Both the position numbers and the translations under genes were made by a program. From an uncultured Spartobacteria bacterium (GTDB lineage: Bacteria > Verrucomicrobiota > Verrucomicrobiia > Chthoniobacterales > Chthoniobacteraceae), in assembly GCA_903933715.1 (NCBI GenBank), contig CAIZLD010000075.1, forward strand, positions 1 through 60,232: 60,232 nt of DNA. The letters are read 5' to 3'. Below are positions 1 through 60,232 of this stretch, piece after piece. Numbering within the stretch: the first letter of the stretch is position 1; each line of letters opens with the position of its first letter. Under the pieces are notes generated by a model. It was given only the letters and a program-made list of their open reading frames with translations. It was not told the origin of the DNA and searched no databases.

Positions 1-79
1 GCTCACTTTCAGGACGTTGGACATGTCCCATTCAAACCGCCCTCAAGCGATTAAATGGAACTGTTTTCGCGTCCTACAA

Positions 80-128
80 GTGGTGCACTTTGAAGCCTTC
101 TATTCCGCCCTCAGGTGGTGCACTTTGA
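80..128. repeat. Two direct repeats GTGGTGCACTTTGA, possible transposon-end remnant
   Basis: The 14-base word GTGGTGCACTTTGA occurs at 80-93 and again at 115-128, 35 bases apart, just before the first gene. Ends of IS21-family elements carry several short repeats of the TGGTGCA-type close to the terminus, so this may be the tip of an element lying outside the window on the left. No transposase is visible, so this is a resemblance only. Confidence 0.35.
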
Positions 129-145
129 CTGCCCGGCAACAAAAT

Positions 146-1255
146 ATGGCTGGAGAAACCAAGAATGCTGTTTTTGCCGGAATCATCTGGTCAAAAAAGG
201 ACCGGATCGTTGGATTCTGGCGTGTCGAGGCGCGTGAGATTTTTGGATCGGAAATTGAACCATTACCTTTGGAAGATAAAATCCCGGAGCTTCTGGAAGT
301 GCTTGCGGAAGCATTGGGGGGCTCCGAGCCATCCAATCAGGCGGCGCGGCAGGAGATTTCCAGAGCAAGCGAACACGGAGTGCTTCGTGCGGAGCAAGGT
401 TTTGACAGCGCACAGGTTTCACGCGAGTTTCAGGTTCTGCGGCGAGTCATTCGTAAGGTCTGCGCAGAAGAGGGCAGTCCTTTGACTGAAGCGGCTCGGA
501 ATATTGTGGCCAAAGTCATTGATGCCGCCGCCGCACTCGGGGTGGAGTGGTGTGGCCGGAAAAGGGAAGAGATCATCAGGCGAGAAGGTGCCCGGGAAAT
601 TGCATTCGCAGTCCATGATTTTAGAGCCCCGCTTGGGGCCGTTGCCCTTGCAGCCGCTGAACTCGCTGAAGCCATTCCCCAAAACGCCCAAATACCTGCC
701 GTGAAAGAGTCTCTTTCCCTGCTGGAACGAAATGTCGAACAACTCTCTGTCGAAATGGAGAAAACCATGCGGGAATTTGGCCGCGCGTTTTCTGGCCCCA
801 GTGAATTGAACATTGTCAAAGTGCGAATACACGATATTGCGGCCAGTGCGGTCGATCTGTTCGCGTCTCAAGCTCGCGCACAAAATGTAACCCTGCTCAA
901 TCAAGTGGAGGCCGACTCTGAGGCAATGGCAGCGCCGGATGCCCTTCACCGTGTGTTGGCAAATCTAGTCGGTAATGCACTGCGCTATACTCGAAACGGA
1001 CGGGTGACCATTTACGGTTTCCAAAAGAATGCCGAAGTAGAGGTGGTTGTAGAAGACACCGGCATCGGCATAGTGACTGAAAAGCTCAGCAGCATTTTTG
1101 AACCAGGAATAAAGGAAGCTAATAGCCCGGGGTTGGGATTTGGCCTCGCGATTGCAAAGTATTTGATGAATGCACAGCGCGGGCGCATCAAGATAGAAAG
1201 CACTCTTGGAAAAGGCAGCACCATCACCCTCACGCTTCCGAAACCGACGCTTTAA
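146..1255 (+). CDS. Cytoplasmic sensor histidine kinase with RsbRD-like N-terminus
   Basis: A 369-residue two-component histidine kinase with no transmembrane segment or signal peptide. Residues about 40-145 resemble the all-helical RsbRD N-terminal domain found in stress-signalling proteins (inference from pattern). The dimerisation/phosphorylation helix carries HDFRAPL with His157, followed by the N box (NLVGNALRY, about 273-281), the G1 box (EDTGIGI, about 303-309) and the G2 box (GLGFGLAIAKYL, about 329-340), so the catalytic ATPase domain is complete. The reading frame is open from 17, but the ATG at 146 is preferred because the upstream 43 codons overlap the short direct repeats and look non-coding. 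No response regulator lies next to it. It is the last chromosomal gene before the left end of the island. Confidence 0.85.
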   Translation: MAGETKNAVFAGIIWSKKDRIVGFWRVEAREIFGSEIEPLPLEDKIPELLEVLAEALGGSEPSNQAARQEISRASEHGVLRAEQGFDSAQVSREFQVLRRVIRKVCAEEGSPLTEAARNIVAKVIDAAAALGVEWCGRKREEIIRREGAREIAFAVHDFRAPLGAVALAAAELAEAIPQNAQIPAVKESLSLLERNVEQLSVEMEKTMREFGRAFSGPSELNIVKVRIHDIAASAVDLFASQARAQNVTLLNQVEADSEAMAAPDALHRVLANLVGNALRYTRNGRVTIYGFQKNAEVEVVVEDTGIGIVTEKLSSIFEPGIKEANSPGLGFGLAIAKYLMNAQRGRIKIESTLGKGSTITLTLPKPTL

Positions 1256-1317
1256 CCCTGCCATCGGCACCCAGTCGCAATTCGATGATATTGGGAAATC
1301 TGGAGCAGGAGAGAAAA

Positions 1318-1334
1318 TGGTGGAGGTTAGGGGA
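1318..1334. repeat. Distal attachment site (att, left end of island)
   Basis: TGGTGGAGGTTAGGGGA matches the last 17 bases of the tRNA-Ala gene (complement) base for base, beginning exactly at the CCA end; the match ends at 1335 and does not extend left of 1318. This is the displaced original tRNA 3' end expected after site-specific integration. Confidence 0.9.
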
Positions 1335-1386
1335 GAAACACTAAACCAACGTAAGTTGTTGATAATCAGCAGTCGTTCCCGCTTGG

Positions 1387-1407
1387 GGTGATGCTTGGTG
1401 TATCACC
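1387..1407. other. Short hairpin just inside the left island end
   Basis: GGTGAT (1387-1392) pairs with ATCACC (1402-1407) around a 9-base loop, downstream of the HNH gene stop. It lacks a run of T residues on the leftward side, so it is only a weak terminator candidate. The rest of 1335-1484 shows no gene. Confidence 0.35.
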
Positions 1408-1484
1408 TAAGTGTCTCACCAGTTCAAGCAGTTTCTTCATACAGCAGCATTCTTTTTGAGGCCAGCCCAGAAAGGCGTTCCAAA

Positions 1485-2123
1485 TTAGGGGTTAACGGCC
1501 TTAGTGTCCTCTTTGAATATCTTATCGAAGCTTTGTCGCTTCACCTCTTTAGCAATGAACGGATAGAGGTGCTCTAAATCGGCGAAAGACATTCGTTCGT
1601 GGGCGTAGTCTCCTATCACGGACGTTCGCTCATCAATAAAAGGGGACTCATTCAGACGGAGAACTTGAATTGTATACTTAATTCGCCTCTGCAAGATTGC
1701 GTGTGTTTGCGCCGATGCTTTGATGCGATACGAATAAAAATCCAATTCAAACCACGTATCTTGAATTTGAAACGGGTCTATGATTTCGCAATCCTCGCCT
1801 TTGTTTTCGTTGATGTCTTTTCGAGCGAGACGAAAATTCGTCCAATCATACGCAAGTTTGGGGAATTGGCTTTTCGGTAAAAAATGATCTACCGAGCTGT
1901 GATAATTGGCCGCTGGATTTGTGGCACGCGGAATCCAAGAGGCGCAATAGGCGCAAATACCTGAATGCGCGGCATACAAATCCGTATGAACTCGGCTCCA
2001 GTAGTTATACTGACGAAACTGAGTATTCGACGGGGCGGGAACTTGCGCGAGAAATTGTTCGCCGGGTTGCCTCACACGATATTCGTAGTTTGGTGGAGGC
2101 GGGGCTGCCGTGACGGGTATCAT
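1485..2123 (-). CDS. HNH endonuclease, PtuB-like, effector of the MTase-ATPase-HNH cassette
   Basis: A 212-residue predicted HNH nuclease. It shows a metal-binding pair C57-A-Y-C60, the core VDHFLPKS with Asp79-His80, then N96 and a final N-E-N-K-G block near residues 105-109, the layout seen in HNH proteins of the PtuB (Septu) type. The second cysteine pair common in HNH fingers is absent. The start chosen is the ATG at 2123 because it overlaps the stop of the ATPase as ATGA; a frame from 2168 is also open but would overlap the ATPase by 49 bases. Coupled translation with an ATPase of the PtuA type strongly suggests an effector nuclease of an anti-phage system. Exact family membership is inferred; the HNH fold itself is well supported. 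Confidence 0.8.
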   Translation of the reverse strand: MIPVTAAPPPPNYEYRVRQPGEQFLAQVPAPSNTQFRQYNYWSRVHTDLYAAHSGICAYCASWIPRATNPAANYHSSVDHFLPKSQFPKLAYDWTNFRLARKDINENKGEDCEIIDPFQIQDTWFELDFYSYRIKASAQTHAILQRRIKYTIQVLRLNESPFIDERTSVIGDYAHERMSFADLEHLYPFIAKEVKRQSFDKIFKEDTKAVNP

Positions 2124-3979
2124 ATCTGGACCCCGTGCTTCTTTGCGAAAAGAAGCCACCTTGGCCAAAAACGGTCTCCCGTAGGAAGCAGCTTCGTGAG
2201 TTCTTCGTGCGCATGCCTTACGGCTTTTTGGTCGGGTTCAGCTTCGTCTTGGAGTGCGGTAGCTCTCCGAATTGCCGCTGCCGCCTCAACCGAACGAGCA
2301 TCTTTAAGCCCGAACGCAGGAGATATAAGCCACGAGTCAACCGCCCCCCTTGGGCGATACTCCAACTCGTGGAACATTGCTAGGCCATTGTTTTGAATGT
2401 CCAGTGTGAAAAACTTATCTGATTCGTGCCGAAAATCGTTCTCCATCGATGCAGTCACAAAAGGGGAATGCGTTGCTACAAAGATTTGGCTGTCCAACTC
2501 AGAACTCAAATCGCTCAGAACGCCTAATAAAGCCGGTAAAACAGTTCGTTGCCATTTCGGGTGCAAATGCGCCTCTAACTCATCAACGAGCAGGACCAGT
2601 TTACTGGCAGTTCTTTGCTCCAAAGCGGCAGCAAGAGTTTTATGTTCAGTCCAAGCCCATATTACCAAATAGGCCATAGCAACCATTCGCTTGATTCCCG
2701 CAGATTCAAAAATCAACGGGATTTCCCCATAAGGATGCCGAAGAGTTGGTATTTGCTGACTATATCCTGGGATGCGCACTGGCTCTCCAAGAGAGAGAAT
2801 CTGCATCTCTGGAGGTGAGAGGCGCGCAAGCGTTCTGGAAAAAAGTTCCATTACCTGTCCATCAGATTCTGTTCCCCAAGTTACTAGGTCACGTAGTAAT
2901 CCTTCGATCAACCGGTCTTTCCCTCCCCAAACGCTATCGCGCTCAAAGTGAAGTTTTTCTGGAAATTGAGCATTTTGGTATCGGATTGGGTCCCAAACAG
3001 CAAATGCACCATCCGACCGAGAATAGAGCACCAAACTGCGGCTAACATCACGATTTGTCGGCGTAATCCATCCACGTTTCCCGTCAAATAAGGCCGTTTG
3101 AGGACGGTGCGCTATCATCCCCGCCAATTGATACGTGATGCTGGGAGTAGCACTGAAAAATGTTGTATTCCGCGGGGCCACCGGATAGTCGACCCATTCG
3201 TTTGTCAATACCCACCAAATCGTATCTAATAGAAAGGTCTTTCCAACCCCATTATCTCCAGTGATCAAATTAAGCCGTGGCGCGGGGTTAAACTCCAAAT
3301 GTGCAATTGGCCCGAGTGATTGCATTCCGATGAATGCAAGAAGGGCTTCTGCTTCTGGGCCAACATCAGGAGGCATTGGAAAACGAGAGATGATGTCATT
3401 CCAAGCTGCCGGCACTTCCTGAAATGCGTTTCTCTCATCAAGTGCGCTGGCGATAGATGTATCAAATAGAGCCGATACTTCCGAATCGGTTAATTTGAAA
3501 TCAGCCCGGAATTTCAGTAGAACATCTTGGCGAGTCGAAGAGTCAGGAAAAGTCGTGTTTCGGAAAATCCATGAAGCGAGGTGGAAAAGGGGAATGCGCT
3601 TTCTACCAAGGCGACTTTGCAAAACAGACAAATAATTTGGCGACCAGCCCCAAAAGGCTGTGCCTGACGAATGATCGAACGCGTCTCGGAAAGTCTGAGT
3701 ATTAATAGATTGCAGACCTGTAGAGGCATAGTTGGGTTTCACCCATGTCTTCTCACGATTCGCGCCTTTGTATGGCTGAAAAAACCAATCTGATTTCGGA
3801 TGGAGCTTGTAAAAGGCTCGCAAGAACTGCTCCGTGGCATTATCCAACTGAATCGAGATTTTGCTACCAATGGGCAATTCCATTTTCTTCGCCACGAGAA
3901 ACGTAATGAGAAAAAAAGGGTGAACCGGTGCGAGGTTCTCAACCGATTCATTGATTTGAGCCAAAGATAAGTATTTCAC
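2120..3979 (-). CDS. AAA15/OLD-like ABC-type ATPase with unassigned N-terminal domain (PtuA-like)
   Basis: A 619-residue protein. The C-terminal two-thirds is an ABC-type ATPase of the AAA15/PtuA group: Walker A GDNGVGKT (about 241-248), a signature-like ESAGIKRM (about 425-432), Walker B LVLLVDELEAHLHP (about 461-474) and the switch histidine in ATHSPF (His504). The first 225 residues form a separate aromatic-rich domain (WFFQPYKG, FWGWSPNYL) that I do not recognise; it could be the sensor or DNA-recognition part. The start is set at the GTG at 3979, which overlaps the methyltransferase stop as GTGA; an ATG at 4018 is also in frame. It overlaps the HNH gene by 4 bases. Known PtuA proteins pair with HNH PtuB nucleases, and here the pair is joined to a methyltransferase. 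Confidence 0.85.
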   Translation of the reverse strand: MKYLSLAQINESVENLAPVHPFFLITFLVAKKMELPIGSKISIQLDNATEQFLRAFYKLHPKSDWFFQPYKGANREKTWVKPNYASTGLQSINTQTFRDAFDHSSGTAFWGWSPNYLSVLQSRLGRKRIPLFHLASWIFRNTTFPDSSTRQDVLLKFRADFKLTDSEVSALFDTSIASALDERNAFQEVPAAWNDIISRFPMPPDVGPEAEALLAFIGMQSLGPIAHLEFNPAPRLNLITGDNGVGKTFLLDTIWWVLTNEWVDYPVAPRNTTFFSATPSITYQLAGMIAHRPQTALFDGKRGWITPTNRDVSRSLVLYSRSDGAFAVWDPIRYQNAQFPEKLHFERDSVWGGKDRLIEGLLRDLVTWGTESDGQVMELFSRTLARLSPPEMQILSLGEPVRIPGYSQQIPTLRHPYGEIPLIFESAGIKRMVAMAYLVIWAWTEHKTLAAALEQRTASKLVLLVDELEAHLHPKWQRTVLPALLGVLSDLSSELDSQIFVATHSPFVTASMENDFRHESDKFFTLDIQNNGLAMFHELEYRPRGAVDSWLISPAFGLKDARSVEAAAAIRRATALQDEAEPDQKAVRHAHEELTKLLPTGDRFWPRWLLFAKKHGVQI

Positions 3980-4842
3980 AGTAGTCTGCCTGAAAGGCGT
4001 TGAATTGTGTAACTGCAAAGCTCAAGGTTCAAATCAATGCCAATTGCTGGAAATCCATTGTCAAGAGCCGTGACTAAAGTCGTGCCGGAACCCGCAAATG
4101 GATCAAGGACAGTTCCTTTGGGCGAGCAACCGATACTCAAACACCGGTCAACCAACTCATCAGGAAATGGCGCGGTGTCCAGTTTTCCATTTTCGCGCGT
4201 TTGGGGGGGGATTGTCCACACATCCTCATCAATATTCTGTTCTACTAATGGTTTCCGATTGAAGTAGTAATATCTACTTTTCACGAGCATGAAAACATAT
4301 TCATAGCTGCGCCGTGGACGGTCTTTCACTGCTTCGGGCAAACATTTGTCTCTATGCCAAATTATTGGTGATCTTAGAACCCATTTCCGTTGACAAAGCT
4401 CAATTGCCACACGCCAAGGTATGCCAATGATGGATTTGCGCTGGAGTCCAATACTCAATCCGCCGCTACGATCTACGGCGCGCAATCCAAACCGACGTTT
4501 TTTGCTTTTGGAATCTTTGCCTTGTGACTCGCCTTTCCCCGAATAGTAGGTATCTCCCAGATTTAGGAAGACGGTTCCGTTGGGCGAAAGGACACGATAC
4601 ACCTCATCGAAAACCTTGGCGATGGCATCAACATACCCTTGCACCGTGTCTTCGAGGCCGATTTGTCCGTCAATTCCATAATCCCTGAGCCAAAAATAGG
4701 GAGGTGACGTAACGACACAATCAATGGATTCATCGGCGATTAAAGACAACCCCGCAATCACATCGCCATGAATGACGTTCCACCCAACCCCGGAGGAAGT
4801 CTCCCCGGAGTAAATCTGTGGTGATGTCATCTGCTTTGGCAT
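3976..4842 (-). CDS. Beta-class site-specific DNA methyltransferase (N4-cytosine or N6-adenine)
   Basis: A 288-residue DNA methyltransferase. The catalytic motif IV, VVTSPPYFW, is near residues 43-51 and the AdoMet-binding motif I, DPFAGSGTT, lies near the C-terminus, so the motif order is IV then I, which defines the beta class. TSPPY permits either N4-methylcytosine or N6-methyladenine as product; the target site cannot be read from sequence. It is the first gene of the three-gene cassette and shares its last bases with the ATPase start (GTGA). It lies 62 bases after the serine recombinase gene. Its likely role is to mark self DNA so that the ATPase/HNH pair spares the host chromosome. Confidence 0.88.
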   Translation of the reverse strand: MPKQMTSPQIYSGETSSGVGWNVIHGDVIAGLSLIADESIDCVVTSPPYFWLRDYGIDGQIGLEDTVQGYVDAIAKVFDEVYRVLSPNGTVFLNLGDTYYSGKGESQGKDSKSKKRRFGLRAVDRSGGLSIGLQRKSIIGIPWRVAIELCQRKWVLRSPIIWHRDKCLPEAVKDRPRRSYEYVFMLVKSRYYYFNRKPLVEQNIDEDVWTIPPQTRENGKLDTAPFPDELVDRCLSIGCSPKGTVLDPFAGSGTTLVTALDNGFPAIGIDLNLELCSYTIQRLSGRLL

Positions 4843-4904
4843 AGGCTACTACAACCTTAGATGGATGGGGAAGTCCAGCATTTGCTTCGGGGATTCCACC
4901 ATTC

Positions 4905-5597
4905 TCAACCTGCCTTGATTTTCCCGTCGCTTGTGCTGCGCCGTTTGAGAATATTCTGCACCGTCGTCGTCTGCCACGGTGCGCCGGTGCGAGTAGGGGC
5001 GCCTTGCCGGTTCAGTTCTTCCGCTATTTTGGCGAAGCTCATTTGCTTACCGGAGCGTTTACGGCGCAGGGAGCGCATGAGGGCGATAATCTCCTGTTCC
5101 CCCTCTTTTTCTCCAAAGGCTTTGCGCCCCTCGCATTTGCCGGTTTGCGCCTTCTTCGCTTCGCGGGCGCGGCGCAACTTGCCGACAAGGCGAGACTTCT
5201 CCAATTCGCTGAAAACGCTCTGAATCTGGATAAGCGCCTTTCGCATCGGGTCTTCGCTCATGGAAGCGGTGACATCCTCCCCGGTCACACAGTTAATGAG
5301 CGTAACGCCGTGCTGGGCGAGTTTGGCCAATAGGAGGGACTGAACCATCACGTCACGCGCCAAACGGTCAAGGGATTCCACAAGGATCGTCCGCACGCCA
5401 TTGCCAAGGATCATTCCCACCATGCGGTTGAACTCCGGCCTGTCAGCTTCCGTTCCGGTGAAAGCGTCTCGGAACGTCTCTTTCACGTAGTAGCCGTTTT
5501 CCGCTGCAAACTGAGCGATTGTCTCTCCCTGCCGGTCGAAACCATGCCCTTTGACTTGTCCTTTGCTTGAAACCCGCAAATAGGCGAAAGCCGGAAT
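4905..5597 (-). CDS. Serine recombinase (resolvase/invertase family) with non-standard start
   Basis: A serine site-specific recombinase of about 230 residues. The catalytic serine lies in YLRVSSKGQ, the conserved arginine block is LDRLARD, the long helix SELEKSRLVGKLRRAREAKK follows, and a C-terminal helix-turn-helix region (SFAKIAEELN..G..TRTG..W) resembles the 'recombinase' DNA-binding part. The family normally begins with a first strand of the form AFAYLRVS. Those codons are present, but no ATG, GTG or TTG precedes them before the TAA at 5610-5612; the only candidates are an ATT at 5595-5597 or a TTG at 5577-5579 that would delete most of the strand. The end given is the ATT. It may promote inversion, resolution or integration within the island; the gene may also be a decayed copy. 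Confidence 0.75.
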   Translation of the reverse strand: MPAFAYLRVSSKGQVKGHGFDRQGETIAQFAAENGYYVKETFRDAFTGTEADRPEFNRMVGMILGNGVRTILVESLDRLARDVMVQSLLLAKLAQHGVTLINCVTGEDVTASMSEDPMRKALIQIQSVFSELEKSRLVGKLRRAREAKKAQTGKCEGRKAFGEKEGEQEIIALMRSLRRKRSGKQMSFAKIAEELNRQGAPTRTGAPWQTTTVQNILKRRSTSDGKIKAG

Positions 5598-5647
5598 CTG
5601 ATTTTTCGGTTACACAGCCTGATATTCTCAGGATAACCGATTCATTG

Positions 5648-5677
5648 CAAACAATAATTCTTTAGATTTATTGTTTG
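5648..5677. other. AT-rich perfect 10-bp hairpin between orphan gene and recombinase
   Basis: CAAACAATAA (5648-5657) pairs perfectly with TTATTGTTTG (5668-5677) over a 10-base loop, four bases beyond the stop of the 513-residue orphan gene and upstream of the serine recombinase. It could be a transcription terminator for the orphan gene or a regulator-binding site for the recombinase-methyltransferase operon. Confidence 0.45.
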
Positions 5678-5680
5678 TTT

Positions 5681-7222
5681 CTAAAGGGGAGAGATTCGCC
5701 GCCGCTTACGAACCACTCGATGCCGCACGCGGACCTTATTTCCCTCTGAGTTCAATCCCCCGTTCGCTTGCGGTGGGGCTGGCTTATTTTCCAAGACTGG
5801 AAAGCACCCCAGCTTCTTCAACTGCGCTACGGCGGAACGATACCGGTCGGCAATACGGTAAACCTTCTGATCTTCTACCATCCTAATGATCCCCTTTTCG
5901 CGCAGCGAATCGATGGCCCGTTGCCACGCATCCGGCCATTGCGCCATCGAAATGCACTGATTGTTAATGAGGAGAGAGGTGATCGGACGAGCTGCGTTCC
6001 GATAATTCTGGAGCGCCCATGCGATGTCTAGTAAGGCTTGATCGCTTGATACTGGGGAGGAAATAACCCGCGATTGCTCTGCAACATGGCGCAAAAATTT
6101 ATCCACCACCTTCGCAGCCCGCTCTCTCAACCGGTCAAGGAACGAAAGGACGCCGGCCTTTGAACTAAATGTGTGTTGGTTGCTCCGATGCGCCTCCCCA
6201 ATGCTGGCGTATTCTCGTGGAAATTGGAAACGTTCATCCCCTGTCAGGAGGTGGGTGACTTCAATCCGAATCCGGCGTTTGGTCTTGGCATAGATTTTCA
6301 GCCACTCGCCTATGGCTGTTTGGATTTCAAGGATCGGCATATCCCCGTCTATGCCGCTATTCACTGTGTCGTAAGTGCGCATTCCACGGTAGTTCCTTGA
6401 GAACGTCCGTATGTGCATTTCCAAATCCCGAACCAATCCGGTAGAATCTTCCGAAGCAAACTCCCAATAAGTCTCGACCTTTTTTACGTTGAATTTGAGC
6501 GCGTCGATTTTGCAATCGTTCCCTACTTGGCTACAAGCGCGCTTGAGTTCATTCCCCACGCTTTGCACGATCTTTTTCAGGTATCGGGAAAGGCCTTCCT
6601 GCCATTCCTCAGGCGTTGGAGTCACGCGATAAGTGCCGGATATTGGCAACCAGTTATCTTCTTTGTCATAAGAAGCCTCGTCAATGGAATGCGGACGGGC
6701 GTTTCGCTTCAAGATTCCCTTTGGCAAATTTTCGTCCTTCGGACGATGAAGCAAGAAGCGAGTTGGATTTATCGATAGGACCAATTTGCCGGTTAACTTC
6801 AAAGGCGTTAGCGGTTTGTCAGCATCTTCCTCTACCGTCCATTTACAAAACCCACTAAAGAGCGGGGGAGGAATAAGGGAGGGCGTTTCCTTGCCAGATT
6901 GCTCTATTTTAAGCGGTGTTTTGCGGATTTGGACAGTTCTCTCTGCATTCCATTTCCGGGTATCAATCGTGTTGAAAATCCACCCGTAATTAATGCCATG
7001 ATTTTGACGGGTTCGAGTGCGCTTATTCCCCTGATAGACCGGGGGAGGAGCCCCAAGATAATTTAGGATAGCATCGATTTCATCTGTGTTCGCTCCCCAT
7101 GCCTGGAATCCTTCGATTTCAATTTCTATCTTGTCCTGCTTCCCCTTTTCCTCAGTGATTCCACTCTGCGGTATAAATTCTGGTAGATAGGGGGGAGGTA
7201 ATTGCATTCTTCCTTTTTGCAT
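5681..7222 (-). CDS. Orphan 513-residue protein with basic, winged-helix-like C-terminus
   Basis: I do not recognise the family. The protein is soluble, without signal peptide or membrane segments. It has a proline-rich N-terminus, a central region with the block NYGWIFNTIDTRKW near residue 77, a helical middle with many charged residues, and a C-terminal part (about 430-480) whose pattern WQRAIDSLREKGIIRMVEDQ followed by KVYRIADRYR resembles a winged helix. The last 20 residues are strongly basic (RVRHRVVRKRRR). These traits fit a DNA-binding protein such as a replication initiator or regulator of the element, but this is inference. The start at 7222 has a purine-rich GAGGCAGGG upstream; a second ATG at 7207 is possible. 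One of the three island palindromes (7274-7295) lies 52 bases upstream, well placed as an operator. Confidence 0.7.
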   Translation of the reverse strand: MQKGRMQLPPPYLPEFIPQSGITEEKGKQDKIEIEIEGFQAWGANTDEIDAILNYLGAPPPVYQGNKRTRTRQNHGINYGWIFNTIDTRKWNAERTVQIRKTPLKIEQSGKETPSLIPPPLFSGFCKWTVEEDADKPLTPLKLTGKLVLSINPTRFLLHRPKDENLPKGILKRNARPHSIDEASYDKEDNWLPISGTYRVTPTPEEWQEGLSRYLKKIVQSVGNELKRACSQVGNDCKIDALKFNVKKVETYWEFASEDSTGLVRDLEMHIRTFSRNYRGMRTYDTVNSGIDGDMPILEIQTAIGEWLKIYAKTKRRIRIEVTHLLTGDERFQFPREYASIGEAHRSNQHTFSSKAGVLSFLDRLRERAAKVVDKFLRHVAEQSRVISSPVSSDQALLDIAWALQNYRNAARPITSLLINNQCISMAQWPDAWQRAIDSLREKGIIRMVEDQKVYRIADRYRSAVAQLKKLGCFPVLENKPAPPQANGGLNSEGNKVRVRHRVVRKRRRISPL

Positions 7223-7273
7223 TACCCTGCCTCACCTCTACAAGAACGTATTGCCGTCCATTGCTTCTCTGTC

Positions 7274-7295
7274 TTTTTGCACCCGGTTGCAAAAA
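7274..7295. promoter_or_regulatory. Island palindrome 1 (TTTTTGCA-N6-TGCAAAAA)
   Basis: Perfect 8-base arms TTTTTGCA and TGCAAAAA flank the spacer CCCGGT. The site lies between the HTH gene and the orphan 513-residue gene, upstream of the latter. The same sequence with small changes occurs twice more at 9789-9810 and 9841-9862, so it is likely a binding site for a dimeric regulator or a replication protein of the island. Confidence 0.65.
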
Positions 7296-7337
7296 AAGTC
7301 CCGGGGGGGGAGGGTATTACAAACGGTGGAGTCCTAT

Positions 7338-7904
7338 TCAAGCACTCGCAGCCCGATCCCTGTCAGCTTCCACTACTTCTCGAAAAATCGTTTCGATGTC
7401 GCCGGGAGCAAACTCCGCTCTCAACTGGTCTAACGCATCACACCGTGGACAAACGGGGGTATCCAGTTCTCTCCCTTTCCGGCTCTGGACGCAACCAACC
7501 GCAATTTCGTATGCAGACTTTTGCCGAAGAATATCAGCGGCAAGCCTCAGAGCCCCCGTCCGCGCATACCCGGAGGACGCAAAGGCGGTATTTAGCGTCT
7601 CGGCATAGAGGCTTTGAAAATTTGCGAGATTCTCGGCAACGAGCCGGGATTCGTTGGGCGTGGAAAAGACCGTGGAAAAATCGGCGTGAATCTCCTTTAT
7701 TGCACGACATACCCATGCAGGATCACGCCCCATGATTTGCGCTATCTCTGCTTGCGTTTTGTTCCTGCAAACTAAATCCCAGAGGCGGCACAAATCCAAC
7801 CTCTTTTGATATTGCCGTGGAGTTATAGAGCGGGGGCGTTTGCTTGGCGTAACATGCGCCATCCCTTGCGTTGTGCAGTTACAGTTAGTGCCATGTGTAG
7901 ACAT
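7338..7904 (-). CDS. HTH protein with C-terminal CxxC, terminase-small-subunit-like
   Basis: A 188-residue soluble protein. Residues about 35-75 hold a helix-turn-helix typical of phage/island DNA-binding proteins: RLDLCRLWDLVCRNKTQAEI followed by AQIMGRDPAWVCRAIKEI. The middle is helical, and the C-terminal region has a single CPRCD pair near residue 153, possibly part of a metal site together with upstream cysteines. The organisation resembles small terminase subunits and other phage-type HTH proteins, but no large terminase is nearby. It may be the regulator that binds the island palindromes (inference). The ATG at 7904 is used; an ATG at 7862 is also possible. Its stop lies 115 bases from the orphan gene start. 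Confidence 0.65.
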   Translation of the reverse strand: MSTHGTNCNCTTQGMAHVTPSKRPRSITPRQYQKRLDLCRLWDLVCRNKTQAEIAQIMGRDPAWVCRAIKEIHADFSTVFSTPNESRLVAENLANFQSLYAETLNTAFASSGYARTGALRLAADILRQKSAYEIAVGCVQSRKGRELDTPVCPRCDALDQLRAEFAPGDIETIFREVVEADRDRAASA

Positions 7905-8015
7905 TTGAAAACCTTGATTTAAATTGCCTAATAATATAATGCAATCCCTTCCTCGTCAATGCCTTACATGCTTGATTCAGATGACATATTGGGTTTTATT
8001 CAAAAATCACCAAAG

Positions 8016-8858
8016 TCAATCTGCTATAAAAACAGTTTCAAATACAGGCATTCTCTTAACTAGCCCGGATACCGTTGTAAACTGCTGAAATCCAGTCAAC
8101 ACAATCGCCCGCTTTTCATCAAAAGCATTGGCATATACTTCCTTTAGTTCATCTTCCTCGCTATCATTGCCTTCCAATTTCTTATCTCTCGGCACAGCAA
8201 AATCCCAAAAAGCTCCTCGGAATTCCAATCTGTAATTCCGAACTGAATAAATAACGAAAGCCTCAGTAATTTGAACAACATTTGCATCCACCGCTTCACC
8301 CCTAAAAGCAAAACGCTTGCCGTCTTCTAGAGCGATCTCTCCCAAGTAGAGCCCCTCAACAAATTCGTTTAGGCTGGCAACTGGAGCATCAGCCCCAATG
8401 TCATCACGACACGAAAACACATATTTGAAATCGGATGTCTTGCGCATCACCGAAGCTGCAAGGCTTTTGGAATGTTTATTATTGGAATCCACTTGCTTGT
8501 TCCCTGTCGTTCTCGCATCAAGGACAAGCACCGCAAGAACGAGTAGCACCACACCTGCTATTGCAATCCTTTTCTTGCGCTCCTCCAATTTACATTTCCA
8601 AAAAAGCCATGAGGCAACCGGCGCGCCGAAAATAAAGGCAAGGCTTAGTGGCCTACCGTCGAAAGCCCAAACAACGAAAATGGTCAGAATTGCGGCAGTA
8701 ATTGCTTTCTTTAGCTTTTTAGGAAAAGCATTGCTTTGCCATAGGAGATAGAGGCCTAACGGCCAGATGAAAATAAGAGCTATAACTATTGGCCAGCGCC
8801 TATGCCGTTCGGGAACTTGAGGTTGTTCGGCGGGAGATGTGTTTTCAGTAGCATTCAT
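8016..8858 (-). CDS. Hypothetical membrane protein with soluble C-terminal domain
   Basis: A 280-residue protein of unknown function. The N-terminal 120 residues contain about four hydrophobic segments (WPIVIALIFIWPLGLYLLW; ITAAILTIFVVWAF; LSLAFIFGAPVASWLFW; IAIAGVVLLVLAVLVLDA). The C-terminal 150 residues are soluble and rich in beta-type patterns. It is the second gene of a pair: it starts 8 bases after the stop of the GYF-domain gene and has a clear AGGAG ribosome-binding site. The pairing of two membrane proteins suggests a joint role at the inner membrane, perhaps exclusion or sensing; nothing in the sequence defines it further. Confidence 0.65.
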   Translation of the reverse strand: MNATENTSPAEQPQVPERHRRWPIVIALIFIWPLGLYLLWQSNAFPKKLKKAITAAILTIFVVWAFDGRPLSLAFIFGAPVASWLFWKCKLEERKKRIAIAGVVLLVLAVLVLDARTTGNKQVDSNNKHSKSLAASVMRKTSDFKYVFSCRDDIGADAPVASLNEFVEGLYLGEIALEDGKRFAFRGEAVDANVVQITEAFVIYSVRNYRLEFRGAFWDFAVPRDKKLEGNDSEEDELKEVYANAFDEKRAIVLTGFQQFTTVSGLVKRMPVFETVFIAD

Positions 8859-8866
8859 TTAATCTC

Positions 8867-9544
8867 CTAATTCGTCTTTAGAAACCGATTTTCCCGAATG
8901 ATAATTCGCTTTTTGCAGGCTGGGCAATTTACGCCGGGCTCGTTGTGGCTAGCTTTAACTTCGGGATATGTGCAGTAGGGGCAACTTCCTGACAACCATG
9001 TTGGAGGCTTCACACAATAACCCAGTATTGGTGCCCCAAAGAACATAGCCACTGAGACCAGCATTAGTGGAATTCCGAGAATTGCTCCAATCCCAGTGAG
9101 CGAAAGAAGCAAACCTATAAAAAACGGCATAGAAGCCCCTGTTGATAGCAAACACCCAAAATTTAAGGCATTGGCTGCTCTGCTATCTGTATTCTGCGTT
9201 GCGGAGACTGATGATGCCAGTTCGACCACTCCTCGCCTTTTGACATGATGATCGTATCGTTCAGATATTTCGGCAGATTGCCTCAATTCGGTTCCGCCCG
9301 CTTCGGATATCCGGTTTGCCGCTGACGATGGAGACGAGGAAAATGGTTCCGGGACGACTTCGGAAAAGGGCTTCCAAAGGGTTTTCGCTTCTGGTGTCAC
9401 GAGCGTTCCCTGTTTAATCGTTCCCGCCACCGCAAGGCTTTTTAGTGTGTCAAAGGAAACCGGCCCAAATGGTTTTCCTTGTGCATTGGCGTAATACCAA
9501 CGATTCGGGGATGGCTCTTTTGGAGAAGAGGGAAATGTGCTCAT
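8867..9544 (-). CDS. GYF_2-domain membrane protein with C-terminal zinc ribbon
   Basis: A 225-residue protein. Residues about 14-63 match the bacterial GYF_2 domain (WYYANAQGKPFGPVSFDTL followed by LWKPFSEV), a peptide-binding module common in membrane proteins. A charged linker leads to two hydrophobic segments around residues 135-185, and the end is a zinc ribbon with two pairs, CPYC and CPAC, near residues 193-213. It is the first gene of a two-gene unit with the membrane protein at 8016-8858. A GGAAG sequence precedes the ATG at 9544. It is followed upstream by a 371-base non-coding region carrying two island palindromes, which may control it. Confidence 0.75.
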   Translation of the reverse strand: MSTFPSSPKEPSPNRWYYANAQGKPFGPVSFDTLKSLAVAGTIKQGTLVTPEAKTLWKPFSEVVPEPFSSSPSSAANRISEAGGTELRQSAEISERYDHHVKRRGVVELASSVSATQNTDSRAANALNFGCLLSTGASMPFFIGLLLSLTGIGAILGIPLMLVSVAMFFGAPILGYCVKPPTWLSGSCPYCTYPEVKASHNEPGVNCPACKKRIIIRENRFLKTN

Positions 9545-9788
9545 GTCTGTCTTTGGCTTCCTTGGTCAACTCAGCCCCCTTGCGATTTCCACAAGGAGGC
9601 CGGGAGTTAAGAAGCTGCAACAAGACAGCCGCGACGGCCTTTAACCGTGAGGTCTGGACATAACGCCGCCGCCCCCCGGCCATTTTTGATGGCTAGGAAG
9701 CGGCGTATTTGCTGCGGCATACGCCTGCCGCTTGTTGCGGGGTTCTTACGTCCCGGCTAGCTCTCGCCAGCTAAGGAAAACAGTCGCT

Positions 9789-9810
9789 ATTTTGCACCCG
9801 ATTGTAAAGG
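9789..9810. promoter_or_regulatory. Island palindrome 2 (degenerate copy)
   Basis: ATTTTGCA, spacer CCCGAT, TGTAAAGG: the same site as 7274-7295 with changes in the outer bases of both arms and one inside the right arm. It is 52 bases (about five helical turns) from copy 3, so the two could be occupied on one DNA face. Confidence 0.55.
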
Positions 9811-9840
9811 CGAATAAGGGGGGGAGGTGTGTAGGTCAAG

Positions 9841-9862
9841 TTTTTGCACCCAGTTGCAAAAA
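9841..9862. promoter_or_regulatory. Island palindrome 3 (TTTTTGCA-N6-TGCAAAAA)
   Basis: Perfect arms TTTTTGCA and TGCAAAAA around the spacer CCCAGT. It differs from copy 1 by a single base in the spacer. It lies between the integrase stop and the GYF gene. Confidence 0.65.
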
Positions 9863-9915
9863 TGACCTTGGAGAGGCGTTTTTCAGCCTCCCCTGAATGA
9901 ATCTGAAAATGCGTT

Positions 9916-11784
9916 TTATTTATCCCACTCTATGAGCCGCCGCACAGGCCGGTGCGCTTTGGTATAAAGGTGAGACAGGTTCAAGCCGGGGTATTGCGCC
10001 TTGCTGATTTCTTGCTTGAGAATTTGCACGTGTTTCGCCCGGCCATATTTGGCGCTCTGCCCCTGCCGGGCCCACCCTCCCATCATTTTTACCCACTCTT
10101 CGTTTGCTCCAGCATCGCGGAGAGCGGAGCGCCAACCATGCCGGAAGCTGTGAAATGTGGCTTCGGGTTTCGTTCCCAAGGTATGAACCAGAAAGTTGCT
10201 GAACCATTTACTGAAAACGTCGGAGTAGGAACCTGTTTTCTTGGCGGCTGGCAGTTCGGGAAAAAGTCGCGGCGAATTGGTATCCTGTCGCCGTTGCTCA
10301 AGGTATTCGGCAAATCCCATCTTCAAAAGTTCTGGGTGAACAGGGACGGTTCGCTTGCTTGCCGGTCGCTTAATCCGTTTATCGGATGCCCGTTCCCGCG
10401 TCTCCAGCGTGACCCTCACTTCAAACACAATTTCCCCTTCTTCCGTTTTTACATCTTGGGTGTAAAGCTGGCATATCTCGTTCAAGCGGAGCCCTTGATA
10501 CAATCCAATAAGCGGCACCCAAAATCTGCCGCGACGGATGATGTTTGGCCCAGGTATACGGTATCCTCGTTCATCGTTTTGGCAGCCAGTGTAAAGGGGG
10601 GCGCTGAATATTTGGGTTAATTCCTCTGCCGTGAATTCCACCGTGTTTTCGTCTTCGTCGCCCTGCTCCTCTTTTGGTGTAAAGCGTTGCTTGAGCCAGT
10701 AATCATCAAACGGATTTTCAAGAAGCAGCTTGGTTTGAACTGCATAGTCGAAAATCGAGAACATGTTGAAGAAGTAGTTCCGAAGTGTATTTGGAGCGAG
10801 CCGGTTGCTGTCTCCCTTTTTGTCGGCGTCCTCGATTGCTTGGAGCAATGATTTGCCTCGATAACGCTTCGTGGCATTGGATGGCAGCCGTTCAAGAAGA
10901 TCACAAAGCCGCTCTACCTCAGGACGACGAATTTCATCGAGCGGCGTGTCTTTCCCGAAAATGTCACAGAGCAATCGAGTATGCACTTGGTAAGCAAAAA
11001 GGGTTTTGGGGGCCAGCTTCGCTTTCTCTTGGTCTAGCAGGAATTGCTTGCAGAGCATTTCGACCGTCTTCACCATTATTTTAGATTTAACGGGAGTATG
11101 GGGAAAAATGTCTCTGAGCAGTGGATCGTAGCAACAGAAAGATTTGCCCTCCAATCGGTCACGTGTGCGCCGCAGATGTTCAACGGCTACCCGGCAAAGC
11201 AAGCCTTGCAATAGAGAGTATTCAGGGCTTTCTGCATCCAGCGTGAGGTGATTTTCGGAAAGAAAGCGTTTGATATGAAGATGCCCGTCATCTTTCTCCT
11301 CCATGTTGTCCGTATCGTCGCCGGTCAAGGCTGCCTCCTGAATCCAGAGGTCCGCGATAACGTCTCGCTGCTCGTTGCGATCCTTTTCCCCCCAGGTGTT
11401 TTGATACCGCTCCAGCGATTCCCGTTCTAACCGTATGAACCACATACGAGCGAGTTCTTGCGCGTGCGCTTCTGAGCGGATTTTCAGGAGGTGCGAACGG
11501 TGGCGAATTCGGCACGGAGTTACTGGGGCGGGGGGATTGATGCGGTTCCGCTCTGCTTCAAAAATGGCATTCGCCTTCTGGCTCTCTGCATTAATCATCC
11601 CGGCAGCTACTTTGGGATCAGATGTCTTGAGGGACCATTTGAGTTCCTTTTTGCCATCCAGTGCTTTTACCTTCCGCAGGTCTGCCGGAACCTTGGCACG
11701 CAAATAATAAACGGAGCCTCTGCGTTCGAGACGGGTGTGTCGGGTCACTTCGGAATTCTCTGGTGTATCAGTTTGGTGTCCCAT
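9916..11784 (-). CDS. int: Tyrosine recombinase, island integrase
   Basis: A 622-residue phage-type integrase. The N-terminus has the pattern RRGSVYYLRAKVPADLR seen in integrases with a DUF6538-type start, then a long helical arm-binding and core-binding region, and a C-terminal catalytic domain with the arginine in YQGLRLNEIC, the HxxR block HSFRHGWRSAL and a downstream tyrosine in GQSAKYGRAKH. The frame begins with TTG at 11796; the ATG at 11784 is preferred. It reads away from tRNA-Ala and lies in the same direction, 61 bases past the tRNA 3' end, so read-through from the tRNA promoter may drive it. It should catalyse integration and excision at the 17-base repeat. Confidence 0.92.
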   Translation of the reverse strand: MGHQTDTPENSEVTRHTRLERRGSVYYLRAKVPADLRKVKALDGKKELKWSLKTSDPKVAAGMINAESQKANAIFEAERNRINPPAPVTPCRIRHRSHLLKIRSEAHAQELARMWFIRLERESLERYQNTWGEKDRNEQRDVIADLWIQEAALTGDDTDNMEEKDDGHLHIKRFLSENHLTLDAESPEYSLLQGLLCRVAVEHLRRTRDRLEGKSFCCYDPLLRDIFPHTPVKSKIMVKTVEMLCKQFLLDQEKAKLAPKTLFAYQVHTRLLCDIFGKDTPLDEIRRPEVERLCDLLERLPSNATKRYRGKSLLQAIEDADKKGDSNRLAPNTLRNYFFNMFSIFDYAVQTKLLLENPFDDYWLKQRFTPKEEQGDEDENTVEFTAEELTQIFSAPLYTGCQNDERGYRIPGPNIIRRGRFWVPLIGLYQGLRLNEICQLYTQDVKTEEGEIVFEVRVTLETRERASDKRIKRPASKRTVPVHPELLKMGFAEYLEQRRQDTNSPRLFPELPAAKKTGSYSDVFSKWFSNFLVHTLGTKPEATFHSFRHGWRSALRDAGANEEWVKMMGGWARQGQSAKYGRAKHVQILKQEISKAQYPGLNLSHLYTKAHRPVRRLIEWDK

Positions 11785-11845
11785 AACGGTTTGCAACCGA
11801 CTGATTACCAGAGTGTTTCCTGAACCTCAACGACTTATATTGAAG

Positions 11846-11862
11846 TGGTGGAGGTTAGGGGA
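11846..11862. repeat. Proximal attachment site within the tRNA-Ala 3' end
   Basis: Second copy of TGGTGGAGGTTAGGGGA. It covers CCA, the discriminator A, the 3' acceptor strand and the first T-stem bases of the tRNA, a usual crossover region for tyrosine integrases that target tRNA genes. Confidence 0.9.
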
Positions 11863-11921
11863 TTCGAACCCCTGACCTTCTCATTGCGAACGAGACGCTC
11901 TACCAACTGAGCTAAACCCCC
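11846..11921 (-). tRNA. tRNA-Ala(CGC)
   Basis: A complete 76-base tRNA on the minus strand. The acceptor stem GGGGGTT pairs with AACCTCC, including the G3:U70 wobble that is the identity element for alanine. The D stem is GCTC/GAGC, the anticodon loop TTCGCAA gives anticodon CGC, the T stem is AGGGG/CCCCT around TTCGAAT, and CCA is encoded. It is intact because the island supplies the same 3' end. Confidence 0.95.
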
Positions 11922-12030
11922 ACAAATTCAGAGTGCCAGGCTTGCACCGATGGCATCAAGGCTCGAAAATTTCGTTGAAAATGCCGCACTGGGCAAGCAA
12001 AAAGAATCCCTTGTTACCATCTCTTTGAGA

Positions 12031-12165
12031 TAGCTGGATTTTTAGACGGCCGGGATTTTGGGCCGGGCAAGGAGCCGAGCGCTGCGCCTGTATTCATGAA
12101 TACAGGCCAAGCGAGCGACGCCGCCCAGCACAAAAAGACCAAGTATAAAAGTCCAGATAGTGAGA
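12031..12165. repeat. Long imperfect inverted repeat centred on a perfect palindrome
   Basis: The core CCTGTATTCATGAATACAGG (12087-12106) is a perfect palindrome, extended by one G:C pair on each side. Outer flanks also pair partly (CTGGATTTTT near 12032 with AAAAGTCCAG near 12152; CGGGC with GCCCAG). The structure sits downstream of the periplasmic protein gene (12176-12697) and could act as a terminator or be a dispersed palindromic element. The remainder of 11922-12175 holds no gene. Confidence 0.5.
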
Positions 12166-12175
12166 AGAGATGGTA

Positions 12176-12697
12176 TTACTCCCACTTGTTTTTCGCTTTG
12201 ACTGTGGACGGGTTCGCGTAATCCGCCACTTCGGTTTCTCCAGCGAATAACTTGACCCAGACGCCCGTGACGGCATCTTCGGCTTTCCTCTTTCCTTCCT
12301 CTTTCCCGTTGTTGTCCACGAGAATCCAATTCCCCTTGACGGCTTGTTGACGCAAGGTCACTTCGGAAGTCAGGAAACTCGCTTTTTCCCGCCCTTGCAA
12401 AGATCCCACCTTAACGGTTCCCTTTACTTGCTCAATTTGATCCATCCCCGCGCTCTGCCGCAGTTCCTGGCGCTTCACAAAAATGATATACCGCAATTCG
12501 ATCTCAGCCGAAGGTTTGAAAGTCCGGTTCTCGATCTTGATTTCTCCAACCCACTGTTGCGAGGTTGCCACCTGACTGCGGGTTCCAGCCCCCCGCGCGG
12601 CTGCGTCTTTCTTTCGGTCGATGGTGATCGTAAAGTCCTCTGCCTGGACCCACATCGGAATCATGAGCAGCAACGTCAAAAATCCTTTTTTTCTCAT
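12176..12697 (-). CDS. Hypothetical exported protein
   Basis: A 173-residue protein of unknown function with a signal peptide (MRKKGFLTLLLMIPMWVQA, cleavage likely after residue 19). The mature part is predicted mostly beta: DFTITIDRKKDAA, GEIKIENRTFKPSAEIELRY and repeated strand-like stretches, ending with a lysine-rich tail. The pattern recalls small verrucomicrobial envelope proteins that have no assigned role. The ATG at 12697 is chosen because it starts the signal peptide; the frame is open upstream to 12745. It is the first chromosomal gene on the right of the island. Confidence 0.7.
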   Translation of the reverse strand: MRKKGFLTLLLMIPMWVQAEDFTITIDRKKDAAARGAGTRSQVATSQQWVGEIKIENRTFKPSAEIELRYIIFVKRQELRQSAGMDQIEQVKGTVKVGSLQGREKASFLTSEVTLRQQAVKGNWILVDNNGKEEGKRKAEDAVTGVWVKLFAGETEVADYANPSTVKAKNKWE

Positions 12698-12774
12698 GGA
12701 TCCGGTTTTCCGATATTCGGTTCGTATTGTCAATCCTCCAACCAAAAAGCTGGGGTGTGGGAGGCAACAGCCGC

Positions 12775-14010
12775 TTACTCCAGGGTGTGAATAAACAGCC
12801 CGGAGCGCAGCTTCGGCTCGAACCAGGTGCTCTTGGGTGGCATGATCTGGTTGGCGTCGGCGATGTCCATCAATTGCTCGACCGTCGTCGGATACATTGA
12901 GAACGCGACCGCTCCGCGCCGTTCGTTCACCCGCGCCACGAGTTCCCCGGTGCCGCGAATCCCGCCAATGAAATCGATATCGTGGCTGGTGCGCGGATCG
13001 TCGATGCCAAGAATCGGCGCCAGGATTCGATCCTGAAGCACGGTGACGTCCAGGCGCTCAATCGGGTTGGCATTCGGCTGGGCGGGCCAGGTCAGCCCAT
13101 ACCAGCTTTCGCCCAGGTACATGTGGATTTCGCCCGGTTTTTCCGGCGTGTCGTTCGTGTTGGCGGTGATCGTGAACCCGGCTTGGCGCACCGCTTCCAG
13201 GAACGCTTCGGGGGTGCGGCCGTTGAGATGGTGAACGCAACGATTGTAAGGGAGAATCCGCAATTGGCTGGCCGGGAAAAGGACGCACAGGAACCAGTTA
13301 TAAGGCTCGTCGCCGGTGTGGTTCGGGTTTTTCTCGCGGCGCTCTTTGCCGACGCGAACGGCGCTGGCGGTGCGGTGGTGACCGTCGGCGACGTAGGAGA
13401 CCGGCACTTGCGCGAAGGCTTTCACAAAAAAGTCGCACAGCTTCTCGCCGCCAACGCGCCAGACGGTGTGGCCGATGCCGTCCGGTGCGACGAAATCATA
13501 GAGCGGCGGTGTTTTGAGCACTTCGGCGGTGAGGGCGTTGAGGTCGGGCGTGTCCCGGTAGGTCAGGAATACGGGGCCGGTATTGGCGCTGATGGTGTCG
13601 ATGAGCCGGGTGCGGTCGTCCTCCTTATCGCGCCGCGTTTTTTCGTGTTTTTTGATGATGTCGTTTTCGTAATCTTCGATATGGCAGGTCAGCGCGATCC
13701 CGGTCTGCACATGCTCCCCCATTTTTTGCTGGTAGAGATAGAGGCATGGTTCGGTCTCGCGGATGAGCACCTCGTGCTTCTGAAGCGTCTGGAAGCTCTC
13801 GCGGGCCTTCTCGTAGACGGCGGCGGAATAAGGATCGGTCCCGGCGGGCAGGTCGATCTCGGCGCGATCGACGTGCATCAAGCTGTACGGATTATCTTGC
13901 GTCAGTGCGGCGGCTTCCCTGGCGTCCACGACGTCGTAGGGAACGCAGGCCACTTGGGAAACGAGATCATCGGCGGGCCGGAGCCCTTGGAACGGTTTTA
14001 CACGGAGCAT
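12775..14010 (-). CDS. DUF1015 family protein
   Basis: A 411-residue cytoplasmic protein of the DUF1015 family. It begins with the family signature VKPFQGLRP, followed by VPYDVV near residue 25, NPYSLMHVDRAE, KHEKTRRDKEDDR near residue 120 and VADGHHRTASAVRV near residue 208. The DGHHR motif resembles the phosphate-binding block of ParB/sulfiredoxin-fold proteins, and relatives of that fold include free-serine kinases, so a role in small-molecule phosphorylation is possible but unproven here. It stands alone between the exported protein and a dispersed repeat. Confidence 0.88.
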   Translation of the reverse strand: MLRVKPFQGLRPADDLVSQVACVPYDVVDAREAAALTQDNPYSLMHVDRAEIDLPAGTDPYSAAVYEKARESFQTLQKHEVLIRETEPCLYLYQQKMGEHVQTGIALTCHIEDYENDIIKKHEKTRRDKEDDRTRLIDTISANTGPVFLTYRDTPDLNALTAEVLKTPPLYDFVAPDGIGHTVWRVGGEKLCDFFVKAFAQVPVSYVADGHHRTASAVRVGKERREKNPNHTGDEPYNWFLCVLFPASQLRILPYNRCVHHLNGRTPEAFLEAVRQAGFTITANTNDTPEKPGEIHMYLGESWYGLTWPAQPNANPIERLDVTVLQDRILAPILGIDDPRTSHDIDFIGGIRGTGELVARVNERRGAVAFSMYPTTVEQLMDIADANQIMPPKSTWFEPKLRSGLFIHTLE

Positions 14011-14086
14011 AATAAAAAAGAAGGCGAACAGGAGAACCCGGCGCGGCCGAAATTTCGAGGAAAAAACGTTTTGGAATTCAAAGGAG

Positions 14087-14160
14087 TGATCCGCAGATTT
14101 CGCAGATGGCGCAGATTAAATAAAAATTATCTGCGAGAATCTGTGAAATCTCTCTTCTGG
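14087..14160. repeat. Dispersed inverted repeat, 'CGCAGAT' family
   Basis: The left arm AGATTTCGCAGATGGCGCAG is mirrored by a right arm containing CTGCGAGAATCTGTGAAATC. A second member lies at 18470-18563. It occupies the gap between the DUF1015 and HIT genes. Repeats of this word are common in intergenic DNA of several phyla (from memory); no coding capacity. Confidence 0.75.
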
Positions 14161-14182
14161 ATTTCAAAATTCTGAAGACGGT

Positions 14183-14689
14183 CTATTTCACCCCGATTTC
14201 TCCGGCGGCTTCCATTAACTTTGAATAAAGGGCGTCGAGCGATTCGGCCATCACGCGGATGTTTGCGAGCACCGGCATGAAATTGTTGTCTCCCTGCCAG
14301 CGCGGGACGATGTGCAAATGGAGGTGATCGGCGACCCCGGCTCCGGCGGCGGTTCCGAGGTTCAATCCCACGTTAAATCCTTCAGCTCGCACGACGTCGC
14401 GCAACAGCTTTTGTCCGTAGGCGGCTTGATCCCATAACTCCGATTGCTCCCCCTGGGTCAGGTCGGCAATATCGGCGACTTTTCGATAGGGCACCGCCAT
14501 CAAGTGTCCCACCGCGTAAGGATAACGGTTCATGATGAGAAAAGTGTCTTTCAACCGGCGCACGACGAGGTGGGCGCGGTCGTCGGACGATTGCGCGGCT
14601 TGCGTGAGAAAATCGTTGGTTTTGTCGATGGAAAAATATTCCACGCGCCAAGGAGCCCAGAGCGCTTGCAGGGATTCGGGAAATGCCAT
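14183..14689 (-). CDS. HIT family hydrolase
   Basis: A 168-residue histidine-triad protein. The N-terminus LWAPWRVEYF is typical of the Ap4A phosphorylase/hydrolase-like branch, and the triad DHLHLHIVPRW is near residue 108, giving the HxHxH nucleophile region. Likely substrates are dinucleoside polyphosphates or AMP conjugates. The ATG at 14689 (MAFPES) is preferred over the upstream start at 14719. It is followed in the same direction, after 96 bases, from malQ upstream; no clear operon. Confidence 0.88.
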   Translation of the reverse strand: MAFPESLQALWAPWRVEYFSIDKTNDFLTQAAQSSDDRAHLVVRRLKDTFLIMNRYPYAVGHLMAVPYRKVADIADLTQGEQSELWDQAAYGQKLLRDVVRAEGFNVGLNLGTAAGAGVADHLHLHIVPRWQGDNNFMPVLANIRVMAESLDALYSKLMEAAGEIGVK

Positions 14690-14785
14690 GTCGTGATTAC
14701 AGCCTGTTACTGACTTCATTTCCAGCAGAACTGTTTTTCAAATGGCCAGCGCAGCCCGATCGCGCCCGGAGGTCGCGATCCACCT

Positions 14786-16486
14786 CTATGCCCGTCCGCT
14801 CGCTTCGATCAATTCGGCAATCCGCTGCATCTTTGCGGCGCGGGTTTTGTCTTTGCCCCATTGGGCCGGGGTGGCATTGACCCGCTCGCTCCAGTTGGAA
14901 TCGGCCACCGCGCCGGGAACGTTGAACCGGGTCTTTTCGCAAAAGACATCCGTAATCATCACAATGGCGAGCCAGGAATTGCTTTGGAATAACGCGGAAA
15001 GCAATGCTTCGTGGATCGGATGGGTAATCGGCTTGATCCGGTCGATTCCAAACCCGCCGTAGTCGCAGAACTGGTCGAGATCCCATTTTGCCTGTTTGTC
15101 CCCTTTCTGTGCGGCGGCCGCCAGATCGTCCCAGATCGTGGCGAGCGGCACATGATCGTGGGTGGCATAGGTGACTACCGAGAGCCGGGTGTAATCCTCG
15201 CCGGGGACGATCCGCTGGTCGGGCTGATGTTCCCATTGAGGGATTTTAAACCCGGCGATCCCGAGCGAACCCAGGCTGGGGCGCACGTAATCGGGCACGA
15301 CCCCGAGATCTTCGCCAACGAGCCGGTACTCTCCGGCTTCCTCCAACAACGCCCGCAAATATTCCTCGCCATCGCGCCGGTTGGCATCCCGGTGCTCCTG
15401 AGTGGTGTCGTCACGCGGCGTAAAGTGAGGCAGATCGCCCCCCGTGATCGCCTGGGCTTGCTCTTGGGTCAGATACGTGAATTCCGCGTTGCGCTTGGGC
15501 CGCCACGGAAAGCTGTACATCCGGTAAAACCCGAGGATGTGGTCGATGCGGAAGAGATGAAAGATTTCCCGGACGGCCCGGACCCGCTGCCGCCACCAGG
15601 CAAAGTTGGTCTGGCGCAAAACGTCCCAGCGATAGAGCGGAACGCCCCAATTCTGGCCCCATTTTTCAGTAAACGGATCGGTTTTGAAAAAGGTCTCCGG
15701 CGGTGCTCCGCCCGACCAGCGCAAGTTGAAAATCTCCGGGTTGCAAAAGACATCCGAGCTGTAATAGCTCACGCCAATCGGAACATCCCCCATGAGGGCC
15801 ACCCCCTTGGAGTCGCAATAGACCTTGACCTCTCTCCATTGCTCGAATGCGATCCACTGGACGTATTGGAAAAACCGCATCTTCAATTCCAAGCGTTTCT
15901 GCACCTCCTCCTTTTGGACGGTAAGCCATTCCTGGGCGTTTTGAAGGGTCTGTTGCGACTCGGGCCAGGTATCCCACATCTCGGTCCCCCCGTTTTCGTC
16001 CATCAAGGCCCGGAACAGGGAATAGCCTTCGATCCAAGCCGAATGCTCTTTGAGCCACGCCCGGAACTTCCGGGGGCGCACGGTGTTTTTTGGCCCTTCC
16101 ATGAACTTCGCAAAAGCCACTTCCAATAAACGGCGCTTGAGCGGTTTGACCAGCCGGTATTTCACCGGCCCATCGCGCAATTCCGAAAGCGGAAAACCAT
16201 TGAGAACCTCTCGATAGGCTTCTTCGCTCAGGTCGGGGATGGTTTCCGGCGAGATCGCCAGCGAGCACGGGTCAATCGCCACCGAGGAGATCGCGTTGTA
16301 GGGAGAGTTGTCGTTGCCGGTTTCGTTGATCGGCAGAAGCTGGACGAGCCGGAAATTGTTTTCCGCAGCCCAGTCCACAAACTCGCGAAGGGCGGCGGTG
16401 TCGCCAATCCCCAGGTCATCTTCAGAGCGGAGCGCGAAGAGCGGAGCAAGAATACCGGCAAGAGGTTGATCAGGCGAAAGGTACAT
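14786..16486 (-). CDS. malQ: 4-alpha-glucanotransferase (amylomaltase, GH77)
   Basis: A 566-residue GH77 enzyme that transfers alpha-1,4-glucan segments between chains in maltodextrin and glycogen metabolism. The N-terminus LAGILAPLFALRSEDDLGIG and LVQLLPINETG..NSPY are family blocks; the catalytic aspartate lies in LFRIDHILGFYRMYSFPW, the acid/base glutamate in VGEDLGVVPDYV, and the stabilising site in ATHDH. Length is standard for bacterial MalQ. It is co-directional with the upstream small membrane protein and two-component genes, with a 94-base gap. A GH15 alpha-glucosidase at 57835-59964 may act on the same glucans. Confidence 0.95.
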   Translation of the reverse strand: MYLSPDQPLAGILAPLFALRSEDDLGIGDTAALREFVDWAAENNFRLVQLLPINETGNDNSPYNAISSVAIDPCSLAISPETIPDLSEEAYREVLNGFPLSELRDGPVKYRLVKPLKRRLLEVAFAKFMEGPKNTVRPRKFRAWLKEHSAWIEGYSLFRALMDENGGTEMWDTWPESQQTLQNAQEWLTVQKEEVQKRLELKMRFFQYVQWIAFEQWREVKVYCDSKGVALMGDVPIGVSYYSSDVFCNPEIFNLRWSGGAPPETFFKTDPFTEKWGQNWGVPLYRWDVLRQTNFAWWRQRVRAVREIFHLFRIDHILGFYRMYSFPWRPKRNAEFTYLTQEQAQAITGGDLPHFTPRDDTTQEHRDANRRDGEEYLRALLEEAGEYRLVGEDLGVVPDYVRPSLGSLGIAGFKIPQWEHQPDQRIVPGEDYTRLSVVTYATHDHVPLATIWDDLAAAAQKGDKQAKWDLDQFCDYGGFGIDRIKPITHPIHEALLSALFQSNSWLAIVMITDVFCEKTRFNVPGAVADSNWSERVNATPAQWGKDKTRAAKMQRIAELIEASGRA

Positions 16487-16580
16487 GGTGTGTTAAGCAT
16501 CGCCGTTCCCGCACCGTTCCGCAAGCCCGCAAGCGCCGGAAACAACGGGCTCGACGCATCAAAAAAGAGGGAAGGGAGAT

Positions 16581-16766
16581 TTAACGGGCCGGGGCGTGCG
16601 TGTGAGCTTCGATCGGGAGCGGCTTCAAGGTTTCAAGCCGGGAACGCTGTGCCCGGTCCGCGGCTCCCAGGAGAGCGAAAAGGGCGTAGAGGGCCACGAA
16701 AACCGCTCCCAGAATGGCGGCGGCTTTCGTTCCAAAAATCGGAACAGGAGAACGGGAATCAGTCAT
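16581..16766 (-). CDS. Small single-span membrane protein
   Basis: A 61-residue protein with one hydrophobic segment (AAAILGAVFVALYALFALLG, residues about 15-34). Function unknown. It begins two bases after the stop of the response regulator on the same strand, which supports it as the third gene of the kinase-regulator unit. Confidence 0.55.
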   Translation of the reverse strand: MTDSRSPVPIFGTKAAAILGAVFVALYALFALLGAADRAQRSRLETLKPLPIEAHTHAPAR

Positions 16767-16768
16767 GC

Positions 16769-17143
16769 TTATTCGGGATCGGGAAGGTTTTCACGGATAC
16801 AGGCGATCAAGGCGTCCAGGCTGACCGGCTTGGAAAGGAACGGGAATCCACCGATCAGCCCACCGGGAATCGGATCTTTTTCCGAAACAATCGCACTCAG
16901 GAAGATAATTGGAATGTGGGCCAAAGCGGAGTCCTTGCGGATGCAAGCGGCAATGTCTCCGCCGTCCATCTTCGGCATTACGACGTCCAGGAGGATCAAA
17001 TCAGGGCGCACCCGGCGCACGCTTTCCATGGCGCGGGTGGCATCGTTTTCCTCAAAGACTTCGTATCCCCCGGCCTGCTGCAACGTAAGCTTCATCAGCC
17101 GGGTGAAGCCGGCTTCGTCGTCGATGATGAGGATTTTGTTCAT
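16769..17143 (-). CDS. Single-domain response regulator
   Basis: A 124-residue receiver protein without output domain. The acidic pair D8-D9 is in IIDDE, the phosphorylated aspartate is D53 in LLDVVMPKMDG, the conserved serine lies in FLSAI and the lysine in FLSKPVS. It starts one base after the stop of the PAS histidine kinase (17145), so the two genes are translated together and the kinase is its probable phosphodonor. The ATG at 17143 is used because the conserved strand MNKILIIDDE starts there. Confidence 0.9.
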   Translation of the reverse strand: MNKILIIDDEAGFTRLMKLTLQQAGGYEVFEENDATRAMESVRRVRPDLILLDVVMPKMDGGDIAACIRKDSALAHIPIIFLSAIVSEKDPIPGGLIGGFPFLSKPVSLDALIACIRENLPDPE

Positions 17144-17144
17144 T

Positions 17145-18362
17145 CTAATCGGTTTCCGCTTTGAAAAGGACGCTAGCACAGGCGCCCCCTTCAGGGCGAT
17201 TTCTAATTTCAATGGAGCCGCCGTGGAGGTCGATAATGGTTTTGGTGACGGTTAACCCGAGACCGGTCCCCTGCCCTGTCGGTTTGGTGGTGAAAAACGG
17301 CTCAAAGATTTTGCCCAGCATCGATTCGGGAATGCCAGGGCCGGTATCACAAACGTCCACGGCGACCAGATGCGCTCCCAGGCGGAAGTTGTCGTTGGGG
17401 TTGATGTTTTCCCCCATCCCGGTCACCTGCCGCAGGGAGGTCCGCACGGTCAGCGTCCCGCCGTTCTCCATTGCGTAGGCGGCATTGGTAAAAAGGTTCA
17501 CCAGCACTTGCTCGATTTTTGTGGCATCGAGCCGCACCGGGGGGAGGCGCTCGTCGAGTTCCTCGACCAGTTTGATGTGATGCCCTCCCAATTCGCCGCG
17601 CACCAACACGAGCGCATGGCGGATCAACCGATTGATCTCCTGCGGTTCCAGGTTGAGCTTCTTGGGTGCCGAAAAGTCGAGCAATTCCCGGATCACACCA
17701 TCGGCTCGCTCCACGGCCGAGCCGATTTCGGAGAGGATCGTCCGGATATTGGGATCTTCAAAAGTGCGGCTGTTGAGGTATTCGAGTCCCATGGTGATGA
17801 TGGCCAGCGGGTTTTTGACTTCGTGGGCAACTCCCGCCGCAAGCCGTCCCACCAACTTCATCTTCTCGGCTTCGACGAGTTGAAGCTGGACGGAACGCAA
17901 TTCTTCCAGTGCTTGAACCAACTCGCCGCGGCTGCGCAAAAGGTCCGCATTGACGGTTTGCAGCGCCTGCTGGGCTCGCTTTTCCCCGGTGATATCGCGC
18001 GACATGCCGAACGTCCCCACGACCCGCCCCTCCCGGTCGCAAAGCACCGCTTTGGAACTCAAGAGCCAGACAACCCCGCCCGGGCGCACATGCCGCTCGA
18101 GTTTGTCGGTTACCGGGCGCCCGGTTTGCATGATGCAAAGCTCATCTTGCCATTGTTCCCGCGCCTTCGCCTCGGGGTAAAAGTCAAAATCGGTCTTGCC
18201 GATCGCCTCTGCCGGATCGTTCAACCCGAAATAGGCCGCCAGCGCGCGGTTGATCCGCAGGAACCGGCCCTCGGTATCCTTGAAATAGAGGTAGTCCGGG
18301 CTCGATTCGAGCATCGCGTGCAAGAAGAGCCGCTCGGTCTCGATCTGAGTCGGGGAGGACAT
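17145..18362 (-). CDS. PAS domain sensor histidine kinase
   Basis: A 405-residue soluble hybrid-type sensor kinase with no membrane span. Residues about 10-130 form a PAS domain ([20 protein letters not shown] followed by [10 protein letters not shown]), then a coiled region, the H box [20 protein letters not shown], the N box [17 protein letters not shown], the G1 box [12 protein letters not shown] and the G2 box [14 protein letters not shown]. The form resembles NtrB/ZraS-type kinases. It is the first gene of the unit with the single-domain receiver. Confidence 0.92.
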
Positions 18363-18402
18363 GGCGCCACCTTACCCCCGCTTCGCCGATTCCGCGAGTC
18401 AC

Positions 18403-18437
18403 AAAAAAAGCCCGGCGCTTTGCAGGCCGGGCTTTTG
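18403..18437 (-). terminator. Rho-independent terminator of the DUF3313 gene
   Basis: AAAAGCCCGGC pairs with GCCGGGCTTTT around a short loop. Read on the minus strand the stem is followed by seven T residues, downstream of the gene ending at 18572 and before the PAS kinase start. Confidence 0.8.
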
Positions 18438-18469
18438 GTTTTACCAGAGCGTATAATTCAGAGGTTATA

Positions 18470-18563
18470 TCCGCAGATTGCGCAGATGAACGCAGATTCT
18501 GAAACACAAGAAATGACCTCGAAACCCTTTCTGGAAATCTGTGAAATCTGCGTAATCTGCGGA
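18470..18563. repeat. Dispersed inverted repeat, 'CGCAGAT' family
   Basis: TCCGCAGATTGCGCAGATGA at 18470 is mirrored by a right arm ending TCTGCGTAATCTGCGGA at 18563. Same family as 14087-14160 but longer and better conserved. It lies between the DUF3313 gene stop and its terminator. Confidence 0.8.
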
Positions 18564-18571
18564 CCCTTCTG

Positions 18572-19306
18572 TCAGAACGGGTTGAGGGTGACCCGCATCG
18601 CTCCGGCCACCCGGTGGTCGCTCGGGGTCGTGGCGAGTTCCTCCATTTGCCTGGCCCAATCGTCAATGGCCTTGCGGTTATGAGCCGTCGATGAGTAATC
18701 ACGGAACGAGAAGAGGGTCAGTTTATCGCGCTGGCGGTCGGCGTATTGCGATAGCAGTTCGCCCGTCTCGCCGTTGCGGATTTTTGCCTCAAAGGCGATG
18801 TTGCCGTGCGTAAATGCCGACCCGATCAGGTTGGCCCCCGGCACGACGACCCCGGCCCCGGTGCTGACTACGTTCCCCGCGATGTTGGTCGGTTTCCATT
18901 CGACCAGCGCCAGTTCAAGCACCAGCGTGCGCGCTCCCGGCTGGCGCACCACCCGGTATTGTCCGCCCCGGGCAAACTCTCTCTGAAACCGCTCACGCAT
19001 ATAAGCGGCCATTTTCTCCGCCTCGGCCCGTTGCTTTGCGGTTCCATTAAGATAGGCGGTGTTGACCGGCAGGATCACGATCCGGTCAAACCGCTGCACT
19101 CGGGCCCAGGCCCGGGGCGACCCGTTCCGCCATACCCGATCAAACGGCGAGCGCCCGGCATCGGCCCTCATCTCTTGCGGGTTTACGAGAAAACCCGAAG
19201 GCTGCGCGGGGCTCGCTTTCAAAATCCCGGCCTGCGCCGAAACGGCAATTCCCGCCGAGATAAACGCAATCCCCACCCAACTTATTGAACGGCAAAATAG
19301 CTTCAT
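18572..19306 (-). CDS. DUF3313-like exported protein
   Basis: A 244-residue exported protein with a signal peptide (IAFISAGIAVSAQA) . The core ASPAQPSGFLVNPQEM, VWRNG....YDRIVILPVNTAYL-type segments, FVREFARGGQYRVVRQPGAR-like region and a glycine-rich GAGVVVPGANLIGSA stretch match the DUF3313 family of putative outer-membrane lipoproteins, although the lipobox cysteine is not evident here. Role unknown. Followed by a dispersed repeat and a clear terminator. It is divergent from the YhbY gene. Confidence 0.75.
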   Translation of the reverse strand: MKLFCRSISWVGIAFISAGIAVSAQAGILKASPAQPSGFLVNPQEMRADAGRSPFDRVWRNGSPRAWARVQRFDRIVILPVNTAYLNGTAKQRAEAEKMAAYMRERFQREFARGGQYRVVRQPGARTLVLELALVEWKPTNIAGNVVSTGAGVVVPGANLIGSAFTHGNIAFEAKIRNGETGELLSQYADRQRDKLTLFSFRDYSSTAHNRKAIDDWARQMEELATTPSDHRVAGAMRVTLNPF

Positions 19307-19365
19307 ATACAGCTACGTTCGGACGAAGCCCCCTTTCCGTTCTTGAGTTCCCACCGGATCGCGGC

Positions 19366-19665
19366 ATGATGGAACGCTTGCAACCGCAACTGACATCCGC
19401 TGACCGGCGCGCCCTCAAAGGCAAAGCGCAACATCTTGAACCCGTCCTCAAAGTGGGGCATAGCGGCGTGACCGAGGCGTTCCTCGCCAGCGTCCGCAAC
19501 GAACTGGCCCTTCACGAGCTGATCAAGGTTAAATTCGTCGCCTTCAAAGAGAAAAGACGGGAATTAGCCTCACAAATTGCCGAATCGAGCGAAAGCGCCC
19601 TGGTCCAAGTCGTCGGCCACGTCGCGGTCCTCTATAAGCCAAGACCGTCAGACTCCGCTCGTTAG
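19366..19665 (+). CDS. yhbY: YhbY/CRS1-type RNA-binding protein
   Basis: A 99-residue protein with the CRM (YhbY) fold: LTSADRRALKGKAQHLEPVL, VGHSGVTEAFLASVRNEL, LHELIKVKF and the C-terminal VVGHVAVLYKPR. Bacterial YhbY associates with pre-50S ribosomal particles. The ATG at 19366 (or the next codon) is chosen; the frame is open upstream but those codons overlap the promoter region. Confidence 0.88.
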   Translation: MMERLQPQLTSADRRALKGKAQHLEPVLKVGHSGVTEAFLASVRNELALHELIKVKFVAFKEKRRELASQIAESSESALVQVVGHVAVLYKPRPSDSAR

Positions 19666-19739
19666 AGGATCGTCGTAAAAATACCCCGGGTGCAAAATAG
19701 TTGGAACTTTTTGAGTTTTAGCGGGTTCAATCCGATGAA

Positions 19740-20093
19740 ATGAACACCGAAAACTGCAATCCTAACGATCCCTTGTGGGATCTCTTGGGCCAAGCCGAAA
19801 CGGTAAAAGTTTCCCCCTACTTTGTACGAAATGTCCTGCGCGAGGTCCGCCTGGCCGAGGCCGATCGGCAACTCCAACCCCAAATCGGCCTGGCATTAAT
19901 TTTGAAGCGATGGAGGCTTATCCTGGCCGGATGTGCAGCCCTCTTGGTGGTCGCCTCAACTTCGACGGTTTTTTTCCAGGACCATAAAAACACGCTGGTC
20001 TTGCGCTCTGGAGATGTGGAGGTAATCTGCAACCTTGACGAACTTCTGGCCTCGGAAGATTCAGCTCTATGGCTCAAAAAAACGGTTTATTGA
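19740..20093 (+). CDS. Small membrane protein, anti-sigma-like
   Basis: A 117-residue protein with one transmembrane segment (LILAGCAALLVVASTSTVFF, about residues 60-79) and a short acidic C-terminus. The N-terminal cytoplasmic part (PLWDLLGQAETVKVSPYFVRN) recalls small proteins encoded after ECF sigma factors, but no sigma-factor gene is present. It overlaps the next gene by 25 bases. Confidence 0.6.
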   Translation: MNTENCNPNDPLWDLLGQAETVKVSPYFVRNVLREVRLAEADRQLQPQIGLALILKRWRLILAGCAALLVVASTSTVFFQDHKNTLVLRSGDVEVICNLDELLASEDSALWLKKTVY

Positions 20094-20608
20094 TTTTCCT
20101 CGCCGCGCTCGGTTTTCAAGCCGCGTTGATCGAGGGAAAAGCGGGGAATCCCCAACCGTCTCCCCCAGCGGCGGCTCCTTCGGCCACCCCCACTCCTGTT
20201 CCGATTGCCGCCCCGACTCCGGCTCCGGCGGCGGCCCATCCTGTTCCTCCGGCAACCGGGCTCGAAAACCTCACTCCGGAACAACGCCAGCGGTTTCAGA
20301 AAAACCTGGAGCGCTGGAAGAAGCTGCCCAAAGTTCAACAGGACGAGTTGCGCAGGGAGGCCAATTTTCATCGCGAACGGATTCTCCAGGAGATCAACGA
20401 AGCAATCGAGAAAACGGGGTTGAAGCTCGACGAGCAACAACGCCAGGTCTTTACCTACCGTTACGCTCAGGAACGCCGCACTCTGGAGGAAAAATTGCGG
20501 GAAACGGTCGAAGAGAAGCGGCGCGAAGCGATCTCGGAACTCATTTGGCAATTAAGCGCCGAATTCCAGCCGCTTCCGCCCGATCCTTCCGGATCGCCTA
20601 AACGTTAG
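20069..20608 (+). CDS. Exported DUF3106-like protein
   Basis: A 179-residue protein with a signal peptide (GLLIFLAALGFQAALIEGKA), a Pro/Ala-rich linker of about 40 residues, and a charged helical domain with LTPEQRQRFQKNLERWKKLP and ERRTLEEKLRETVEEKRREA, which resembles the DUF3106/periplasmic helical family. It probably sits in the periplasm and works with the preceding membrane protein, with which it overlaps. Confidence 0.65.
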   Translation: MAQKNGLLIFLAALGFQAALIEGKAGNPQPSPPAAAPSATPTPVPIAAPTPAPAAAHPVPPATGLENLTPEQRQRFQKNLERWKKLPKVQQDELRREANFHRERILQEINEAIEKTGLKLDEQQRQVFTYRYAQERRTLEEKLRETVEEKRREAISELIWQLSAEFQPLPPDPSGSPKR

Positions 20609-21311
20609 GCCGTTTCTTCCGATAACGGTTCAGCAGTTTCCAGAAGCGGAGCCCATCCCGGATCGGCTTGATCTTACTGGTCTCATCCGCATAAACGGTT
20701 GTCACCGGCACATTGCCGATCCGATAACCGTTCTGCGATGCGATCAGAAGCATCTCCGACTCGTAATCATACGAATTGCTTTCGCAAAAAAGGTGCGGAA
20801 TTACCTCCCGATGGATCATGCGGAAACCGCATTGGGAATCCGGAATCGATTGCCGGCATAAACGGCTGATCATCCAGGACATAAACCGGTTGGTGTACAA
20901 ACGGACCCGCGGCATTCCATCAGTTTCGTGCATCCGATTGCCAACCCAGATTCCGCACAAGTCGCCGGAGTCCGAAGCGGCGGCGGAAAGAAAACGGCCG
21001 ATTTCGCCCGGCAAATGCTGACCATCGGCGTCCAGGATGAGCACGTAATCGAATTCGCGTTCCAACAACGCCCGCAACCCGGTCTTGATGGCCGCGCCTT
21101 TGCCGGAGTTTTCGGGATGAATGATGACTTCCGCCCCGGCCTGGCGCGCGCAATCAGCGGTGGCATCCGGCGAACCGTCGTCGATGACCAGCACGGTTCC
21201 GAGTTGCTCGCAGACACGCTGCACCACCTCGCCGATGTGGGCGGCTTCGCGGTAAGCTGGAATCAAGGCGGCGACTTTGGACGGGTTGAACCGGTTCGGG
21301 GCGGTGCTCAT
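20598..21311 (-). CDS. Family 2 glycosyltransferase (polyprenyl-phosphate sugar transferase type)
   Basis: A 237-residue GT-A enzyme like dolichyl/undecaprenyl-phosphate mannosyl- or glucosyltransferases. It shows the start VAALIPAYREAAHIGEVV, the nucleotide site VLVIDDGSPDATAD, the metal motif ILDADGQHLP and the acceptor region SQCGFRMIHREV. No membrane anchor is present. Its ATG overlaps the lipA stop as ATGA, so both are translated together even though the functions are unrelated. Confidence 0.9.
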   Translation of the reverse strand: MSTAPNRFNPSKVAALIPAYREAAHIGEVVQRVCEQLGTVLVIDDGSPDATADCARQAGAEVIIHPENSGKGAAIKTGLRALLEREFDYVLILDADGQHLPGEIGRFLSAAASDSGDLCGIWVGNRMHETDGMPRVRLYTNRFMSWMISRLCRQSIPDSQCGFRMIHREVIPHLFCESNSYDYESEMLLIASQNGYRIGNVPVTTVYADETSKIKPIRDGLRFWKLLNRYRKKRPNV

Positions 21312-22243
21312 TTGGTATGAGAATCCTTCGTGGGATCGTATTCCGCCGCGTGGTAGGAACTCCGGACCAACGGGCCGCTGGCCACATGTTGGAACCCTTT
21401 TTCGATTCCAATCTTGCGATATTCCTCAAATTTTTCCGGCGTCACATATTCGACGACCGGAAGGTGGCTGGGGGTGGGACGCAGGTATTGACCGAGGGTG
21501 AGCACTTGCACGCCGACGGCCCGCAGGTCGTCCATGGAAGCCAGGATTTCCTCTTCCCGTTCGCCCAGCCCCAGCATCAGGCCGCTTTTGGTGGCGATGG
21601 ACGGGGCCAGTTCCCGGAATTGCTCGAGCACTTGGAGCGAAAGCCGGTATTTGGCCCGGGAACGAACCAGCGGGGTAAGCCGTTCGACAGTTTCCAGGTT
21701 GTGATTGAACACGTCGGGCGCGGCGTCGGCCACGGTTTGGAGCGATTCGAGCCGCCCGTTGAAATCAGGCGTAAGCACCTCAACCACGAGCGCGGGGCTC
21801 AACGCCCGGATGGCCCGGATGGTCTGGGCGAAATGCTCCGCGCCGCCATCCTCGATATCGTCCCGGCACACTGAGGTGAGCACAATGTGGCGCAGCTTGA
21901 GCCGTCCGATGGCCTCGGCAACGCGGCGCGGTTCGTCGGGATCGAGCGGAAACGGCTTGGCGGTATCGACCGCGCAGAAGCCGCACGCCCGGGTGCAGCG
22001 TTCCCCGGCGATCATGAACGTGGCGGTCCCGGCGCTCCAGCACTCCCAGCGATTGGGACATTGGGCCTCTTCGCAGACGGTCACCAGGTGCAGATCGGAA
22101 ATGAGCGACTTGGTCGAATGAAACACGGGGCTGGAAGGAAACCGGACCCTCAGCCAGTCGGGTTTCCGTTTTTGATGAAGCGCAGGGTCTATTTTCACGA
22201 TTTTTGATAGTGCTCCGTTTGGGTGGCTGGCAATGGGAGCCAT
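21308..22243 (-). CDS. lipA: Lipoyl synthase
   Basis: A 311-residue radical-SAM enzyme that inserts two sulfurs into octanoyl groups on lipoyl domains. The auxiliary cluster motif CX4CX5C is in VCEEAQCPNRWECW and the radical-SAM motif CX3CX2C in CTRACGFC. The C-terminal ARG-type block is RSSYHAAE with the conserved RSSY serine ligand. Length is normal. No lipB is visible; downstream is the overlapping glycosyltransferase. Confidence 0.97.
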   Translation of the reverse strand: MAPIASHPNGALSKIVKIDPALHQKRKPDWLRVRFPSSPVFHSTKSLISDLHLVTVCEEAQCPNRWECWSAGTATFMIAGERCTRACGFCAVDTAKPFPLDPDEPRRVAEAIGRLKLRHIVLTSVCRDDIEDGGAEHFAQTIRAIRALSPALVVEVLTPDFNGRLESLQTVADAAPDVFNHNLETVERLTPLVRSRAKYRLSLQVLEQFRELAPSIATKSGLMLGLGEREEEILASMDDLRAVGVQVLTLGQYLRPTPSHLPVVEYVTPEKFEEYRKIGIEKGFQHVASGPLVRSSYHAAEYDPTKDSHTK

Positions 22244-22325
22244 ATTCTATGGCAATTCCCGACGGTTCGCCAAGCATTGTCTTGAAGGCGGCATAACTCC
22301 TGCTAATGAAGTTCATTGTTTTCCG

Positions 22326-24515
22326 ATGTTTTCCTTTCGGTTCAATTTCAGATCCCGCTTTGCTCAACTGGTATTGATCCTCCTGAGTGTCTCGACCGAT
22401 GCTGCTTTTGGGCTCTCGGTGACAAACTATTCGGCTGCGGCGAACAACCGATTTAGCTCCGGCTATACTTCCGGGCCACTGGGGGCGCAAAGCATCCTGG
22501 TTCCCAACACCAGCTCCAGTTTTGTGGGCCTTGGCTACGACTGGTCCGGGGTCGGTTGGAACGCGTCGGACTTAACCCAGTCTTTCGGGATGATCAGCCC
22601 CCGGCATTATGTCTTTGCCGAGCATTACGCAAGGCCGTATTCCATCCAATTTTACGGCGCGGGCGGCTTGCTTTACACTGATTATACCGACGCTCCCCAT
22701 AACGGCATAAACACCGCTTGTGGACCGGCATTTACGGCAACGACCACTCCGGATATTTCGCTGGGGGTATTGAGCGCGCCAATCCCCCCCTCGGCACAAA
22801 TTGCTTATTACCCGCTCCTGGATCTGGTTCCCTCGACCTCGGGGTCGGATTACTCGTCTTACGTCGGCAGGGGTTACTTCATGTATGGTTGGACAGGGCG
22901 CGCGGCCGTCAATACGACTGGTAATCTTTATTATTATTACACCGGGTATTCGATTATATCGAGCACCGCCTCGGCGCTCCTCCAAACCGGCGATTCCGGC
23001 AGCCCCGATTTTCTGCCTTGGATTGATCCCAACGGCAAAAAGCACCTGACGATTCTGGGCTATAACTGGGGCGTAAGTTCCGTTAATTTCGAGGCGTTTC
23101 TCCCCGCCAACGACGTGACGGCCAAGCTCAATACGATGATGGCAAGGGAAGGCTACGCTTTGCGTTGGGTCGCGAATGCGTCGGGCACCTGGCAAGGGAC
23201 GACCAGCGCTCTTTTTAGCAACAGCAACTGCTGGTCGCCGAAAACGGTTCCTGTCGATAAATACGTCGCTTTTGCCGGCAACTTGGCCTCCCGGAGGACG
23301 ATTTCCCTCGGGGCGAACCAAAGCCTCCGCGGGATTGCTTTTCTCAACGCCACAGCCGGCAACCTCTTTTCGTTTCAGTCGGGTTCAACGCTTACGGTGG
23401 GACGCGGCGGCATCATCAATTACGACTCCAACAATCGCCAGAGCTTTGCTTGCGACATGGCCTTGAGCGATGCCCAGTGGTGGGATTGCGGCGTGGGCGG
23501 CTTGAGCTTTACCGGGAATATCGAGACGAACGGCTATTTACTCGTCGTGGATGGAACCGGCTCCACACTCCTCGGCGGCAGCCTCTCGGGAACTGGGGGG
23601 ATCGCCAAAGACGGGGCGGGAATGTTGACCGTTAGCGCGAGCAATTCCTTTACCGGGCCCATCTTTGTCCATAATGGCATCCTTAATCTCACCGGGACCG
23701 CAAATGGTATCGGCTCCGTCACGATCGAACTCGGGGGGGCGCTTGAAGGGACCGGGCGGCTCGCTCTCTCAGGGTCAAATTGCATGGCCGTCAATGGTGG
23801 ATTAAGCCCCGGAGACGCTGTGACTGCGGGGACACTTTCCATCGCGCAGACTTCGGGAACGCTGAAATTTGGAAGCACCGGAAACCTAGTTTTCAATGCC
23901 GGGACGCTTAGCGATCGCATTGAGTTGGGGGGCGGCTATCTTGCCTTGGGCGGGACACTTCAAATCGTGCAAAACTCCGGGTTTAGCTATCTCGTTCCTT
24001 ATACGATTTTTTCCGGGCTGGGCACCACGCCCATCGGGAGTTTCAGTGCCGTTTCGGGCCTGGCAAGCGGGTTCAAAACGGTTTTCAGCACAAGCAGCGG
24101 CAACTATACCGTGAGCTTTATCCCCACCACCTTTGCCGCCTGGCAACAAGCCTATTTCACCGCGGCGGAAATCGCCTCGGGTCTGGCCGACGACACCGCC
24201 GACCCGGATAGGGATGGCCAGCAGAACCTCTCCGAGTATGCGCTGGGGCTCAACCCGCGCTTGACTGGAATGATCGGCGTTCCGTCGGTGGCCGTCAGCG
24301 GGAGTTATTTGACTCTCACCGCCACAAAAAACCCCAACGCCACTGATTTGACCTACACAGTCGAGGTGACCGGGACGCTTACCGCCCCGACCTCGTGGAA
24401 TTCAACAGAAACCACCGTTTTGCAAAACACCGCGACAACCCTCGTTGTCCGGGACAATCTCCCGATCACCGCAGCGCCCCGTCGGTTTATTCGACTGCGG
24501 ATCACCCGGTTCTAG
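22326..24515 (+). CDS. Secreted trypsin-like domain plus autotransporter-type strand repeat protein
   Basis: A 729-residue exported protein. After a signal peptide (LVLILLSVSTDAAFG) the first 270 residues look like a chymotrypsin-fold region: a histidine block SPRHYVFAEHY near residue 98 and GDSGSPDF near residue 222, the classical GDSGSP around the nucleophile serine. Residues about 420-460 hold one autotransporter-associated strand repeat (GGIAKDGAGMLTVSASNSFT). The C-terminus carries AWQQAYFTAAEIASG and a calcium-type DPDRDGQQNLSEYALG segment common in verrucomicrobial secreted proteins. The frame is open from 22233, but the ATG at 22326 starts the signal peptide. Protease activity is inferred; the third catalytic residue is not assigned. 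Confidence 0.75.
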   Translation: MFSFRFNFRSRFAQLVLILLSVSTDAAFGLSVTNYSAAANNRFSSGYTSGPLGAQSILVPNTSSSFVGLGYDWSGVGWNASDLTQSFGMISPRHYVFAEHYARPYSIQFYGAGGLLYTDYTDAPHNGINTACGPAFTATTTPDISLGVLSAPIPPSAQIAYYPLLDLVPSTSGSDYSSYVGRGYFMYGWTGRAAVNTTGNLYYYYTGYSIISSTASALLQTGDSGSPDFLPWIDPNGKKHLTILGYNWGVSSVNFEAFLPANDVTAKLNTMMAREGYALRWVANASGTWQGTTSALFSNSNCWSPKTVPVDKYVAFAGNLASRRTISLGANQSLRGIAFLNATAGNLFSFQSGSTLTVGRGGIINYDSNNRQSFACDMALSDAQWWDCGVGGLSFTGNIETNGYLLVVDGTGSTLLGGSLSGTGGIAKDGAGMLTVSASNSFTGPIFVHNGILNLTGTANGIGSVTIELGGALEGTGRLALSGSNCMAVNGGLSPGDAVTAGTLSIAQTSGTLKFGSTGNLVFNAGTLSDRIELGGGYLALGGTLQIVQNSGFSYLVPYTIFSGLGTTPIGSFSAVSGLASGFKTVFSTSSGNYTVSFIPTTFAAWQQAYFTAAEIASGLADDTADPDRDGQQNLSEYALGLNPRLTGMIGVPSVAVSGSYLTLTATKNPNATDLTYTVEVTGTLTAPTSWNSTETTVLQNTATTLVVRDNLPITAAPRRFIRLRITRF

Positions 24516-24560
24516 CGGGCTGCCACGCGATAGATTTCGTAATTACTTCAACCAGCTTCC

Positions 24561-24710
24561 TCGTTCCCAAACTCTGTTTGGGAATGCCCTTGTCCCCGAA
24601 ACTCCGTTTCGTGAGGCTTGGAAAAACCGGGGTGCCCGGAGCCATCGCAAGCGCGAGGAAACAGAGTTTCCAAGAGCATGTGCGTTCCCAATCAGGAGAT
24701 TGGGAACGAG
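24561..24710. repeat. Dispersed repeat, 'GTTCCCAA' family
   Basis: Several short hairpins in series: TCGTTCCCAAACTCTGTTTG, CCCCGAAACTCCGTTTCGTGA, GAGGAAACAGAGTTTCCAA and GTTCCCAATCAGGAGATTGG. A related copy is at 60095-60150. Widespread intergenic repeats of this kind occur in several phyla (from memory). It fills the gap between the protease-like gene and the porin. Confidence 0.8.
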
Positions 24711-24733
24711 GCGCGGCTCAGGTGTTGTGCCCA

Positions 24734-26242
24734 TTAGAATTTAACGTTCAAATCGAATTGCACCACCTGGATCGAGTTGGCATCGGCCAATCTCGCTCCG
24801 CGGGTTGTTTGACCGCCAATCAGGTTGGGGCGCAGATTGTCGCCGGTCATTCCGGTGAGTTGCGCAAGGACGGCGTCGGTGAAATTGTAGGCAAGCGACA
24901 CCTTCCACCCGCGCATGTTGAGGCGGCTTAACATCCAGTCCGAATCGTTGAGGTTCGGATCGACTGCGGCGAGCCCCACCTCCCGGTAATTGACCAGGAG
25001 CGACCAATCTCCCTTCCTTACGTTCTCGCCCAACTGGAGGCCGACCAGCCAGGCGAAATCGTCCTTTTTGGAATGATGCGCTACGTGTTCGTAGCCCACG
25101 ATCTCTCCGTCCCGATCGAAAATGGGGAAAACGTAAATGTCGTTCACCCGTTTGGCTCCGTTGGTGTTGTAGGTGCCGTCCCAAATGAGCTTCGTTTTCA
25201 AACCGCAGATCTTAAACGAAACATCACCCGGGAGTTGAATAATCGAAAGGTTGCGGGTCTCTCCAAACCCGGGCGGCAACGCGTCGGTTCCGGTATCATT
25301 GATGATTTTGGCAAACCCTTGCTGATTGAAGACGGTATTGATCTGGGCGGAGTTGTAGGTGAGGTAGGCCGGGGCCAGCGTGAACTTCACGTCATTGCAA
25401 AATTTGTAGCTGAAAACGAGTTGCTCCTCGAACAGGTAAGCGTCGGTGTTGGCTCCGGCGATGTTATACTCCTGGTTGTCATCAAAAATGAACTGCCCGG
25501 CGATCAACGTCAGCGTCCACGGGCACTCGATTGGTTTGCATGTCGCCGAAAGCACCGTCTTGCCGTCGGGACCGATCTTGATCGTCTCCTCCTCTCCACA
25601 GCTAAAGAGCTTGTGGAATTTAAACATCTCCACCAGGCCGGACGGGTTGATATCCGGGTCCCACATCAAATCGGTGGTATAAAACGGGTTCGGTTGCTTC
25701 CCGGCAACCAACGTGAACCAATCCGTCGCGTTCCATCCCACATACGCCCGGCTGATGTAGATGCCGTAATTGCGAAACCCGCCGTCAAACGTCTGGTTGG
25801 CGCTGTCGGAAAATTGGCTCGTTTGAAGCTGGACCCCGCCAAACCAGTTGTCCTTGAGCTTGAAATCGGCACTGAGCCGCAGCCGAAACCGCCAACGGCT
25901 GCGCTGGTCGCCGTGACCGGGGTCGATAAACAGAAAACGCGGGAAAAAAAATTCCGGAACGTCCCGGACGAGCGTCTGCGGGTCGAGGTTGTCGTATTGA
26001 TAGCGAAGCCGGACATCGCCATAGATCGATAATTCCGTCACCGGTCCGCTAATCTTGATCTTGTCGGCGGAAGATTTTTCCTTCTCCTTGATGAGGTCGG
26101 CCCGGATGCAATCGGCTTCCTTGGGAGTCAGGATTTTTTTGCAAACGAGCACGTCGATGAGGGCATTGCTGTCTTGGGCAAAGGCGAGGCTGGGGACGAG
26201 CGCGACGACGAGAAGCGCAAGCCAAAGGGAGCGTTTTTTCAT
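24734..26242 (-). CDS. Putative outer-membrane porin
   Basis: A 502-residue exported protein with signal peptide (LALLVVALVPSLAFA). The first 45 mature residues hold a short helical part with CKKILTPKEADCIRADLIKE, as in verrucomicrobial putative porins with a coiled start. The rest alternates short strands from ELSIYGDVRLRYQYDN onwards and ends with VVQFDLNVKF, whose terminal phenylalanine is typical of beta-barrel proteins. It is likely a trimeric-type porin for small solutes or phosphate-like anions; the specificity is unknown. The ATG at 26242 is chosen for the signal peptide. Confidence 0.8.
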   Translation of the reverse strand: MKKRSLWLALLVVALVPSLAFAQDSNALIDVLVCKKILTPKEADCIRADLIKEKEKSSADKIKISGPVTELSIYGDVRLRYQYDNLDPQTLVRDVPEFFFPRFLFIDPGHGDQRSRWRFRLRLSADFKLKDNWFGGVQLQTSQFSDSANQTFDGGFRNYGIYISRAYVGWNATDWFTLVAGKQPNPFYTTDLMWDPDINPSGLVEMFKFHKLFSCGEEETIKIGPDGKTVLSATCKPIECPWTLTLIAGQFIFDDNQEYNIAGANTDAYLFEEQLVFSYKFCNDVKFTLAPAYLTYNSAQINTVFNQQGFAKIINDTGTDALPPGFGETRNLSIIQLPGDVSFKICGLKTKLIWDGTYNTNGAKRVNDIYVFPIFDRDGEIVGYEHVAHHSKKDDFAWLVGLQLGENVRKGDWSLLVNYREVGLAAVDPNLNDSDWMLSRLNMRGWKVSLAYNFTDAVLAQLTGMTGDNLRPNLIGGQTTRGARLADANSIQVVQFDLNVKF

Positions 26243-26350
26243 GGGAGAGCTTTTGAGAGGGCAAACGGCACCCAATTTTCGCGCCCCGCAAGATGGCCGC
26301 GGGCATGGACCGACCCTCATGAATTCCATTGCCAAAGGATAAGGTTAGAA

Positions 26351-26413
26351 ATGAGCCGCAACAGACGCAAAGAGGAGAGTCCATTTTGCGCTTTTTGCGT
26401 TAAAATCTTTGTG
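26351..26413. repeat. Dispersed repeat, 'GCAAAGACGC' family
   Basis: GCCGCAACAGACGCAAAGAG is mirrored by TTTTGCGCTTTTTGCGTTAA. A better copy lies at 32126-32190. Located in the divergent gap between porin and queE. Confidence 0.55.
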
Positions 26414-26444
26414 CCGATAGGGTCCGGTGGTCCATATTCTCCCT

Positions 26445-27113
26445 ATGTCCACTGCCGTCTCCAATTCGCCAAAGCTCACCGTGAACGAGATTTTCCTCTC
26501 GGTTCAGGGGGAGAGCAGTTGGGCCGGGCTGCCGTGCGTTTTTGTGCGGTTGACCGGGTGCGATTTACGCTGTTCGTATTGCGATACGACGTATGCGTTT
26601 ACCGAAGGGACACGCCGCCCACTCGACGAGGTATTGGCAGAAGTGCTTGCATTCGATTGCCCGCTGGTGGAAGTGACCGGAGGCGAACCGCTACTGCAAC
26701 CGGCCTCGCTGGAACTCATGACCGCGCTTTGCGATGCTGGCCTCACGGTGCTTTTGGAAACCAGCGGCGCGCATGATATTTCCAAGGTGGACTCGCGCGT
26801 TCATCGGATCATGGATCTTAAAACGCCGGATAGCGGGGAGTGCGCGCGCAACTTGGAATCCAATATCAGGCACTTAACCCAGCGCGACGAAGTCAAATTT
26901 GTGATCAATTCGCGGACAGACTACGAGTGGGCGCGGCAAAAAGCCTGCGAACACTCCCTGCCGGGCCGCGTTCAAGCCGTCCTGTTCTCGCCGGTTTTTG
27001 GCAAAATTGATCCGGCATCCCTCGTGCAATGGATTCTGGAAGATCGCCTCCAGGTCCGGTTCCAGCTCCAGATGCACAAATTCATCTGGGACCCAAACCA
27101 GCGCGGCGTCTGA
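26445..27113 (+). CDS. queE: 7-carboxy-7-deazaguanine synthase
   Basis: A 222-residue radical-SAM enzyme of queuosine/7-deazapurine synthesis. It has the N-terminal block NEIFLSVQGESSWAGLPCVF, the radical-SAM motif CDLRCSYCDTTY, and VTGGEPLLQP. The C-terminal QMHKFIWDPNQRGV is a family end. The ATG at 26445 is preferred to an in-frame GTG at 26427. Partner genes queC and queD are not in the window. Confidence 0.95.
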   Translation: MSTAVSNSPKLTVNEIFLSVQGESSWAGLPCVFVRLTGCDLRCSYCDTTYAFTEGTRRPLDEVLAEVLAFDCPLVEVTGGEPLLQPASLELMTALCDAGLTVLLETSGAHDISKVDSRVHRIMDLKTPDSGECARNLESNIRHLTQRDEVKFVINSRTDYEWARQKACEHSLPGRVQAVLFSPVFGKIDPASLVQWILEDRLQVRFQLQMHKFIWDPNQRGV

Positions 27114-27123
27114 TTTGCAGCCG

Positions 27124-27396
27124 TTATGGCTTGAGGTCGTGTTTTGCCAAAAAATCCCGCAACTCTTCGGGGCCGAAATCCGGGAGAACGAGGCTGCCGA
27201 CGACCAAGGTGGGCGTAAGCCGCTGGCCGGAAAGCCGGATCATCCGGGCGTAGTCGTTTGGATCGGCTTCCACATCAATCTCTTGGTATCGGTAGCCTTC
27301 GGCGTCCAGATACGCTTTGGCGCGAACGCACCACGGACACCATGTTTTAACGTAAAGCTGAAGGGGAGCGGACACGGTAGAAGATTCGAATGACAT
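27124..27396 (-). CDS. Glutaredoxin family protein
   Basis: A 90-residue thioredoxin-fold protein with the redox motif CPWC in YVKTWCPWCVRAKAYL and the cis-proline block TPTLVVG. It is likely a dithiol glutaredoxin. The stop converges closely with queE (10-base gap). Confidence 0.88.
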   Translation of the reverse strand: MSFESSTVSAPLQLYVKTWCPWCVRAKAYLDAEGYRYQEIDVEADPNDYARMIRLSGQRLTPTLVVGSLVLPDFGPEELRDFLAKHDLKP

Positions 27397-27505
27397 GCGC
27401 GGTTTGCGCGGTTGAAAAAAATGCTTTTGAACCCGCCGCAAAAAGGCTCAAGAGGCGCAAAAAAGAGGATTAAAAACCGCTCGATTTAACGGCCTCTCTC
27501 CTGTT

Positions 27506-28966
27506 TTACTCTTCGCCCGCGGGGGCTTCGGCGCGATCCTCGAATCGGGTAAAATCACTAAGGAAAGTAAGATCCACATCGCCAACGGGGCCGTTACGCT
27601 GCTTGGCAATAACGAGTGTCGCTTTTCCCTTCTTTTCCTCCTTCTCCTCCTCGGTGTCGGCGTAATATTCGTCGCGCATGAGCAATCCCACAAGGTCGGC
27701 GTCCTGCTCGATGGAGCCGGATTCGCGCAAGTCGCTCAACCGGGGTCGGCCTTTGCTGTCGCCGGTCCGGCTGTCAGGATTCCGGTTTAGCTGCGCCAAC
27801 ACGAGGATCGGGATATTCAACTCCTTTGCCAACGCCTTCACGCCATTGGAGATTTCCATGATTTCGATCTGCCGGTTATCCTTCCCCCGCTTGCTGTCGC
27901 TTCTGAGGAGTTGGAGGTAGTCGATGACGATGAGCTTGATATCGTGCTGCGATTTCATTCGCCGGGCTTTGGCGCGCAGTTCGAGGATGCTCAGCCCCGC
28001 GGTGTCGTCGATCAGGATTTTGCTTTCGGCGATCTTGGAGGCGGCGGTAGTGAGGTTATGGAAATCGCGCTCGGCCATGAAACCGTTGCGCACATTTTTC
28101 AGGTTCACTCTGGCTTGGGAACAAAGAACGCGCTGAACGAGCTGTTCGCTGCTCATTTCAAGAGAAAAAATGCCAACCGCATGTTTCCCATGAAGGGCCA
28201 CATGCTCGGCGATGTTCATGGCCAGCGCCGTCTTGCCCATACTGGGGCGCGCAGCAATGACAATCATCTCGGCGGCATGCAGCCCGTCCGTCATTTTGTC
28301 AAAATCGGTGAACCCCGTGGCCAACCCCGTGATCTCCCCCTTGCGCTCGTAAAGTTTCTCGATGGAATCCAGCGCGGAGACCACGGCCTCCTTGATCTGG
28401 AAGTTTTTGTCGTTAAGGCGGCTTTCACTGATCGCGAAAACCTGCTTTTCAACCTCATCGATGAAAGTATCGACGTTTTCTTGTTCGTCGTAGGAGCGCG
28501 CAACCAAGTCGGTGCAGGTGACGATGATCTGCCGGAGGGTCTGTTTTTCCTTGAGGATCTCCAGGTAATAGCCGGCGTTGGCTGCGGTCGGGACGAACGT
28601 AAAAAGGCTTGTGACGAAGGCCGCACCGCCGACTTTGTCGAGCAGCCCGCGGTCGCGCAGTATCTGGGTGAGCAGGATGAAGTCGATCGGCTTGTTGCCG
28701 TCGTAAAGTTCCCGCAGGATCTCGAAAATTGTCGCGTGCGCCGGGATATGGAAATGCTCCGGCGTGATCTTTTTCTCGACGCACTCCCCCATCACCTCCT
28801 TGGGGCACAGCAAAACAGAGCCGAGGAGGCCGAGTTCGGCGTCCTGGCTCTGCGGTAACATCCGGTGAACATCCGGTGAATAAGTTGCCTTATCCCGGAG
28901 ATCCGAGCGTTCTTTTGCTGCCTTTTTCGGCTTGGCCGTCGATGATTTTGCGGCCTCGGCGGGCAT
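27506..28966 (-). CDS. dnaB: Replicative DNA helicase
   Basis: A 486-residue hexameric helicase. The N-terminal DnaB domain runs from LPQSQDAELGLLGSVLLCPK to about residue 160, and the RecA-type domain has Walker A ARPSMGKTALAMNIA, the DnaB blocks LEMSSEQLVQRVL and LIVIDYLQLL, and QLNR. The charged N-terminal extension (KSSTAKPKKAAKERSDLRD) is lineage-specific. It follows rplI by 3 bases on the same strand, a common bacterial order. Confidence 0.97.
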   Translation of the reverse strand: MPAEAAKSSTAKPKKAAKERSDLRDKATYSPDVHRMLPQSQDAELGLLGSVLLCPKEVMGECVEKKITPEHFHIPAHATIFEILRELYDGNKPIDFILLTQILRDRGLLDKVGGAAFVTSLFTFVPTAANAGYYLEILKEKQTLRQIIVTCTDLVARSYDEQENVDTFIDEVEKQVFAISESRLNDKNFQIKEAVVSALDSIEKLYERKGEITGLATGFTDFDKMTDGLHAAEMIVIAARPSMGKTALAMNIAEHVALHGKHAVGIFSLEMSSEQLVQRVLCSQARVNLKNVRNGFMAERDFHNLTTAASKIAESKILIDDTAGLSILELRAKARRMKSQHDIKLIVIDYLQLLRSDSKRGKDNRQIEIMEISNGVKALAKELNIPILVLAQLNRNPDSRTGDSKGRPRLSDLRESGSIEQDADLVGLLMRDEYYADTEEEKEEKKGKATLVIAKQRNGPVGDVDLTFLSDFTRFEDRAEAPAGEE

Positions 28967-28969
28967 CGC

Positions 28970-29494
28970 TTACTTCGTGTGCTTGGCCTTGGGCTTCGCC
29001 TTGAACCCTTCTTCTTCGGCGGGAGCGGGCGCTGCTTCTTCCTGAGTCGATTGAACGGTCAGGTTGAGCTTGGCGACGACGTCGTGGTGCAGCTTGATCA
29101 AAATCTCCTGGGTGCCGATTTCCTTGATCGGGCGCTCCAGTTCAATCCGATGGCGGTCAACTTCAACACCCAACTCGGCGAGCTTGTCGGCGATGTCTTT
29201 GGTCGTGACCGAACCGAACGCCTTGCCGGTTTCGCCGGTGGCAATCGTCAGAGTGACTTTGAGTTTGTTGATGCGGCGCGCAAGCTCTTCGGATTCATTC
29301 AGCTCGGCGGCTTCGCGCTCGGCGCGCTTGGCTTTGAGTTGATTGATGCGACGGAGCGTCACGGGCGTCACTTCCAGGGCCTTGCCGGAAGGAACGAGAT
29401 AGTTGCGGGCGTAGCCGCGTTTGACTTTAACGACGTCGGCTTCAGCGCCAAGTGACGCGATTTTTTCTGTGAGAATAACTTCAGTGGTTGGCAT
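28970..29494 (-). CDS. rplI: 50S ribosomal protein L9
   Basis: A 174-residue L9. The N-terminal globular domain shows VILTEKIASLGAEADVVKVK and GYARNYLVPSGKAL, then the long connecting helix and the C-terminal domain (GKAFGSVTTKDIADKL). An Ala/Pro/Glu-rich tail of about 25 residues, ending KAKPKAKHTK, extends beyond usual L9. It is upstream of dnaB and its first bases overlap the L,D-transpeptidase stop by 14 bases; rpsF, ssb and rpsR, often next to it, are not here. Confidence 0.97.
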   Translation of the reverse strand: MPTTEVILTEKIASLGAEADVVKVKRGYARNYLVPSGKALEVTPVTLRRINQLKAKRAEREAAELNESEELARRINKLKVTLTIATGETGKAFGSVTTKDIADKLAELGVEVDRHRIELERPIKEIGTQEILIKLHHDVVAKLNLTVQSTQEEAAPAPAEEEGFKAKPKAKHTK

Positions 29495-30716
29495 ATTTCG
29501 TCTCCCGGCCTGGATTTTGCGGGGCGTTCTTAGTAGCTGCCCGCGGGCTAACTGTCAACGATGGGTTTAAAGAAAGTTTGTTTTCCGCCGGAACGGGGGG
29601 CGTCTTTTCCGCCTTTTCGCCCGGTTTGGGAACGGGTATGCCACCATCGATGACGACCGTCATCCCTTCGGTGATCATGGTGGCAAGCCGGATGGCGTCC
29701 CAGTTGGCCAGCCGGATACAGCCGTGGCTCCCCGCGCGGCCAATGGTGAACGGCTGGTTGGTGCCGTGAACGCCGATCCCGGGCCGGTTAAGCCCGCACC
29801 AGAGAACGCCGACCGGGTTGGACGGCCCGGCGGGGATATTGAAGAAATTGGAAGTGCGGACGCCGTGGTTAAGAACCCCTTCATCATGGCGGAACCACGG
29901 AAGCGTGGCGATGCCGAGGATTTTCCAGGTTCCGGCGGGGGCGGGGAGCTTCTCGGAGCCGGGGGTGATCGGGTAGGATGCCAGAAGGGTATCCCCTTCG
30001 GTCAGGTCGAGCATCTTTTCCTTGGTATCGATGTGGATGCTGCGGTGTTTGAATTCCGGCACGACGGGAAGTTTACCAATCTCCTTCACCGCCTCGATTT
30101 TGAACGGAACGACGTTGGGAACGTAAAGGGTGTCGCCGGGAACGAGCTTTTCCAAGTCTTTGCCCCGGTTGAGCTTGGCGAGGAATTCGGGATCGCTGTG
30201 GTAACGTTCTGCCACGAATTTGAGCAGCGACGGATACGGCATTTTTTTGAGCTTGGCCTGGTCCTCCGGTTTGTGGGGAACGTCGCCCACGCGAAGCAGA
30301 TCGGTCTCCGCAATGGTGTAAGTGGTGTAAATCGGCTCAATGCTGTTGAGGGGGAGGGCTTCCGAGTCTTCGAGCTTGGCCGTGACCGGCAGCCCGTGGG
30401 CTTTCTGGTAACGCCCGAGCGCCTTCAGGGTAAATTCCTTGGAACGCCCGTCGATTTTGCCCGGCCCGAAGTTTTTTTGATCGAGAAAAATCTGGAGCCG
30501 CACGGACGATTCCCGCTCGCCGACCGGTTCGGCTTTCGCAACGCGGTTTTCCTCGGGAACCGTGGCGATTTCCGGCGACGGAGTCGGCGAAACCGGGGCC
30601 GGTGATTGCGACAGGGCGGGAGTGACCACTGGGAGTGGTGAAGCCGGGGTGGGCTGTTGGGCAAAAACTGCCGACGCGGTCCACAACGGGACCCATAAGA
30701 GATAAGGAAGCTTCAT
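29481..30716 (-). CDS. L,D-transpeptidase (YkuD family)
   Basis: A 411-residue exported protein. After a signal peptide ([14 protein letters not shown]) comes a Pro-rich linker, a peptidoglycan-binding-type region ([20 protein letters not shown]), a LysM-like segment near [14 protein letters not shown] and a YkuD catalytic domain with the cysteine in [14 protein letters not shown] and the upstream [10 protein letters not shown]. It probably forms or edits 3-3 peptidoglycan cross-links or anchors proteins. It overlaps rplI and is divergent from trpB. Confidence 0.93.
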
Positions 30717-30870
30717 AAGATACAAATGTCCGCCCCGCTCGGGGCAAAGCGGAAGAGATTGCCCCGTAGTTTTCGCGCGTTTACACCGGGAGTCAACTCA
30801 CTGTTTTCCGGAATTTCCCCAATTCCCCTTTCCTCCCTCTCAAATCCATCTTATACGTTTTGGCTTTCCC

Positions 30871-32070
30871 ATGAACACCGAATCTCTTCCTGATATCCAC
30901 GGCAATTTTGGACTTTACGGCGGCATGCACGTCCCGGAACCGCTCGTGACTCCGCTCACCGAATTGGCCGAGCAATACGCGATTGTCCGCAAAGACCCGA
31001 CGTTTCAGGCGGAGCTGGATGATTTATTGGCTAATTATGCCGGCCGACCGACCCCGCTTTATTTTGCCGAACGGCTCACGCAATCCCTTGGCGGGGCGAA
31101 GATTTACCTCAAGCGCGAAGACCTCCTTCACGCCGGGGCGCACAAGATCAACAACGCGCTGGGGCAGGTTCTGCTTGCCCGCCGGATGGGCAAGACCCGC
31201 GTGATCGCCGAGACGGGAGCAGGGCAGCACGGCGTTGCCACCGCAACGGTCGCCGCCCGGTTCGGCCTGGAATGCATTATCTATATGGGAGCGGTCGATA
31301 TGAAACGCCAGGCGCTTAACGTCGCCCGGATGCGCTTCCTGGGAGCGACGGTGGTGGCGGTCCATGCCGGGCAGGCAACGCTCAAGGACGCCGTGGATGA
31401 AGCGATCATGGCGTTCGTGGGGGATCACAAAAACACGCATTATGTTTTGGGCTCCGCCCTGGGGCCGCACCCATACCCGATGATCGTGCGGGATTTCCAG
31501 CGCGTGATCGGCGTGGAAGCCCGCCGCCAGATTTTGGAACGGGAGGGGCGTCTGCCGGATCTGCTCGTGGCCTGCATCGGCGGGGGCAGCAACGCCATCG
31601 GGCTTTTCCACGCTTTTCTGGGCGATACGACCGTGCGCACCTGTGGCGTTGAGGGCGGCGGCGAAGGGATCAAAACCGGCAAACATGCCGCCCGGTTCCA
31701 GACGGGGCGCCTCGGGGTTTTGCACGGCACCAAGACGTTCATCCTTTCCGACGAGGAAGGGAACATTCTGCCCACCCACTCCATTTCCGCAGGGATGGAT
31801 TACGCAGGCATCGGGCCGGAACACGCCTACCTGCGCGATACGGGACGGGGCACCTTTGACTACGCCACCGATGACGAAGCGCTCAACGCGTTCCTGACCC
31901 TCTCAAAGCTCGAAGGGATCATTCCCGCGCTGGAAAGCTCCCACGCCGTCGCTCACGCCATCAAAGTCGCGCCGAAGATGCGCAAGGACGAAATTGTGAT
32001 CGTGAATCTCTCCGGGCGTGGCGACAAGGACGTATCACAGGTGGCTGACCGGATTTTGCAGAATTGCTGA
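30871..32070 (+). CDS. trpB: Tryptophan synthase beta chain
   Basis: A 399-residue PLP enzyme that condenses indole and serine. The lysine that binds PLP is in [15 protein letters not shown], the phosphate-binding GGGSNAIG and the start [13 protein letters not shown] are canonical. No trpA or other trp genes are adjacent, and no leader attenuator is apparent. No strong ribosome-binding site precedes the ATG. Confidence 0.97.
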
Positions 32071-32125
32071 TCGCGGCGCGCTGTAGTTTTAGAGCAGTTT
32101 CCGTTTATTTTGTCGCATGCTCTAG

Positions 32126-32190
32126 TCTCTCGCAAAGACGCAAAGGCGCAAAGGAAAAGGCAAAACCTCTTCTTTGCGCCTTTCTCTATT
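32126..32190. repeat. Dispersed repeat, 'GCAAAGACGC' family
   Basis: CTCGCAAAGACGCAAAGGCG at 32129 is mirrored by CTTCTTTGCGCCTTTCTC at 32169-32186. Located between trpB and the polysaccharide cluster. Confidence 0.75.
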
Positions 32191-32202
32191 CGCGCAATCC
32201 CA

Positions 32203-33516
32203 TTACGGCCGGAGTTCGTGATCCACTTGGGAGCGGAGGGCGCGCCGGGTGTCGATCAACAGGTGCGAACGTTTGCGGATTTCCTCCCAATCGTAGCATG
32301 AATGGTCGGTGGCGATCACCACGCAATCGGCCTGTTCCAATGCGGTGTGGAAATCGCTGACGCACGCCATCTCCATTCCGTCGTGCTTAAAGCACGGGAC
32401 GTGGGGATCGTGATAATTCACGAGCGCCCCTTTCTCGCTCAAATGCGCAATGATGTCGAGCGCCGGGGATTCCCGCATATCGCTGACATCCTTTTTATAG
32501 GCCACTCCCAATACCAGTACTTGGGCTCCCTTGACCGGCTTGCATGCCTCGTTGAGGGCATCCTGAACTTTTTGCGACCAATACCGCGGCATGCTGGTAT
32601 TCACTTCGCTGGCCAGCTCGATAAAACGGGCGGTGTAATTAAGCGTCCGCAGTTTCCACGAAAGATAGAGGGGGTCGATCGGGATGCAGTGGCCGCCCAG
32701 GCCGGGACCGGGGGTGAATTTCATGAACCCGAACGGTTTGGTCGCGGCGGCATCGATCACCTCCCAGACGTCGAGCCCCAGCCGGTCGCACATTAAGAGC
32801 ACCTCGTTGACCAGGCCGATGTTCACGGCCCGATAGGTGTTTTCCAAAAGCTTGACCATCTCGGCGGCCTCGGTGGACGAGACCGGGACCAGCGTGTCAA
32901 TCGCCCGCCCATAAAAAGCCCGGGCGACTTCCAGGCAGTCCAGCGTCACTCCGCCAATGACCTTGGGCGTCGAGCGGGTGGTCCAATCGGTGCGGCCCGG
33001 ATCGACCCGTTCGGGCGAAAACGCGAGGAAGAAATTCTCTCCCACTTTGAGGCGGTGCTGGCTCTTGGAAAGCAGCGGCAGAACGACTTCCACCGTGGTG
33101 CCGGGATAGGTTGTTGACTCAAGCACCACGACCATTCCCGGCAGGAGATAGTTGGCGAGCTGCTCGCTCACTTCCACAATGTAAGAAATATTAGGGTCAC
33201 CCGTTTTATTCAACGGAGTCGGAACGCAGATCGAGACAGCGTCACATTTTTCGAGAACCGAAAAATCGCTCGTGGCCGAAAGCCGCCCCCGGCAGACAAG
33301 ATCTTGCACGGAGCGCTGGTTGACGTCGTCAATATAGGATTGACCGCTGTTGATCGCGTCCACCTTGCGCGGGTCCAGATCAATGCCGATCACCCGGTAA
33401 CCCGATTCCGCGAATACGACAGCCAACGGCAATCCCACATATCCCAGCCCGATAACCGCCACGCGGGCATCGCCCGATGCCAGTTTTCCAATCAGTCTCG
33501 ATTTGCTGTTATCCAT
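32203..33516 (-). CDS. UDP-N-acetylglucosamine 6-dehydrogenase (WbpA type)
   Basis: A 437-residue nucleotide-sugar dehydrogenase. It has the NAD fold VAVIGLGYVGLPLAVVFAES, the middle block EMVKLLENTYRAVNIGLVNE, the catalytic cysteine region GPGLGGHCIPIDPLYLSW and the C-terminal VLVLGVAYKKDVSDMRESPA. Its long form with this C-terminus fits UDP-GlcNAc (WbpA/WecC-like) dehydrogenases rather than the shorter UDP-glucose enzymes. The ATG at 33516 has a strong AAGGAAGG site; the frame is open upstream to 33558. It is divergent from the sugar transferase and probably makes UDP-GlcNAcA, the first step of the sugar route in this cluster. Confidence 0.88.
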   Translation of the reverse strand: MDNSKSRLIGKLASGDARVAVIGLGYVGLPLAVVFAESGYRVIGIDLDPRKVDAINSGQSYIDDVNQRSVQDLVCRGRLSATSDFSVLEKCDAVSICVPTPLNKTGDPNISYIVEVSEQLANYLLPGMVVVLESTTYPGTTVEVVLPLLSKSQHRLKVGENFFLAFSPERVDPGRTDWTTRSTPKVIGGVTLDCLEVARAFYGRAIDTLVPVSSTEAAEMVKLLENTYRAVNIGLVNEVLLMCDRLGLDVWEVIDAAATKPFGFMKFTPGPGLGGHCIPIDPLYLSWKLRTLNYTARFIELASEVNTSMPRYWSQKVQDALNEACKPVKGAQVLVLGVAYKKDVSDMRESPALDIIAHLSEKGALVNYHDPHVPCFKHDGMEMACVSDFHTALEQADCVVIATDHSCYDWEEIRKRSHLLIDTRRALRSQVDHELRP

Positions 33517-33699
33517 TGGCCCTTCCTTTGATTCAATTGATTCCCTAGTCGATTCCATTGCCCACTAATCGCGCAAACGAGAGCCGATGGATGCTCTCTC
33601 CCGGTTCCAATCTTTTGCGTTCACAGTCGGCCAAAAAAGGAGCCGCACGGCATCTTCTCTGAAACAGCGGGATGGCGGCAAATTTGGACAGCGGCCACC

Positions 33700-34566
33700 A
33701 TGCATCGCTTCCACGAATGGACTGAGGTGAGATGGCATAATGAATCCGGCGATGCATACCGGCAAACGGGAGGTCAAAAACAGTTGAAGTCCGAAAGAAT
33801 CATTAAATCGCCCCGGGTGGGCACGTTTTTTCCATGGATCGGGACGGACCCGAAAAATACCGGGGGAGATGCGGCTTTGCACGGCAATGCCAGGGCGGGA
33901 TCTTTGCAAATCCCTCGCTGGAAACGTTGCCTGGACCTGTTCTGCATTCTGTTGAGCCTGCCGGTTCTGCTGCCGATTGTGCTCCTCATCAGTCTGGGAA
34001 TCCTGATTGTTTCGCCCGGTCCGGTATTTTTCCGCCAGGAACGAATCGGTTATCGGGGTCGTCGTTTCCAATGCCTGAAATTCCGGAGCATGAAAGTGGG
34101 AGCCGAAACCCGCTCTCACGAAAACTATCTCCAGGAGATCATCCGGAAAGACCGGCCGATGACGAAACTCGATGCCTCGAACGATCCGCGCCTGATTCCG
34201 TTTGGAAAGTTTTTCCGCGCAAGCGGACTCGATGAGCTTCCGCAACTCTGGAATGTGGTTCGGGGCGATATGAGCCTGGTCGGCCCCCGTCCTTGCACGG
34301 TTGGCGAATTTGAGCATTTCAACGATTGGCAGCGCAGCCGATGCGACGCGCCTCCGGGTCTCACCGGCTATTGGCAGGTCAATGGCAAGAACAAGACGAC
34401 TTTCAGCAAAATGATAGCAATGGATGTTTTCTACGCCAACAACATGTCCCTGGGGATGGATTTGGGAATCCTCCTCAAGACAGCTCCGGTTTTGGCGTCA
34501 CAGGTTTTCGAAACGCGAAAATTCATGCGTTCCGGGAAAAAGGAAATCAAACCCTTTATGGGATAA
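33700..34566 (+). CDS. Initiating sugar-phosphate transferase (undecaprenyl-phosphate acceptor)
   Basis: A 288-residue monotopic transferase that starts polysaccharide synthesis on undecaprenyl phosphate. After about 70 unconserved residues there is one hydrophobic segment (LFCILLSLPVLLPIVLLISL) and then the conserved bacterial sugar transferase domain with FRQERIGYRGRRFQCLKFRSM, RASGLDELPQLWNVVRGDMS and LVGPRPCTVGEF. The large N-terminal part of WcaJ-type enzymes is missing, as in the compact family members. The first ATG is used but the true start could be inside the unconserved part. Confidence 0.9.
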   Translation: MHRFHEWTEVRWHNESGDAYRQTGGQKQLKSERIIKSPRVGTFFPWIGTDPKNTGGDAALHGNARAGSLQIPRWKRCLDLFCILLSLPVLLPIVLLISLGILIVSPGPVFFRQERIGYRGRRFQCLKFRSMKVGAETRSHENYLQEIIRKDRPMTKLDASNDPRLIPFGKFFRASGLDELPQLWNVVRGDMSLVGPRPCTVGEFEHFNDWQRSRCDAPPGLTGYWQVNGKNKTTFSKMIAMDVFYANNMSLGMDLGILLKTAPVLASQVFETRKFMRSGKKEIKPFMG

Positions 34567-34592
34567 ATCCAACAAAAACAAAGGAAGGAATT

Positions 34593-35642
34593 ATGGGGGA
34601 ACCTATTTCAGTAGGCGTGGTTGGATGTGGATATTGGGGACCGAATTTGATTCGCAATCTCAAAGCCCTGCGCACCTGCCGTGTCAAAACGATGTGCGAT
34701 GCGAGCGAGGAGCGTCTTGCTCATTTGAGGAACATTTACCCGGATGTCGAGGGAGTCACGGATTATTGCGCGATGCTTCAGGACAAAGAGCTGGACGCGA
34801 TTGTTGTTGCCACTCCCGTAAAATACCATTTCGCGATCGCACGGGCCGCGCTGTTGGCCGGGAAACACACGTTCATCGAAAAACCGATGGCTGCGTCGGT
34901 GGCCGAATGCGAGGAGTTGATCGAAATCGCCCATCAAAAGGGGCTGATCCTGATGGTCGGCCACACGTTTCTCTATTCATCACCGGTCAAAAAAATGCTG
35001 GAGATCATCCGAAACGGGGACATCGGCGAGATTCGCTATATTAACTCGCGGCGGCTGAATCTGGGCCTGTTCCAAAAGGATATCAATGTGGCGTGGGATC
35101 TCGCGCCCCACGATATTTCCATCATTTTGCATATCCTTGATGAGTTCCCCGTCTCGGTGAACTGCCAGGGGAACGCGCATGTCACCGTGGGAATCGAGGA
35201 TGTCACGAATCTCTCTCTGATCTTCAAAAACAAGCGTTTTGCCACAATCCAGAGCAGTTGGCTCGAGCCGAGAAAAGTTCGCGAGATGACGATCGTCGGC
35301 ACGCGCCGGATGATCCTCTACGATGATGTCCAGACGCTGGAAAAAATCCGGATCTACGACACCCGCGTCGAACGCCCGCCGCATTACGACACGTTCGCCG
35401 ACTTCCACTACTCCTATCATTACGGGGATAGCTATATTCCCAAGCTCCAGCAGGAGGAGCCGTTGAAGGCCGAGTGCCAGCATTTTCTGGATTCGATCCA
35501 GACCGGGACGCCGCCGCTGACCGATGGCCATGCGGGATTGAGGCTCGTGCGGATTCTCGAAGCCTCGTCAATGTCCCTTAAACAAAACGGCGCGCCGGTG
35601 GCATTGCAAAAACCGCCCATTGAGGAGGAATCCTTAAACTAA
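34593..35642 (+). CDS. Gfo/Idh/MocA oxidoreductase (WbpB type)
   Basis: A 349-residue NAD-dependent oxidoreductase. It begins with VGVVGCGYWGPNLIRNL, has VATPVKYHFAIARAALLAGK and the EKPMA motif, and the dehydrogenase half HDISIILHILDEFP. It probably oxidises UDP-GlcNAcA at C3, giving the substrate of the aminotransferase at 36146-37258 (inferred from neighbours). The ATG at 34593 follows AAGGAAGG; the longer frame from 34326 overlaps the previous gene and is rejected. Confidence 0.88.
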   Translation: MGEPISVGVVGCGYWGPNLIRNLKALRTCRVKTMCDASEERLAHLRNIYPDVEGVTDYCAMLQDKELDAIVVATPVKYHFAIARAALLAGKHTFIEKPMAASVAECEELIEIAHQKGLILMVGHTFLYSSPVKKMLEIIRNGDIGEIRYINSRRLNLGLFQKDINVAWDLAPHDISIILHILDEFPVSVNCQGNAHVTVGIEDVTNLSLIFKNKRFATIQSSWLEPRKVREMTIVGTRRMILYDDVQTLEKIRIYDTRVERPPHYDTFADFHYSYHYGDSYIPKLQQEEPLKAECQHFLDSIQTGTPPLTDGHAGLRLVRILEASSMSLKQNGAPVALQKPPIEEESLN

Positions 35643-36149
35643 ATGAAAGCCCCCTCCCCCATGGAGTTCCATCGGATTGCGCCCGACGTGAAGCTCGGCC
35701 GGGATGTACGGATCTTTGCCTTCGTCAACCTTTACGGATGCGAGATCGGCGACGAAGTTAAAATCGGCGCCTTTGTGGAAATCCAAAAAGGCGTCAAAAT
35801 CGGCGACCACTGCAAAATATCAAGCCACACCTTCATCTGCGAAGGGGTTACAATCGAACCGGCCGTCTTCATCGGGCATGGCGTGACATTCATTAACGAT
35901 CGCTACCCTCGCGCCACCAATGCCGACGGGGCGCTGCAAACCGAGGCGGACTGGGCGCCGCTCCCCACACTGATCCGGCGGGGAGCTTCCATCGGCTCCG
36001 GCGCGACGATCCTCGGCGGAATCACCGTGGGGGAACACGCCATTGTCGGCGCGGGAAGCGTCGTCACCCGGGATGTGCCGCCCCACGCCGTTGTCGCGGG
36101 AAACCCTGCATCAATACTTTGTAAACACCCAACCCAAATTCCAAAATGA
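35643..36149 (+). CDS. Left-handed beta-helix N-acetyltransferase (WbpD type)
   Basis: A 168-residue hexapeptide-repeat transferase. The isoleucine-rich turns VKLGRDVRIFAFVNLYGCEI, VKIGAFVEIQKGVKIGDHC and IGSGATILGGITVGEHAIVG alternate with the active-site segment GHGVTFINDRYPRATN. It resembles WbpD, which acetylates the 3-amino group of UDP-GlcNAc3NA. It starts directly at the stop of the previous gene and overlaps the aminotransferase as ATGA. Confidence 0.88.
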   Translation: MKAPSPMEFHRIAPDVKLGRDVRIFAFVNLYGCEIGDEVKIGAFVEIQKGVKIGDHCKISSHTFICEGVTIEPAVFIGHGVTFINDRYPRATNADGALQTEADWAPLPTLIRRGASIGSGATILGGITVGEHAIVGAGSVVTRDVPPHAVVAGNPASILCKHPTQIPK

Positions 36150-37258
36150 AAGTACCCTTCCTTGACCTCCACGCCCACCACGAACCGCTCCGGCAACAAT
36201 TTGACGAAGTAATCCATCATGTCATCGAGAGCGGCGCGTTTGCCGGCGGACCGTTTGTTGACCGGTTTGAAGAAGATTTTGCCGCCTATTGCGAATGCGC
36301 ACACGCCATCGGGGTGGGCAGTGGCACGGAAGCGCTTTGGTTGTGCCTTCTCGCGCTCGGCATCGGGGCCGGAGACGAGGTCATCACCGTCCCCAATTCC
36401 TTTATGGCCACGGCGGAAGCGATCTCCTATTGCGGCGCGCGGCCGGTGTTTGTCGATGTCGATGAATGCACTTATACGATGAACCCGGAGGCTTTGGCGG
36501 ACGCCATCACTCCCAAAACCAAGGCGATCATTCCGGTTCATATTTTCGGCCAGCCTGCCGATATGGATCCGATTCTCGCGCTGGCCCAGGAACACGGGTT
36601 GCATGTGATCGAAGATGCATGCCAGGCCCACGGTGCCCGCTACAAAGAGCGGCGTGCTGGTTCGATGGGGATCGCGGGCTGTTTCAGTTTTTATCCCGGC
36701 AAAAATCTCGGCGCATTTGGCGAAGCCGGCGCCATTGTGACAAACAACCCCGATTTGAATGAAAAAATCCGCGTTTTGCGCGACCACGGTCAGTTCCGAA
36801 AATACCATCATTCCAAGATTGGATGGAACTGCCGGATGGACGGCATCCAGGGGGGAATCCTTCGCGTGAAATTGAAAATGCTCGAAAACAAAAACCAAAA
36901 TCGCAGGGCTCACGCCGCACATTACAACCGGGCGTTAGTCCAGATCCCCGGGGTGCTCACTCCCCTGCATGCCTCGTACGCGCAGCATGTCTATCATATC
37001 TATGCCATTCGCGTGAAGGAGCGCGAACGGATCATGGAACGGCTCACCCAAAAACAAATCGGGTGCGCCGTTCATTATCCTATCCCGATTCACCTTCAGG
37101 AAGCTTACCGAAGCCTCGGCTACGAGAAAGGCTCCTTCCCGGTCGCCGAACGATGTGCCCGGGAATTTATCTCTTTGCCGATGTACCCCGAGCTGACCTC
37201 TGAACAAGTGAAGCAGGTGGCCTCATGCCTGAATGAGGCCATCTCAGAAATCGACTAG
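36146..37258 (+). CDS. DegT/DnrJ/EryC1-type sugar aminotransferase (WbpE type)
   Basis: A 370-residue PLP-dependent sugar aminotransferase. It has the start VPFLDLHAHHEPLRQQFDEV, GSGTEALWLCLLALGIGAGD, EDACQAHGA and the PLP lysine in CFSFYPGKNLGAFGEAGA. By position between WbpB- and WbpD-like genes it should aminate C3 of the UDP-uronic acid using glutamate. Confidence 0.92.
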   Translation: MKVPFLDLHAHHEPLRQQFDEVIHHVIESGAFAGGPFVDRFEEDFAAYCECAHAIGVGSGTEALWLCLLALGIGAGDEVITVPNSFMATAEAISYCGARPVFVDVDECTYTMNPEALADAITPKTKAIIPVHIFGQPADMDPILALAQEHGLHVIEDACQAHGARYKERRAGSMGIAGCFSFYPGKNLGAFGEAGAIVTNNPDLNEKIRVLRDHGQFRKYHHSKIGWNCRMDGIQGGILRVKLKMLENKNQNRRAHAAHYNRALVQIPGVLTPLHASYAQHVYHIYAIRVKERERIMERLTQKQIGCAVHYPIPIHLQEAYRSLGYEKGSFPVAERCAREFISLPMYPELTSEQVKQVASCLNEAISEID

Positions 37259-37275
37259 TTACCTTCCTCAACATC

Positions 37276-39450
37276 ATGAAAACTATAACACCCCAAGAGC
37301 CCGAAACCGGCATTAATTTAAACGATATTCTGTTCATTCTTTTCCGACACAAAGGAAAGATCATTATCAGCACTCTGACCGGCATTGTGGCATCGCTGGT
37401 TTTCTATTTTCATTTCCCGATTTACGAGTCGAAGGCCAAGCTCATTGTCCGCTATGTATTGGACCGCAGCCCCGTGGACAAGGTCGAGGCAGGCACGAAT
37501 GCGGTGAACAGTCTCGTCGGCGATGCCATTATCAACTCGGAAGTGGAGATCCTTAACAGCATGGACCTCGCGTTGCAGGTGGCGGAGTCGGTGGGTCCAA
37601 GGGTGCTGCTCCCAAAAGCAGCCGACCCCAACAAAGATCAAGCGGCTGGAATGATCGCCTCCGGGCTTAAGGTTTCTCAAAAACTGGGCAGCAATGTCAT
37701 TACGGTTTCCTATCGAAATCGGAATCCCGGAATTCCCAAGCGCATTGTTGAAGATCTTGTAACCCACTACTTTGACAAGCATCTGCAAGTACACCGTTCG
37801 CTGGGAACCTTTGATTATGTGATGCGCGAAACACAAAAAGTGCGTTTGCAGCTTCATCAGACCGAGGAACAGCTCAAGACGTTGAAGGAAAAAGCGGGCA
37901 TTCTTTCTCTCGCTGAGAGCACCGCAAACATCAGCACCACCCTGATCAAAAGTCAGGAAGAGTTTAACGCCGCTGAGGTGGAGCGGGCCGAACAGCTTGC
38001 CCGTGTTCAGGAAATCGAAAAATGGATCTCCGGGCTGGGGACATCGCTGGCTGCCACTCCCGACCAGCAAAACCGGAACCGGGATGGCATTCAGGAATAC
38101 CAAACTCTTGGATTCCGTCTGGACGATCTGCGCCGGAGGGAGCGGGATCTGCTCTCCAAATATACCGAGGAAAACCAGCAGGTAAAACTGGTTCGTAATC
38201 AAATCGCCGACATCGAGAAGCGGCGGCGCGGGATCGAGAAAGTTTACCCGGGCATTCTGAGGCTTTCCGGACCGGCCACCGCCTCGGCCTCATCACCCCG
38301 GTTTGATCTCGCGTCGGAAAAAACCCGCCTCGCCTCAATCGACGCCAAGACTGGCGTCCTATCGTCCCAACTCCACACCACCCAGGAGAAGGCCGCCCGG
38401 ATTGCATCGATTGGCACTGAGATTGCACAACTCGAACGTCAAAAAGAGTTGGAGGAAACCAATTACCGGTATTTCGAGAGCAGCCTGGAAAAGGCTCGCA
38501 TTGATGAAACGCTCGACCCATCCAAAATCCCAAACATCAGCATCGTCCAAAATCCAACCGACGCCCAGCGCGATTACGAGGGAATGAACAAGATCATGAT
38601 CGGTCTGGTCGGAGGAGGCTTGGTGTTCGGCCTTGCGCTTTCTTTTCTGATTGAACTGCTGTTTGACCGGACCGTAAAGCGGCCGCTGGAAATTGAGTCG
38701 CGTCTGCGTCTTCCCTTGCTGGTCACGATTCCGTATCTCCCTCCGCCCCGCAACATGCGCCAGCCTTCACCTGGTGAGGAGAGCGAATCAGAGACTTCAA
38801 TCGAAGAGGTCAGAAAATCCGAGGTCATCCACCAACTCCATCTCTATTTGGAGGCGATTCGGGACCGGCTGATTCTCTACTTCGAACTCAACAAAATGAT
38901 GCGCAAACCGAAGATGATCGCGGTCACCGGAGTCTCCCCGTCTGCGGGAATTTCCACGGTGGCGGGAGGTCTCGCCGCCTCGCTTTCGGAAACCGGTGAA
39001 GGGAAGGTTTTGCTCGTCAATATGAATGTTGGGCATCCCGAGATGCATCCGTTCCGCAATGGGAAGCCGGTGCAGTCTCTGGTTGATATTTTGAAAACGA
39101 GCCGGCAGGAACGCGATCCCGTTCACGGCCTTTACCTCGCTACGGCCGGTACCGAAAAAACCGGGCACGCCCAGTTCATTCCGAAGAAATTCTACGATCT
39201 CATGCCAAATCTCAAGGAGAGTGATTTCGATTACATTATCTTTGACATGCCCCCATTAAACCAAACGAGCACCACGGTGGCTTTTGCCGGTTTCATGGAC
39301 AAAGTGTTGATGGTCATCGAAGCGGGAGCGAGCCACCCGGAATCGCTCAAGCGGGCCTATCGGGAACTGCTCAACACCAATGCCGATGTCTCTTGCATTT
39401 TCAATAAAGCCCGCCCCTGCGCCCCCAAATACATCGAAGGGGAAATCTAA
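37276..39450 (+). CDS. Chain-length/co-polymerase protein with degenerate BY-kinase domain
   Basis: A 724-residue Wzc/GumC-type membrane protein. It has a first membrane span near residues 28-47, a long periplasmic coiled region (residues about 170-430), a second span (IGLVGGGLVFGLALSFLIEL, about 441-460) and a cytoplasmic P-loop domain. The domain's Walker A is GVSPSAGISTVAGG near residue 551: the GK(S/T) lysine is missing. The A' motif VLLVNMNVGHP has asparagine for the usual aspartate. Walker B YIIFDMPP is kept. There is no C-terminal tyrosine cluster. It probably controls polysaccharide chain length without kinase activity. Confidence 0.88.
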   Translation: MKTITPQEPETGINLNDILFILFRHKGKIIISTLTGIVASLVFYFHFPIYESKAKLIVRYVLDRSPVDKVEAGTNAVNSLVGDAIINSEVEILNSMDLALQVAESVGPRVLLPKAADPNKDQAAGMIASGLKVSQKLGSNVITVSYRNRNPGIPKRIVEDLVTHYFDKHLQVHRSLGTFDYVMRETQKVRLQLHQTEEQLKTLKEKAGILSLAESTANISTTLIKSQEEFNAAEVERAEQLARVQEIEKWISGLGTSLAATPDQQNRNRDGIQEYQTLGFRLDDLRRRERDLLSKYTEENQQVKLVRNQIADIEKRRRGIEKVYPGILRLSGPATASASSPRFDLASEKTRLASIDAKTGVLSSQLHTTQEKAARIASIGTEIAQLERQKELEETNYRYFESSLEKARIDETLDPSKIPNISIVQNPTDAQRDYEGMNKIMIGLVGGGLVFGLALSFLIELLFDRTVKRPLEIESRLRLPLLVTIPYLPPPRNMRQPSPGEESESETSIEEVRKSEVIHQLHLYLEAIRDRLILYFELNKMMRKPKMIAVTGVSPSAGISTVAGGLAASLSETGEGKVLLVNMNVGHPEMHPFRNGKPVQSLVDILKTSRQERDPVHGLYLATAGTEKTGHAQFIPKKFYDLMPNLKESDFDYIIFDMPPLNQTSTTVAFAGFMDKVLMVIEAGASHPESLKRAYRELLNTNADVSCIFNKARPCAPKYIEGEI

Positions 39451-39460
39451 GCGTCAATCT

Positions 39461-40570
39461 ATGCAAAGCCGGACCGCACAACCGATCGAAGCCGTTCCAC
39501 ACGCCCTCCGCCGCCGGGCGAGAATTTGGATCGACCTCGATAACACCCCGCATGTCCCGTTTTTCAAACCGATCATTCGGGAACTGAGAGATCGGGGGCA
39601 CAAGGTTGCGCTAAGCGCGCGCGATGCTTTCCAGGTGTGCGACATGGCGGATCAAGCGGGGCTCGATTACCGAAAAATCGGACGCCATTATGGCAGGAGC
39701 CGATTCCTGAAGGTCTGGGGACTCGCATGGCGCAGCCTGCAATTGCTGCCGTTTGTGTTGCAGAAACGCCCCACGATCGCGCTCTCGCACGGATCGCGCT
39801 CCCAGATCTTAATCTGTAATCTGCTTGGGATTCCGACGGTGATGCTCATGGATTACGAGTTCGCGCAGACTCCCCCGATGGTTCGGCCGCGGTGGGAGAT
39901 CGTGCCGGACGTGCTGCAAAATCATGCGCTTCAGTGCAAGGAAAAATCTCGCATCAGGTGTTATCGGGGGATCAAGGAAGATGTCTATGCCTGCGACCTG
40001 CGGCGGGATGCAACCCTGTTGCGGCAGCTTGGAATTGACAGTCGCCAAATAATCGCGACGGTCCGGCCGCCCGCCTGCGAAGCCCATTATCATCATCCCG
40101 ACAGCGATCTGTTGTTCGAATGTTTTATGGAGCGCCTCTGCAAAGCGCAAGGGGTGGTCGCGGTGCTTTTGCCACGGAACAAAAGCCAGGAGGCCGGGTT
40201 TCGCAAAAGATGGCCCCACTGGTTCACCGATGGCAAGGTGATCATCCCAAAGGAAGCCGTCGATGGCCTGAATCTGTTATGGCATTCCGATTTGGTGGTC
40301 AGCGGGGGCGGCACGATGAACCGGGAAGCGGCAGCGCTCGATGTGCCTGTTTACAGCATTTTCCGGGGAAAGATGGGGGCTATCGACCGCCATTTGCACC
40401 GCAAGGGGCGCATGGCCCTCATCGAAAGCGTGGAAGAGATTTACACACGGATTTTGTTTCAGCATCGGGATAAATCGCACTCGCCGGATACCAGGAGGCG
40501 CCCCGCCCTGGACGATATTCTGGATCGCATCGAGGAAATCATCACGGTCGAAGCTTCTCAACGCCGTTGA
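39461..40570 (+). CDS. DUF354 family protein
   Basis: A 369-residue protein of the DUF354 family, which has a GT-B-like fold related to UDP-GlcNAc 2-epimerases. It begins IWIDLDNTPHVPFFKPIIRE, has LSHGSRSQILICNLLGIPTV, MDYEFAQTPP and the C-terminal VVSGGGTMNREAAALDVPVY. It lies next to the 2-epimerase and may transfer or process the uronic-acid sugar. The ATG at 39461 is used; the frame is open upstream inside the Wzc gene. Exact activity unknown. Confidence 0.85.
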   Translation: MQSRTAQPIEAVPHALRRRARIWIDLDNTPHVPFFKPIIRELRDRGHKVALSARDAFQVCDMADQAGLDYRKIGRHYGRSRFLKVWGLAWRSLQLLPFVLQKRPTIALSHGSRSQILICNLLGIPTVMLMDYEFAQTPPMVRPRWEIVPDVLQNHALQCKEKSRIRCYRGIKEDVYACDLRRDATLLRQLGIDSRQIIATVRPPACEAHYHHPDSDLLFECFMERLCKAQGVVAVLLPRNKSQEAGFRKRWPHWFTDGKVIIPKEAVDGLNLLWHSDLVVSGGGTMNREAAALDVPVYSIFRGKMGAIDRHLHRKGRMALIESVEEIYTRILFQHRDKSHSPDTRRRPALDDILDRIEEIITVEASQRR

Positions 40571-40575
40571 ACGAT

Positions 40576-41685
40576 ATGAAAAGCCTTAAAATCATCGTGG
40601 TCGCCGGAGCACGCCCCAATTTTATGAAAGTCGCTCCATTAATGCGGGCGATCTGTGAACACAATGTCACCGGGCCTCAAATCAATGTACAGTTATTACA
40701 CACCGGCCAGCATTATGACGAGACGATGTCGGATGTTTTTTTTCGGGAACTCGGGATTCGCCCTCCCGATTTCAGTCTCGGCGTCGGCGCGGGCTCCCAC
40801 GCGTTTCAAACCGCCCGGATCATGACCGGCATCGAGCCGATCCTCGAACGCGAGCGGCCCGACTGGACGGTGGTAGTGGGGGATGTCAACTCCACACTGG
40901 CCTGTACATTAGTCTGCGCCAAAATGGGGTTGCGGGTGGCTCACATCGAGGCCGGATTGCGGAGCTTTGACCGCAGCATGCCCGAGGAGGTCAACCGCCT
41001 CGCCACGGATGTCTTGGCCGATCTGCTATTGACCCCCTCCAAAGACGCCAGTGAAAATCTGCGCCGGGAAGGCGTCCCGGAGCGCCGAATCCGAATGGTC
41101 GGAAATATCATGATCGACTCGCTGGTGCAAAATCTGGAGGCGGCCCGGTGCAGCCGGATTCTAGACACGCTCGATCTGCGGCCCCGCCGGTTTGTTTACG
41201 CCACCCTCCACCGGCCCGCGAACGTGGATCGGCGCGAGCACCTGGAACGCATCATCCGGGAGCTGGGAGAATTCTCGCGGCAATACGAGGTCGTGTTCCC
41301 GGTTCATCCCCGCACGCGCAAGATGCTGGGGCAATTCAAAATTGATTCCACGCGCTGGAATCGCCTCAAGCTGACCGCTCCTAACGGATACCACGACTCC
41401 CTTTGCCTTACTGAAAATGCGCGGCTTGTGATCACCGACTCGGGCGGTTTGCAGGAGGAGTCCACCTATTTTGGAACGCCTTGCCTGACGCTGCGCCCCA
41501 ATACGGAACGCCCGGTAACGATCACGGTCGGCAGCAATCGGCTGACCGCGATTGATACGCTGGCGGCGGATATTCGGGGAGTGATGACGCTGCCGGAGCG
41601 GTTCGGCAATCGCCCTCCGCTCTGGGATGGAAAAACCGCTCCACGCGTGGTCTCCGCAATTTTGGAACAGGAGGTGCGCTCGTGA
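40576..41685 (+). CDS. Non-hydrolysing UDP-sugar 2-epimerase (WecB/WbpI type)
   Basis: A 369-residue epimerase. It shows the start VVAGARPNFMKVAPLMRAI, LHTGQHYDETMSDVFF, GDVNSTLA, HIEAGLRSFDRSMPEEVNR, and the end TDSGGLQEESTYFGTPCL. In this cluster the likely substrate is UDP-GlcNAc3NAcA, giving UDP-ManNAc3NAcA as WbpI does; plain UDP-GlcNAc is possible too. The frame begins with TTG at 40567 and the ATG at 40576 is used. The next gene starts at a GTGA overlap. Confidence 0.9.
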   Translation: MKSLKIIVVAGARPNFMKVAPLMRAICEHNVTGPQINVQLLHTGQHYDETMSDVFFRELGIRPPDFSLGVGAGSHAFQTARIMTGIEPILERERPDWTVVVGDVNSTLACTLVCAKMGLRVAHIEAGLRSFDRSMPEEVNRLATDVLADLLLTPSKDASENLRREGVPERRIRMVGNIMIDSLVQNLEAARCSRILDTLDLRPRRFVYATLHRPANVDRREHLERIIRELGEFSRQYEVVFPVHPRTRKMLGQFKIDSTRWNRLKLTAPNGYHDSLCLTENARLVITDSGGLQEESTYFGTPCLTLRPNTERPVTITVGSNRLTAIDTLAADIRGVMTLPERFGNRPPLWDGKTAPRVVSAILEQEVRS

Positions 41686-42854
41686 CGAAACCGGAATCCA
41701 TTACCGCCGTCCTTTCCCGGCTTTTGGATTACTGCCAATCAAGAGACTGGGCCGGCGTAGACCCTTACGACGCGCTCAATAGCCAATGGCTTACCTCATC
41801 CCCGATCCTCGATCGGCGGCTGCCGCGCTTGTGCCTGACCCAATGCCTCAAGAGATCGCCGGTTGATTTCCGGGCGCTGTTACGAATCCACCCCACGCAA
41901 AATCCGAAAGCTCTCGCCCTTTTTCTTTCGGCCTTTGTCAAAATGAAACGGATCGGATTGCTCCGCGACCGGCAACTCGTTGATGAGATGATCAGAAGGC
42001 TCAAGGAATCCCATTCGCCCGGCCAGGACCGCTATTGCTGGGGATACAGCTTTCCATGGCAGACGCGAACCGTGCTTGTCCCCCGCGGTGCGCCAAACCT
42101 TGTCAGCACGGTCTTCGCGGCGAATGCCTTTCTCGATGTCTACCAGGCGCTTCACGATAGATCGTGCCTGGAGCTCGCTTTGGACGCAGCTCATTACGTC
42201 CACGAGCTTTACTGGGAAGATGGAGGTCGGGCCGGATTCGCTTATCCGGAACCCAATTCGAAAATGGGAGTCCACAACGCCAATTTCCTCGGAGCCGCGT
42301 TGTTGTGCCGGATCGACCGGATCTGCCATGAGCCCAAACTCGCCGAAGCGGGTATCGCAGCGGCCCGCTACAGCGCGACCCGGCAATCACCCAATGGCTC
42401 CTGGGCTTACAGCGATCGCCAACCATGGATCGATCACTTCCATACCGGCTACAATCTATGCGCCTTGAACTCCATTATAGCGGATACCGGGAGCGCTGAA
42501 TTTGAGCCGGTTCTCCGGCGTGGTTTCCAATATTACCGAAACACTTTTTTCCGCGAAGACGGAGCGCCAAAATATTTTTCCAACCGGACCTACCCGATCG
42601 ATATCCACTGTGTCGCGCAAAGCCTCATCACGCTCACAACTCTCCAAAAACTGGATTGTGGCGGCAAGCCACAACCCCAATCCATCCTCAATTGGGCGTT
42701 GAAACATCTCCACGACCCGCAAGGCTATTTCTATTACCAGGCCTATCCATTTTGGAAAATCCGCACTGCGTACATGCGGTGGTCCCAGGCGTGGATGGCC
42801 CTCGCTCTCGCAACCATTCTGGAAGAATCTCATCAACGCGCCGCAATCTCATGA
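41682..42854 (+). CDS. Alpha/alpha-toroid protein of polysaccharide clusters
   Basis: A 390-residue soluble protein with repeated helical pairs. Conserved-looking blocks include WGYSFPWQTR, ANAFLDVYQ, WEDGGRAGFAYPEP, NANFLGAALLCRI, QSPNGSWAYSD and HTGYNLCALNSII. These recall the alpha/alpha-barrel of prenyltransferases and glycoside hydrolases, and proteins like this often lie in exopolysaccharide clusters without an established activity. It starts with GTG overlapping the epimerase stop and ends in an ATGA overlap with the next glycosyltransferase, so it belongs to the same unit. Confidence 0.7.
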   Translation: MTKPESITAVLSRLLDYCQSRDWAGVDPYDALNSQWLTSSPILDRRLPRLCLTQCLKRSPVDFRALLRIHPTQNPKALALFLSAFVKMKRIGLLRDRQLVDEMIRRLKESHSPGQDRYCWGYSFPWQTRTVLVPRGAPNLVSTVFAANAFLDVYQALHDRSCLELALDAAHYVHELYWEDGGRAGFAYPEPNSKMGVHNANFLGAALLCRIDRICHEPKLAEAGIAAARYSATRQSPNGSWAYSDRQPWIDHFHTGYNLCALNSIIADTGSAEFEPVLRRGFQYYRNTFFREDGAPKYFSNRTYPIDIHCVAQSLITLTTLQKLDCGGKPQPQSILNWALKHLHDPQGYFYYQAYPFWKIRTAYMRWSQAWMALALATILEESHQRAAIS

Positions 42855-43939
42855 AAAAGATTCTTCTGATCAACGAGGAGAAGATTCCGCATTACAGAAC
42901 CTCGGTTTACAATCACCTCAGTCATTATTTAAAAAAGCAAGGGTATGAACTCACCGTCGCTTCCAACGGAATTCAGGACAGCCACAGACAACGGATCTGC
43001 TTTGTCCATGCAGATATCCCCCTGACCTTTTGGAGCATCGCAAAAACATTGTTCATACTCGACCCCGATGCCGTAATTTACTGGGTGAGGCTTCGGAATC
43101 TGTATTTATTCCCGATCCTGATTCTGCTCAAGCTGCTGGGAACCAAAGCAATTTATTGGGGCCACGGAAGTGACTTGGCGAACCAAAAGTATGTCCGGCT
43201 GAAGAGCTGGGCTAACCACGTTGAATATCGCCTTAGCAATGCGCTCATTTTGTATGGGGAGCACCTGCGAAGACATGTCAATATCCGGTTCTCGAACAAA
43301 ATATTCATTGCCAATAATACATTGTGCTTTGATGAGCTAAAACAGCCGTTCGGAAACCCAAGCGACCTTTTGAGGCGATATCATATCGCCACTAGCAAAA
43401 ACATTATTTGCATGGGAAGAATGCAGAAACGCAAACGGCTCGACGACCTTTTTGCGGCATTCAAGATATTGAACCGCGATGATACGGGGCTCATCCTGGT
43501 CGGGCCCGATACCGATGGCCTCCTCGGAAATATCCAGGGGCGGAATATTTACAAAGTCGGCCCCGTTTACGGATCAGAACGCCTGGAACTCCTCTCGGCA
43601 GCGGACATTTTTTGCCTCCCCGGGGCTGTCGGCCTGAGCATCGTCGACGCGTTCCATTGCGGGCTGCCGTTCGTAACCGAAGCCGGAGATGAATCGCCCG
43701 AGATCATGTATTTAAAAGACGGCGTCAACGGATTCATTGTCCCCAGAGGCAACATCGAAGAACTCAAGTCCAAGCTCGAACTGCTGCTGGACGATTCCGA
43801 TCTGCGGAACCGCTTGGCTTGCGAGGCCAAACACGAAATCAGCACCAATGGACACATCGACAAAATGTGCGACGGGTTCCGCCGGGCTCTGGACTTTGTG
43901 TTTCACGAGACAATACGCCCGGAACATCCCGTGAGTTGA
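42851..43939 (+). CDS. Family 4-like glycosyltransferase
   Basis: A 362-residue GT-B glycosyltransferase. The C-terminal domain has ICMGRMQKRKRLDDLFAAFK, LILVGPDTDGLL, the block VGPVYGSERLELLSAADIFC and LPGAVGLSIVDAFHCGLPFV (with the E-x7-E-like region EAGDESPEIM). The N-terminal acceptor side has ILLINEEKIPHYRTSVYNHL. It probably adds a sugar to the lipid-linked repeat unit. The ATG at 42851 overlaps the previous stop. Confidence 0.88.
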   Translation: MKKILLINEEKIPHYRTSVYNHLSHYLKKQGYELTVASNGIQDSHRQRICFVHADIPLTFWSIAKTLFILDPDAVIYWVRLRNLYLFPILILLKLLGTKAIYWGHGSDLANQKYVRLKSWANHVEYRLSNALILYGEHLRRHVNIRFSNKIFIANNTLCFDELKQPFGNPSDLLRRYHIATSKNIICMGRMQKRKRLDDLFAAFKILNRDDTGLILVGPDTDGLLGNIQGRNIYKVGPVYGSERLELLSAADIFCLPGAVGLSIVDAFHCGLPFVTEAGDESPEIMYLKDGVNGFIVPRGNIEELKSKLELLLDDSDLRNRLACEAKHEISTNGHIDKMCDGFRRALDFVFHETIRPEHPVS

Positions 43940-43945
43940 TAACCC

Positions 43946-44845
43946 ATGTACGTTGCCATTCCCCATATCTCTGTCTGTATCTGCACATACAAGCGGCAAA
44001 GTCAGCTTGCTTACCTCCTTCAACATCTCGACCGGCAGCAGACGGATGGACTGTTTACCTACTCTATTGTGGTTGCGGACAATGATGCCGAACGATCTGC
44101 CGAAGAAGTCGTTTCCAGCGCGCAATTGTCCGTACCAGTCGACTATTTTGTGCAGCCACAACAAAACATCGCGCTAGTGCGCAATACCGCGCTGGAGCAT
44201 GCAAAAAGCGAATATATTGCCTGGATTGATGATGATGAATTCCCGGTTTCACGTTGGTTGCTGGAGCTGTATCAGACGTGCAACACCTACCGCGTTGACG
44301 GTGTTCTTGGCCCCGTGATTCCTTATTTCGAAACCCCGCCGCCGCAATGGCTCACGAAGGGTAAATTCTGTGATCGCCCAACGCATCAAACCGGATTCCG
44401 AATCGGCTGCAACGAGGGACGCACAGGCAATCTGCTCTTCAGGCGGGACATCGTCGAGGGAATTGATCCGGTATTTCGCCCGGAGTTTGGTGGCGGTGGC
44501 GAGGACCGCGATTTCTTCCGACGCATGATAGCCGCCGGCCGCGAATTTATCTGGTGCAATCAAGCCGAAGCTTACGAATGGGTGCCGCCAAGCCGCATGA
44601 AAAGGCGGTTCATGTTACGGCGTGCGCTGCTTCGCGGAAAGATGTCACTGGCGCATCGCCGGGGGGCGCTCGACCTGGCCCGATCTGTTCTGGCGATTGC
44701 GGCGTATAGCGTCCTGTTACCGCTTTTCGTCATCACACAACATCACCTTTTTATGAAATATCTGATCAAGAGTTGCGATCATGCCGGGAAGCTTCTCGCA
44801 TTCGCAGGCATTAACCCGATTCGCGAAACCTATATCAGTCAATAG
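43946..44845 (+). CDS. Family 2 glycosyltransferase
   Basis: A 299-residue GT-A enzyme. The start HISVCICTYKRQSQLAYLLQ, the metal site YIAWIDDDEFP, the acceptor region GGGGEDRDFFRRMIAAG and a C-terminal hydrophobic stretch (SVLAIAAYSVLLPLFVI) that may associate with the membrane are visible. Specificity unknown. Confidence 0.88.
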   Translation: MYVAIPHISVCICTYKRQSQLAYLLQHLDRQQTDGLFTYSIVVADNDAERSAEEVVSSAQLSVPVDYFVQPQQNIALVRNTALEHAKSEYIAWIDDDEFPVSRWLLELYQTCNTYRVDGVLGPVIPYFETPPPQWLTKGKFCDRPTHQTGFRIGCNEGRTGNLLFRRDIVEGIDPVFRPEFGGGGEDRDFFRRMIAAGREFIWCNQAEAYEWVPPSRMKRRFMLRRALLRGKMSLAHRRGALDLARSVLAIAAYSVLLPLFVITQHHLFMKYLIKSCDHAGKLLAFAGINPIRETYISQ

Positions 44846-44847
44846 TC

Positions 44848-45879
44848 ATGGACGATTGCATCATCGGCCCGGATGACCCGATCCTGGTGACCGGCGCGGC
44901 CGGGTACATTGGGACCCGGGTTGTCAACGAACTGCAACAGCGTGGGTTTCGCAAAGTGCGCTGCCTGGTGCGACCCTCGTGCGATCTGCGCCGGTTCTCG
45001 AATCCCACGGCTCTCGAATTTGTGAAAGGCAATTTGCTCTCGCGCGAAGATTGTGAGCGGGCCACCCGCGGGGTGCGCGTGATCTATCACCTCGCTGCGG
45101 GGACCGGCACCAAATCGTTTGCCGACTCGTTCATGAACTCGGTGGTCACGACGCGGAATCTGCTGGATGCAGCGCGCCATTGGAAAGCCTTGACCCGGTT
45201 TGTGAATGTCAGCTCGTTTGCTGTCTACACAAATTCAAAGAAGCCCCGGCGCAGCTTGCTTGACGAGTCGTGTCCCACCGAGCAGGAACCACGCGGCGAT
45301 GCGTATGCTTACGCCAAAGCCAAGCAGGACGAACTGGTCATTCAATATTGGGCCAAGTATGGAATCCGGCATGTTCTGGTGCGACCCGGCGTCGTTTATG
45401 GGCCCGGCAAAGCGCGCATCCATGGGCGCGTTGGATTGGATACGTTCGGCATTTTTCTTCACTTGGGCGGAGCCAATCCGGTTCCGCTCACTTACGTTGA
45501 AAATTGTGCGGAACTGATTACCCTGGCTGGACTAAGGCCCGGAATCGACGGGGAAGTGTTAAATGCCGTCGATGACGATCTCCCCTCCAGCCGCGAGTTT
45601 CTCCGGCTCTACAAAAAAGAGGTGCGGGGCTTTCCGTCCATTTACCTGCCGCATTTCGCCAGTTACCTTTTTTGCTATTTATGGGAAAAGATTTCCGCTT
45701 GGTCCCATGGGGAATTGCCGCCCATTCATAATCGGAAGGAGTGGCGGGCCTGCTGGAAACGAACTCATTATTCGAATGAGAAAGCCAAGCGTATGCTGAA
45801 ATGGTCTCAACGCGTGCCCACAACGGAAGGGCTGAAACGATACTTCGATTTTTGCAAAGGAGCGAATTCGCATGCTTAA
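44848..45879 (+). CDS. NAD-dependent epimerase/dehydratase
   Basis: A 343-residue extended SDR. The Rossmann start is PILVTGAAGYIGTRVVNELQ, the catalytic serine region VNVSSFAVYT, and the YxxxK pair is in AYAYAKAKQDELV, followed by LVRPGVVYGPG. The substrate is a nucleotide sugar of unknown type. It begins 2 bases after the previous stop and overlaps the next gene by 8 bases. Confidence 0.9.
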   Translation: MDDCIIGPDDPILVTGAAGYIGTRVVNELQQRGFRKVRCLVRPSCDLRRFSNPTALEFVKGNLLSREDCERATRGVRVIYHLAAGTGTKSFADSFMNSVVTTRNLLDAARHWKALTRFVNVSSFAVYTNSKKPRRSLLDESCPTEQEPRGDAYAYAKAKQDELVIQYWAKYGIRHVLVRPGVVYGPGKARIHGRVGLDTFGIFLHLGGANPVPLTYVENCAELITLAGLRPGIDGEVLNAVDDDLPSSREFLRLYKKEVRGFPSIYLPHFASYLFCYLWEKISAWSHGELPPIHNRKEWRACWKRTHYSNEKAKRMLKWSQRVPTTEGLKRYFDFCKGANSHA

Positions 45880-46990
45880 GGTCGCTATCATCGGGTGTGG
45901 AAAAATTGCCGATGCCCATCTTGAGGAGATCCAGCGCGTCGGCGATTGCGAAGTCGTCGCCGCCTGCGATTGCGAACCCCTCATGGTGCGCCAATGTTGC
46001 GATCGCTATCACATCCCGCATGCGTTCAGGGACGTTCGTGAGCTGCTCGACGCCTGCCGTCCCGACGTGGTCCATTTGACCACTCCGCCCCGGAGCCATT
46101 TTCCAATCGCCATGCAATGTCTGGCCAGCGGAGCGCATCTCTACATCGAGAAGCCGTTCGCGTTGAACTATGAAGAGACCCGGCAACTGCTCGACTGCGC
46201 CGAATCGAAGCGCCTTAAAATAACAGCCGGGCACGACTTGCAATTTTCACCCGTTGCACGCCGGATGAGGGGGCTCATCCAAACCGGGTATCTCGGAGGC
46301 GCCCCGGTTCACATGGAAAGCTATTATTGTTATGAGCTCGGAAATCCGACGTATGCCCGGGCGTTGTTGGCCAACAGCGGGCATTGGGTGCGCCAGCTCC
46401 CCGGCAAATTGCTCCAGAACGTCATCAGCCATGGAATGGCGAGACTGGCGGAATATTTTGAGGGCGATGATCCCGATGTCCAGGTGTGCGGATACGTCAG
46501 CCCGATGCTTCGGAGCCTGGGGGAAGAGGAGATCGTCGATGAGCTGCGGGTGATGGTGAGTGAAGGACGGCAACGGAGCGCCTATTTTACGTTTTCCTCG
46601 CAGATGCAGCCGGCGCTCAATCAGTTTCGGATTTTCGGCCCGGCAAACGGGCTCGTTCTCGACCAGGATCAAGAGACGCTGTTACGGCTCCCGGGCCGGC
46701 GGTTCAAGAGCTACGCTCAAAAATTCATTCCGCCCGTTGTCACCGCAAAGGAGTGCATTTCGAACGTCGCGACGAATCTCCGCCTGCTGCTCCGGCGCGA
46801 ATTCCAGCCCAAAGCCGGAATGCATTGGCTGATATCATCCTTCTACAATGCCATCGCAAATAATACCCCACCCCCCATTCCCGCCCGTGAAATCCTTTGG
46901 ACTGCGCGGGTGATGGACAAGATTTTTGCTCAACTGCATCGCGGCGGGGATTGGGGAGAACTCCACAAAATCCACGACGAGATCCCATGA
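45872..46990 (+). CDS. Gfo/Idh/MocA oxidoreductase (second copy in cluster)
   Basis: A 372-residue NAD-binding oxidoreductase. It begins VAIIGCGKIADAHLEEIQRV and has the motif IEKPFALNYEET. The C-terminal part is less conserved than in the WbpB-like enzyme at 34593-35642, so the substrate is probably different. It overlaps the SDR gene and ends with ATGA into the O-antigen ligase, suggesting one transcript. Confidence 0.88.
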   Translation: MLKVAIIGCGKIADAHLEEIQRVGDCEVVAACDCEPLMVRQCCDRYHIPHAFRDVRELLDACRPDVVHLTTPPRSHFPIAMQCLASGAHLYIEKPFALNYEETRQLLDCAESKRLKITAGHDLQFSPVARRMRGLIQTGYLGGAPVHMESYYCYELGNPTYARALLANSGHWVRQLPGKLLQNVISHGMARLAEYFEGDDPDVQVCGYVSPMLRSLGEEEIVDELRVMVSEGRQRSAYFTFSSQMQPALNQFRIFGPANGLVLDQDQETLLRLPGRRFKSYAQKFIPPVVTAKECISNVATNLRLLLRREFQPKAGMHWLISSFYNAIANNTPPPIPAREILWTARVMDKIFAQLHRGGDWGELHKIHDEIP

Positions 46991-48315
46991 AAATACCGGC
47001 CTTCCTACTCTGCGTCGCGTTCATCGCATACCTCCTGCGGTTTGACTATAAGCTGACGCGCAACAAGGTTTCGTTCTGCCTATGGCTGCCGACGGCCTGG
47101 ATGCTCATTTGCGCTTCCAAGCCTTTGGGAATCTGGTTTGGGGGCGCTGATTTTTATTCCGGAAGCTCCATGGATCGCATTTTTCTGACTCTGTGTTTTT
47201 TTATTGGTTTTATTATTTTGCTCAAACGGAATTTTGATTGGACCCGGCTTTTTCGCGAGAACCGCTGGTTGATGTTGCTGCTCATCTATATGCTGATCAC
47301 GCTATTCTGGTCTGATCTTCCCTTCGTCTCTTTCAAGCGCTGGTTTCGGGAACTGGTGGCGATCATCATGGCGCTTGTCGTTGCCAGCGATCCGGCTCCG
47401 CGCGAGGCGATGCAAAGCCTTTTTCGAAGGACGGCCTATATTCTCATTCCATTCTCGTTATTCCTGATCCGGCATATCCCCGCCCTGGGGACCGAGTTTC
47501 ACCATTGGAGCGGCAAAAGAATGTGGATCGGGGTGGCGCTTCAAAAAAACGGGTTGGGAAGACTCTGTGTCGTTTGCGCTTTTTTCCTGATCTGGACCCT
47601 GGTTCGCCGCTGGAACGGACGCGATGTTGCGATCTCGAAAAATCACACTTACGCAGAAATCTTTTTGCTTTTGCTAACGTTCTGGATTTTGAAAGGGCCC
47701 GGGGGTGCCTACCCCGCGACGGCGGTTGTCGTCCTGGCTTTCGGGCTTTTGCTTTATGCTTTTTTGCTGTGGAGAAGAGCGCAGGAACGTGTGGTGAGGC
47801 CGTTCCCAATCGCCGCGTCGCTCACGGCAATGCTGGCCTACGGAATTTCTATTCCCTATTTGACCATATCGGTTTTGAGCGGCTTTTTGGAAATGCTTGG
47901 GCGCGACGCGACCTTCACCGGGCGTACCGCGATCTGGGCCGCTTTGCTTCCCGTGGCATCGAATCAGCCGTTCTTCGGACTCGGTTTTGGCAGTTTCTGG
48001 ACGCCGCTCACCCGCATTCACTATATTGTCGGCGAGGCTCACAATGGCTATCTCGATGCGGCGCTCGACATAGGCTATTTTGGGTTGCTTCTCCTGACGC
48101 TGTATCTGCTGTCTTCGTGTTACCGGGCCGTTAAGGGGCTCCTTGTCGATTTTGACTGGGCGTGCCTTTGGTTGTGTCTTCTGTTTATGACGGTACTCCA
48201 CAACGCCACAGAGTCTTCGCTCAACTCGTTGGCCAGTCACTTTTCCGCGCTGCTGGTTTTCATGGCGCTCGCATTTCCAGCGATAGCCGCCTCGAAAAAC
48301 ACAGACGAACCCTGA
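46987..48315 (+). CDS. O-antigen ligase/polymerase family membrane protein
   Basis: A 442-residue integral membrane protein with about ten to twelve spans. The large periplasmic segment before the last spans carries GRDATFTGRTAIWAALLPVA and FGLGFGSFWTPLTR..HNGYLDAALDIGY, matching the Wzy_C/O-antigen ligase family. It could polymerise the repeat units or ligate them to a lipid carrier. The ATG at 46987 overlaps the previous stop. Confidence 0.88.
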   Translation: MKIPAFLLCVAFIAYLLRFDYKLTRNKVSFCLWLPTAWMLICASKPLGIWFGGADFYSGSSMDRIFLTLCFFIGFIILLKRNFDWTRLFRENRWLMLLLIYMLITLFWSDLPFVSFKRWFRELVAIIMALVVASDPAPREAMQSLFRRTAYILIPFSLFLIRHIPALGTEFHHWSGKRMWIGVALQKNGLGRLCVVCAFFLIWTLVRRWNGRDVAISKNHTYAEIFLLLLTFWILKGPGGAYPATAVVVLAFGLLLYAFLLWRRAQERVVRPFPIAASLTAMLAYGISIPYLTISVLSGFLEMLGRDATFTGRTAIWAALLPVASNQPFFGLGFGSFWTPLTRIHYIVGEAHNGYLDAALDIGYFGLLLLTLYLLSSCYRAVKGLLVDFDWACLWLCLLFMTVLHNATESSLNSLASHFSALLVFMALAFPAIAASKNTDEP

Positions 48316-48319
48316 TCGC

Positions 48320-49351
48320 ATGAAAGAGCAGCCGCCATTTGATCGCTGGCTCACTCCGGTTTACGGCCGGGTTGCCTTCCCTCTTTTGCGCCGGTTGCAA
48401 CCCGTCAATCCGCTGGGCGTCTATTACCACATCGTGAGCGATGCCCGTGTGCCTCACGTGGACCGGCTGTATCGTTTCCGCAACGTGGCCCGGTTCAGCC
48501 GGGATCTCGACGTTCTCGCTCAAATTTATCGCCCCATTTCGCTGCACGATTTTCTCGCCAGCCTCAACACGGGAATTGCCTTGCCCAAAAACTCCCTGCT
48601 GCTGACTTTTGATGACGGATTGCGCGAATGCCACGAAATCATCGCCCCCATTTTGAAACGCAAAGGAATTCCCGCGACTTTTTTTCTTTGCAGCGCGTTT
48701 GTGGATAATCGGGCCTGGGCTTTCGATCTCAAAAAAAGCGTGCTCGCGGACGCCTTGAGCGGGACGGTTCTCCAGCCGAGGCAAAAATGCGCGTTGCGGC
48801 GGATTCTCGACGGGGCCGGGTTGCGCTCGTCCGATTTGACGGAAGCGGTGCTCGGCGTCGATTACTCGCGCCGCCTGATCCTGGAGCCGATTGCCGCGCT
48901 GCTCGACTACGACCTCGACGCCTATCTCAAAAAAGCGCGCCCCTATCTCACCTCTGATCAAGTCCGGGAGCTATTGAAAGAGGGGCACGCCATCGGGGCT
49001 CATAGCATCGATCACCCGCGTTATGGTAATCTCCCGCTGCGAGAACAGTTGCGCCAAACCCGCGAAAGCGTTCGATTCATCAAGGGGCGGTTTTCGCTCG
49101 ATTACGGGGCGGTGGCTTTCCCGAGTTCGGACGCAAATATTTCGCGCTGTTTTTTTGAGGAAATCATGGCCGATGTCGATGTTTGCTTTGGAAATCAAGG
49201 TCTCCTTGAGGATGCGGCGCCCCGGTGCGTGCAGCGCATGACGATGGAAAAAACGGACCGGCCCGCCGAAGCGATTCTGGGCGAAAGTTATACCCGCCGG
49301 TTGGTAAAGAGGGCCGCGGGAAAGGGTGTGGTTCCTCGCCCTGTAGTATAA
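48320..49351 (+). CDS. Polysaccharide deacetylase (NodB domain)
   Basis: A 343-residue enzyme. The NodB homology part begins LLLTFDDGLRECHEIIAPIL (metal aspartates), continues PATFFLCSAFVDNRAW, and has GHAIGAHSIDHPRYGNLPL (His pair). No signal peptide is clear, so it may act in the cytoplasm or be anchored by the hydrophobic start. It probably removes N- or O-acetyl groups from the polysaccharide or its precursor. Confidence 0.88.
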   Translation: MKEQPPFDRWLTPVYGRVAFPLLRRLQPVNPLGVYYHIVSDARVPHVDRLYRFRNVARFSRDLDVLAQIYRPISLHDFLASLNTGIALPKNSLLLTFDDGLRECHEIIAPILKRKGIPATFFLCSAFVDNRAWAFDLKKSVLADALSGTVLQPRQKCALRRILDGAGLRSSDLTEAVLGVDYSRRLILEPIAALLDYDLDAYLKKARPYLTSDQVRELLKEGHAIGAHSIDHPRYGNLPLREQLRQTRESVRFIKGRFSLDYGAVAFPSSDANISRCFFEEIMADVDVCFGNQGLLEDAAPRCVQRMTMEKTDRPAEAILGESYTRRLVKRAAGKGVVPRPVV

Positions 49352-49404
49352 GTTGTTTAACATCCGTGCGTCCTCTGGCACAGCGTTTGCTACCCATTGT
49401 TCCC

Positions 49405-50649
49405 ATGTTTTCTAAGCAATCCTATCTTCGTTACCTCGCTTTGACTGCCATTGGCCTAGGGATCAGCGTTCTTCCTGCACAGGCTGCCACCCGAACGGCT
49501 GCTTCCGCTTCGCTCACCGATGTTTCCGCGGCGATTGCAGCCTCCGTGGATGGCGATACCGTCAACATTCCGGCCGGCAGCGCCACTTGGGGCTCCACGC
49601 TTAAATTAACCAAAGCCATCACCCTCAAAGGAGCGGGATCGGGATCGACCAAAATCAGCGCCAACGGCATCACGATGATGGTGATCTCCCTCTCTGCCAA
49701 TAAACCGGTGCGCGTCTCGGGAATCAATTTTACGAATGCGGGAGGCACGAAGTCCCCCACGCTAATCATTTGGGGCAGCAGCCATACCGGAACCGGCACT
49801 CCGATCACCTCGCTCCGGGTTGACCATTGCAACTTCACGTTCGGCAAACGCGCGGTCAATCCCGACGGCTATGTGTACGGCGTGATCGATCACAACACAT
49901 TCGTCAATTGCGACATCGGCGTCGGCATCACCGGAGACGACGATTACGCGTGGAAGCGTCCGATCGAGCCCGGTTCGATCAACACCCTTTGCATCGAGGA
50001 CAACACCTTCACGATCAATAACAGCACGCCGGTCGCGCCCAACGAGCAGATTTATCATCAGGAGGGGACGCGCACCACGATCCGTCGCAACACGTTTGAC
50101 GGACGCGCTTACACCAACGGCTCCTCCCTGTTCTTCGACTGCCACGGGAACCAGGGCTACTATACCGGTAACACCTCCACCGACTTCCGGGGGACCGTCC
50201 TGGTTGAGTTCTACAACAACATTATGAAGGCGTATAAGACTTACCGGATGCTTTATATCCGGGCGGGAACCACCTTCGCCTACAACAATACAATGACTTG
50301 CGATAGCGGCAGCGCGACCGCGTTTGCCCTGACCGAGGAGGAAGCGTGGCAAACCCAGTTCTTCAACCCGCTCAAGACCACCTGGCCCGCACAGGATCAA
50401 GTCACTAACAGCCATTTCTGGAACAACACCATGAATGGAGCGGCCGTCACCTCGGTAACATTGTGGAACGCGAAAGACTCCACGTTTATTCAACAAGGCC
50501 GTGACTATTGGATGAGCGCGCCCGCTTCCGGAAACAAATATTATCCGTACACCGCGTTGGTCTACCCTCACCCGCTCGTGACCGCTCAGGATGGAGGAAC
50601 CGCCACCGCCCCGAGCGCGCCCAAAAACTTCAAGGTTCTCGCTCCCTAA
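49405..50649 (+). CDS. Secreted right-handed beta-helix protein
   Basis: A 414-residue exported protein with signal peptide (YLALTAIGLGISVLPAQAA). The rest consists of parallel beta-helix turns with N-ladders (SGINFTNAGG, VDHCNFTFG, IDHNTFVNCDIGVG, IEDNTFTINN, TIRRNTFDGRAY, YNNTMTCD). This is the fold of pectate-lyase and alginate-lyase/epimerase-like proteins. In a polysaccharide cluster it is a good candidate for a modifying or degrading enzyme, but no catalytic residue is assigned. Confidence 0.8.
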   Translation: MFSKQSYLRYLALTAIGLGISVLPAQAATRTAASASLTDVSAAIAASVDGDTVNIPAGSATWGSTLKLTKAITLKGAGSGSTKISANGITMMVISLSANKPVRVSGINFTNAGGTKSPTLIIWGSSHTGTGTPITSLRVDHCNFTFGKRAVNPDGYVYGVIDHNTFVNCDIGVGITGDDDYAWKRPIEPGSINTLCIEDNTFTINNSTPVAPNEQIYHQEGTRTTIRRNTFDGRAYTNGSSLFFDCHGNQGYYTGNTSTDFRGTVLVEFYNNIMKAYKTYRMLYIRAGTTFAYNNTMTCDSGSATAFALTEEEAWQTQFFNPLKTTWPAQDQVTNSHFWNNTMNGAAVTSVTLWNAKDSTFIQQGRDYWMSAPASGNKYYPYTALVYPHPLVTAQDGGTATAPSAPKNFKVLAP

Positions 50650-50680
50650 GACCTCCGTTTTAGAGATCCCCCAAACCAAC

Positions 50681-50717
50681 CCGCCGGCAACTGGGTCCGA
50701 ACTCACTTTGCCGGCGG
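50681..50717 (+). terminator. GC-rich hairpin after the beta-helix gene
   Basis: CCGCCGGCAA (50681-50690) pairs perfectly with TTGCCGGCGG (50708-50717) over 17 bases of loop. There is no T-run, so termination is uncertain. It lies between two genes of the cluster. Confidence 0.5.
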
Positions 50718-50768
50718 CAGTTTGTACGGGTAAGGCCGCCCCAATGCCACGATGCGAAATGACGGGGC

Positions 50769-51746
50769 ATGCCACCGCTCGTTTCCATTCTCATACCTGC
50801 ATTCAATTCCCAGCGATGGATCGCGGAAACGATCCGGTCGGCGCTGGATCAAACGTGGGCGAGAAAGGAACTTGTGATTGTCGATGACGGTTCCAGCGAT
50901 GCAACGCTGGAAATTGCGCGCCGCTTCGCCTCTCCCTCCGTTCGCGTCATCACGCAACCAAACCAAGGCGCGGCGGCGGCCCGAAACAAAGCCTTTTCAC
51001 TCTGCCAGGGCGACTACATTCAATGGCTGGATGCGGATGATTTGATCGCCCCGGACAAAATTGAGCGCCAATTGGCCGCGCTTTCCCTATGTCACACCCA
51101 AAGGCCGTTGCTCTCGTGCGCCTGGGGACGTTTCTATAGACGAACCCGGAAAGCCCGATTTGACCCCACAGCCCTTTGGTGCGACCTGAGCCCGAAGGAA
51201 TGGATGCTTCGGAAAATGGAGCACGGCATCTACATGCAGACGACCGTCTGGCTCGTCAGCCGCGCGCTCACCGAAGCCGCCGGGCCTTGGGACACCCGGC
51301 TTTTGTCGGATGATGACGGTGAATATTTTTGCCGGGTCATCCTGGTCAGTGACGAGGTCCATTTTGTGCCGGACGCTCGCGCCTATTATCGAACAACGGG
51401 CTCAGGCAGCTTGAGCCAGATTGGGTTTTCCAGAAAAAAAATCGAAGCCAAGCTGCTCTCGCTGGAGCTGGATATCGCCCGGATGCGGGCCTTGGAAAAT
51501 AGTGAGCGCATGCGGGCCGCCTGCGTCTCCCATCTTCAAAAATACCTTATCTATTTTTACCCTGAAAATCCGGATTTAGTCGGACGGGCCCAAAGCTTGG
51601 CCGAATCTCTCGGCGGCCACCTTTCGCCCCCTCGCCTTTCCATGAAATACGCCTCCGTTCAAGCGTTTCTCGGTTGGAAAGGAGCTAAAACGGCCCAACG
51701 GCATTACAGCAGCGTGCGAGGTTCCATTCTGAGACTCCTCGATTGA
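50769..51746 (+). CDS. Family 2 glycosyltransferase
   Basis: A 325-residue GT-A enzyme. The start VSILIPAFNSQRWIAETIRS, DDGSSDATLEIA, the ribose block QGAAAARNKA and the metal site DYIQWLDADDLIAP are canonical. A C-terminal extension of about 100 helical residues is not typical. It is the last gene of the polysaccharide cluster, transcribed after the possible terminator hairpin. Confidence 0.9.
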   Translation: MPPLVSILIPAFNSQRWIAETIRSALDQTWARKELVIVDDGSSDATLEIARRFASPSVRVITQPNQGAAAARNKAFSLCQGDYIQWLDADDLIAPDKIERQLAALSLCHTQRPLLSCAWGRFYRRTRKARFDPTALWCDLSPKEWMLRKMEHGIYMQTTVWLVSRALTEAAGPWDTRLLSDDDGEYFCRVILVSDEVHFVPDARAYYRTTGSGSLSQIGFSRKKIEAKLLSLELDIARMRALENSERMRAACVSHLQKYLIYFYPENPDLVGRAQSLAESLGGHLSPPRLSMKYASVQAFLGWKGAKTAQRHYSSVRGSILRLLD

Positions 51747-51879
51747 AATCGTCTCCCAGGCAGCTTTTTGTTGGCCCGTTGCCTCATTCAATCAATAAGG
51801 CATTTCCCCCGAAGGCGCACGATTAAGAATAGACGGATTTCCGAACTCCGACTCACAGCGCTCGATCAAACTCAAGATT

Positions 51880-53658
51880 ATGAATGTCAGCGATTTTCTC
51901 ATTCGCCGGATCTCTCAATGGGGCATCAAACGAATTTACGGATTCCCGGGAGACGGGATCAACGGGATCATGGGAGCGTTGAATCGATCAGGGGACTTGC
52001 TCCGATTCACTCAGGTCCGACATGAAGAGATGGCGGCCTTCATGGCTTGCGCCCACGCGAAGTTCACCGGGGAAACAGGCGTCTGCCTGGCCACTTCCGG
52101 TCCCGGGGCGATTCACCTGCTCAACGGGCTTTATGATGCAAAAATGGATCACATGCCGGTGGTGGCAATTGTGGGGCAGCAAGCCCGCGCGTGCATCGGA
52201 GGAAACTACCAGCAAGAAGTCGATCTCGTCAGCCTGTATAAAGATGTCGCGCATGAGTATGTCCATATGGCTTCCGATCCCAGGCAGATCAGGCACTTGG
52301 TGGACCAGGCATTCCGGGTGGCTCAATCGGAACGAACCGTGACGTGCATCATCATTCCCAATGACGTGCAGGAACTCGATGCGGTGGAAGTTCCGCCACG
52401 CGCCCACGGGACGATCCATTCAAGCCCCGGCATTTGTCTGCCGAAAGTGCGTCCGCACGAAGCCGATCTCCAGCACGCCGCGGACGTGCTGAACGAGGGG
52501 GGAAAAGTGGCCATGCTCGTCGGGGCCGGTGCGCTCGGAGCGACAGAGGAACTGCTCGAAATTGCAGATTTGCTGGGAGCCGGGATTGCCAAAGCCCTGC
52601 TTGGGAAAGCGGCTGTTCCTGATTCCCTCCCGTTTGTGACCGGCTCGATTGGACTGCTTGGAACCAAGCCGAGCTGGGATTTAATGGAAGGCTGCGACAC
52701 TCTTCTGATGGTCGGCTCCGGCTTTCCCTATTCCGAATTTTTGCCAAAGGAAGGCCAGGCGCGCGGTGTGCAGATCGATCTCGATGGACGGCAACTCGGC
52801 CTGCGTTACCCAATGGAAGTGAATCTTGTGGGAGATAGCGCAGAGACTCTGCGAGCATTGATCCCGCTGCTCAAACGCAAAACGGACCGGAGTTGGCGCG
52901 ATGAGATTGAGAATGGCATTGCCGAGTGGTGGAAGGTATTGGAAAACCGCGCCATGAATTCGGCGGAGCCGATCAATCCCCAACGTGTTTTTTGGGAACT
53001 TTCGCCGCGCCTGCCGGATCGCTGCATTCTAACCTCCGATTCCGGCACTGCCGCAAATTGGTTTGCGCGTGATCTAAAAATCCGAGCCGGGATGAAGGCT
53101 TCGCTCTCCGGGAATCTTGCCACGATGTGCCCCGGAGTCCCCTACGCCGTGGCCGCGAAGTTCGCTTATCCGGATCGCGTCGCCATCGCGCTCGTTGGCG
53201 ACGGCGCGATGCAGATGCTCGGGATGAACGAGATGATTACGGTCTCGAAATATTGGACTGAATGGAGCGATCCGCGAATGATCGTAATGGTCTTGAACAA
53301 TCGCGATCTGAACCAAGTCACCTGGGAACAGCGGGCGATGAACGGCGATCCGCGATACGACGCTTCGCAATCGGTTCCGGATTTTCCCTACGCGCGATAT
53401 GCGGAGATGCTGGGTCTGCGCGGCATTTGCGTGGATCAACCGGAGAAGATCGGGAGCGCATGGGACGAAGCGCTCGCCTCGGACCGACCGGTGATCCTGG
53501 AAGTATATACCGATCCAAATGTCCCGACATTGCCGCCGCACATCACCTTTGAACAGGCGGTAGCTTTTTCCCGAGCCCTTCTGAAAGGAGACACGGAGGA
53601 GACGGGCATCATTCGTCAGACTGCGAAAGAAGCATGGAGCTCCATCCTCCCGGGATGA
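51880..53658 (+). CDS. Thiamine-pyrophosphate-dependent oxidase/decarboxylase
   Basis: A 592-residue enzyme of the pyruvate oxidase/acetolactate synthase superfamily. It has the N-terminal FGFPGDGINGIMGA-type block, the catalytic glutamate in VRHEEMAAFMACAHAKFTG, TSGPGAIHLLNGLYDAK, and the TPP site GDGAMQMLGMNEMITV..LNNRDL. The closest named class is pyruvate oxidase/'TPP-requiring protein'; substrate unknown. It is the first gene of a three-gene unit; its stop overlaps the next ATG as ATGA. Confidence 0.88.
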   Translation: MNVSDFLIRRISQWGIKRIYGFPGDGINGIMGALNRSGDLLRFTQVRHEEMAAFMACAHAKFTGETGVCLATSGPGAIHLLNGLYDAKMDHMPVVAIVGQQARACIGGNYQQEVDLVSLYKDVAHEYVHMASDPRQIRHLVDQAFRVAQSERTVTCIIIPNDVQELDAVEVPPRAHGTIHSSPGICLPKVRPHEADLQHAADVLNEGGKVAMLVGAGALGATEELLEIADLLGAGIAKALLGKAAVPDSLPFVTGSIGLLGTKPSWDLMEGCDTLLMVGSGFPYSEFLPKEGQARGVQIDLDGRQLGLRYPMEVNLVGDSAETLRALIPLLKRKTDRSWRDEIENGIAEWWKVLENRAMNSAEPINPQRVFWELSPRLPDRCILTSDSGTAANWFARDLKIRAGMKASLSGNLATMCPGVPYAVAAKFAYPDRVAIALVGDGAMQMLGMNEMITVSKYWTEWSDPRMIVMVLNNRDLNQVTWEQRAMNGDPRYDASQSVPDFPYARYAEMLGLRGICVDQPEKIGSAWDEALASDRPVILEVYTDPNVPTLPPHITFEQAVAFSRALLKGDTEETGIIRQTAKEAWSSILPG

Positions 53659-54749
53659 TGAAAATCGAGGAAATCAATGTAACCGCTTACACGGTTCCGA
53701 CCGATTTCCCGGAATCGGATGGGACATTGTGCTGGGGCCAGACCACGCTTGTGCTGGTCCAGGCACGGAGCGGAGACACAATCGGTCTGGGCTATACTTA
53801 TGCCGATCTCGCGACCGCAAAAATCGTTCGGGATTCGCTCGCGCCAGTTGTAGTCGGCCTCGATGCGATGTCGATTCCCAAAGCGTGGCAAAAAATGCGA
53901 GCCATTTTGCGCAATCAAGGATGCCAGGGGGCGGGAGCGATGGCGGTTTCAGCGGTTGATAACGCGCTTTGGGATTTAAAAGCGAGGCTGTGCGGTTTGT
54001 CGCTGGTTGAGCTGTTGGGAGCATGCAGGAAATCGTTGCCCATTTATGGCAGCGGCGGCTTCACTTCTTACACTGATGACCAACTGCGAAAACAGTTCGA
54101 GCAATGGCGCGATGAAGGGATCACCCGGTTTAAGATGAAAGTCGGGCGCGAACCGGAACGCGACCGTCACCGCGTACGCGTTGCGCGCGAAACAATCGGC
54201 CCGGAGGCAGAGTTGTTTGTCGATGCCAACAGTGCTTACGGGCGGAAGCAGGCGCTCGACGCCATGGAATGTTTCTCGCTCGAATGTGACGTGCGCTGGA
54301 TGGAGCAACCGCTTCCACCGGCAGACCGAGCCGGAATGCGATGGCTGAGAGAGCGCGGCCCGGCATCCATGGAGATCGCCGATGGCGAGTATGGCTACGA
54401 TCCCGCCTACTTCCGTGAGATGATCGAGGCGGAGGCTGTTGATGTTGTGATGGCAGATGCGACAAGATGTTGCGGCATCAGCGGCCTCCTGAAAATCGCG
54501 GCGCTCTGCGAAGCGGCTCAACTGCCGCTCTCGACCCACTGCGCTCCCCTGCTCCATCTTCACCCCGGATGTGCCCTGCCCCCGCTGCGGCATGCGGAAT
54601 ATTTTCACGACCACATCCGGATCGAACGCCTTTTTTTCCAGGGTTTCCCAAAAGTAACAGACAGCGCGCTGGCTCCCGATCTCTCGGCTCCCGGGATCGG
54701 AGTGAGTTTCAACTCAGAAATAGCGGAACGCTTTCGTCAGAATTTCTAA
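53655..54749 (+). CDS. Enolase-superfamily enzyme (mandelate racemase/muconate lactonising type)
   Basis: A 364-residue enzyme. It has the capping domain with GLGYTYADLATAKIV, the base KxK in TRFKMKVGRE, metal ligands in DANSAYG, MEQPL and EIADGEYG, and the histidine in STHCAPLLHLH. The arrangement fits acid-sugar dehydratases or racemases. The ATG at 53655 overlaps the previous stop; an adjacent ATG at 53658 is equally possible. Confidence 0.88.
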   Translation: MMKIEEINVTAYTVPTDFPESDGTLCWGQTTLVLVQARSGDTIGLGYTYADLATAKIVRDSLAPVVVGLDAMSIPKAWQKMRAILRNQGCQGAGAMAVSAVDNALWDLKARLCGLSLVELLGACRKSLPIYGSGGFTSYTDDQLRKQFEQWRDEGITRFKMKVGREPERDRHRVRVARETIGPEAELFVDANSAYGRKQALDAMECFSLECDVRWMEQPLPPADRAGMRWLRERGPASMEIADGEYGYDPAYFREMIEAEAVDVVMADATRCCGISGLLKIAALCEAAQLPLSTHCAPLLHLHPGCALPPLRHAEYFHDHIRIERLFFQGFPKVTDSALAPDLSAPGIGVSFNSEIAERFRQNF

Positions 54750-54754
54750 ATTTT

Positions 54755-57700
54755 ATGAGCACTCAAACCGTTGCCGTGTCACAGCCCCGGGTGAAGCCAC
54801 CTCGCGCCCTTACCCGCAGGATGCTCCAGGAAACGCTGCGGAGTCGCATCGATGGCGAAGTCCGGTTTGATCCCGGCAGCCAGGCGCTATACGCGACCGA
54901 TGGATCGAATTACCGGCAGACCCCCATCGGCGTCGTCCTCCCGCGCCACCGGCAGGATCTCATCGAGGCCGTCCGGGTTTGCCATGAATACGGAGCCCCG
55001 ATCACTTCCCGCGGTTGCGGGACGAGCCTGGCGGGCCAGTCGTGCAATACGTCGGTGCTGATCGACCATTCCAAATACTACAACCGCGTTTTGGAAATCG
55101 ACGTGGCGAAACGGCTCGCGCGAATTGAGCCCGGTTGCATCCTTGATGTCTTGCGTGCGGCGGCAACAGAGCACGGGCTTACGTTCGGCCCTGACCCTTC
55201 GACGCATTCGCATTGCACGCTGGGGGGGATGATCGGCAACGATTCTTGCGGCGTGCACTCCGTCATGGCGGCGTTTGAGGGCACCGGCGCACGCGTGGCG
55301 GATAACACGCACTCGCTCGAAATCCTGACCTATGATGGGCTGAGAATGACCGTGGGGCCGACAAGCGAAGCGGAGCTGGGACGGATCATTGCCGAAGGCG
55401 GCCGCCGGGGTGAGATTTACCAAAAATTGATGGAGTTGCGAGACCGTTACGCCGACTTGATCCGGGAAAAATTTCCAAAAATCCCGCGCCGGGTCTCCGG
55501 CTACAACCTGCCACAACTTCTCCCGGAAAACGGCTTCAACGTTGCCCGGGCGCTCGTCGGATCGGAAGGGACTTGCGTCACGATTTTACAGGCAACTGTC
55601 CAATTGATCCCGAACCCGGCGGCGCGCGCGCTGCTGGTTCTTGGCTACCCCGATCTTTTCAGCGCGGGCGATCATTGCCCCGAAGTGCTTGAACACCGTC
55701 CCATCGGGCTGGAAGGAATCGACGACATTTTAGTAGATCACATGAAAAGGACCGGGATTCACCCGGACGATCTCACGCTTCTCCCGGAGGGGAATGGATG
55801 GCTGCTGGCGGAGTTCGGGGGAGACACGCGCGACGAAGCCGAAGAAAAGGCGCGGCACTTGATGGAAACTCTTCGGGCTCAACCCAACCCGCCCTCAATG
55901 AAGTTGTTTGCCAACGCGGAGGAGGAAAAAAAGCTTTGGAACGTGCGGGAAAGTGGTCTCGGCGCAACCGCGTTTGTTCCCGGGGAACCATCCGCATGGC
56001 CCGGGTGGGAAGACTCCGCGGTTCCCCCGCAAAAGGTGGGGCCCTACTTGCGCGATCTGCGGAAGCTCTTTGACAAATACGCCTATAAGCCGTCGATCTA
56101 TGGCCATTTCGGGCAGGGATGTATTCACTGCCGCATCCCGTTTGATATGGAAACGGCGCGCGGGCTCAAGAAATACCGGGGCTTTCTTGATGAAGCCGCG
56201 GATTTGGTCATCAGCTATGGCGGATCGCTTTCCGGCGAGCATGGGGATGGGCAAGCCCGTGCAGAGTTGCTTCCGAAAATGTTCGGCGACGAGATCATCC
56301 AGGCGTTCCGAGAATTCAAGGCAATATGGGATCCGGAAGGAAAAATGAACCCCGGGAAGATCGTCGATCCCTATCCGATTCTCTCGAACCTCAGGCTCGG
56401 TGCGGATTATCACCCATGGGAACCGGAGACGCATTTCCAATTCCCCAATGATAACAGGACCATGACGCATGCGGCCTTGCGCTGTGTGGGAGTCGGGAAA
56501 TGCCGACGGCTGGAGGGGGAGACAATGTGCCCGAGCTTCATGGTAACGCGAGAAGAAGAGCATACGACCCGGGGCCGCGCCCGGTTGTTGTTCGAAATGT
56601 TCCGGGGGGAGACGATCGGCAAAAACGGCTGGAGGGACGAAGCGGTGCGGCGCGCGCTCGATCTCTGCCTTGCTTGCAAAGGATGCAAGAGCGATTGCCC
56701 TGTCCATGTGGACATGGCGACTTACAAAGCGGAGTTTCTTTCCCATTACTATGCAGGGCGCATCCGCCCCCCGGCCGCCTACGCGATGGGCTTGATCCAT
56801 TGGTGGGCGCGGCTGGGTTCCCAAATTCCGGGATTGGCTAATTTCCTGACTCATACAGAACCGTTCGCCACCCTGCTCAAGCGGTTGGGCGGAATCGCGC
56901 CCGAGCGGGAGATTCCGTTTTTTGCCCGGGAAACATTTCAATCGTGGGCCCGGCGGCAATCTCGCATTGAGGGTCGGCGGCCGAAGGTGATTCTGTGGGC
57001 TGATACATTCAACAACCATTTCCTGCCTGAAACGGCGAAAGCAGGGATGGAAGTTTTAGAAGCCGCGGGATTCGAGGTGATCGTTCCGCAAAAACCGCTT
57101 TGCTGCGGACGGCCGCTTTACGACTGGGGGATGCTGGGGCTCGCAAAACGGACCTTAAGCCAGGTGCTCAATACGTTACGAGACGAAATCCGGGCGGGAA
57201 CACCGGTGGTGGGTCTGGAGCCAAGCTGTGTCGCCGTTTTTCGGGATGAACTCGTGAACCTTTTCCCAAACGATGAAGACGCGCAACGGTTGAGCGCGCA
57301 AACCTATCTGCTCTCGGAATTTCTAACCAAGGAAGCTCCCGGTTTTGAACTTCCAAAACTCGACGGTCACGCTCTGTTGCACGGCCATTGCCACCAGAAA
57401 GCGATTTCGAAGATGCCGCTGGAAAAAGGTGTATTGAAAAAACTGGGATTGTCGGTCGAGGCTCCCGATACCGGCTGCTGCGGGATGGCCGGGTCGTTCG
57501 GATTTGAAGAGAAGCACTACGACGTTTCCGTCCGGTGCGGCGAGCGGGTGCTATTTCCCGCGATTCGGAAATCGGAAAAAGGAACCATTATCGTCGCAGA
57601 TGGGTTCAGTTGCCGCGAGCAGATCGAGCAAGGCACCGACCGCCGCGCGATGCACCTTGCGCAGGTAATCCAAATGGCCCTCCGCCACGAAACGCCCCGG

Positions 57701-57838
57701 CACGATTTTCCGGAAAAGGCGTCCCCTGGTGTGGTGAACCCGCCGAGGTTCCCGTCGCCGGGAGTTCTTGTGCTCCTGGGCGTTGCAGTTGCCGGTTTAA
57801 TTACCGTTCTGCGCGGCAACGGCAAACGCGGCCGTTAG
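54755..57838 (+). CDS. FAD/Fe-S oxidoreductase (D-2-hydroxyacid dehydrogenase type) with C-terminal membrane segment
   Basis: A 1027-residue fusion: FAD-binding PCMH domain with TSRGCGTSLAGQSCNTSVLI and LTFGPDPSTHSHCTLGGMIG; FAD oxidase C-terminal domain with IYGHFGQGCIHCRIPF and GEHGDGQARAELL; two Fe-S sites, the first CVGVGKCRR...MCPSF and the second CLACKGCKSDCP; and two CCG cysteine-rich modules (LCCGRPLYDWGM, TGCCGMAGSFGFE). The last 30 residues hold a hydrophobic stretch VLVLLGVAVAGLITVL followed by a basic tail, so it is probably anchored to the membrane. It resembles YdiJ/D-lactate dehydrogenase. The ATG at 54755 is used. It converges with the glucoamylase gene. Confidence 0.92.
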   Translation: MSTQTVAVSQPRVKPPRALTRRMLQETLRSRIDGEVRFDPGSQALYATDGSNYRQTPIGVVLPRHRQDLIEAVRVCHEYGAPITSRGCGTSLAGQSCNTSVLIDHSKYYNRVLEIDVAKRLARIEPGCILDVLRAAATEHGLTFGPDPSTHSHCTLGGMIGNDSCGVHSVMAAFEGTGARVADNTHSLEILTYDGLRMTVGPTSEAELGRIIAEGGRRGEIYQKLMELRDRYADLIREKFPKIPRRVSGYNLPQLLPENGFNVARALVGSEGTCVTILQATVQLIPNPAARALLVLGYPDLFSAGDHCPEVLEHRPIGLEGIDDILVDHMKRTGIHPDDLTLLPEGNGWLLAEFGGDTRDEAEEKARHLMETLRAQPNPPSMKLFANAEEEKKLWNVRESGLGATAFVPGEPSAWPGWEDSAVPPQKVGPYLRDLRKLFDKYAYKPSIYGHFGQGCIHCRIPFDMETARGLKKYRGFLDEAADLVISYGGSLSGEHGDGQARAELLPKMFGDEIIQAFREFKAIWDPEGKMNPGKIVDPYPILSNLRLGADYHPWEPETHFQFPNDNRTMTHAALRCVGVGKCRRLEGETMCPSFMVTREEEHTTRGRARLLFEMFRGETIGKNGWRDEAVRRALDLCLACKGCKSDCPVHVDMATYKAEFLSHYYAGRIRPPAAYAMGLIHWWARLGSQIPGLANFLTHTEPFATLLKRLGGIAPEREIPFFARETFQSWARRQSRIEGRRPKVILWADTFNNHFLPETAKAGMEVLEAAGFEVIVPQKPLCCGRPLYDWGMLGLAKRTLSQVLNTLRDEIRAGTPVVGLEPSCVAVFRDELVNLFPNDEDAQRLSAQTYLLSEFLTKEAPGFELPKLDGHALLHGHCHQKAISKMPLEKGVLKKLGLSVEAPDTGCCGMAGSFGFEEKHYDVSVRCGERVLFPAIRKSEKGTIIVADGFSCREQIEQGTDRRAMHLAQVIQMALRHETPRHDFPEKASPGVVNPPRFPSPGVLVLLGVAVAGLITVLRGNGKRGR

Positions 57839-59964
57839 AGCGATTTTTTCGGGGTTTCCTCCAGCTCGGCAGGCAGGTCAAAGACGCGTCCGTCATGGAT
57901 GGAACGGCGCAATTTAAGGTATTCCGCGTGCGCCCAGACGAGCGGCGTCGCGGAACCGGTGGGATGCCGGGTGTAGAGACCTTTTGCTGGAAGGTCCGCG
58001 GCATCCCAGATCTGCTCGGGAATGAGCCCCGATGCGTTCGCAAACGATTCCATGACGTGCATCAAGCGAATTGCTTCGTCCCGATTTCCAGCCGCGAGTT
58101 CATAATGAGCCCGCTCCCCCACAAGCAGGGGCCAAGGCCGGCCGAATCCGTTCGAGTCGTCACGGAACGGCTCCCCGGTCTCGCTCTCCCCGTATCCGTC
58201 GCCGATAAATCGCCTCCAGCACGGCCCTGTTTCCGTCTCGACGCGCAGTGTGGCATCAATAGCTTTGAGCGTATTTAAAATGCGGGGATCATCGGGGGCG
58301 CGAAGTCCGAATCGCACCAATGCCAACGCATCCGGGCTGACGATTTCGCCCGCCAACGGCGCCCCTTCTCCGGTCCAGTGCCGTACGGGAACGGGGCGTT
58401 GCGCCGGCAAAACATCGGAAGGCTCGGTGGGGATGATGAAGGCATAGTAACCCTCCACGCCCACTTTGCGGGCCAAGGCGGTGTCCCGGACGTACATCCA
58501 GTCGTCGAGTTTTGAGTCCCACTCCAATGCGACCCGCTGCGCCGTTTCGGCAAACTCCTTTTCGTTGATCGCCGCCGCATAGCTGGCCGCCGCCTTGATC
58601 GCGCTGATTTCCACAGCCAATGAAAACACGGAGTAACCTGAAAATTGTTCCCATCGATCCAAAGGGGTCAGCGGTCCATGCCGGAGGAGGTAGAGGACCG
58701 CTTTGTGGATGGTCGGCCAGAACCTTGCAAGCTGGCCCGCGTCAAGCGTCTTGCTCCGGGCTGCCGTTAACGCCAGGAGAATCGGGAATCCAATCTCGTC
58801 CATCTGGATGGCTTTCCAATGCGAACGCCCATCCACATACATGTTTTGAGCCCAGTGACCATCCGGTTCCTGGGTCGCATGCAAAAAAGTCAAAACGCGC
58901 CGCGCCCGGCCATGCGCTCCGACCGCGATCAACCCGCCGATTGACTCGATCAGATCCCGCGTCCAAACCATATGGTAACCGGCTTCGCCATCCCCGCGAT
59001 ACTCGCCCCAAGGGGTGCTGAGGCTGGCCACCATCGCGCCGGGATATTCCTTGGCTTCATGAATTCGTAAAACCGCCGCGCTCACCTTTGCAGGCGTATC
59101 ATCGCCCAGGGCGTCGTCGTTCGGGAATTCAAGCGTCCGAAGCCATCCCTGCCATTTCCCTGAGTATTTCCGAAACCGGTCATCGAAACCGTCTAGCAAG
59201 CTCGCAAGCACATGATGAGCCGCGCCCGCGAAGCTCGTCCCAAAGCCGACCGCGATTACGAAACTCATATCGTGGGCGGTATCAAGCTCCGCCGTGAGCG
59301 CCACGTTGCCATCCGGAGCCGCGTCGTATTCCCATTCCATCCGGCGATGCTGGGATACGTCCTGCCAGCCGTCAGAAGTTCCACAGTAACCCACCGACCT
59401 TTTTATAAAAGGGACCGAGCACCCGATGGCGAGAACGTTGGGACCATCGATTCCGGTATTGCGCGCGAAAAGCATCGGCTCCCCCTTGAACCCCTGCACC
59501 CAGGCATGGTTGCCCCATCCTCGGTTGCAAAGGTGCGGCGCAACCAAAAGATAGAGCCTCGGCTCATCCAGCTCAAAAGGAACCAAACGGACTTTGATGA
59601 GGAGAACACTGCGATCCGGATCGGCAATAATTTCTTGCTCAATATGATAGCGCCCCTGCTTGCAACGGTTCTCCATGCGGTAGGCGGGCAGCCCCGGGGC
59701 ATGCGCCTTCACATCGCAAATGGTATCGCGCCGCTGATCGGAAAAAAAACCCCGCCGGTCGGTTACCATGAACTGGAGATCGCGAATCGCCGGGGTATCC
59801 AGTTGCGGGAAAAAGATTTCGGAGACGATCCCTTCGGACATCGTGAACCAGACCCGGCTGCCGTGGCTCATGGCAGTCCCGACCCCTGTTTTCGAACTAC
59901 TGCTCCAAGTCGGAGGAGAACCCGGGTGTCCCGGGGCAATGCGAGCCTGTGTTAATTGGGGCAT
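57835..59964 (-). CDS. Glycoside hydrolase family 15 (glucoamylase-type)
   Basis: A 709-residue enzyme that releases glucose from glucan ends. The N-terminal beta-domain starts with APGHPGSPPTWSSSSKTGVG and FPQLDTPAIRDLQF, the catalytic (alpha/alpha)6 domain has YHMVWTRDLIESIGGLI with the acid region, SNGFGRPWPLLVGERAHYEL and the base in GLIPEQIWDAADLP. No signal peptide, so it acts in the cytoplasm. Its stop overlaps the FAD oxidoreductase stop by 4 bases (TTAG). Confidence 0.93.
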   Translation of the reverse strand: MPQLTQARIAPGHPGSPPTWSSSSKTGVGTAMSHGSRVWFTMSEGIVSEIFFPQLDTPAIRDLQFMVTDRRGFFSDQRRDTICDVKAHAPGLPAYRMENRCKQGRYHIEQEIIADPDRSVLLIKVRLVPFELDEPRLYLLVAPHLCNRGWGNHAWVQGFKGEPMLFARNTGIDGPNVLAIGCSVPFIKRSVGYCGTSDGWQDVSQHRRMEWEYDAAPDGNVALTAELDTAHDMSFVIAVGFGTSFAGAAHHVLASLLDGFDDRFRKYSGKWQGWLRTLEFPNDDALGDDTPAKVSAAVLRIHEAKEYPGAMVASLSTPWGEYRGDGEAGYHMVWTRDLIESIGGLIAVGAHGRARRVLTFLHATQEPDGHWAQNMYVDGRSHWKAIQMDEIGFPILLALTAARSKTLDAGQLARFWPTIHKAVLYLLRHGPLTPLDRWEQFSGYSVFSLAVEISAIKAAASYAAAINEKEFAETAQRVALEWDSKLDDWMYVRDTALARKVGVEGYYAFIIPTEPSDVLPAQRPVPVRHWTGEGAPLAGEIVSPDALALVRFGLRAPDDPRILNTLKAIDATLRVETETGPCWRRFIGDGYGESETGEPFRDDSNGFGRPWPLLVGERAHYELAAGNRDEAIRLMHVMESFANASGLIPEQIWDAADLPAKGLYTRHPTGSATPLVWAHAEYLKLRRSIHDGRVFDLPAELEETPKKSL

Positions 59965-60094
59965 AACGCATTGAGGATCGCATTTCGGACCTCAAAAAGC
60001 CGGGCCGCAATGTCCGGGTGAACCCAACAACACGTTGCGGCTCGCCCTACTGGGCTGTCACACGTTAAGCGATGGGTAAAGACACAAGCCCAGC

Positions 60095-60150
60095 CTCGTT
60101 CCCAATCTCCGATTGGGAACGCAAGTGTCTGCGAAACTCTGTTTCGACAA
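60095..60150. repeat. Dispersed repeat, 'GTTCCCAA' family
   Basis: CTCGTTCCCAATCTCCGATT followed by GGGAACG forms a hairpin, and CGAAACTCTGTTTCG a second one. Same family as 24561-24710. The rest of 59965-60232 shows no gene. Confidence 0.75.
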
Positions 60151-60232
60151 TCGTGGATTGCGTAAAAAATCGAAAATGATCCAGAAGGCTTGATCTGTAA
60201 ACTCGCGGTTTTTGAATCGGAGATTCACAGAC

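Follow-up and report, generated by a model that had tools for sequence, protein, structure and literature searches.

Palindromic operators read by the regulators of mobile islands are already a known kind of control element, and the closest described systems are the following. The SaPI/PICI islands, governed by the master repressor Stl, are compact elements integrated at a tRNA or att site that carry their own integrase and their own operator words; SaPI operators lie at the divergent str/stl promoter. Autoregulated plasmid replicons have inverted-repeat operators for Rep, and in many replicons one protein both initiates replication and shuts off its own gene. MarR/PadR-type winged-helix regulators also bind palindromic operators.

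The window analysed here (a 60,232-nt stretch of DNA from an uncultured Spartobacteria bacterium) contains an island that resembles each of these systems in part (Table 1). It spans ~10.5 kb at a tRNA-Ala gene, and its integrase gene (int) lies beside a tRNA whose 3' end recurs at the other end of the island, as in other tyrosine-integrase genomic islands. Reading along the - strand, the integrase is followed by sites A and B and a structured RNA; next come genes for a GYF-domain protein, a membrane-like protein and a helix-turn-helix (HTH) protein. Beyond site C lie a 513-aa orphan, genes for a serine resolvase, a DNA methylase and an AAA ATPase, and one more gene. The compact tRNA-linked layout, the integrase and the island's own operator words recall SaPI/PICI islands. 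However, the island has no recognised Stl-type repressor, its operators lie before the candidate binder itself and where int ends rather than at a divergent str/stl promoter, and no packaging, terminase or capsid-interference genes were found among nine island proteins scanned, nor among five compared with PHROGs. As in plasmid replicons, a palindrome lies in the promoter region of the putative binder and further copies lie elsewhere, but no recognisable Rep domain was found and a check for an iteron-type replicon found no direct-repeat array, only dispersed palindromes with one pair 52 bp apart. The likeness to MarR/PadR regulators lies in the palindromic operators and in a weak match of the orphan's C-terminus to a winged helix, whereas the orphan is ~500 aa long and its conserved middle, with the motif LKIYAKTNRRIRFEV, matched no known family.

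Table 1. Positions of the features discussed, in the window and in related islands
Feature	Locus	Position	Strand	Remarks
att repeat, second copy, left end	window	1315..1334	.	19/20 identical
likely arm-type repeat, left end	window	1396..1418	.	TGGTGTATCACCTAAGTGTCTCA; matches right-end repeat
serine resolvase-type protein	window	4905..5579	-	encoded in the island
513-aa orphan	window	5681..7222	-	best candidate binder; possible C-terminal winged helix
site C	window	7274..7295	.	TTTTTGCACCCGGTTGCAAAAA; between HTH gene end and orphan ATG
188-aa HTH protein	window	7338..7904	-	second candidate binder; homologues in only 3 of 384 class genomes plus L070
conserved structured RNA element	window	9572..9782 (model core 9602-9754)	-	between int and next gene
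site B	window	9789..9810	.	ATTTTGCACCCGATTGTAAAGG; degenerate copy; just before structured RNA element (- strand)
site A	window	9841..9862	.	TTTTTGCACCCAGTTGCAAAAA; 54 bp past integrase stop
tyrosine recombinase (int)	window	9916..11796	-	DUF6538 + Phage_integrase; 626 aa from TTG, ATG at 11784
likely arm-type direct repeat, right end	window	11761..11783	.	TGGTGTATCAGTTTGGTGTCCCA
half-site-like word	window	11787..11799	.	CGGTTTGCAACCG; overlaps alternative TTG start of int; weak
att repeat, right end	window	11843..11862	.	3' end of tRNA-Ala
tRNA-Ala (CGC)	window	11846..11921	-	integration target
pre-orphan word	L013			GTGCAGCAAGCTGCAC
pre-orphan word	L014			TTGCACATGTGTTCAA
pre-orphan word	L065, L066, L067, L072			TTGAACACATGTGCGA; imperfect palindrome
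pre-orphan word	L068			GTGCACCGCAGTGCAC
pre-orphan word	L070			TTGAAATCGTTTGCAA
pre-orphan word	L071			TTGCAACCGGTTGCAA
RNA copy	L013	11549-11710		
RNA copy	L014	11031-11177		
RNA copy	L015	14383-14534		
RNA copy	L020	6093-6249		
RNA copy	L065	2914-3058		
RNA copy	L066	4782-4929		
RNA copy	L067	6776-6922		
RNA copy	L069	12130-12289		
RNA copy	L070	5499-5643		
RNA copy	L071	14316-14471		
RNA copy	L072	7321-7466		

Sites C and A are exact palindromes with an 8-6-8 layout, and the near edge of site C lies 51 bp before the orphan ATG at 7222. The first-pass annotation had counted three copies of this inverted repeat; C and A bear this out exactly, but the third copy was overstated, as neither arm of site B is perfect. 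Site B (ATTTTGCACCCGATTGTAAAGG) is 77% identical to site C, and because its core differs at only 2/18 positions from site C and 3/18 from site A, it is a real degenerate copy. The 52-base gap given for the last two sites is correct as a start-to-start spacing (9789 to 9841). A related word said to precede the integrase ATG does lie 3 bp before it but is a single half-site only, and the 10-mer TTTGCAACCG within it has three occurrences in the window, one of which, at 59522, is outside the island. The expectation that a genome-wide motif search would show the sites to be specific to the island held up for the exact word, whose two occurrences in the 2.8-Mb genome both lie in the island, with none in a reversed control. 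A degenerate 22-mer with up to three mismatches gave no further genome match beyond the window sites. Palindromes of this grade within the island are restricted to sites C and A, where random sequence would be expected to hold 0.33. A scan of the window with three mismatches allowed returned 2 matches against 0.55 expected, and such a window-only count is weaker evidence than the exact genome-wide count.

Several smaller features lie near these sites. The word GCACCCAGTCGCAA at window positions 1267-1280, 35 bp outside the left att, has 4/18 mismatches to the site core and may be due to chance. C-tracts (CCTCCCCCCC, - strand) occur at 7300-7320 and 9815-9830, ~7-14 bases before sites C and B. 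A promoter scan detected none at the palindromic sites; nor did it return a candidate promoter, TTGACC-17-TATTCG, that had been noticed by eye between A and B. We rejected an intrinsic terminator as the role of the palindromes: a terminator scan did not report them, the A/T-rich stem lacks a following T run, and one site copy lies within a coding gene. The TGGTGTATCA-type direct repeats ~60 bp inside both island ends are likely the arm sites of the DUF6538 integrase, and these putative arm repeats (TGGTGT...) differ from the palindromes. Similar TGATACATCA repeats occur in the att neighbourhood of a related island, L071.

The orphan has ~16 relatives in other Verrucomicrobiota, most of them next to an integrase of the same type in a compact island. 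Homologues were found in 7 of the 384 class genomes and in 13 of 68 genomes from one family, with three genomes counted in both sets, and they typically follow a DUF6538-type integrase at a distance of 2-5 kb in the same orientation; none were found in plasmids, phages or viral contigs. In ten islands (the window, L013, L014, L065, L066, L067, L068, L070, L071 and L072), a palindrome of 16-18 bp with the layout ~TTGMA-N6-TKCAA lies 30-105 bp before the orphan. The place recurs and the letters vary among islands, including the two that share a single genome: G420 carries TTGAACACATGTGCGA in L067 and TTGCAACCGGTTGCAA in L071. The latter island shares only int and the orphan with the window, yet has nearly the window's word. 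Elsewhere the arrangement is different, with GTGCAAACGTTTTCAC inside the first part of the orphan gene in L015, sites behind the orphan in L011 and L012, and no clear palindrome before it in L069, L073 and L074. The window, L013 and L070 each have a second site directly following int, and L071 has one within int; in the L014 group the matches within int fall at a conserved peptide and may be a coding coincidence. Just before the orphan, L073 and L074 have TTGCAACCGGGTTGG, with 12 bases in common with site C, and this word sits in a hairpin-like CCAACCCGG...CCGGGTTGG repeat.

The recurrence of a palindrome before the orphan was also assessed with no preset motif. When the 100 bp before the orphan were searched for repeated palindromes and compared with random windows of the same islands, the Fisher p was 5.6e-4 with the window and L013 (the islands that suggested the idea) left out, and 3e-3 with L014 left out as well. 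Further copies within the locus (<=2/18 mismatches) were found for 7 of the 10 sites versus 28 of 3000 random 18-mers (1%), although four of these seven loci form one related group; L014, L065-L067 and L072 are close relatives, and several loci that had helped to reveal the pattern were also among those counted. At seven loci with the structured RNA but without the orphan, the palindrome pattern matched once in ~110 kb, which fits chance. Site similarity correlates with orphan identity (r 0.43-0.54, p ~0.005 or lower) and equally with int identity (r 0.52). The co-divergence test thus does not name the binder.

We consider it marginally on the side of probable that the palindromes serve as operators for a DNA-binding protein encoded in the island, the 513-aa orphan itself being the best candidate. 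That the words differ between islands, and that 7 of 10 have further copies compared with 1% of random words, suggests that the binder is most likely encoded by the island; the two words in G420 make a host factor an unlikely reader. The orphan is preferred because it lies behind the most constant site, is present in many islands that have the palindrome but no homologue of the HTH protein, and has a C-terminus weakly resembling a winged helix. This last resemblance comes from residues 429-470 of the orphan consensus (HTH_27, E 0.018; PadR, 0.1; AdcR, 0.18), values that are below any cut-off, and a single-sequence structure model of the orphan was unusable (pLDDT 33). As would be expected of an autoregulatory operator, the site in the orphan's promoter region recurs in its relatives, with the orphan as the putative regulator. 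Standing against the orphan is G316, a congener (Spartobacteria UBA695) that has a perfect palindrome and an HTH homologue but no orphan; it may represent a decayed relative, because a DUF6538 fragment and the RNA element are present.

Hypothetically, such a switch would work as follows. Each palindrome would be bound by a dimer through its two half-sites (~TTTTGCA(A/C)CC). Bound at site C, the protein would sit in the orphan's own promoter region and control orphan synthesis, presumably by repression. Sites A and B, which are separated by five helical turns, would place it in the gap from the int end to the structured-RNA gene, and there it could block or loop the start of this RNA and of the genes that follow. 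In this way the amount of a single protein would govern the excision or maintenance functions of the island.

The 188-aa HTH protein is an unlikely alternative, in which the sites would be its operators in front of both the orphan and the RNA. The HTH gene immediately precedes site C, and the protein was suspected first because its family is rare and is present in G316 beside a perfect site. Among the 384 class genomes, the exact pattern occurs in the window's genome, in G316 and in three genomes of one other genus; the spacers of those three do not match, so that a matching spacer is confined to the window's genome and G316, both of which encode this HTH family. In G316 the perfect form TTTTTGCAACCGGTTGCAAAAA lies within a XerC-like gene directly after the HTH homologue (45% identity to the window's protein), 0.8 kb behind the HTH gene. 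In addition, L015 and L070 encode HTH proteins that are 63% identical and have sites similar at 13/16 positions. However, homologues were found in only 3 of the 384 class genomes and one further island (L070), and the protein fits only four islands. L013, L014, L065-L068, L071 and L072 have palindromes at the same place with no homologue in the stretch examined, L071 carrying almost the window's word. We therefore rejected the HTH protein as the sole binder, as it is absent from most islands that carry palindromes. Its relatives were restricted to G316 in the genome_contigs set, with none in the viral contigs or plasmids searched, and its structure model was only fair (pLDDT 58.6). The G316 palindrome (L020, 9367-9388) falls in the coding sequence of the XerC-like recombinase, a 336-aa protein, where it encodes IFATGCK. 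Two exact-pattern matches in viral contigs, one of them in a phage tape-measure-like gene, were read as chance.

The first-pass annotation had proposed operators of a regulator or binding sites of a replication protein. This was right as to the class of element, but a regulator and a replication initiator are not separable here. We regard it as rather improbable that the sites are origin or copy-control sites at which the orphan starts replication of the excised circle and shuts off its own gene. Points in favour of such an initiator are the compactness of the islands, in which int marks one end and the orphan lies close to the opposite one, the several dispersed copies of the site and the economy of one protein serving both roles. 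The absence of an iteron array speaks against it, as does the fact that the orphan matched no replication family in Pfam, NCBIfam, PHROGs or PDB sequences. A resemblance of the orphan to filamentous-phage gpII was considered, but searches with single sequences, which are a weak test, found no kinship to gpII or to the replication proteins of filamentous phages.

That the palindromes are accessory or core sites of a tyrosine recombinase is very improbable. Their 8-6-8 layout is reminiscent of such sites, copies lie beside or within int in several islands and within a recombinase gene in G316, and site similarity tracks int identity too. However, the att core is the tRNA end repeat, with separate TGRNACACCA-type repeats beside att, and the most constant site position is the orphan promoter, far from att. 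A host regulator site or chance repeats, for which the modest window-only count at three mismatches might speak, is hardly credible against the genome-wide uniqueness of the exact word, the different words in two islands of one genome and the 7/10 versus 1% repeat rate.

With the orphan as the preferred reader, we tentatively propose, as a possibility that is still doubtful, a so far undescribed family of small Verrucomicrobiota islands run by a new class of ~500-aa self-regulating DNA-binding proteins with fast-changing palindromic words, coupled through the int-side sites to a new structured RNA, so that each island would have a private control code. The other words at matching places in related islands suggest switches read by a protein that each island carries. 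Because reader protein and word seem to change together, even within one genome, two islands could coexist in one cell without cross-talk. The libraries searched held no family for the orphan, the fast-changing words or the adjoining RNA, and the titles and abstracts in the literature searched describe no such system. The sites offer a concrete handle on self-control in a poorly studied group of mobile islands, and through them the orphan family and the adjoining RNA, neither of which has a recognised function, become directly testable.

The structured RNA itself is ~150-200 nt long and lies shortly after int. Its model has 52 pairs, 28 of them with compensatory changes, and none of 500 shuffles was as good. 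A covariance model found the RNA in 13 of 315 class genomes, with up to five copies per genome, and an Rfam search of the element returned no family at its cut-off. One Rfam match in the window, to sRNA-Xcc1 (37.8 bits, cut-off 53), was treated as chance because it is absent from four other islands. The window's genome also holds a second copy of the RNA (contig C58:1523-1675, L101), which has neither orphan nor palindrome at its locus; it follows a recombinase-like gene and precedes a GYF-like gene.

Follow-up and report, generated by a model that had tools for sequence, protein, structure and literature searches.

The window, i.e., the whole stretch of 60,232 nucleotides that was analysed, comes from an uncultured Spartobacteria bacterium and carries a polysaccharide gene cluster (Table 1). 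Positions 38900-39450, which the first-pass annotation described as a chain-length protein with lost BY-kinase residues, were found to be the kinase-like C-terminal part of a single ORF of 724 residues.

Table 1. Features of the co-polymerase ORF and of neighbouring genes in the window. Fractions of 42 refer to relatives with at least 5 kb upstream of the co-polymerase.
Feature	Position	Strand	Evidence
Initiating polyprenyl-phosphate sugar transferase	33700..34566	+	PF02397 2.4e-57; upstream homologue in 36/42 relatives
Gfo/Idh dehydrogenase, nearest UDP-GlcNAc 3-dehydrogenase	34593..35642	+	NF040723 1.5e-49, under cut-off; upstream in 31/42
Hexapeptide-repeat acyltransferase	35643..36149	+	PF00132 1.2e-22; upstream homologue in 24/42
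DegT/DnrJ aminotransferase	36146..37258	+	PF01041 3.9e-125; upstream in 28/42
PCP-2a-like (Wzc-like) co-polymerase fused to putative BY pseudokinase domain, 724 aa	37276..39450	+	ORF, Wzz, NCBIfam, PDB relatives
Wzz / chain-length domain, aa 13-104	37312..37587	+	PF02706 E 7.8e-06, above gathering score
Periplasmic, mostly helical region and second membrane helix, aa 123-492	37642..38751	+	TIGR03007, modelled helices
Cytoplasmic domain of predicted BY-kinase fold, aa 465-724	38668..39447	+	VIA-align vs 3la6
Degenerate Walker A GVSPSAGISTVAGG, residues 552-565, Ile559 for Lys	38929..38970	+	Sequence, alignment
Degenerate Walker A' VLLVNMN, Asp 582 and 584 both Asn	39007..39027	+	Sequence, alignment
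Intact Walker B FDYIIFDMPP	39226..39255	+	Sequence, tree rows
Short C-terminal tail NKARPCAPKYIEGEI in place of Tyr cluster	39403..39447	+	Alignment, family consensus NKxRxYxPxxL
DUF354 protein	39461..40570	+	PF04007 1.3e-38
Wzy-like polymerase/ligase (Wzy_C), start codon uncertain	46897..48315	+	PF04932 1.2e-10

All four upstream homologues were found together in 17 of the 42 relatives. By comparison with the Wbp/Wlb pathways, the upstream sugar genes would fit a diacetamido-uronic acid sugar. Downstream in the window, genes for the DUF354 protein, UDP-GlcNAc 2-epimerase, glycosyltransferases, the Wzy_C protein, and a deacetylase were identified. No OPX match was found on the contig of the window, and no flippase was matched among the scanned ORFs of the cluster. 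Elsewhere in the same genome, contig C63 (L118, 3336-8448) carries a group of DegT, flippase (PF13440), and OPX (PF02563) genes; none of the ORFs read on it encodes a co-polymerase, and this flippase and OPX may complete the export system of the window.

Several other genes were noted. Inside the polysaccharide cluster, an ORF at 49225-50649 on the plus strand is possibly a secreted repeat protein as judged by eye, with no Pfam match. A phage-type integrase with DUF6538 lies at 9916-11796 on the minus strand of the window. Two exosortase matches (PF09721) were found in the same genome, i.e., on contigs C4 (5494-6264) and C10 (42012-42782). In 30 of the 39 relatives with 5 kb downstream, the co-polymerase is followed by an ORF that resembles residues 1-380 of the L024 ORF at 8535-10880. 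The Pfam matches of that ORF start only at residue 366 (GT4-type glycosyltransferase), and its first part is deacetylase-like by eye only.

The Wzz domain of the window protein, its matches to BY-kinase models and PDB sequences, and the fit of its modelled domain to known structures point the same way: it is a co-polymerase with a fused domain of predicted BY-kinase fold. Residues 123-492 matched TIGR03007, the XrtA chain-length family, with an E value of 3.7e-30 and 104.6 bits, under the curated cut-off of 278.85. The C-terminal part matched the BY-kinase models TIGR03018 (1.8e-15) and TIGR01007 (5e-12), both under their curated cut-offs. In a sequence search of the PDB, the nearest entries were PslE, Wzc, and CapAB. 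The AlphaFold2 model, made from 57 sequences, was of moderate quality overall (mean pLDDT 77.7, pTM 0.47). In this model, residues 465-724 were superposed over 227 residues on 3la6, the kinase domain of Wzc (Z 22.0, 2.9 A, 18% identity). The superposition on CapAB gave Z 21.6, and the next chains, of MinD type, reached about Z 12. Helices 26-46 and 434-463, taken from the AlphaFold2 model alone, are predicted to flank the periplasmic part. Of the EX2RX2R motif, which has been named as the BY-kinase oligomer motif (PMC3795738), Glu526 and Arg529 are present, and the next Arg is at 531 instead of 532.

The losses in the kinase-like domain that were read from the window agree with the alignments. 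The P-loop has Ile559 (codon att, 38950-38952) in a column that holds Lys in 29 of the 31 BY-kinase domains used for comparison and Arg in the other two. Both aspartates of the A' motif are Asn, and the protein stops 14 residues past Asn710 with a single Tyr (719) there, i.e., no terminal tyrosine cluster is present. The further claim that only Walker B remains was slightly too strong: Walker B is intact, and Gly558 and the Ser/Thr at 560-561 are kept as well. Sequencing error was excluded as the origin of these residues, as the nearest relative (L005, 56% identical, from a different assembly) shares the Ile and NMN. Lys546, invariant in the core family (64/64), was considered as a compensating lysine and rejected; it is not a replacement, because comparison domains often carry a basic residue there (Lys in 17/31, Arg in 6/31) and seven intermediate relatives do not have it.

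A scan of one genome per species gave 73 loci. Sixty-three true relatives with ORFs of more than 250 residues and the window protein formed a family alignment of 64 rows; the 112-aa fragment L067 was left out by length. Nine rows (L002-L004, L069-L073, and L076) are other P-loop proteins outside the family counts, and L074, L075, and L077 were not entered. Four contigs labelled Planctomycetes, Rhizobiaceae, and Acidobacteria (L032, L040, L045, and L046) carry the verrucomicrobial-type gene and are probably misbinned.

Lys was found in none of the 64 rows, and its column contains T in 22, V in 21, A in 17, I in 3, and S in 1. Position 584, the second A' Asp, is N in 36, T in 20, S in 7, and Q in 1, so its loss is family-wide. 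At position 582, the first A' Asp, D is kept in 60 rows, N occurs in 3 including the window protein, and S in 1; two Asn in this motif, as in the window protein, are thus less common than the family pattern. Past Asn710, the 63 readable rows have tails of 12-20 residues with 0-2 Tyr, and Tyr715 is found in 47/63 and Trp719 in 28/62 rows.

Part of the nucleotide pocket was retained. Gly558 and Ser/Thr at 560 and at 561 are each present in 64/64 family rows, and Asn710 in 63/63. FDYIIFDM was one of the search peptides of the scan, which accounts for its exact presence in all 64 rows (the other five search peptides are exact in one row each). Walker B Asp657 was also kept in 10 of 11 core loci of a profile search of the phylum, which is evidence independent of the peptide scan. 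Among the rows used for the tree described below, both Gly558 and Asp657 are kept in 36/37 core and 7/7 intermediate rows. The conservation of Gly558, Ser/Thr560-561, and the Walker B Asp in nearly all rows would be in keeping with some remaining nucleotide binding or with an ATPase of unusual type. For E. coli, Wzc in its native phosphorylated form was reported as mainly monomeric, and Wzc K540M as octameric and binding ADP-Mg (PMC8285477). The retained residues and the ADP-Mg binding of K540M would suit a nucleotide-controlled switch of the ParA/MinD kind, i.e., a domain that binds and perhaps hydrolyses nucleotide without the Lys and opens or closes the co-polymerase ring without phosphotransfer. 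However, no family row has the Lys, the core is without the second A' Asp, and one family member (L088 in G375) lost Gly558 and the Walker B Asp too (FDFIIFNMP), so not every member needs binding. Such a switch is considered unlikely.

Purifying selection acts more strongly on the dead domain than on the periplasmic part. The median dN/dS of the dead domain was 0.087 versus 0.179 in 45 near pairs, and the dead domain was the lower of the two in 43 of these 45; the pairs share ancestry and the simple counting method saturates, so the values are a comparison and not a test statistic, and eight domain residues are fixed by the scan peptide. Of 53 near pairs, eight had been dropped for short overlap or undefined or saturated dS. 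Recent decay, in which the kinase domain is on its way out, would explain why several motifs are gone and why L088 has lost more. A loss common to the family, together with low dN/dS and purifying selection stronger than in the rest of the protein, speaks so clearly against it that we give this explanation hardly any weight.

The profile search covered 387 genomes of the phylum and gave 11 very strong matches (E < 1e-230, the own genome included) and nine intermediate matches (3.5e-38 to 2.9e-167). Lys was absent in all 11 strong and in eight of the nine intermediate genomes, i.e., 19/20. Intermediates L095 (GEGVTS) and L097 (GEGVST) look canonical save for the Lys, G362 is also without it (GSGVST), and the second A' Asp was kept in two of seven intermediates. 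Among the weaker matches, the ten next loci (L098-L107) have xEGK[ST] and Tyr-rich ends. The exception among the 20, G293, keeps the Lys (KEGKTT) in a minus-strand ORF (L162, contig C357) with a family-type short tail, NQRRYYLPKL, near its end; its kinase part and periplasmic part are on different contigs. Because this protein combines the Lys with the family-type tail, the tail alone is no mark of a dead kinase. Nineteen plasmid records were matched. Three of them span 80% or more of the query with identities of 20.7-20.8%, and no close relatives were found.

A tree of 75 kinase-like domains, built without the lysine column, set 44 lysine-less rows apart from 31 comparison rows with support 100/97. 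When G362 and G293 were added, 45 lysine-less rows stood on one side with support 95/76, which is not firm. The lysine-less rows together with G293 were split from the 31 comparison rows at 100/95, and the core family alone at 100/98. The rows are a chosen subset, i.e., 37 core rows (34 of the 64 family rows and three from the phylum search), seven and then eight intermediates, and 31 comparison rows. The comparison rows were partly known beforehand as Lys carriers, as eight of the ten loci L098-L107 were used; L146 and L150 have Arg. The end branch of G293 is long (1.33). A single loss of Lys after the tail change is the simplest reading of this unrooted tree of chosen rows, and not a proof.

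The G293 protein may be a relic of the transition from BY-kinases to the lysine-less clade. On a wider reading, a lineage of Verrucomicrobiota would have swapped the tyrosine-phosphate cycle of Wzc for a phosphorylation-free ring. The Tyr tail would have changed to the short NKxRxYxPxxL tail, with G293 as the surviving step, and the Lys would have been lost afterwards. The remaining pocket, i.e., the P-loop Gly, Ser/Thr, Walker B Asp, and Asn710, would bind nucleotide or the tail of the neighbour, and ring assembly would be gated by pocket occupancy or tail docking rather than by phosphotransfer. This full sequence of events is speculative, and we hold it to be doubtful.

The genome of the window (2.80 Mb, 97% complete) was searched for other kinases. 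A canonical BY-kinase co-polymerase with GEGKST, DADLRR, and a YQYYTQYYDYY tail was found on contig C41, adjoining an OPX gene. A second non-canonical co-polymerase (P0002; L120, 14728-16776) was found on contig C67; it has GEGKTA, A' LLVDCNL, and no Tyr tail, and it adjoins an OPX protein of 810 aa. Two LMW phosphatase matches were also present. Among the 20 genomes with family or intermediate proteins, 17 had a TIGR01007 match at E ≤ 1e-15, which in G293 is only the C357 fragment itself. In the other three (G223, G289, and G339, each 97% complete), no TIGR01007 match was obtained at E ≤ 1e-15, and all three carry the lysine-less family protein (E 1e-274 to 1e-291). Their PF13614 matches at E ≤ 1e-5 were ten proteins of 263-378 residues with KGGxGK P-loops, which we take to be of ParA, MinD, and Mrp type. 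Within the limits of genome completeness and of the models used, no BY-kinase was detected in these three genomes, and the lysine-less protein thus occurs where no BY-kinase is detected.

These results bear on the suggestion of the first-pass annotation that another kinase acts. This is possible in the present genome, where the canonical kinase of C41 has a Tyr tail, but as an explanation it does not hold generally, and such a kinase would find no Tyr cluster to act on in the window protein. More fully, the window protein could be a dead partner controlled in trans, being phosphorylated by, or forming mixed rings with, the C41 kinase or P0002. Both partners are encoded in the own genome along with the two phosphatase matches, and most genomes with family or intermediate proteins have the TIGR01007 match; the three family genomes without a detected kinase, the missing Tyr tail, and the position of the C41 kinase and P0002 each beside its own OPX gene make control in trans improbable.

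BY pseudokinases, i.e., EcpK, HfsB, and PssP2, are already published. EcpK of Myxococcus xanthus and HfsB of Caulobacter are reported as stand-alone proteins that are needed for Wzx/Wzy-dependent polymers, with a proposed role as scaffolds (PMC12004946). They are paired with a kinase-less PCP, whereas the window protein is fused. Rhizobium leguminosarum PssP2 is a fused pseudokinase described as taking part in EPS chain-length determination (PMC4182512), and the EcpK paper names SMc01795, BCETI_6000729, Mlr8439, and VV1_2305 as fused PCP-pseudokinases (PMC12004946). Like these five, the window protein is a co-polymerase fused to a BY-kinase-like domain judged inactive. By the descriptions given in these sources, PssP2 is without Walker A, A', and B and has a much shorter periplasmic part (PMC4182512), and EcpK has none of the Walker motifs and ends in a helix (PMC12004946). 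The window family differs from both descriptions in that nearly all its members keep the Walker B Asp and P-loop Gly, and in having a conserved tail of its own. The inactive CapB1 has also been discussed in pseudokinase terms (PMC3795738).

With the PCP-2a BY-kinases Wzc, CapAB, BceF, and VpsO, the window protein shares the Wzz domain, helical periplasmic part, second membrane helix, BY-kinase fold as predicted, and intact Walker B; unlike them, it is without the Walker A Lys, A' DxD, and Tyr cluster. Pseudomonas aeruginosa PslE was the best PDB sequence match (5.6e-16, residues 130-489), which consists of the periplasmic part and a weak N-terminal piece and leaves the kinase-like domain unmatched. 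The best NCBIfam matches of the two halves are to the XrtA/PEP-CTERM pair, i.e., TIGR03007 and the kinase TIGR03018, and a FemAB-like gene (for L006, a TIGR03019 match under cut-off) lies upstream in 31/42 relatives. In contrast to the XrtA/PEP-CTERM systems, the scores are far under the curated cut-offs, the halves are fused, and TIGR03019 had no match in the own genome at E ≤ 1e-5.

Among the matches listed in the PMC literature, no paper on a verrucomicrobial BY pseudokinase was found; the PCP survey of Cuthbertson et al. 2009 possibly mentions one. The new features are the phylum-level lysine-less clade, the partly kept nucleotide pocket, and the short conserved tail found where BY-kinases have the Tyr cluster. 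In its likely working, the window protein should belong with EcpK, HfsB, and PssP2, i.e., as a scaffold ring without phosphotransfer.

The most probable explanation, in which we have good though not full confidence, is that the window protein is a scaffold BY pseudokinase co-polymerase of a Wzy-type exopolysaccharide locus and works without tyrosine phosphorylation. The sequence loss, core-family conservation, tree position, purifying selection, predicted fold, and locus context are the basis of this pseudokinase reading; from them we infer the octamer, the absent kinase activity, and the role in chain length and export. The protein would be a chain-length and export regulator of the locus. 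Its BY-kinase fold would be kept as a structural, possibly nucleotide-binding ring below the membrane that transfers no phosphate to tyrosine. How long the polymer grows and how it is exported would depend on the architecture of the PCP ring and on contacts between proteins, and not on a cycle of octamers and monomers driven by phosphorylation, as in Wzc. The short conserved tail may replace the Tyr tail at the neighbouring subunit. In effect, the protein would be a natural equivalent of Wzc K540M, the inactive laboratory mutant that was used for structures (PMC11986026).

The proposal that length control here works without tyrosine phosphorylation, which the first-pass annotation had made from the sequence alone, is supported by the comparative sequence data. 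Across a core family under purifying selection, the Lys and second A' Asp are lost and no Tyr tail is left, and there are three family genomes without a detected BY-kinase. Because the loss of catalytic residues is common to a group of related bacteria, polymer export in them probably runs without the usual tyrosine-phosphate switch. Against this reading, the phosphorylation cycle of Wzc is reported to be crucial, and therefore something else must supply the switch in the window protein.

In the standard model, PCP-2 proteins work by phosphorylation-driven assembly and disassembly of octamers. The observation of the lost residues is well supported, and the function of the window protein is putative. 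A clade that is without the chemistry yet guards the sequence of the domain, in some genomes without a detected BY-kinase, offers a natural test of whether chain length and export depend on the phosphorylation cycle or can be managed by a static ring. This question may be testable with the relatives found in Haloferula sp. BvORR071 (L021) and Pelagicoccus (L039 and L052), which are named strains.
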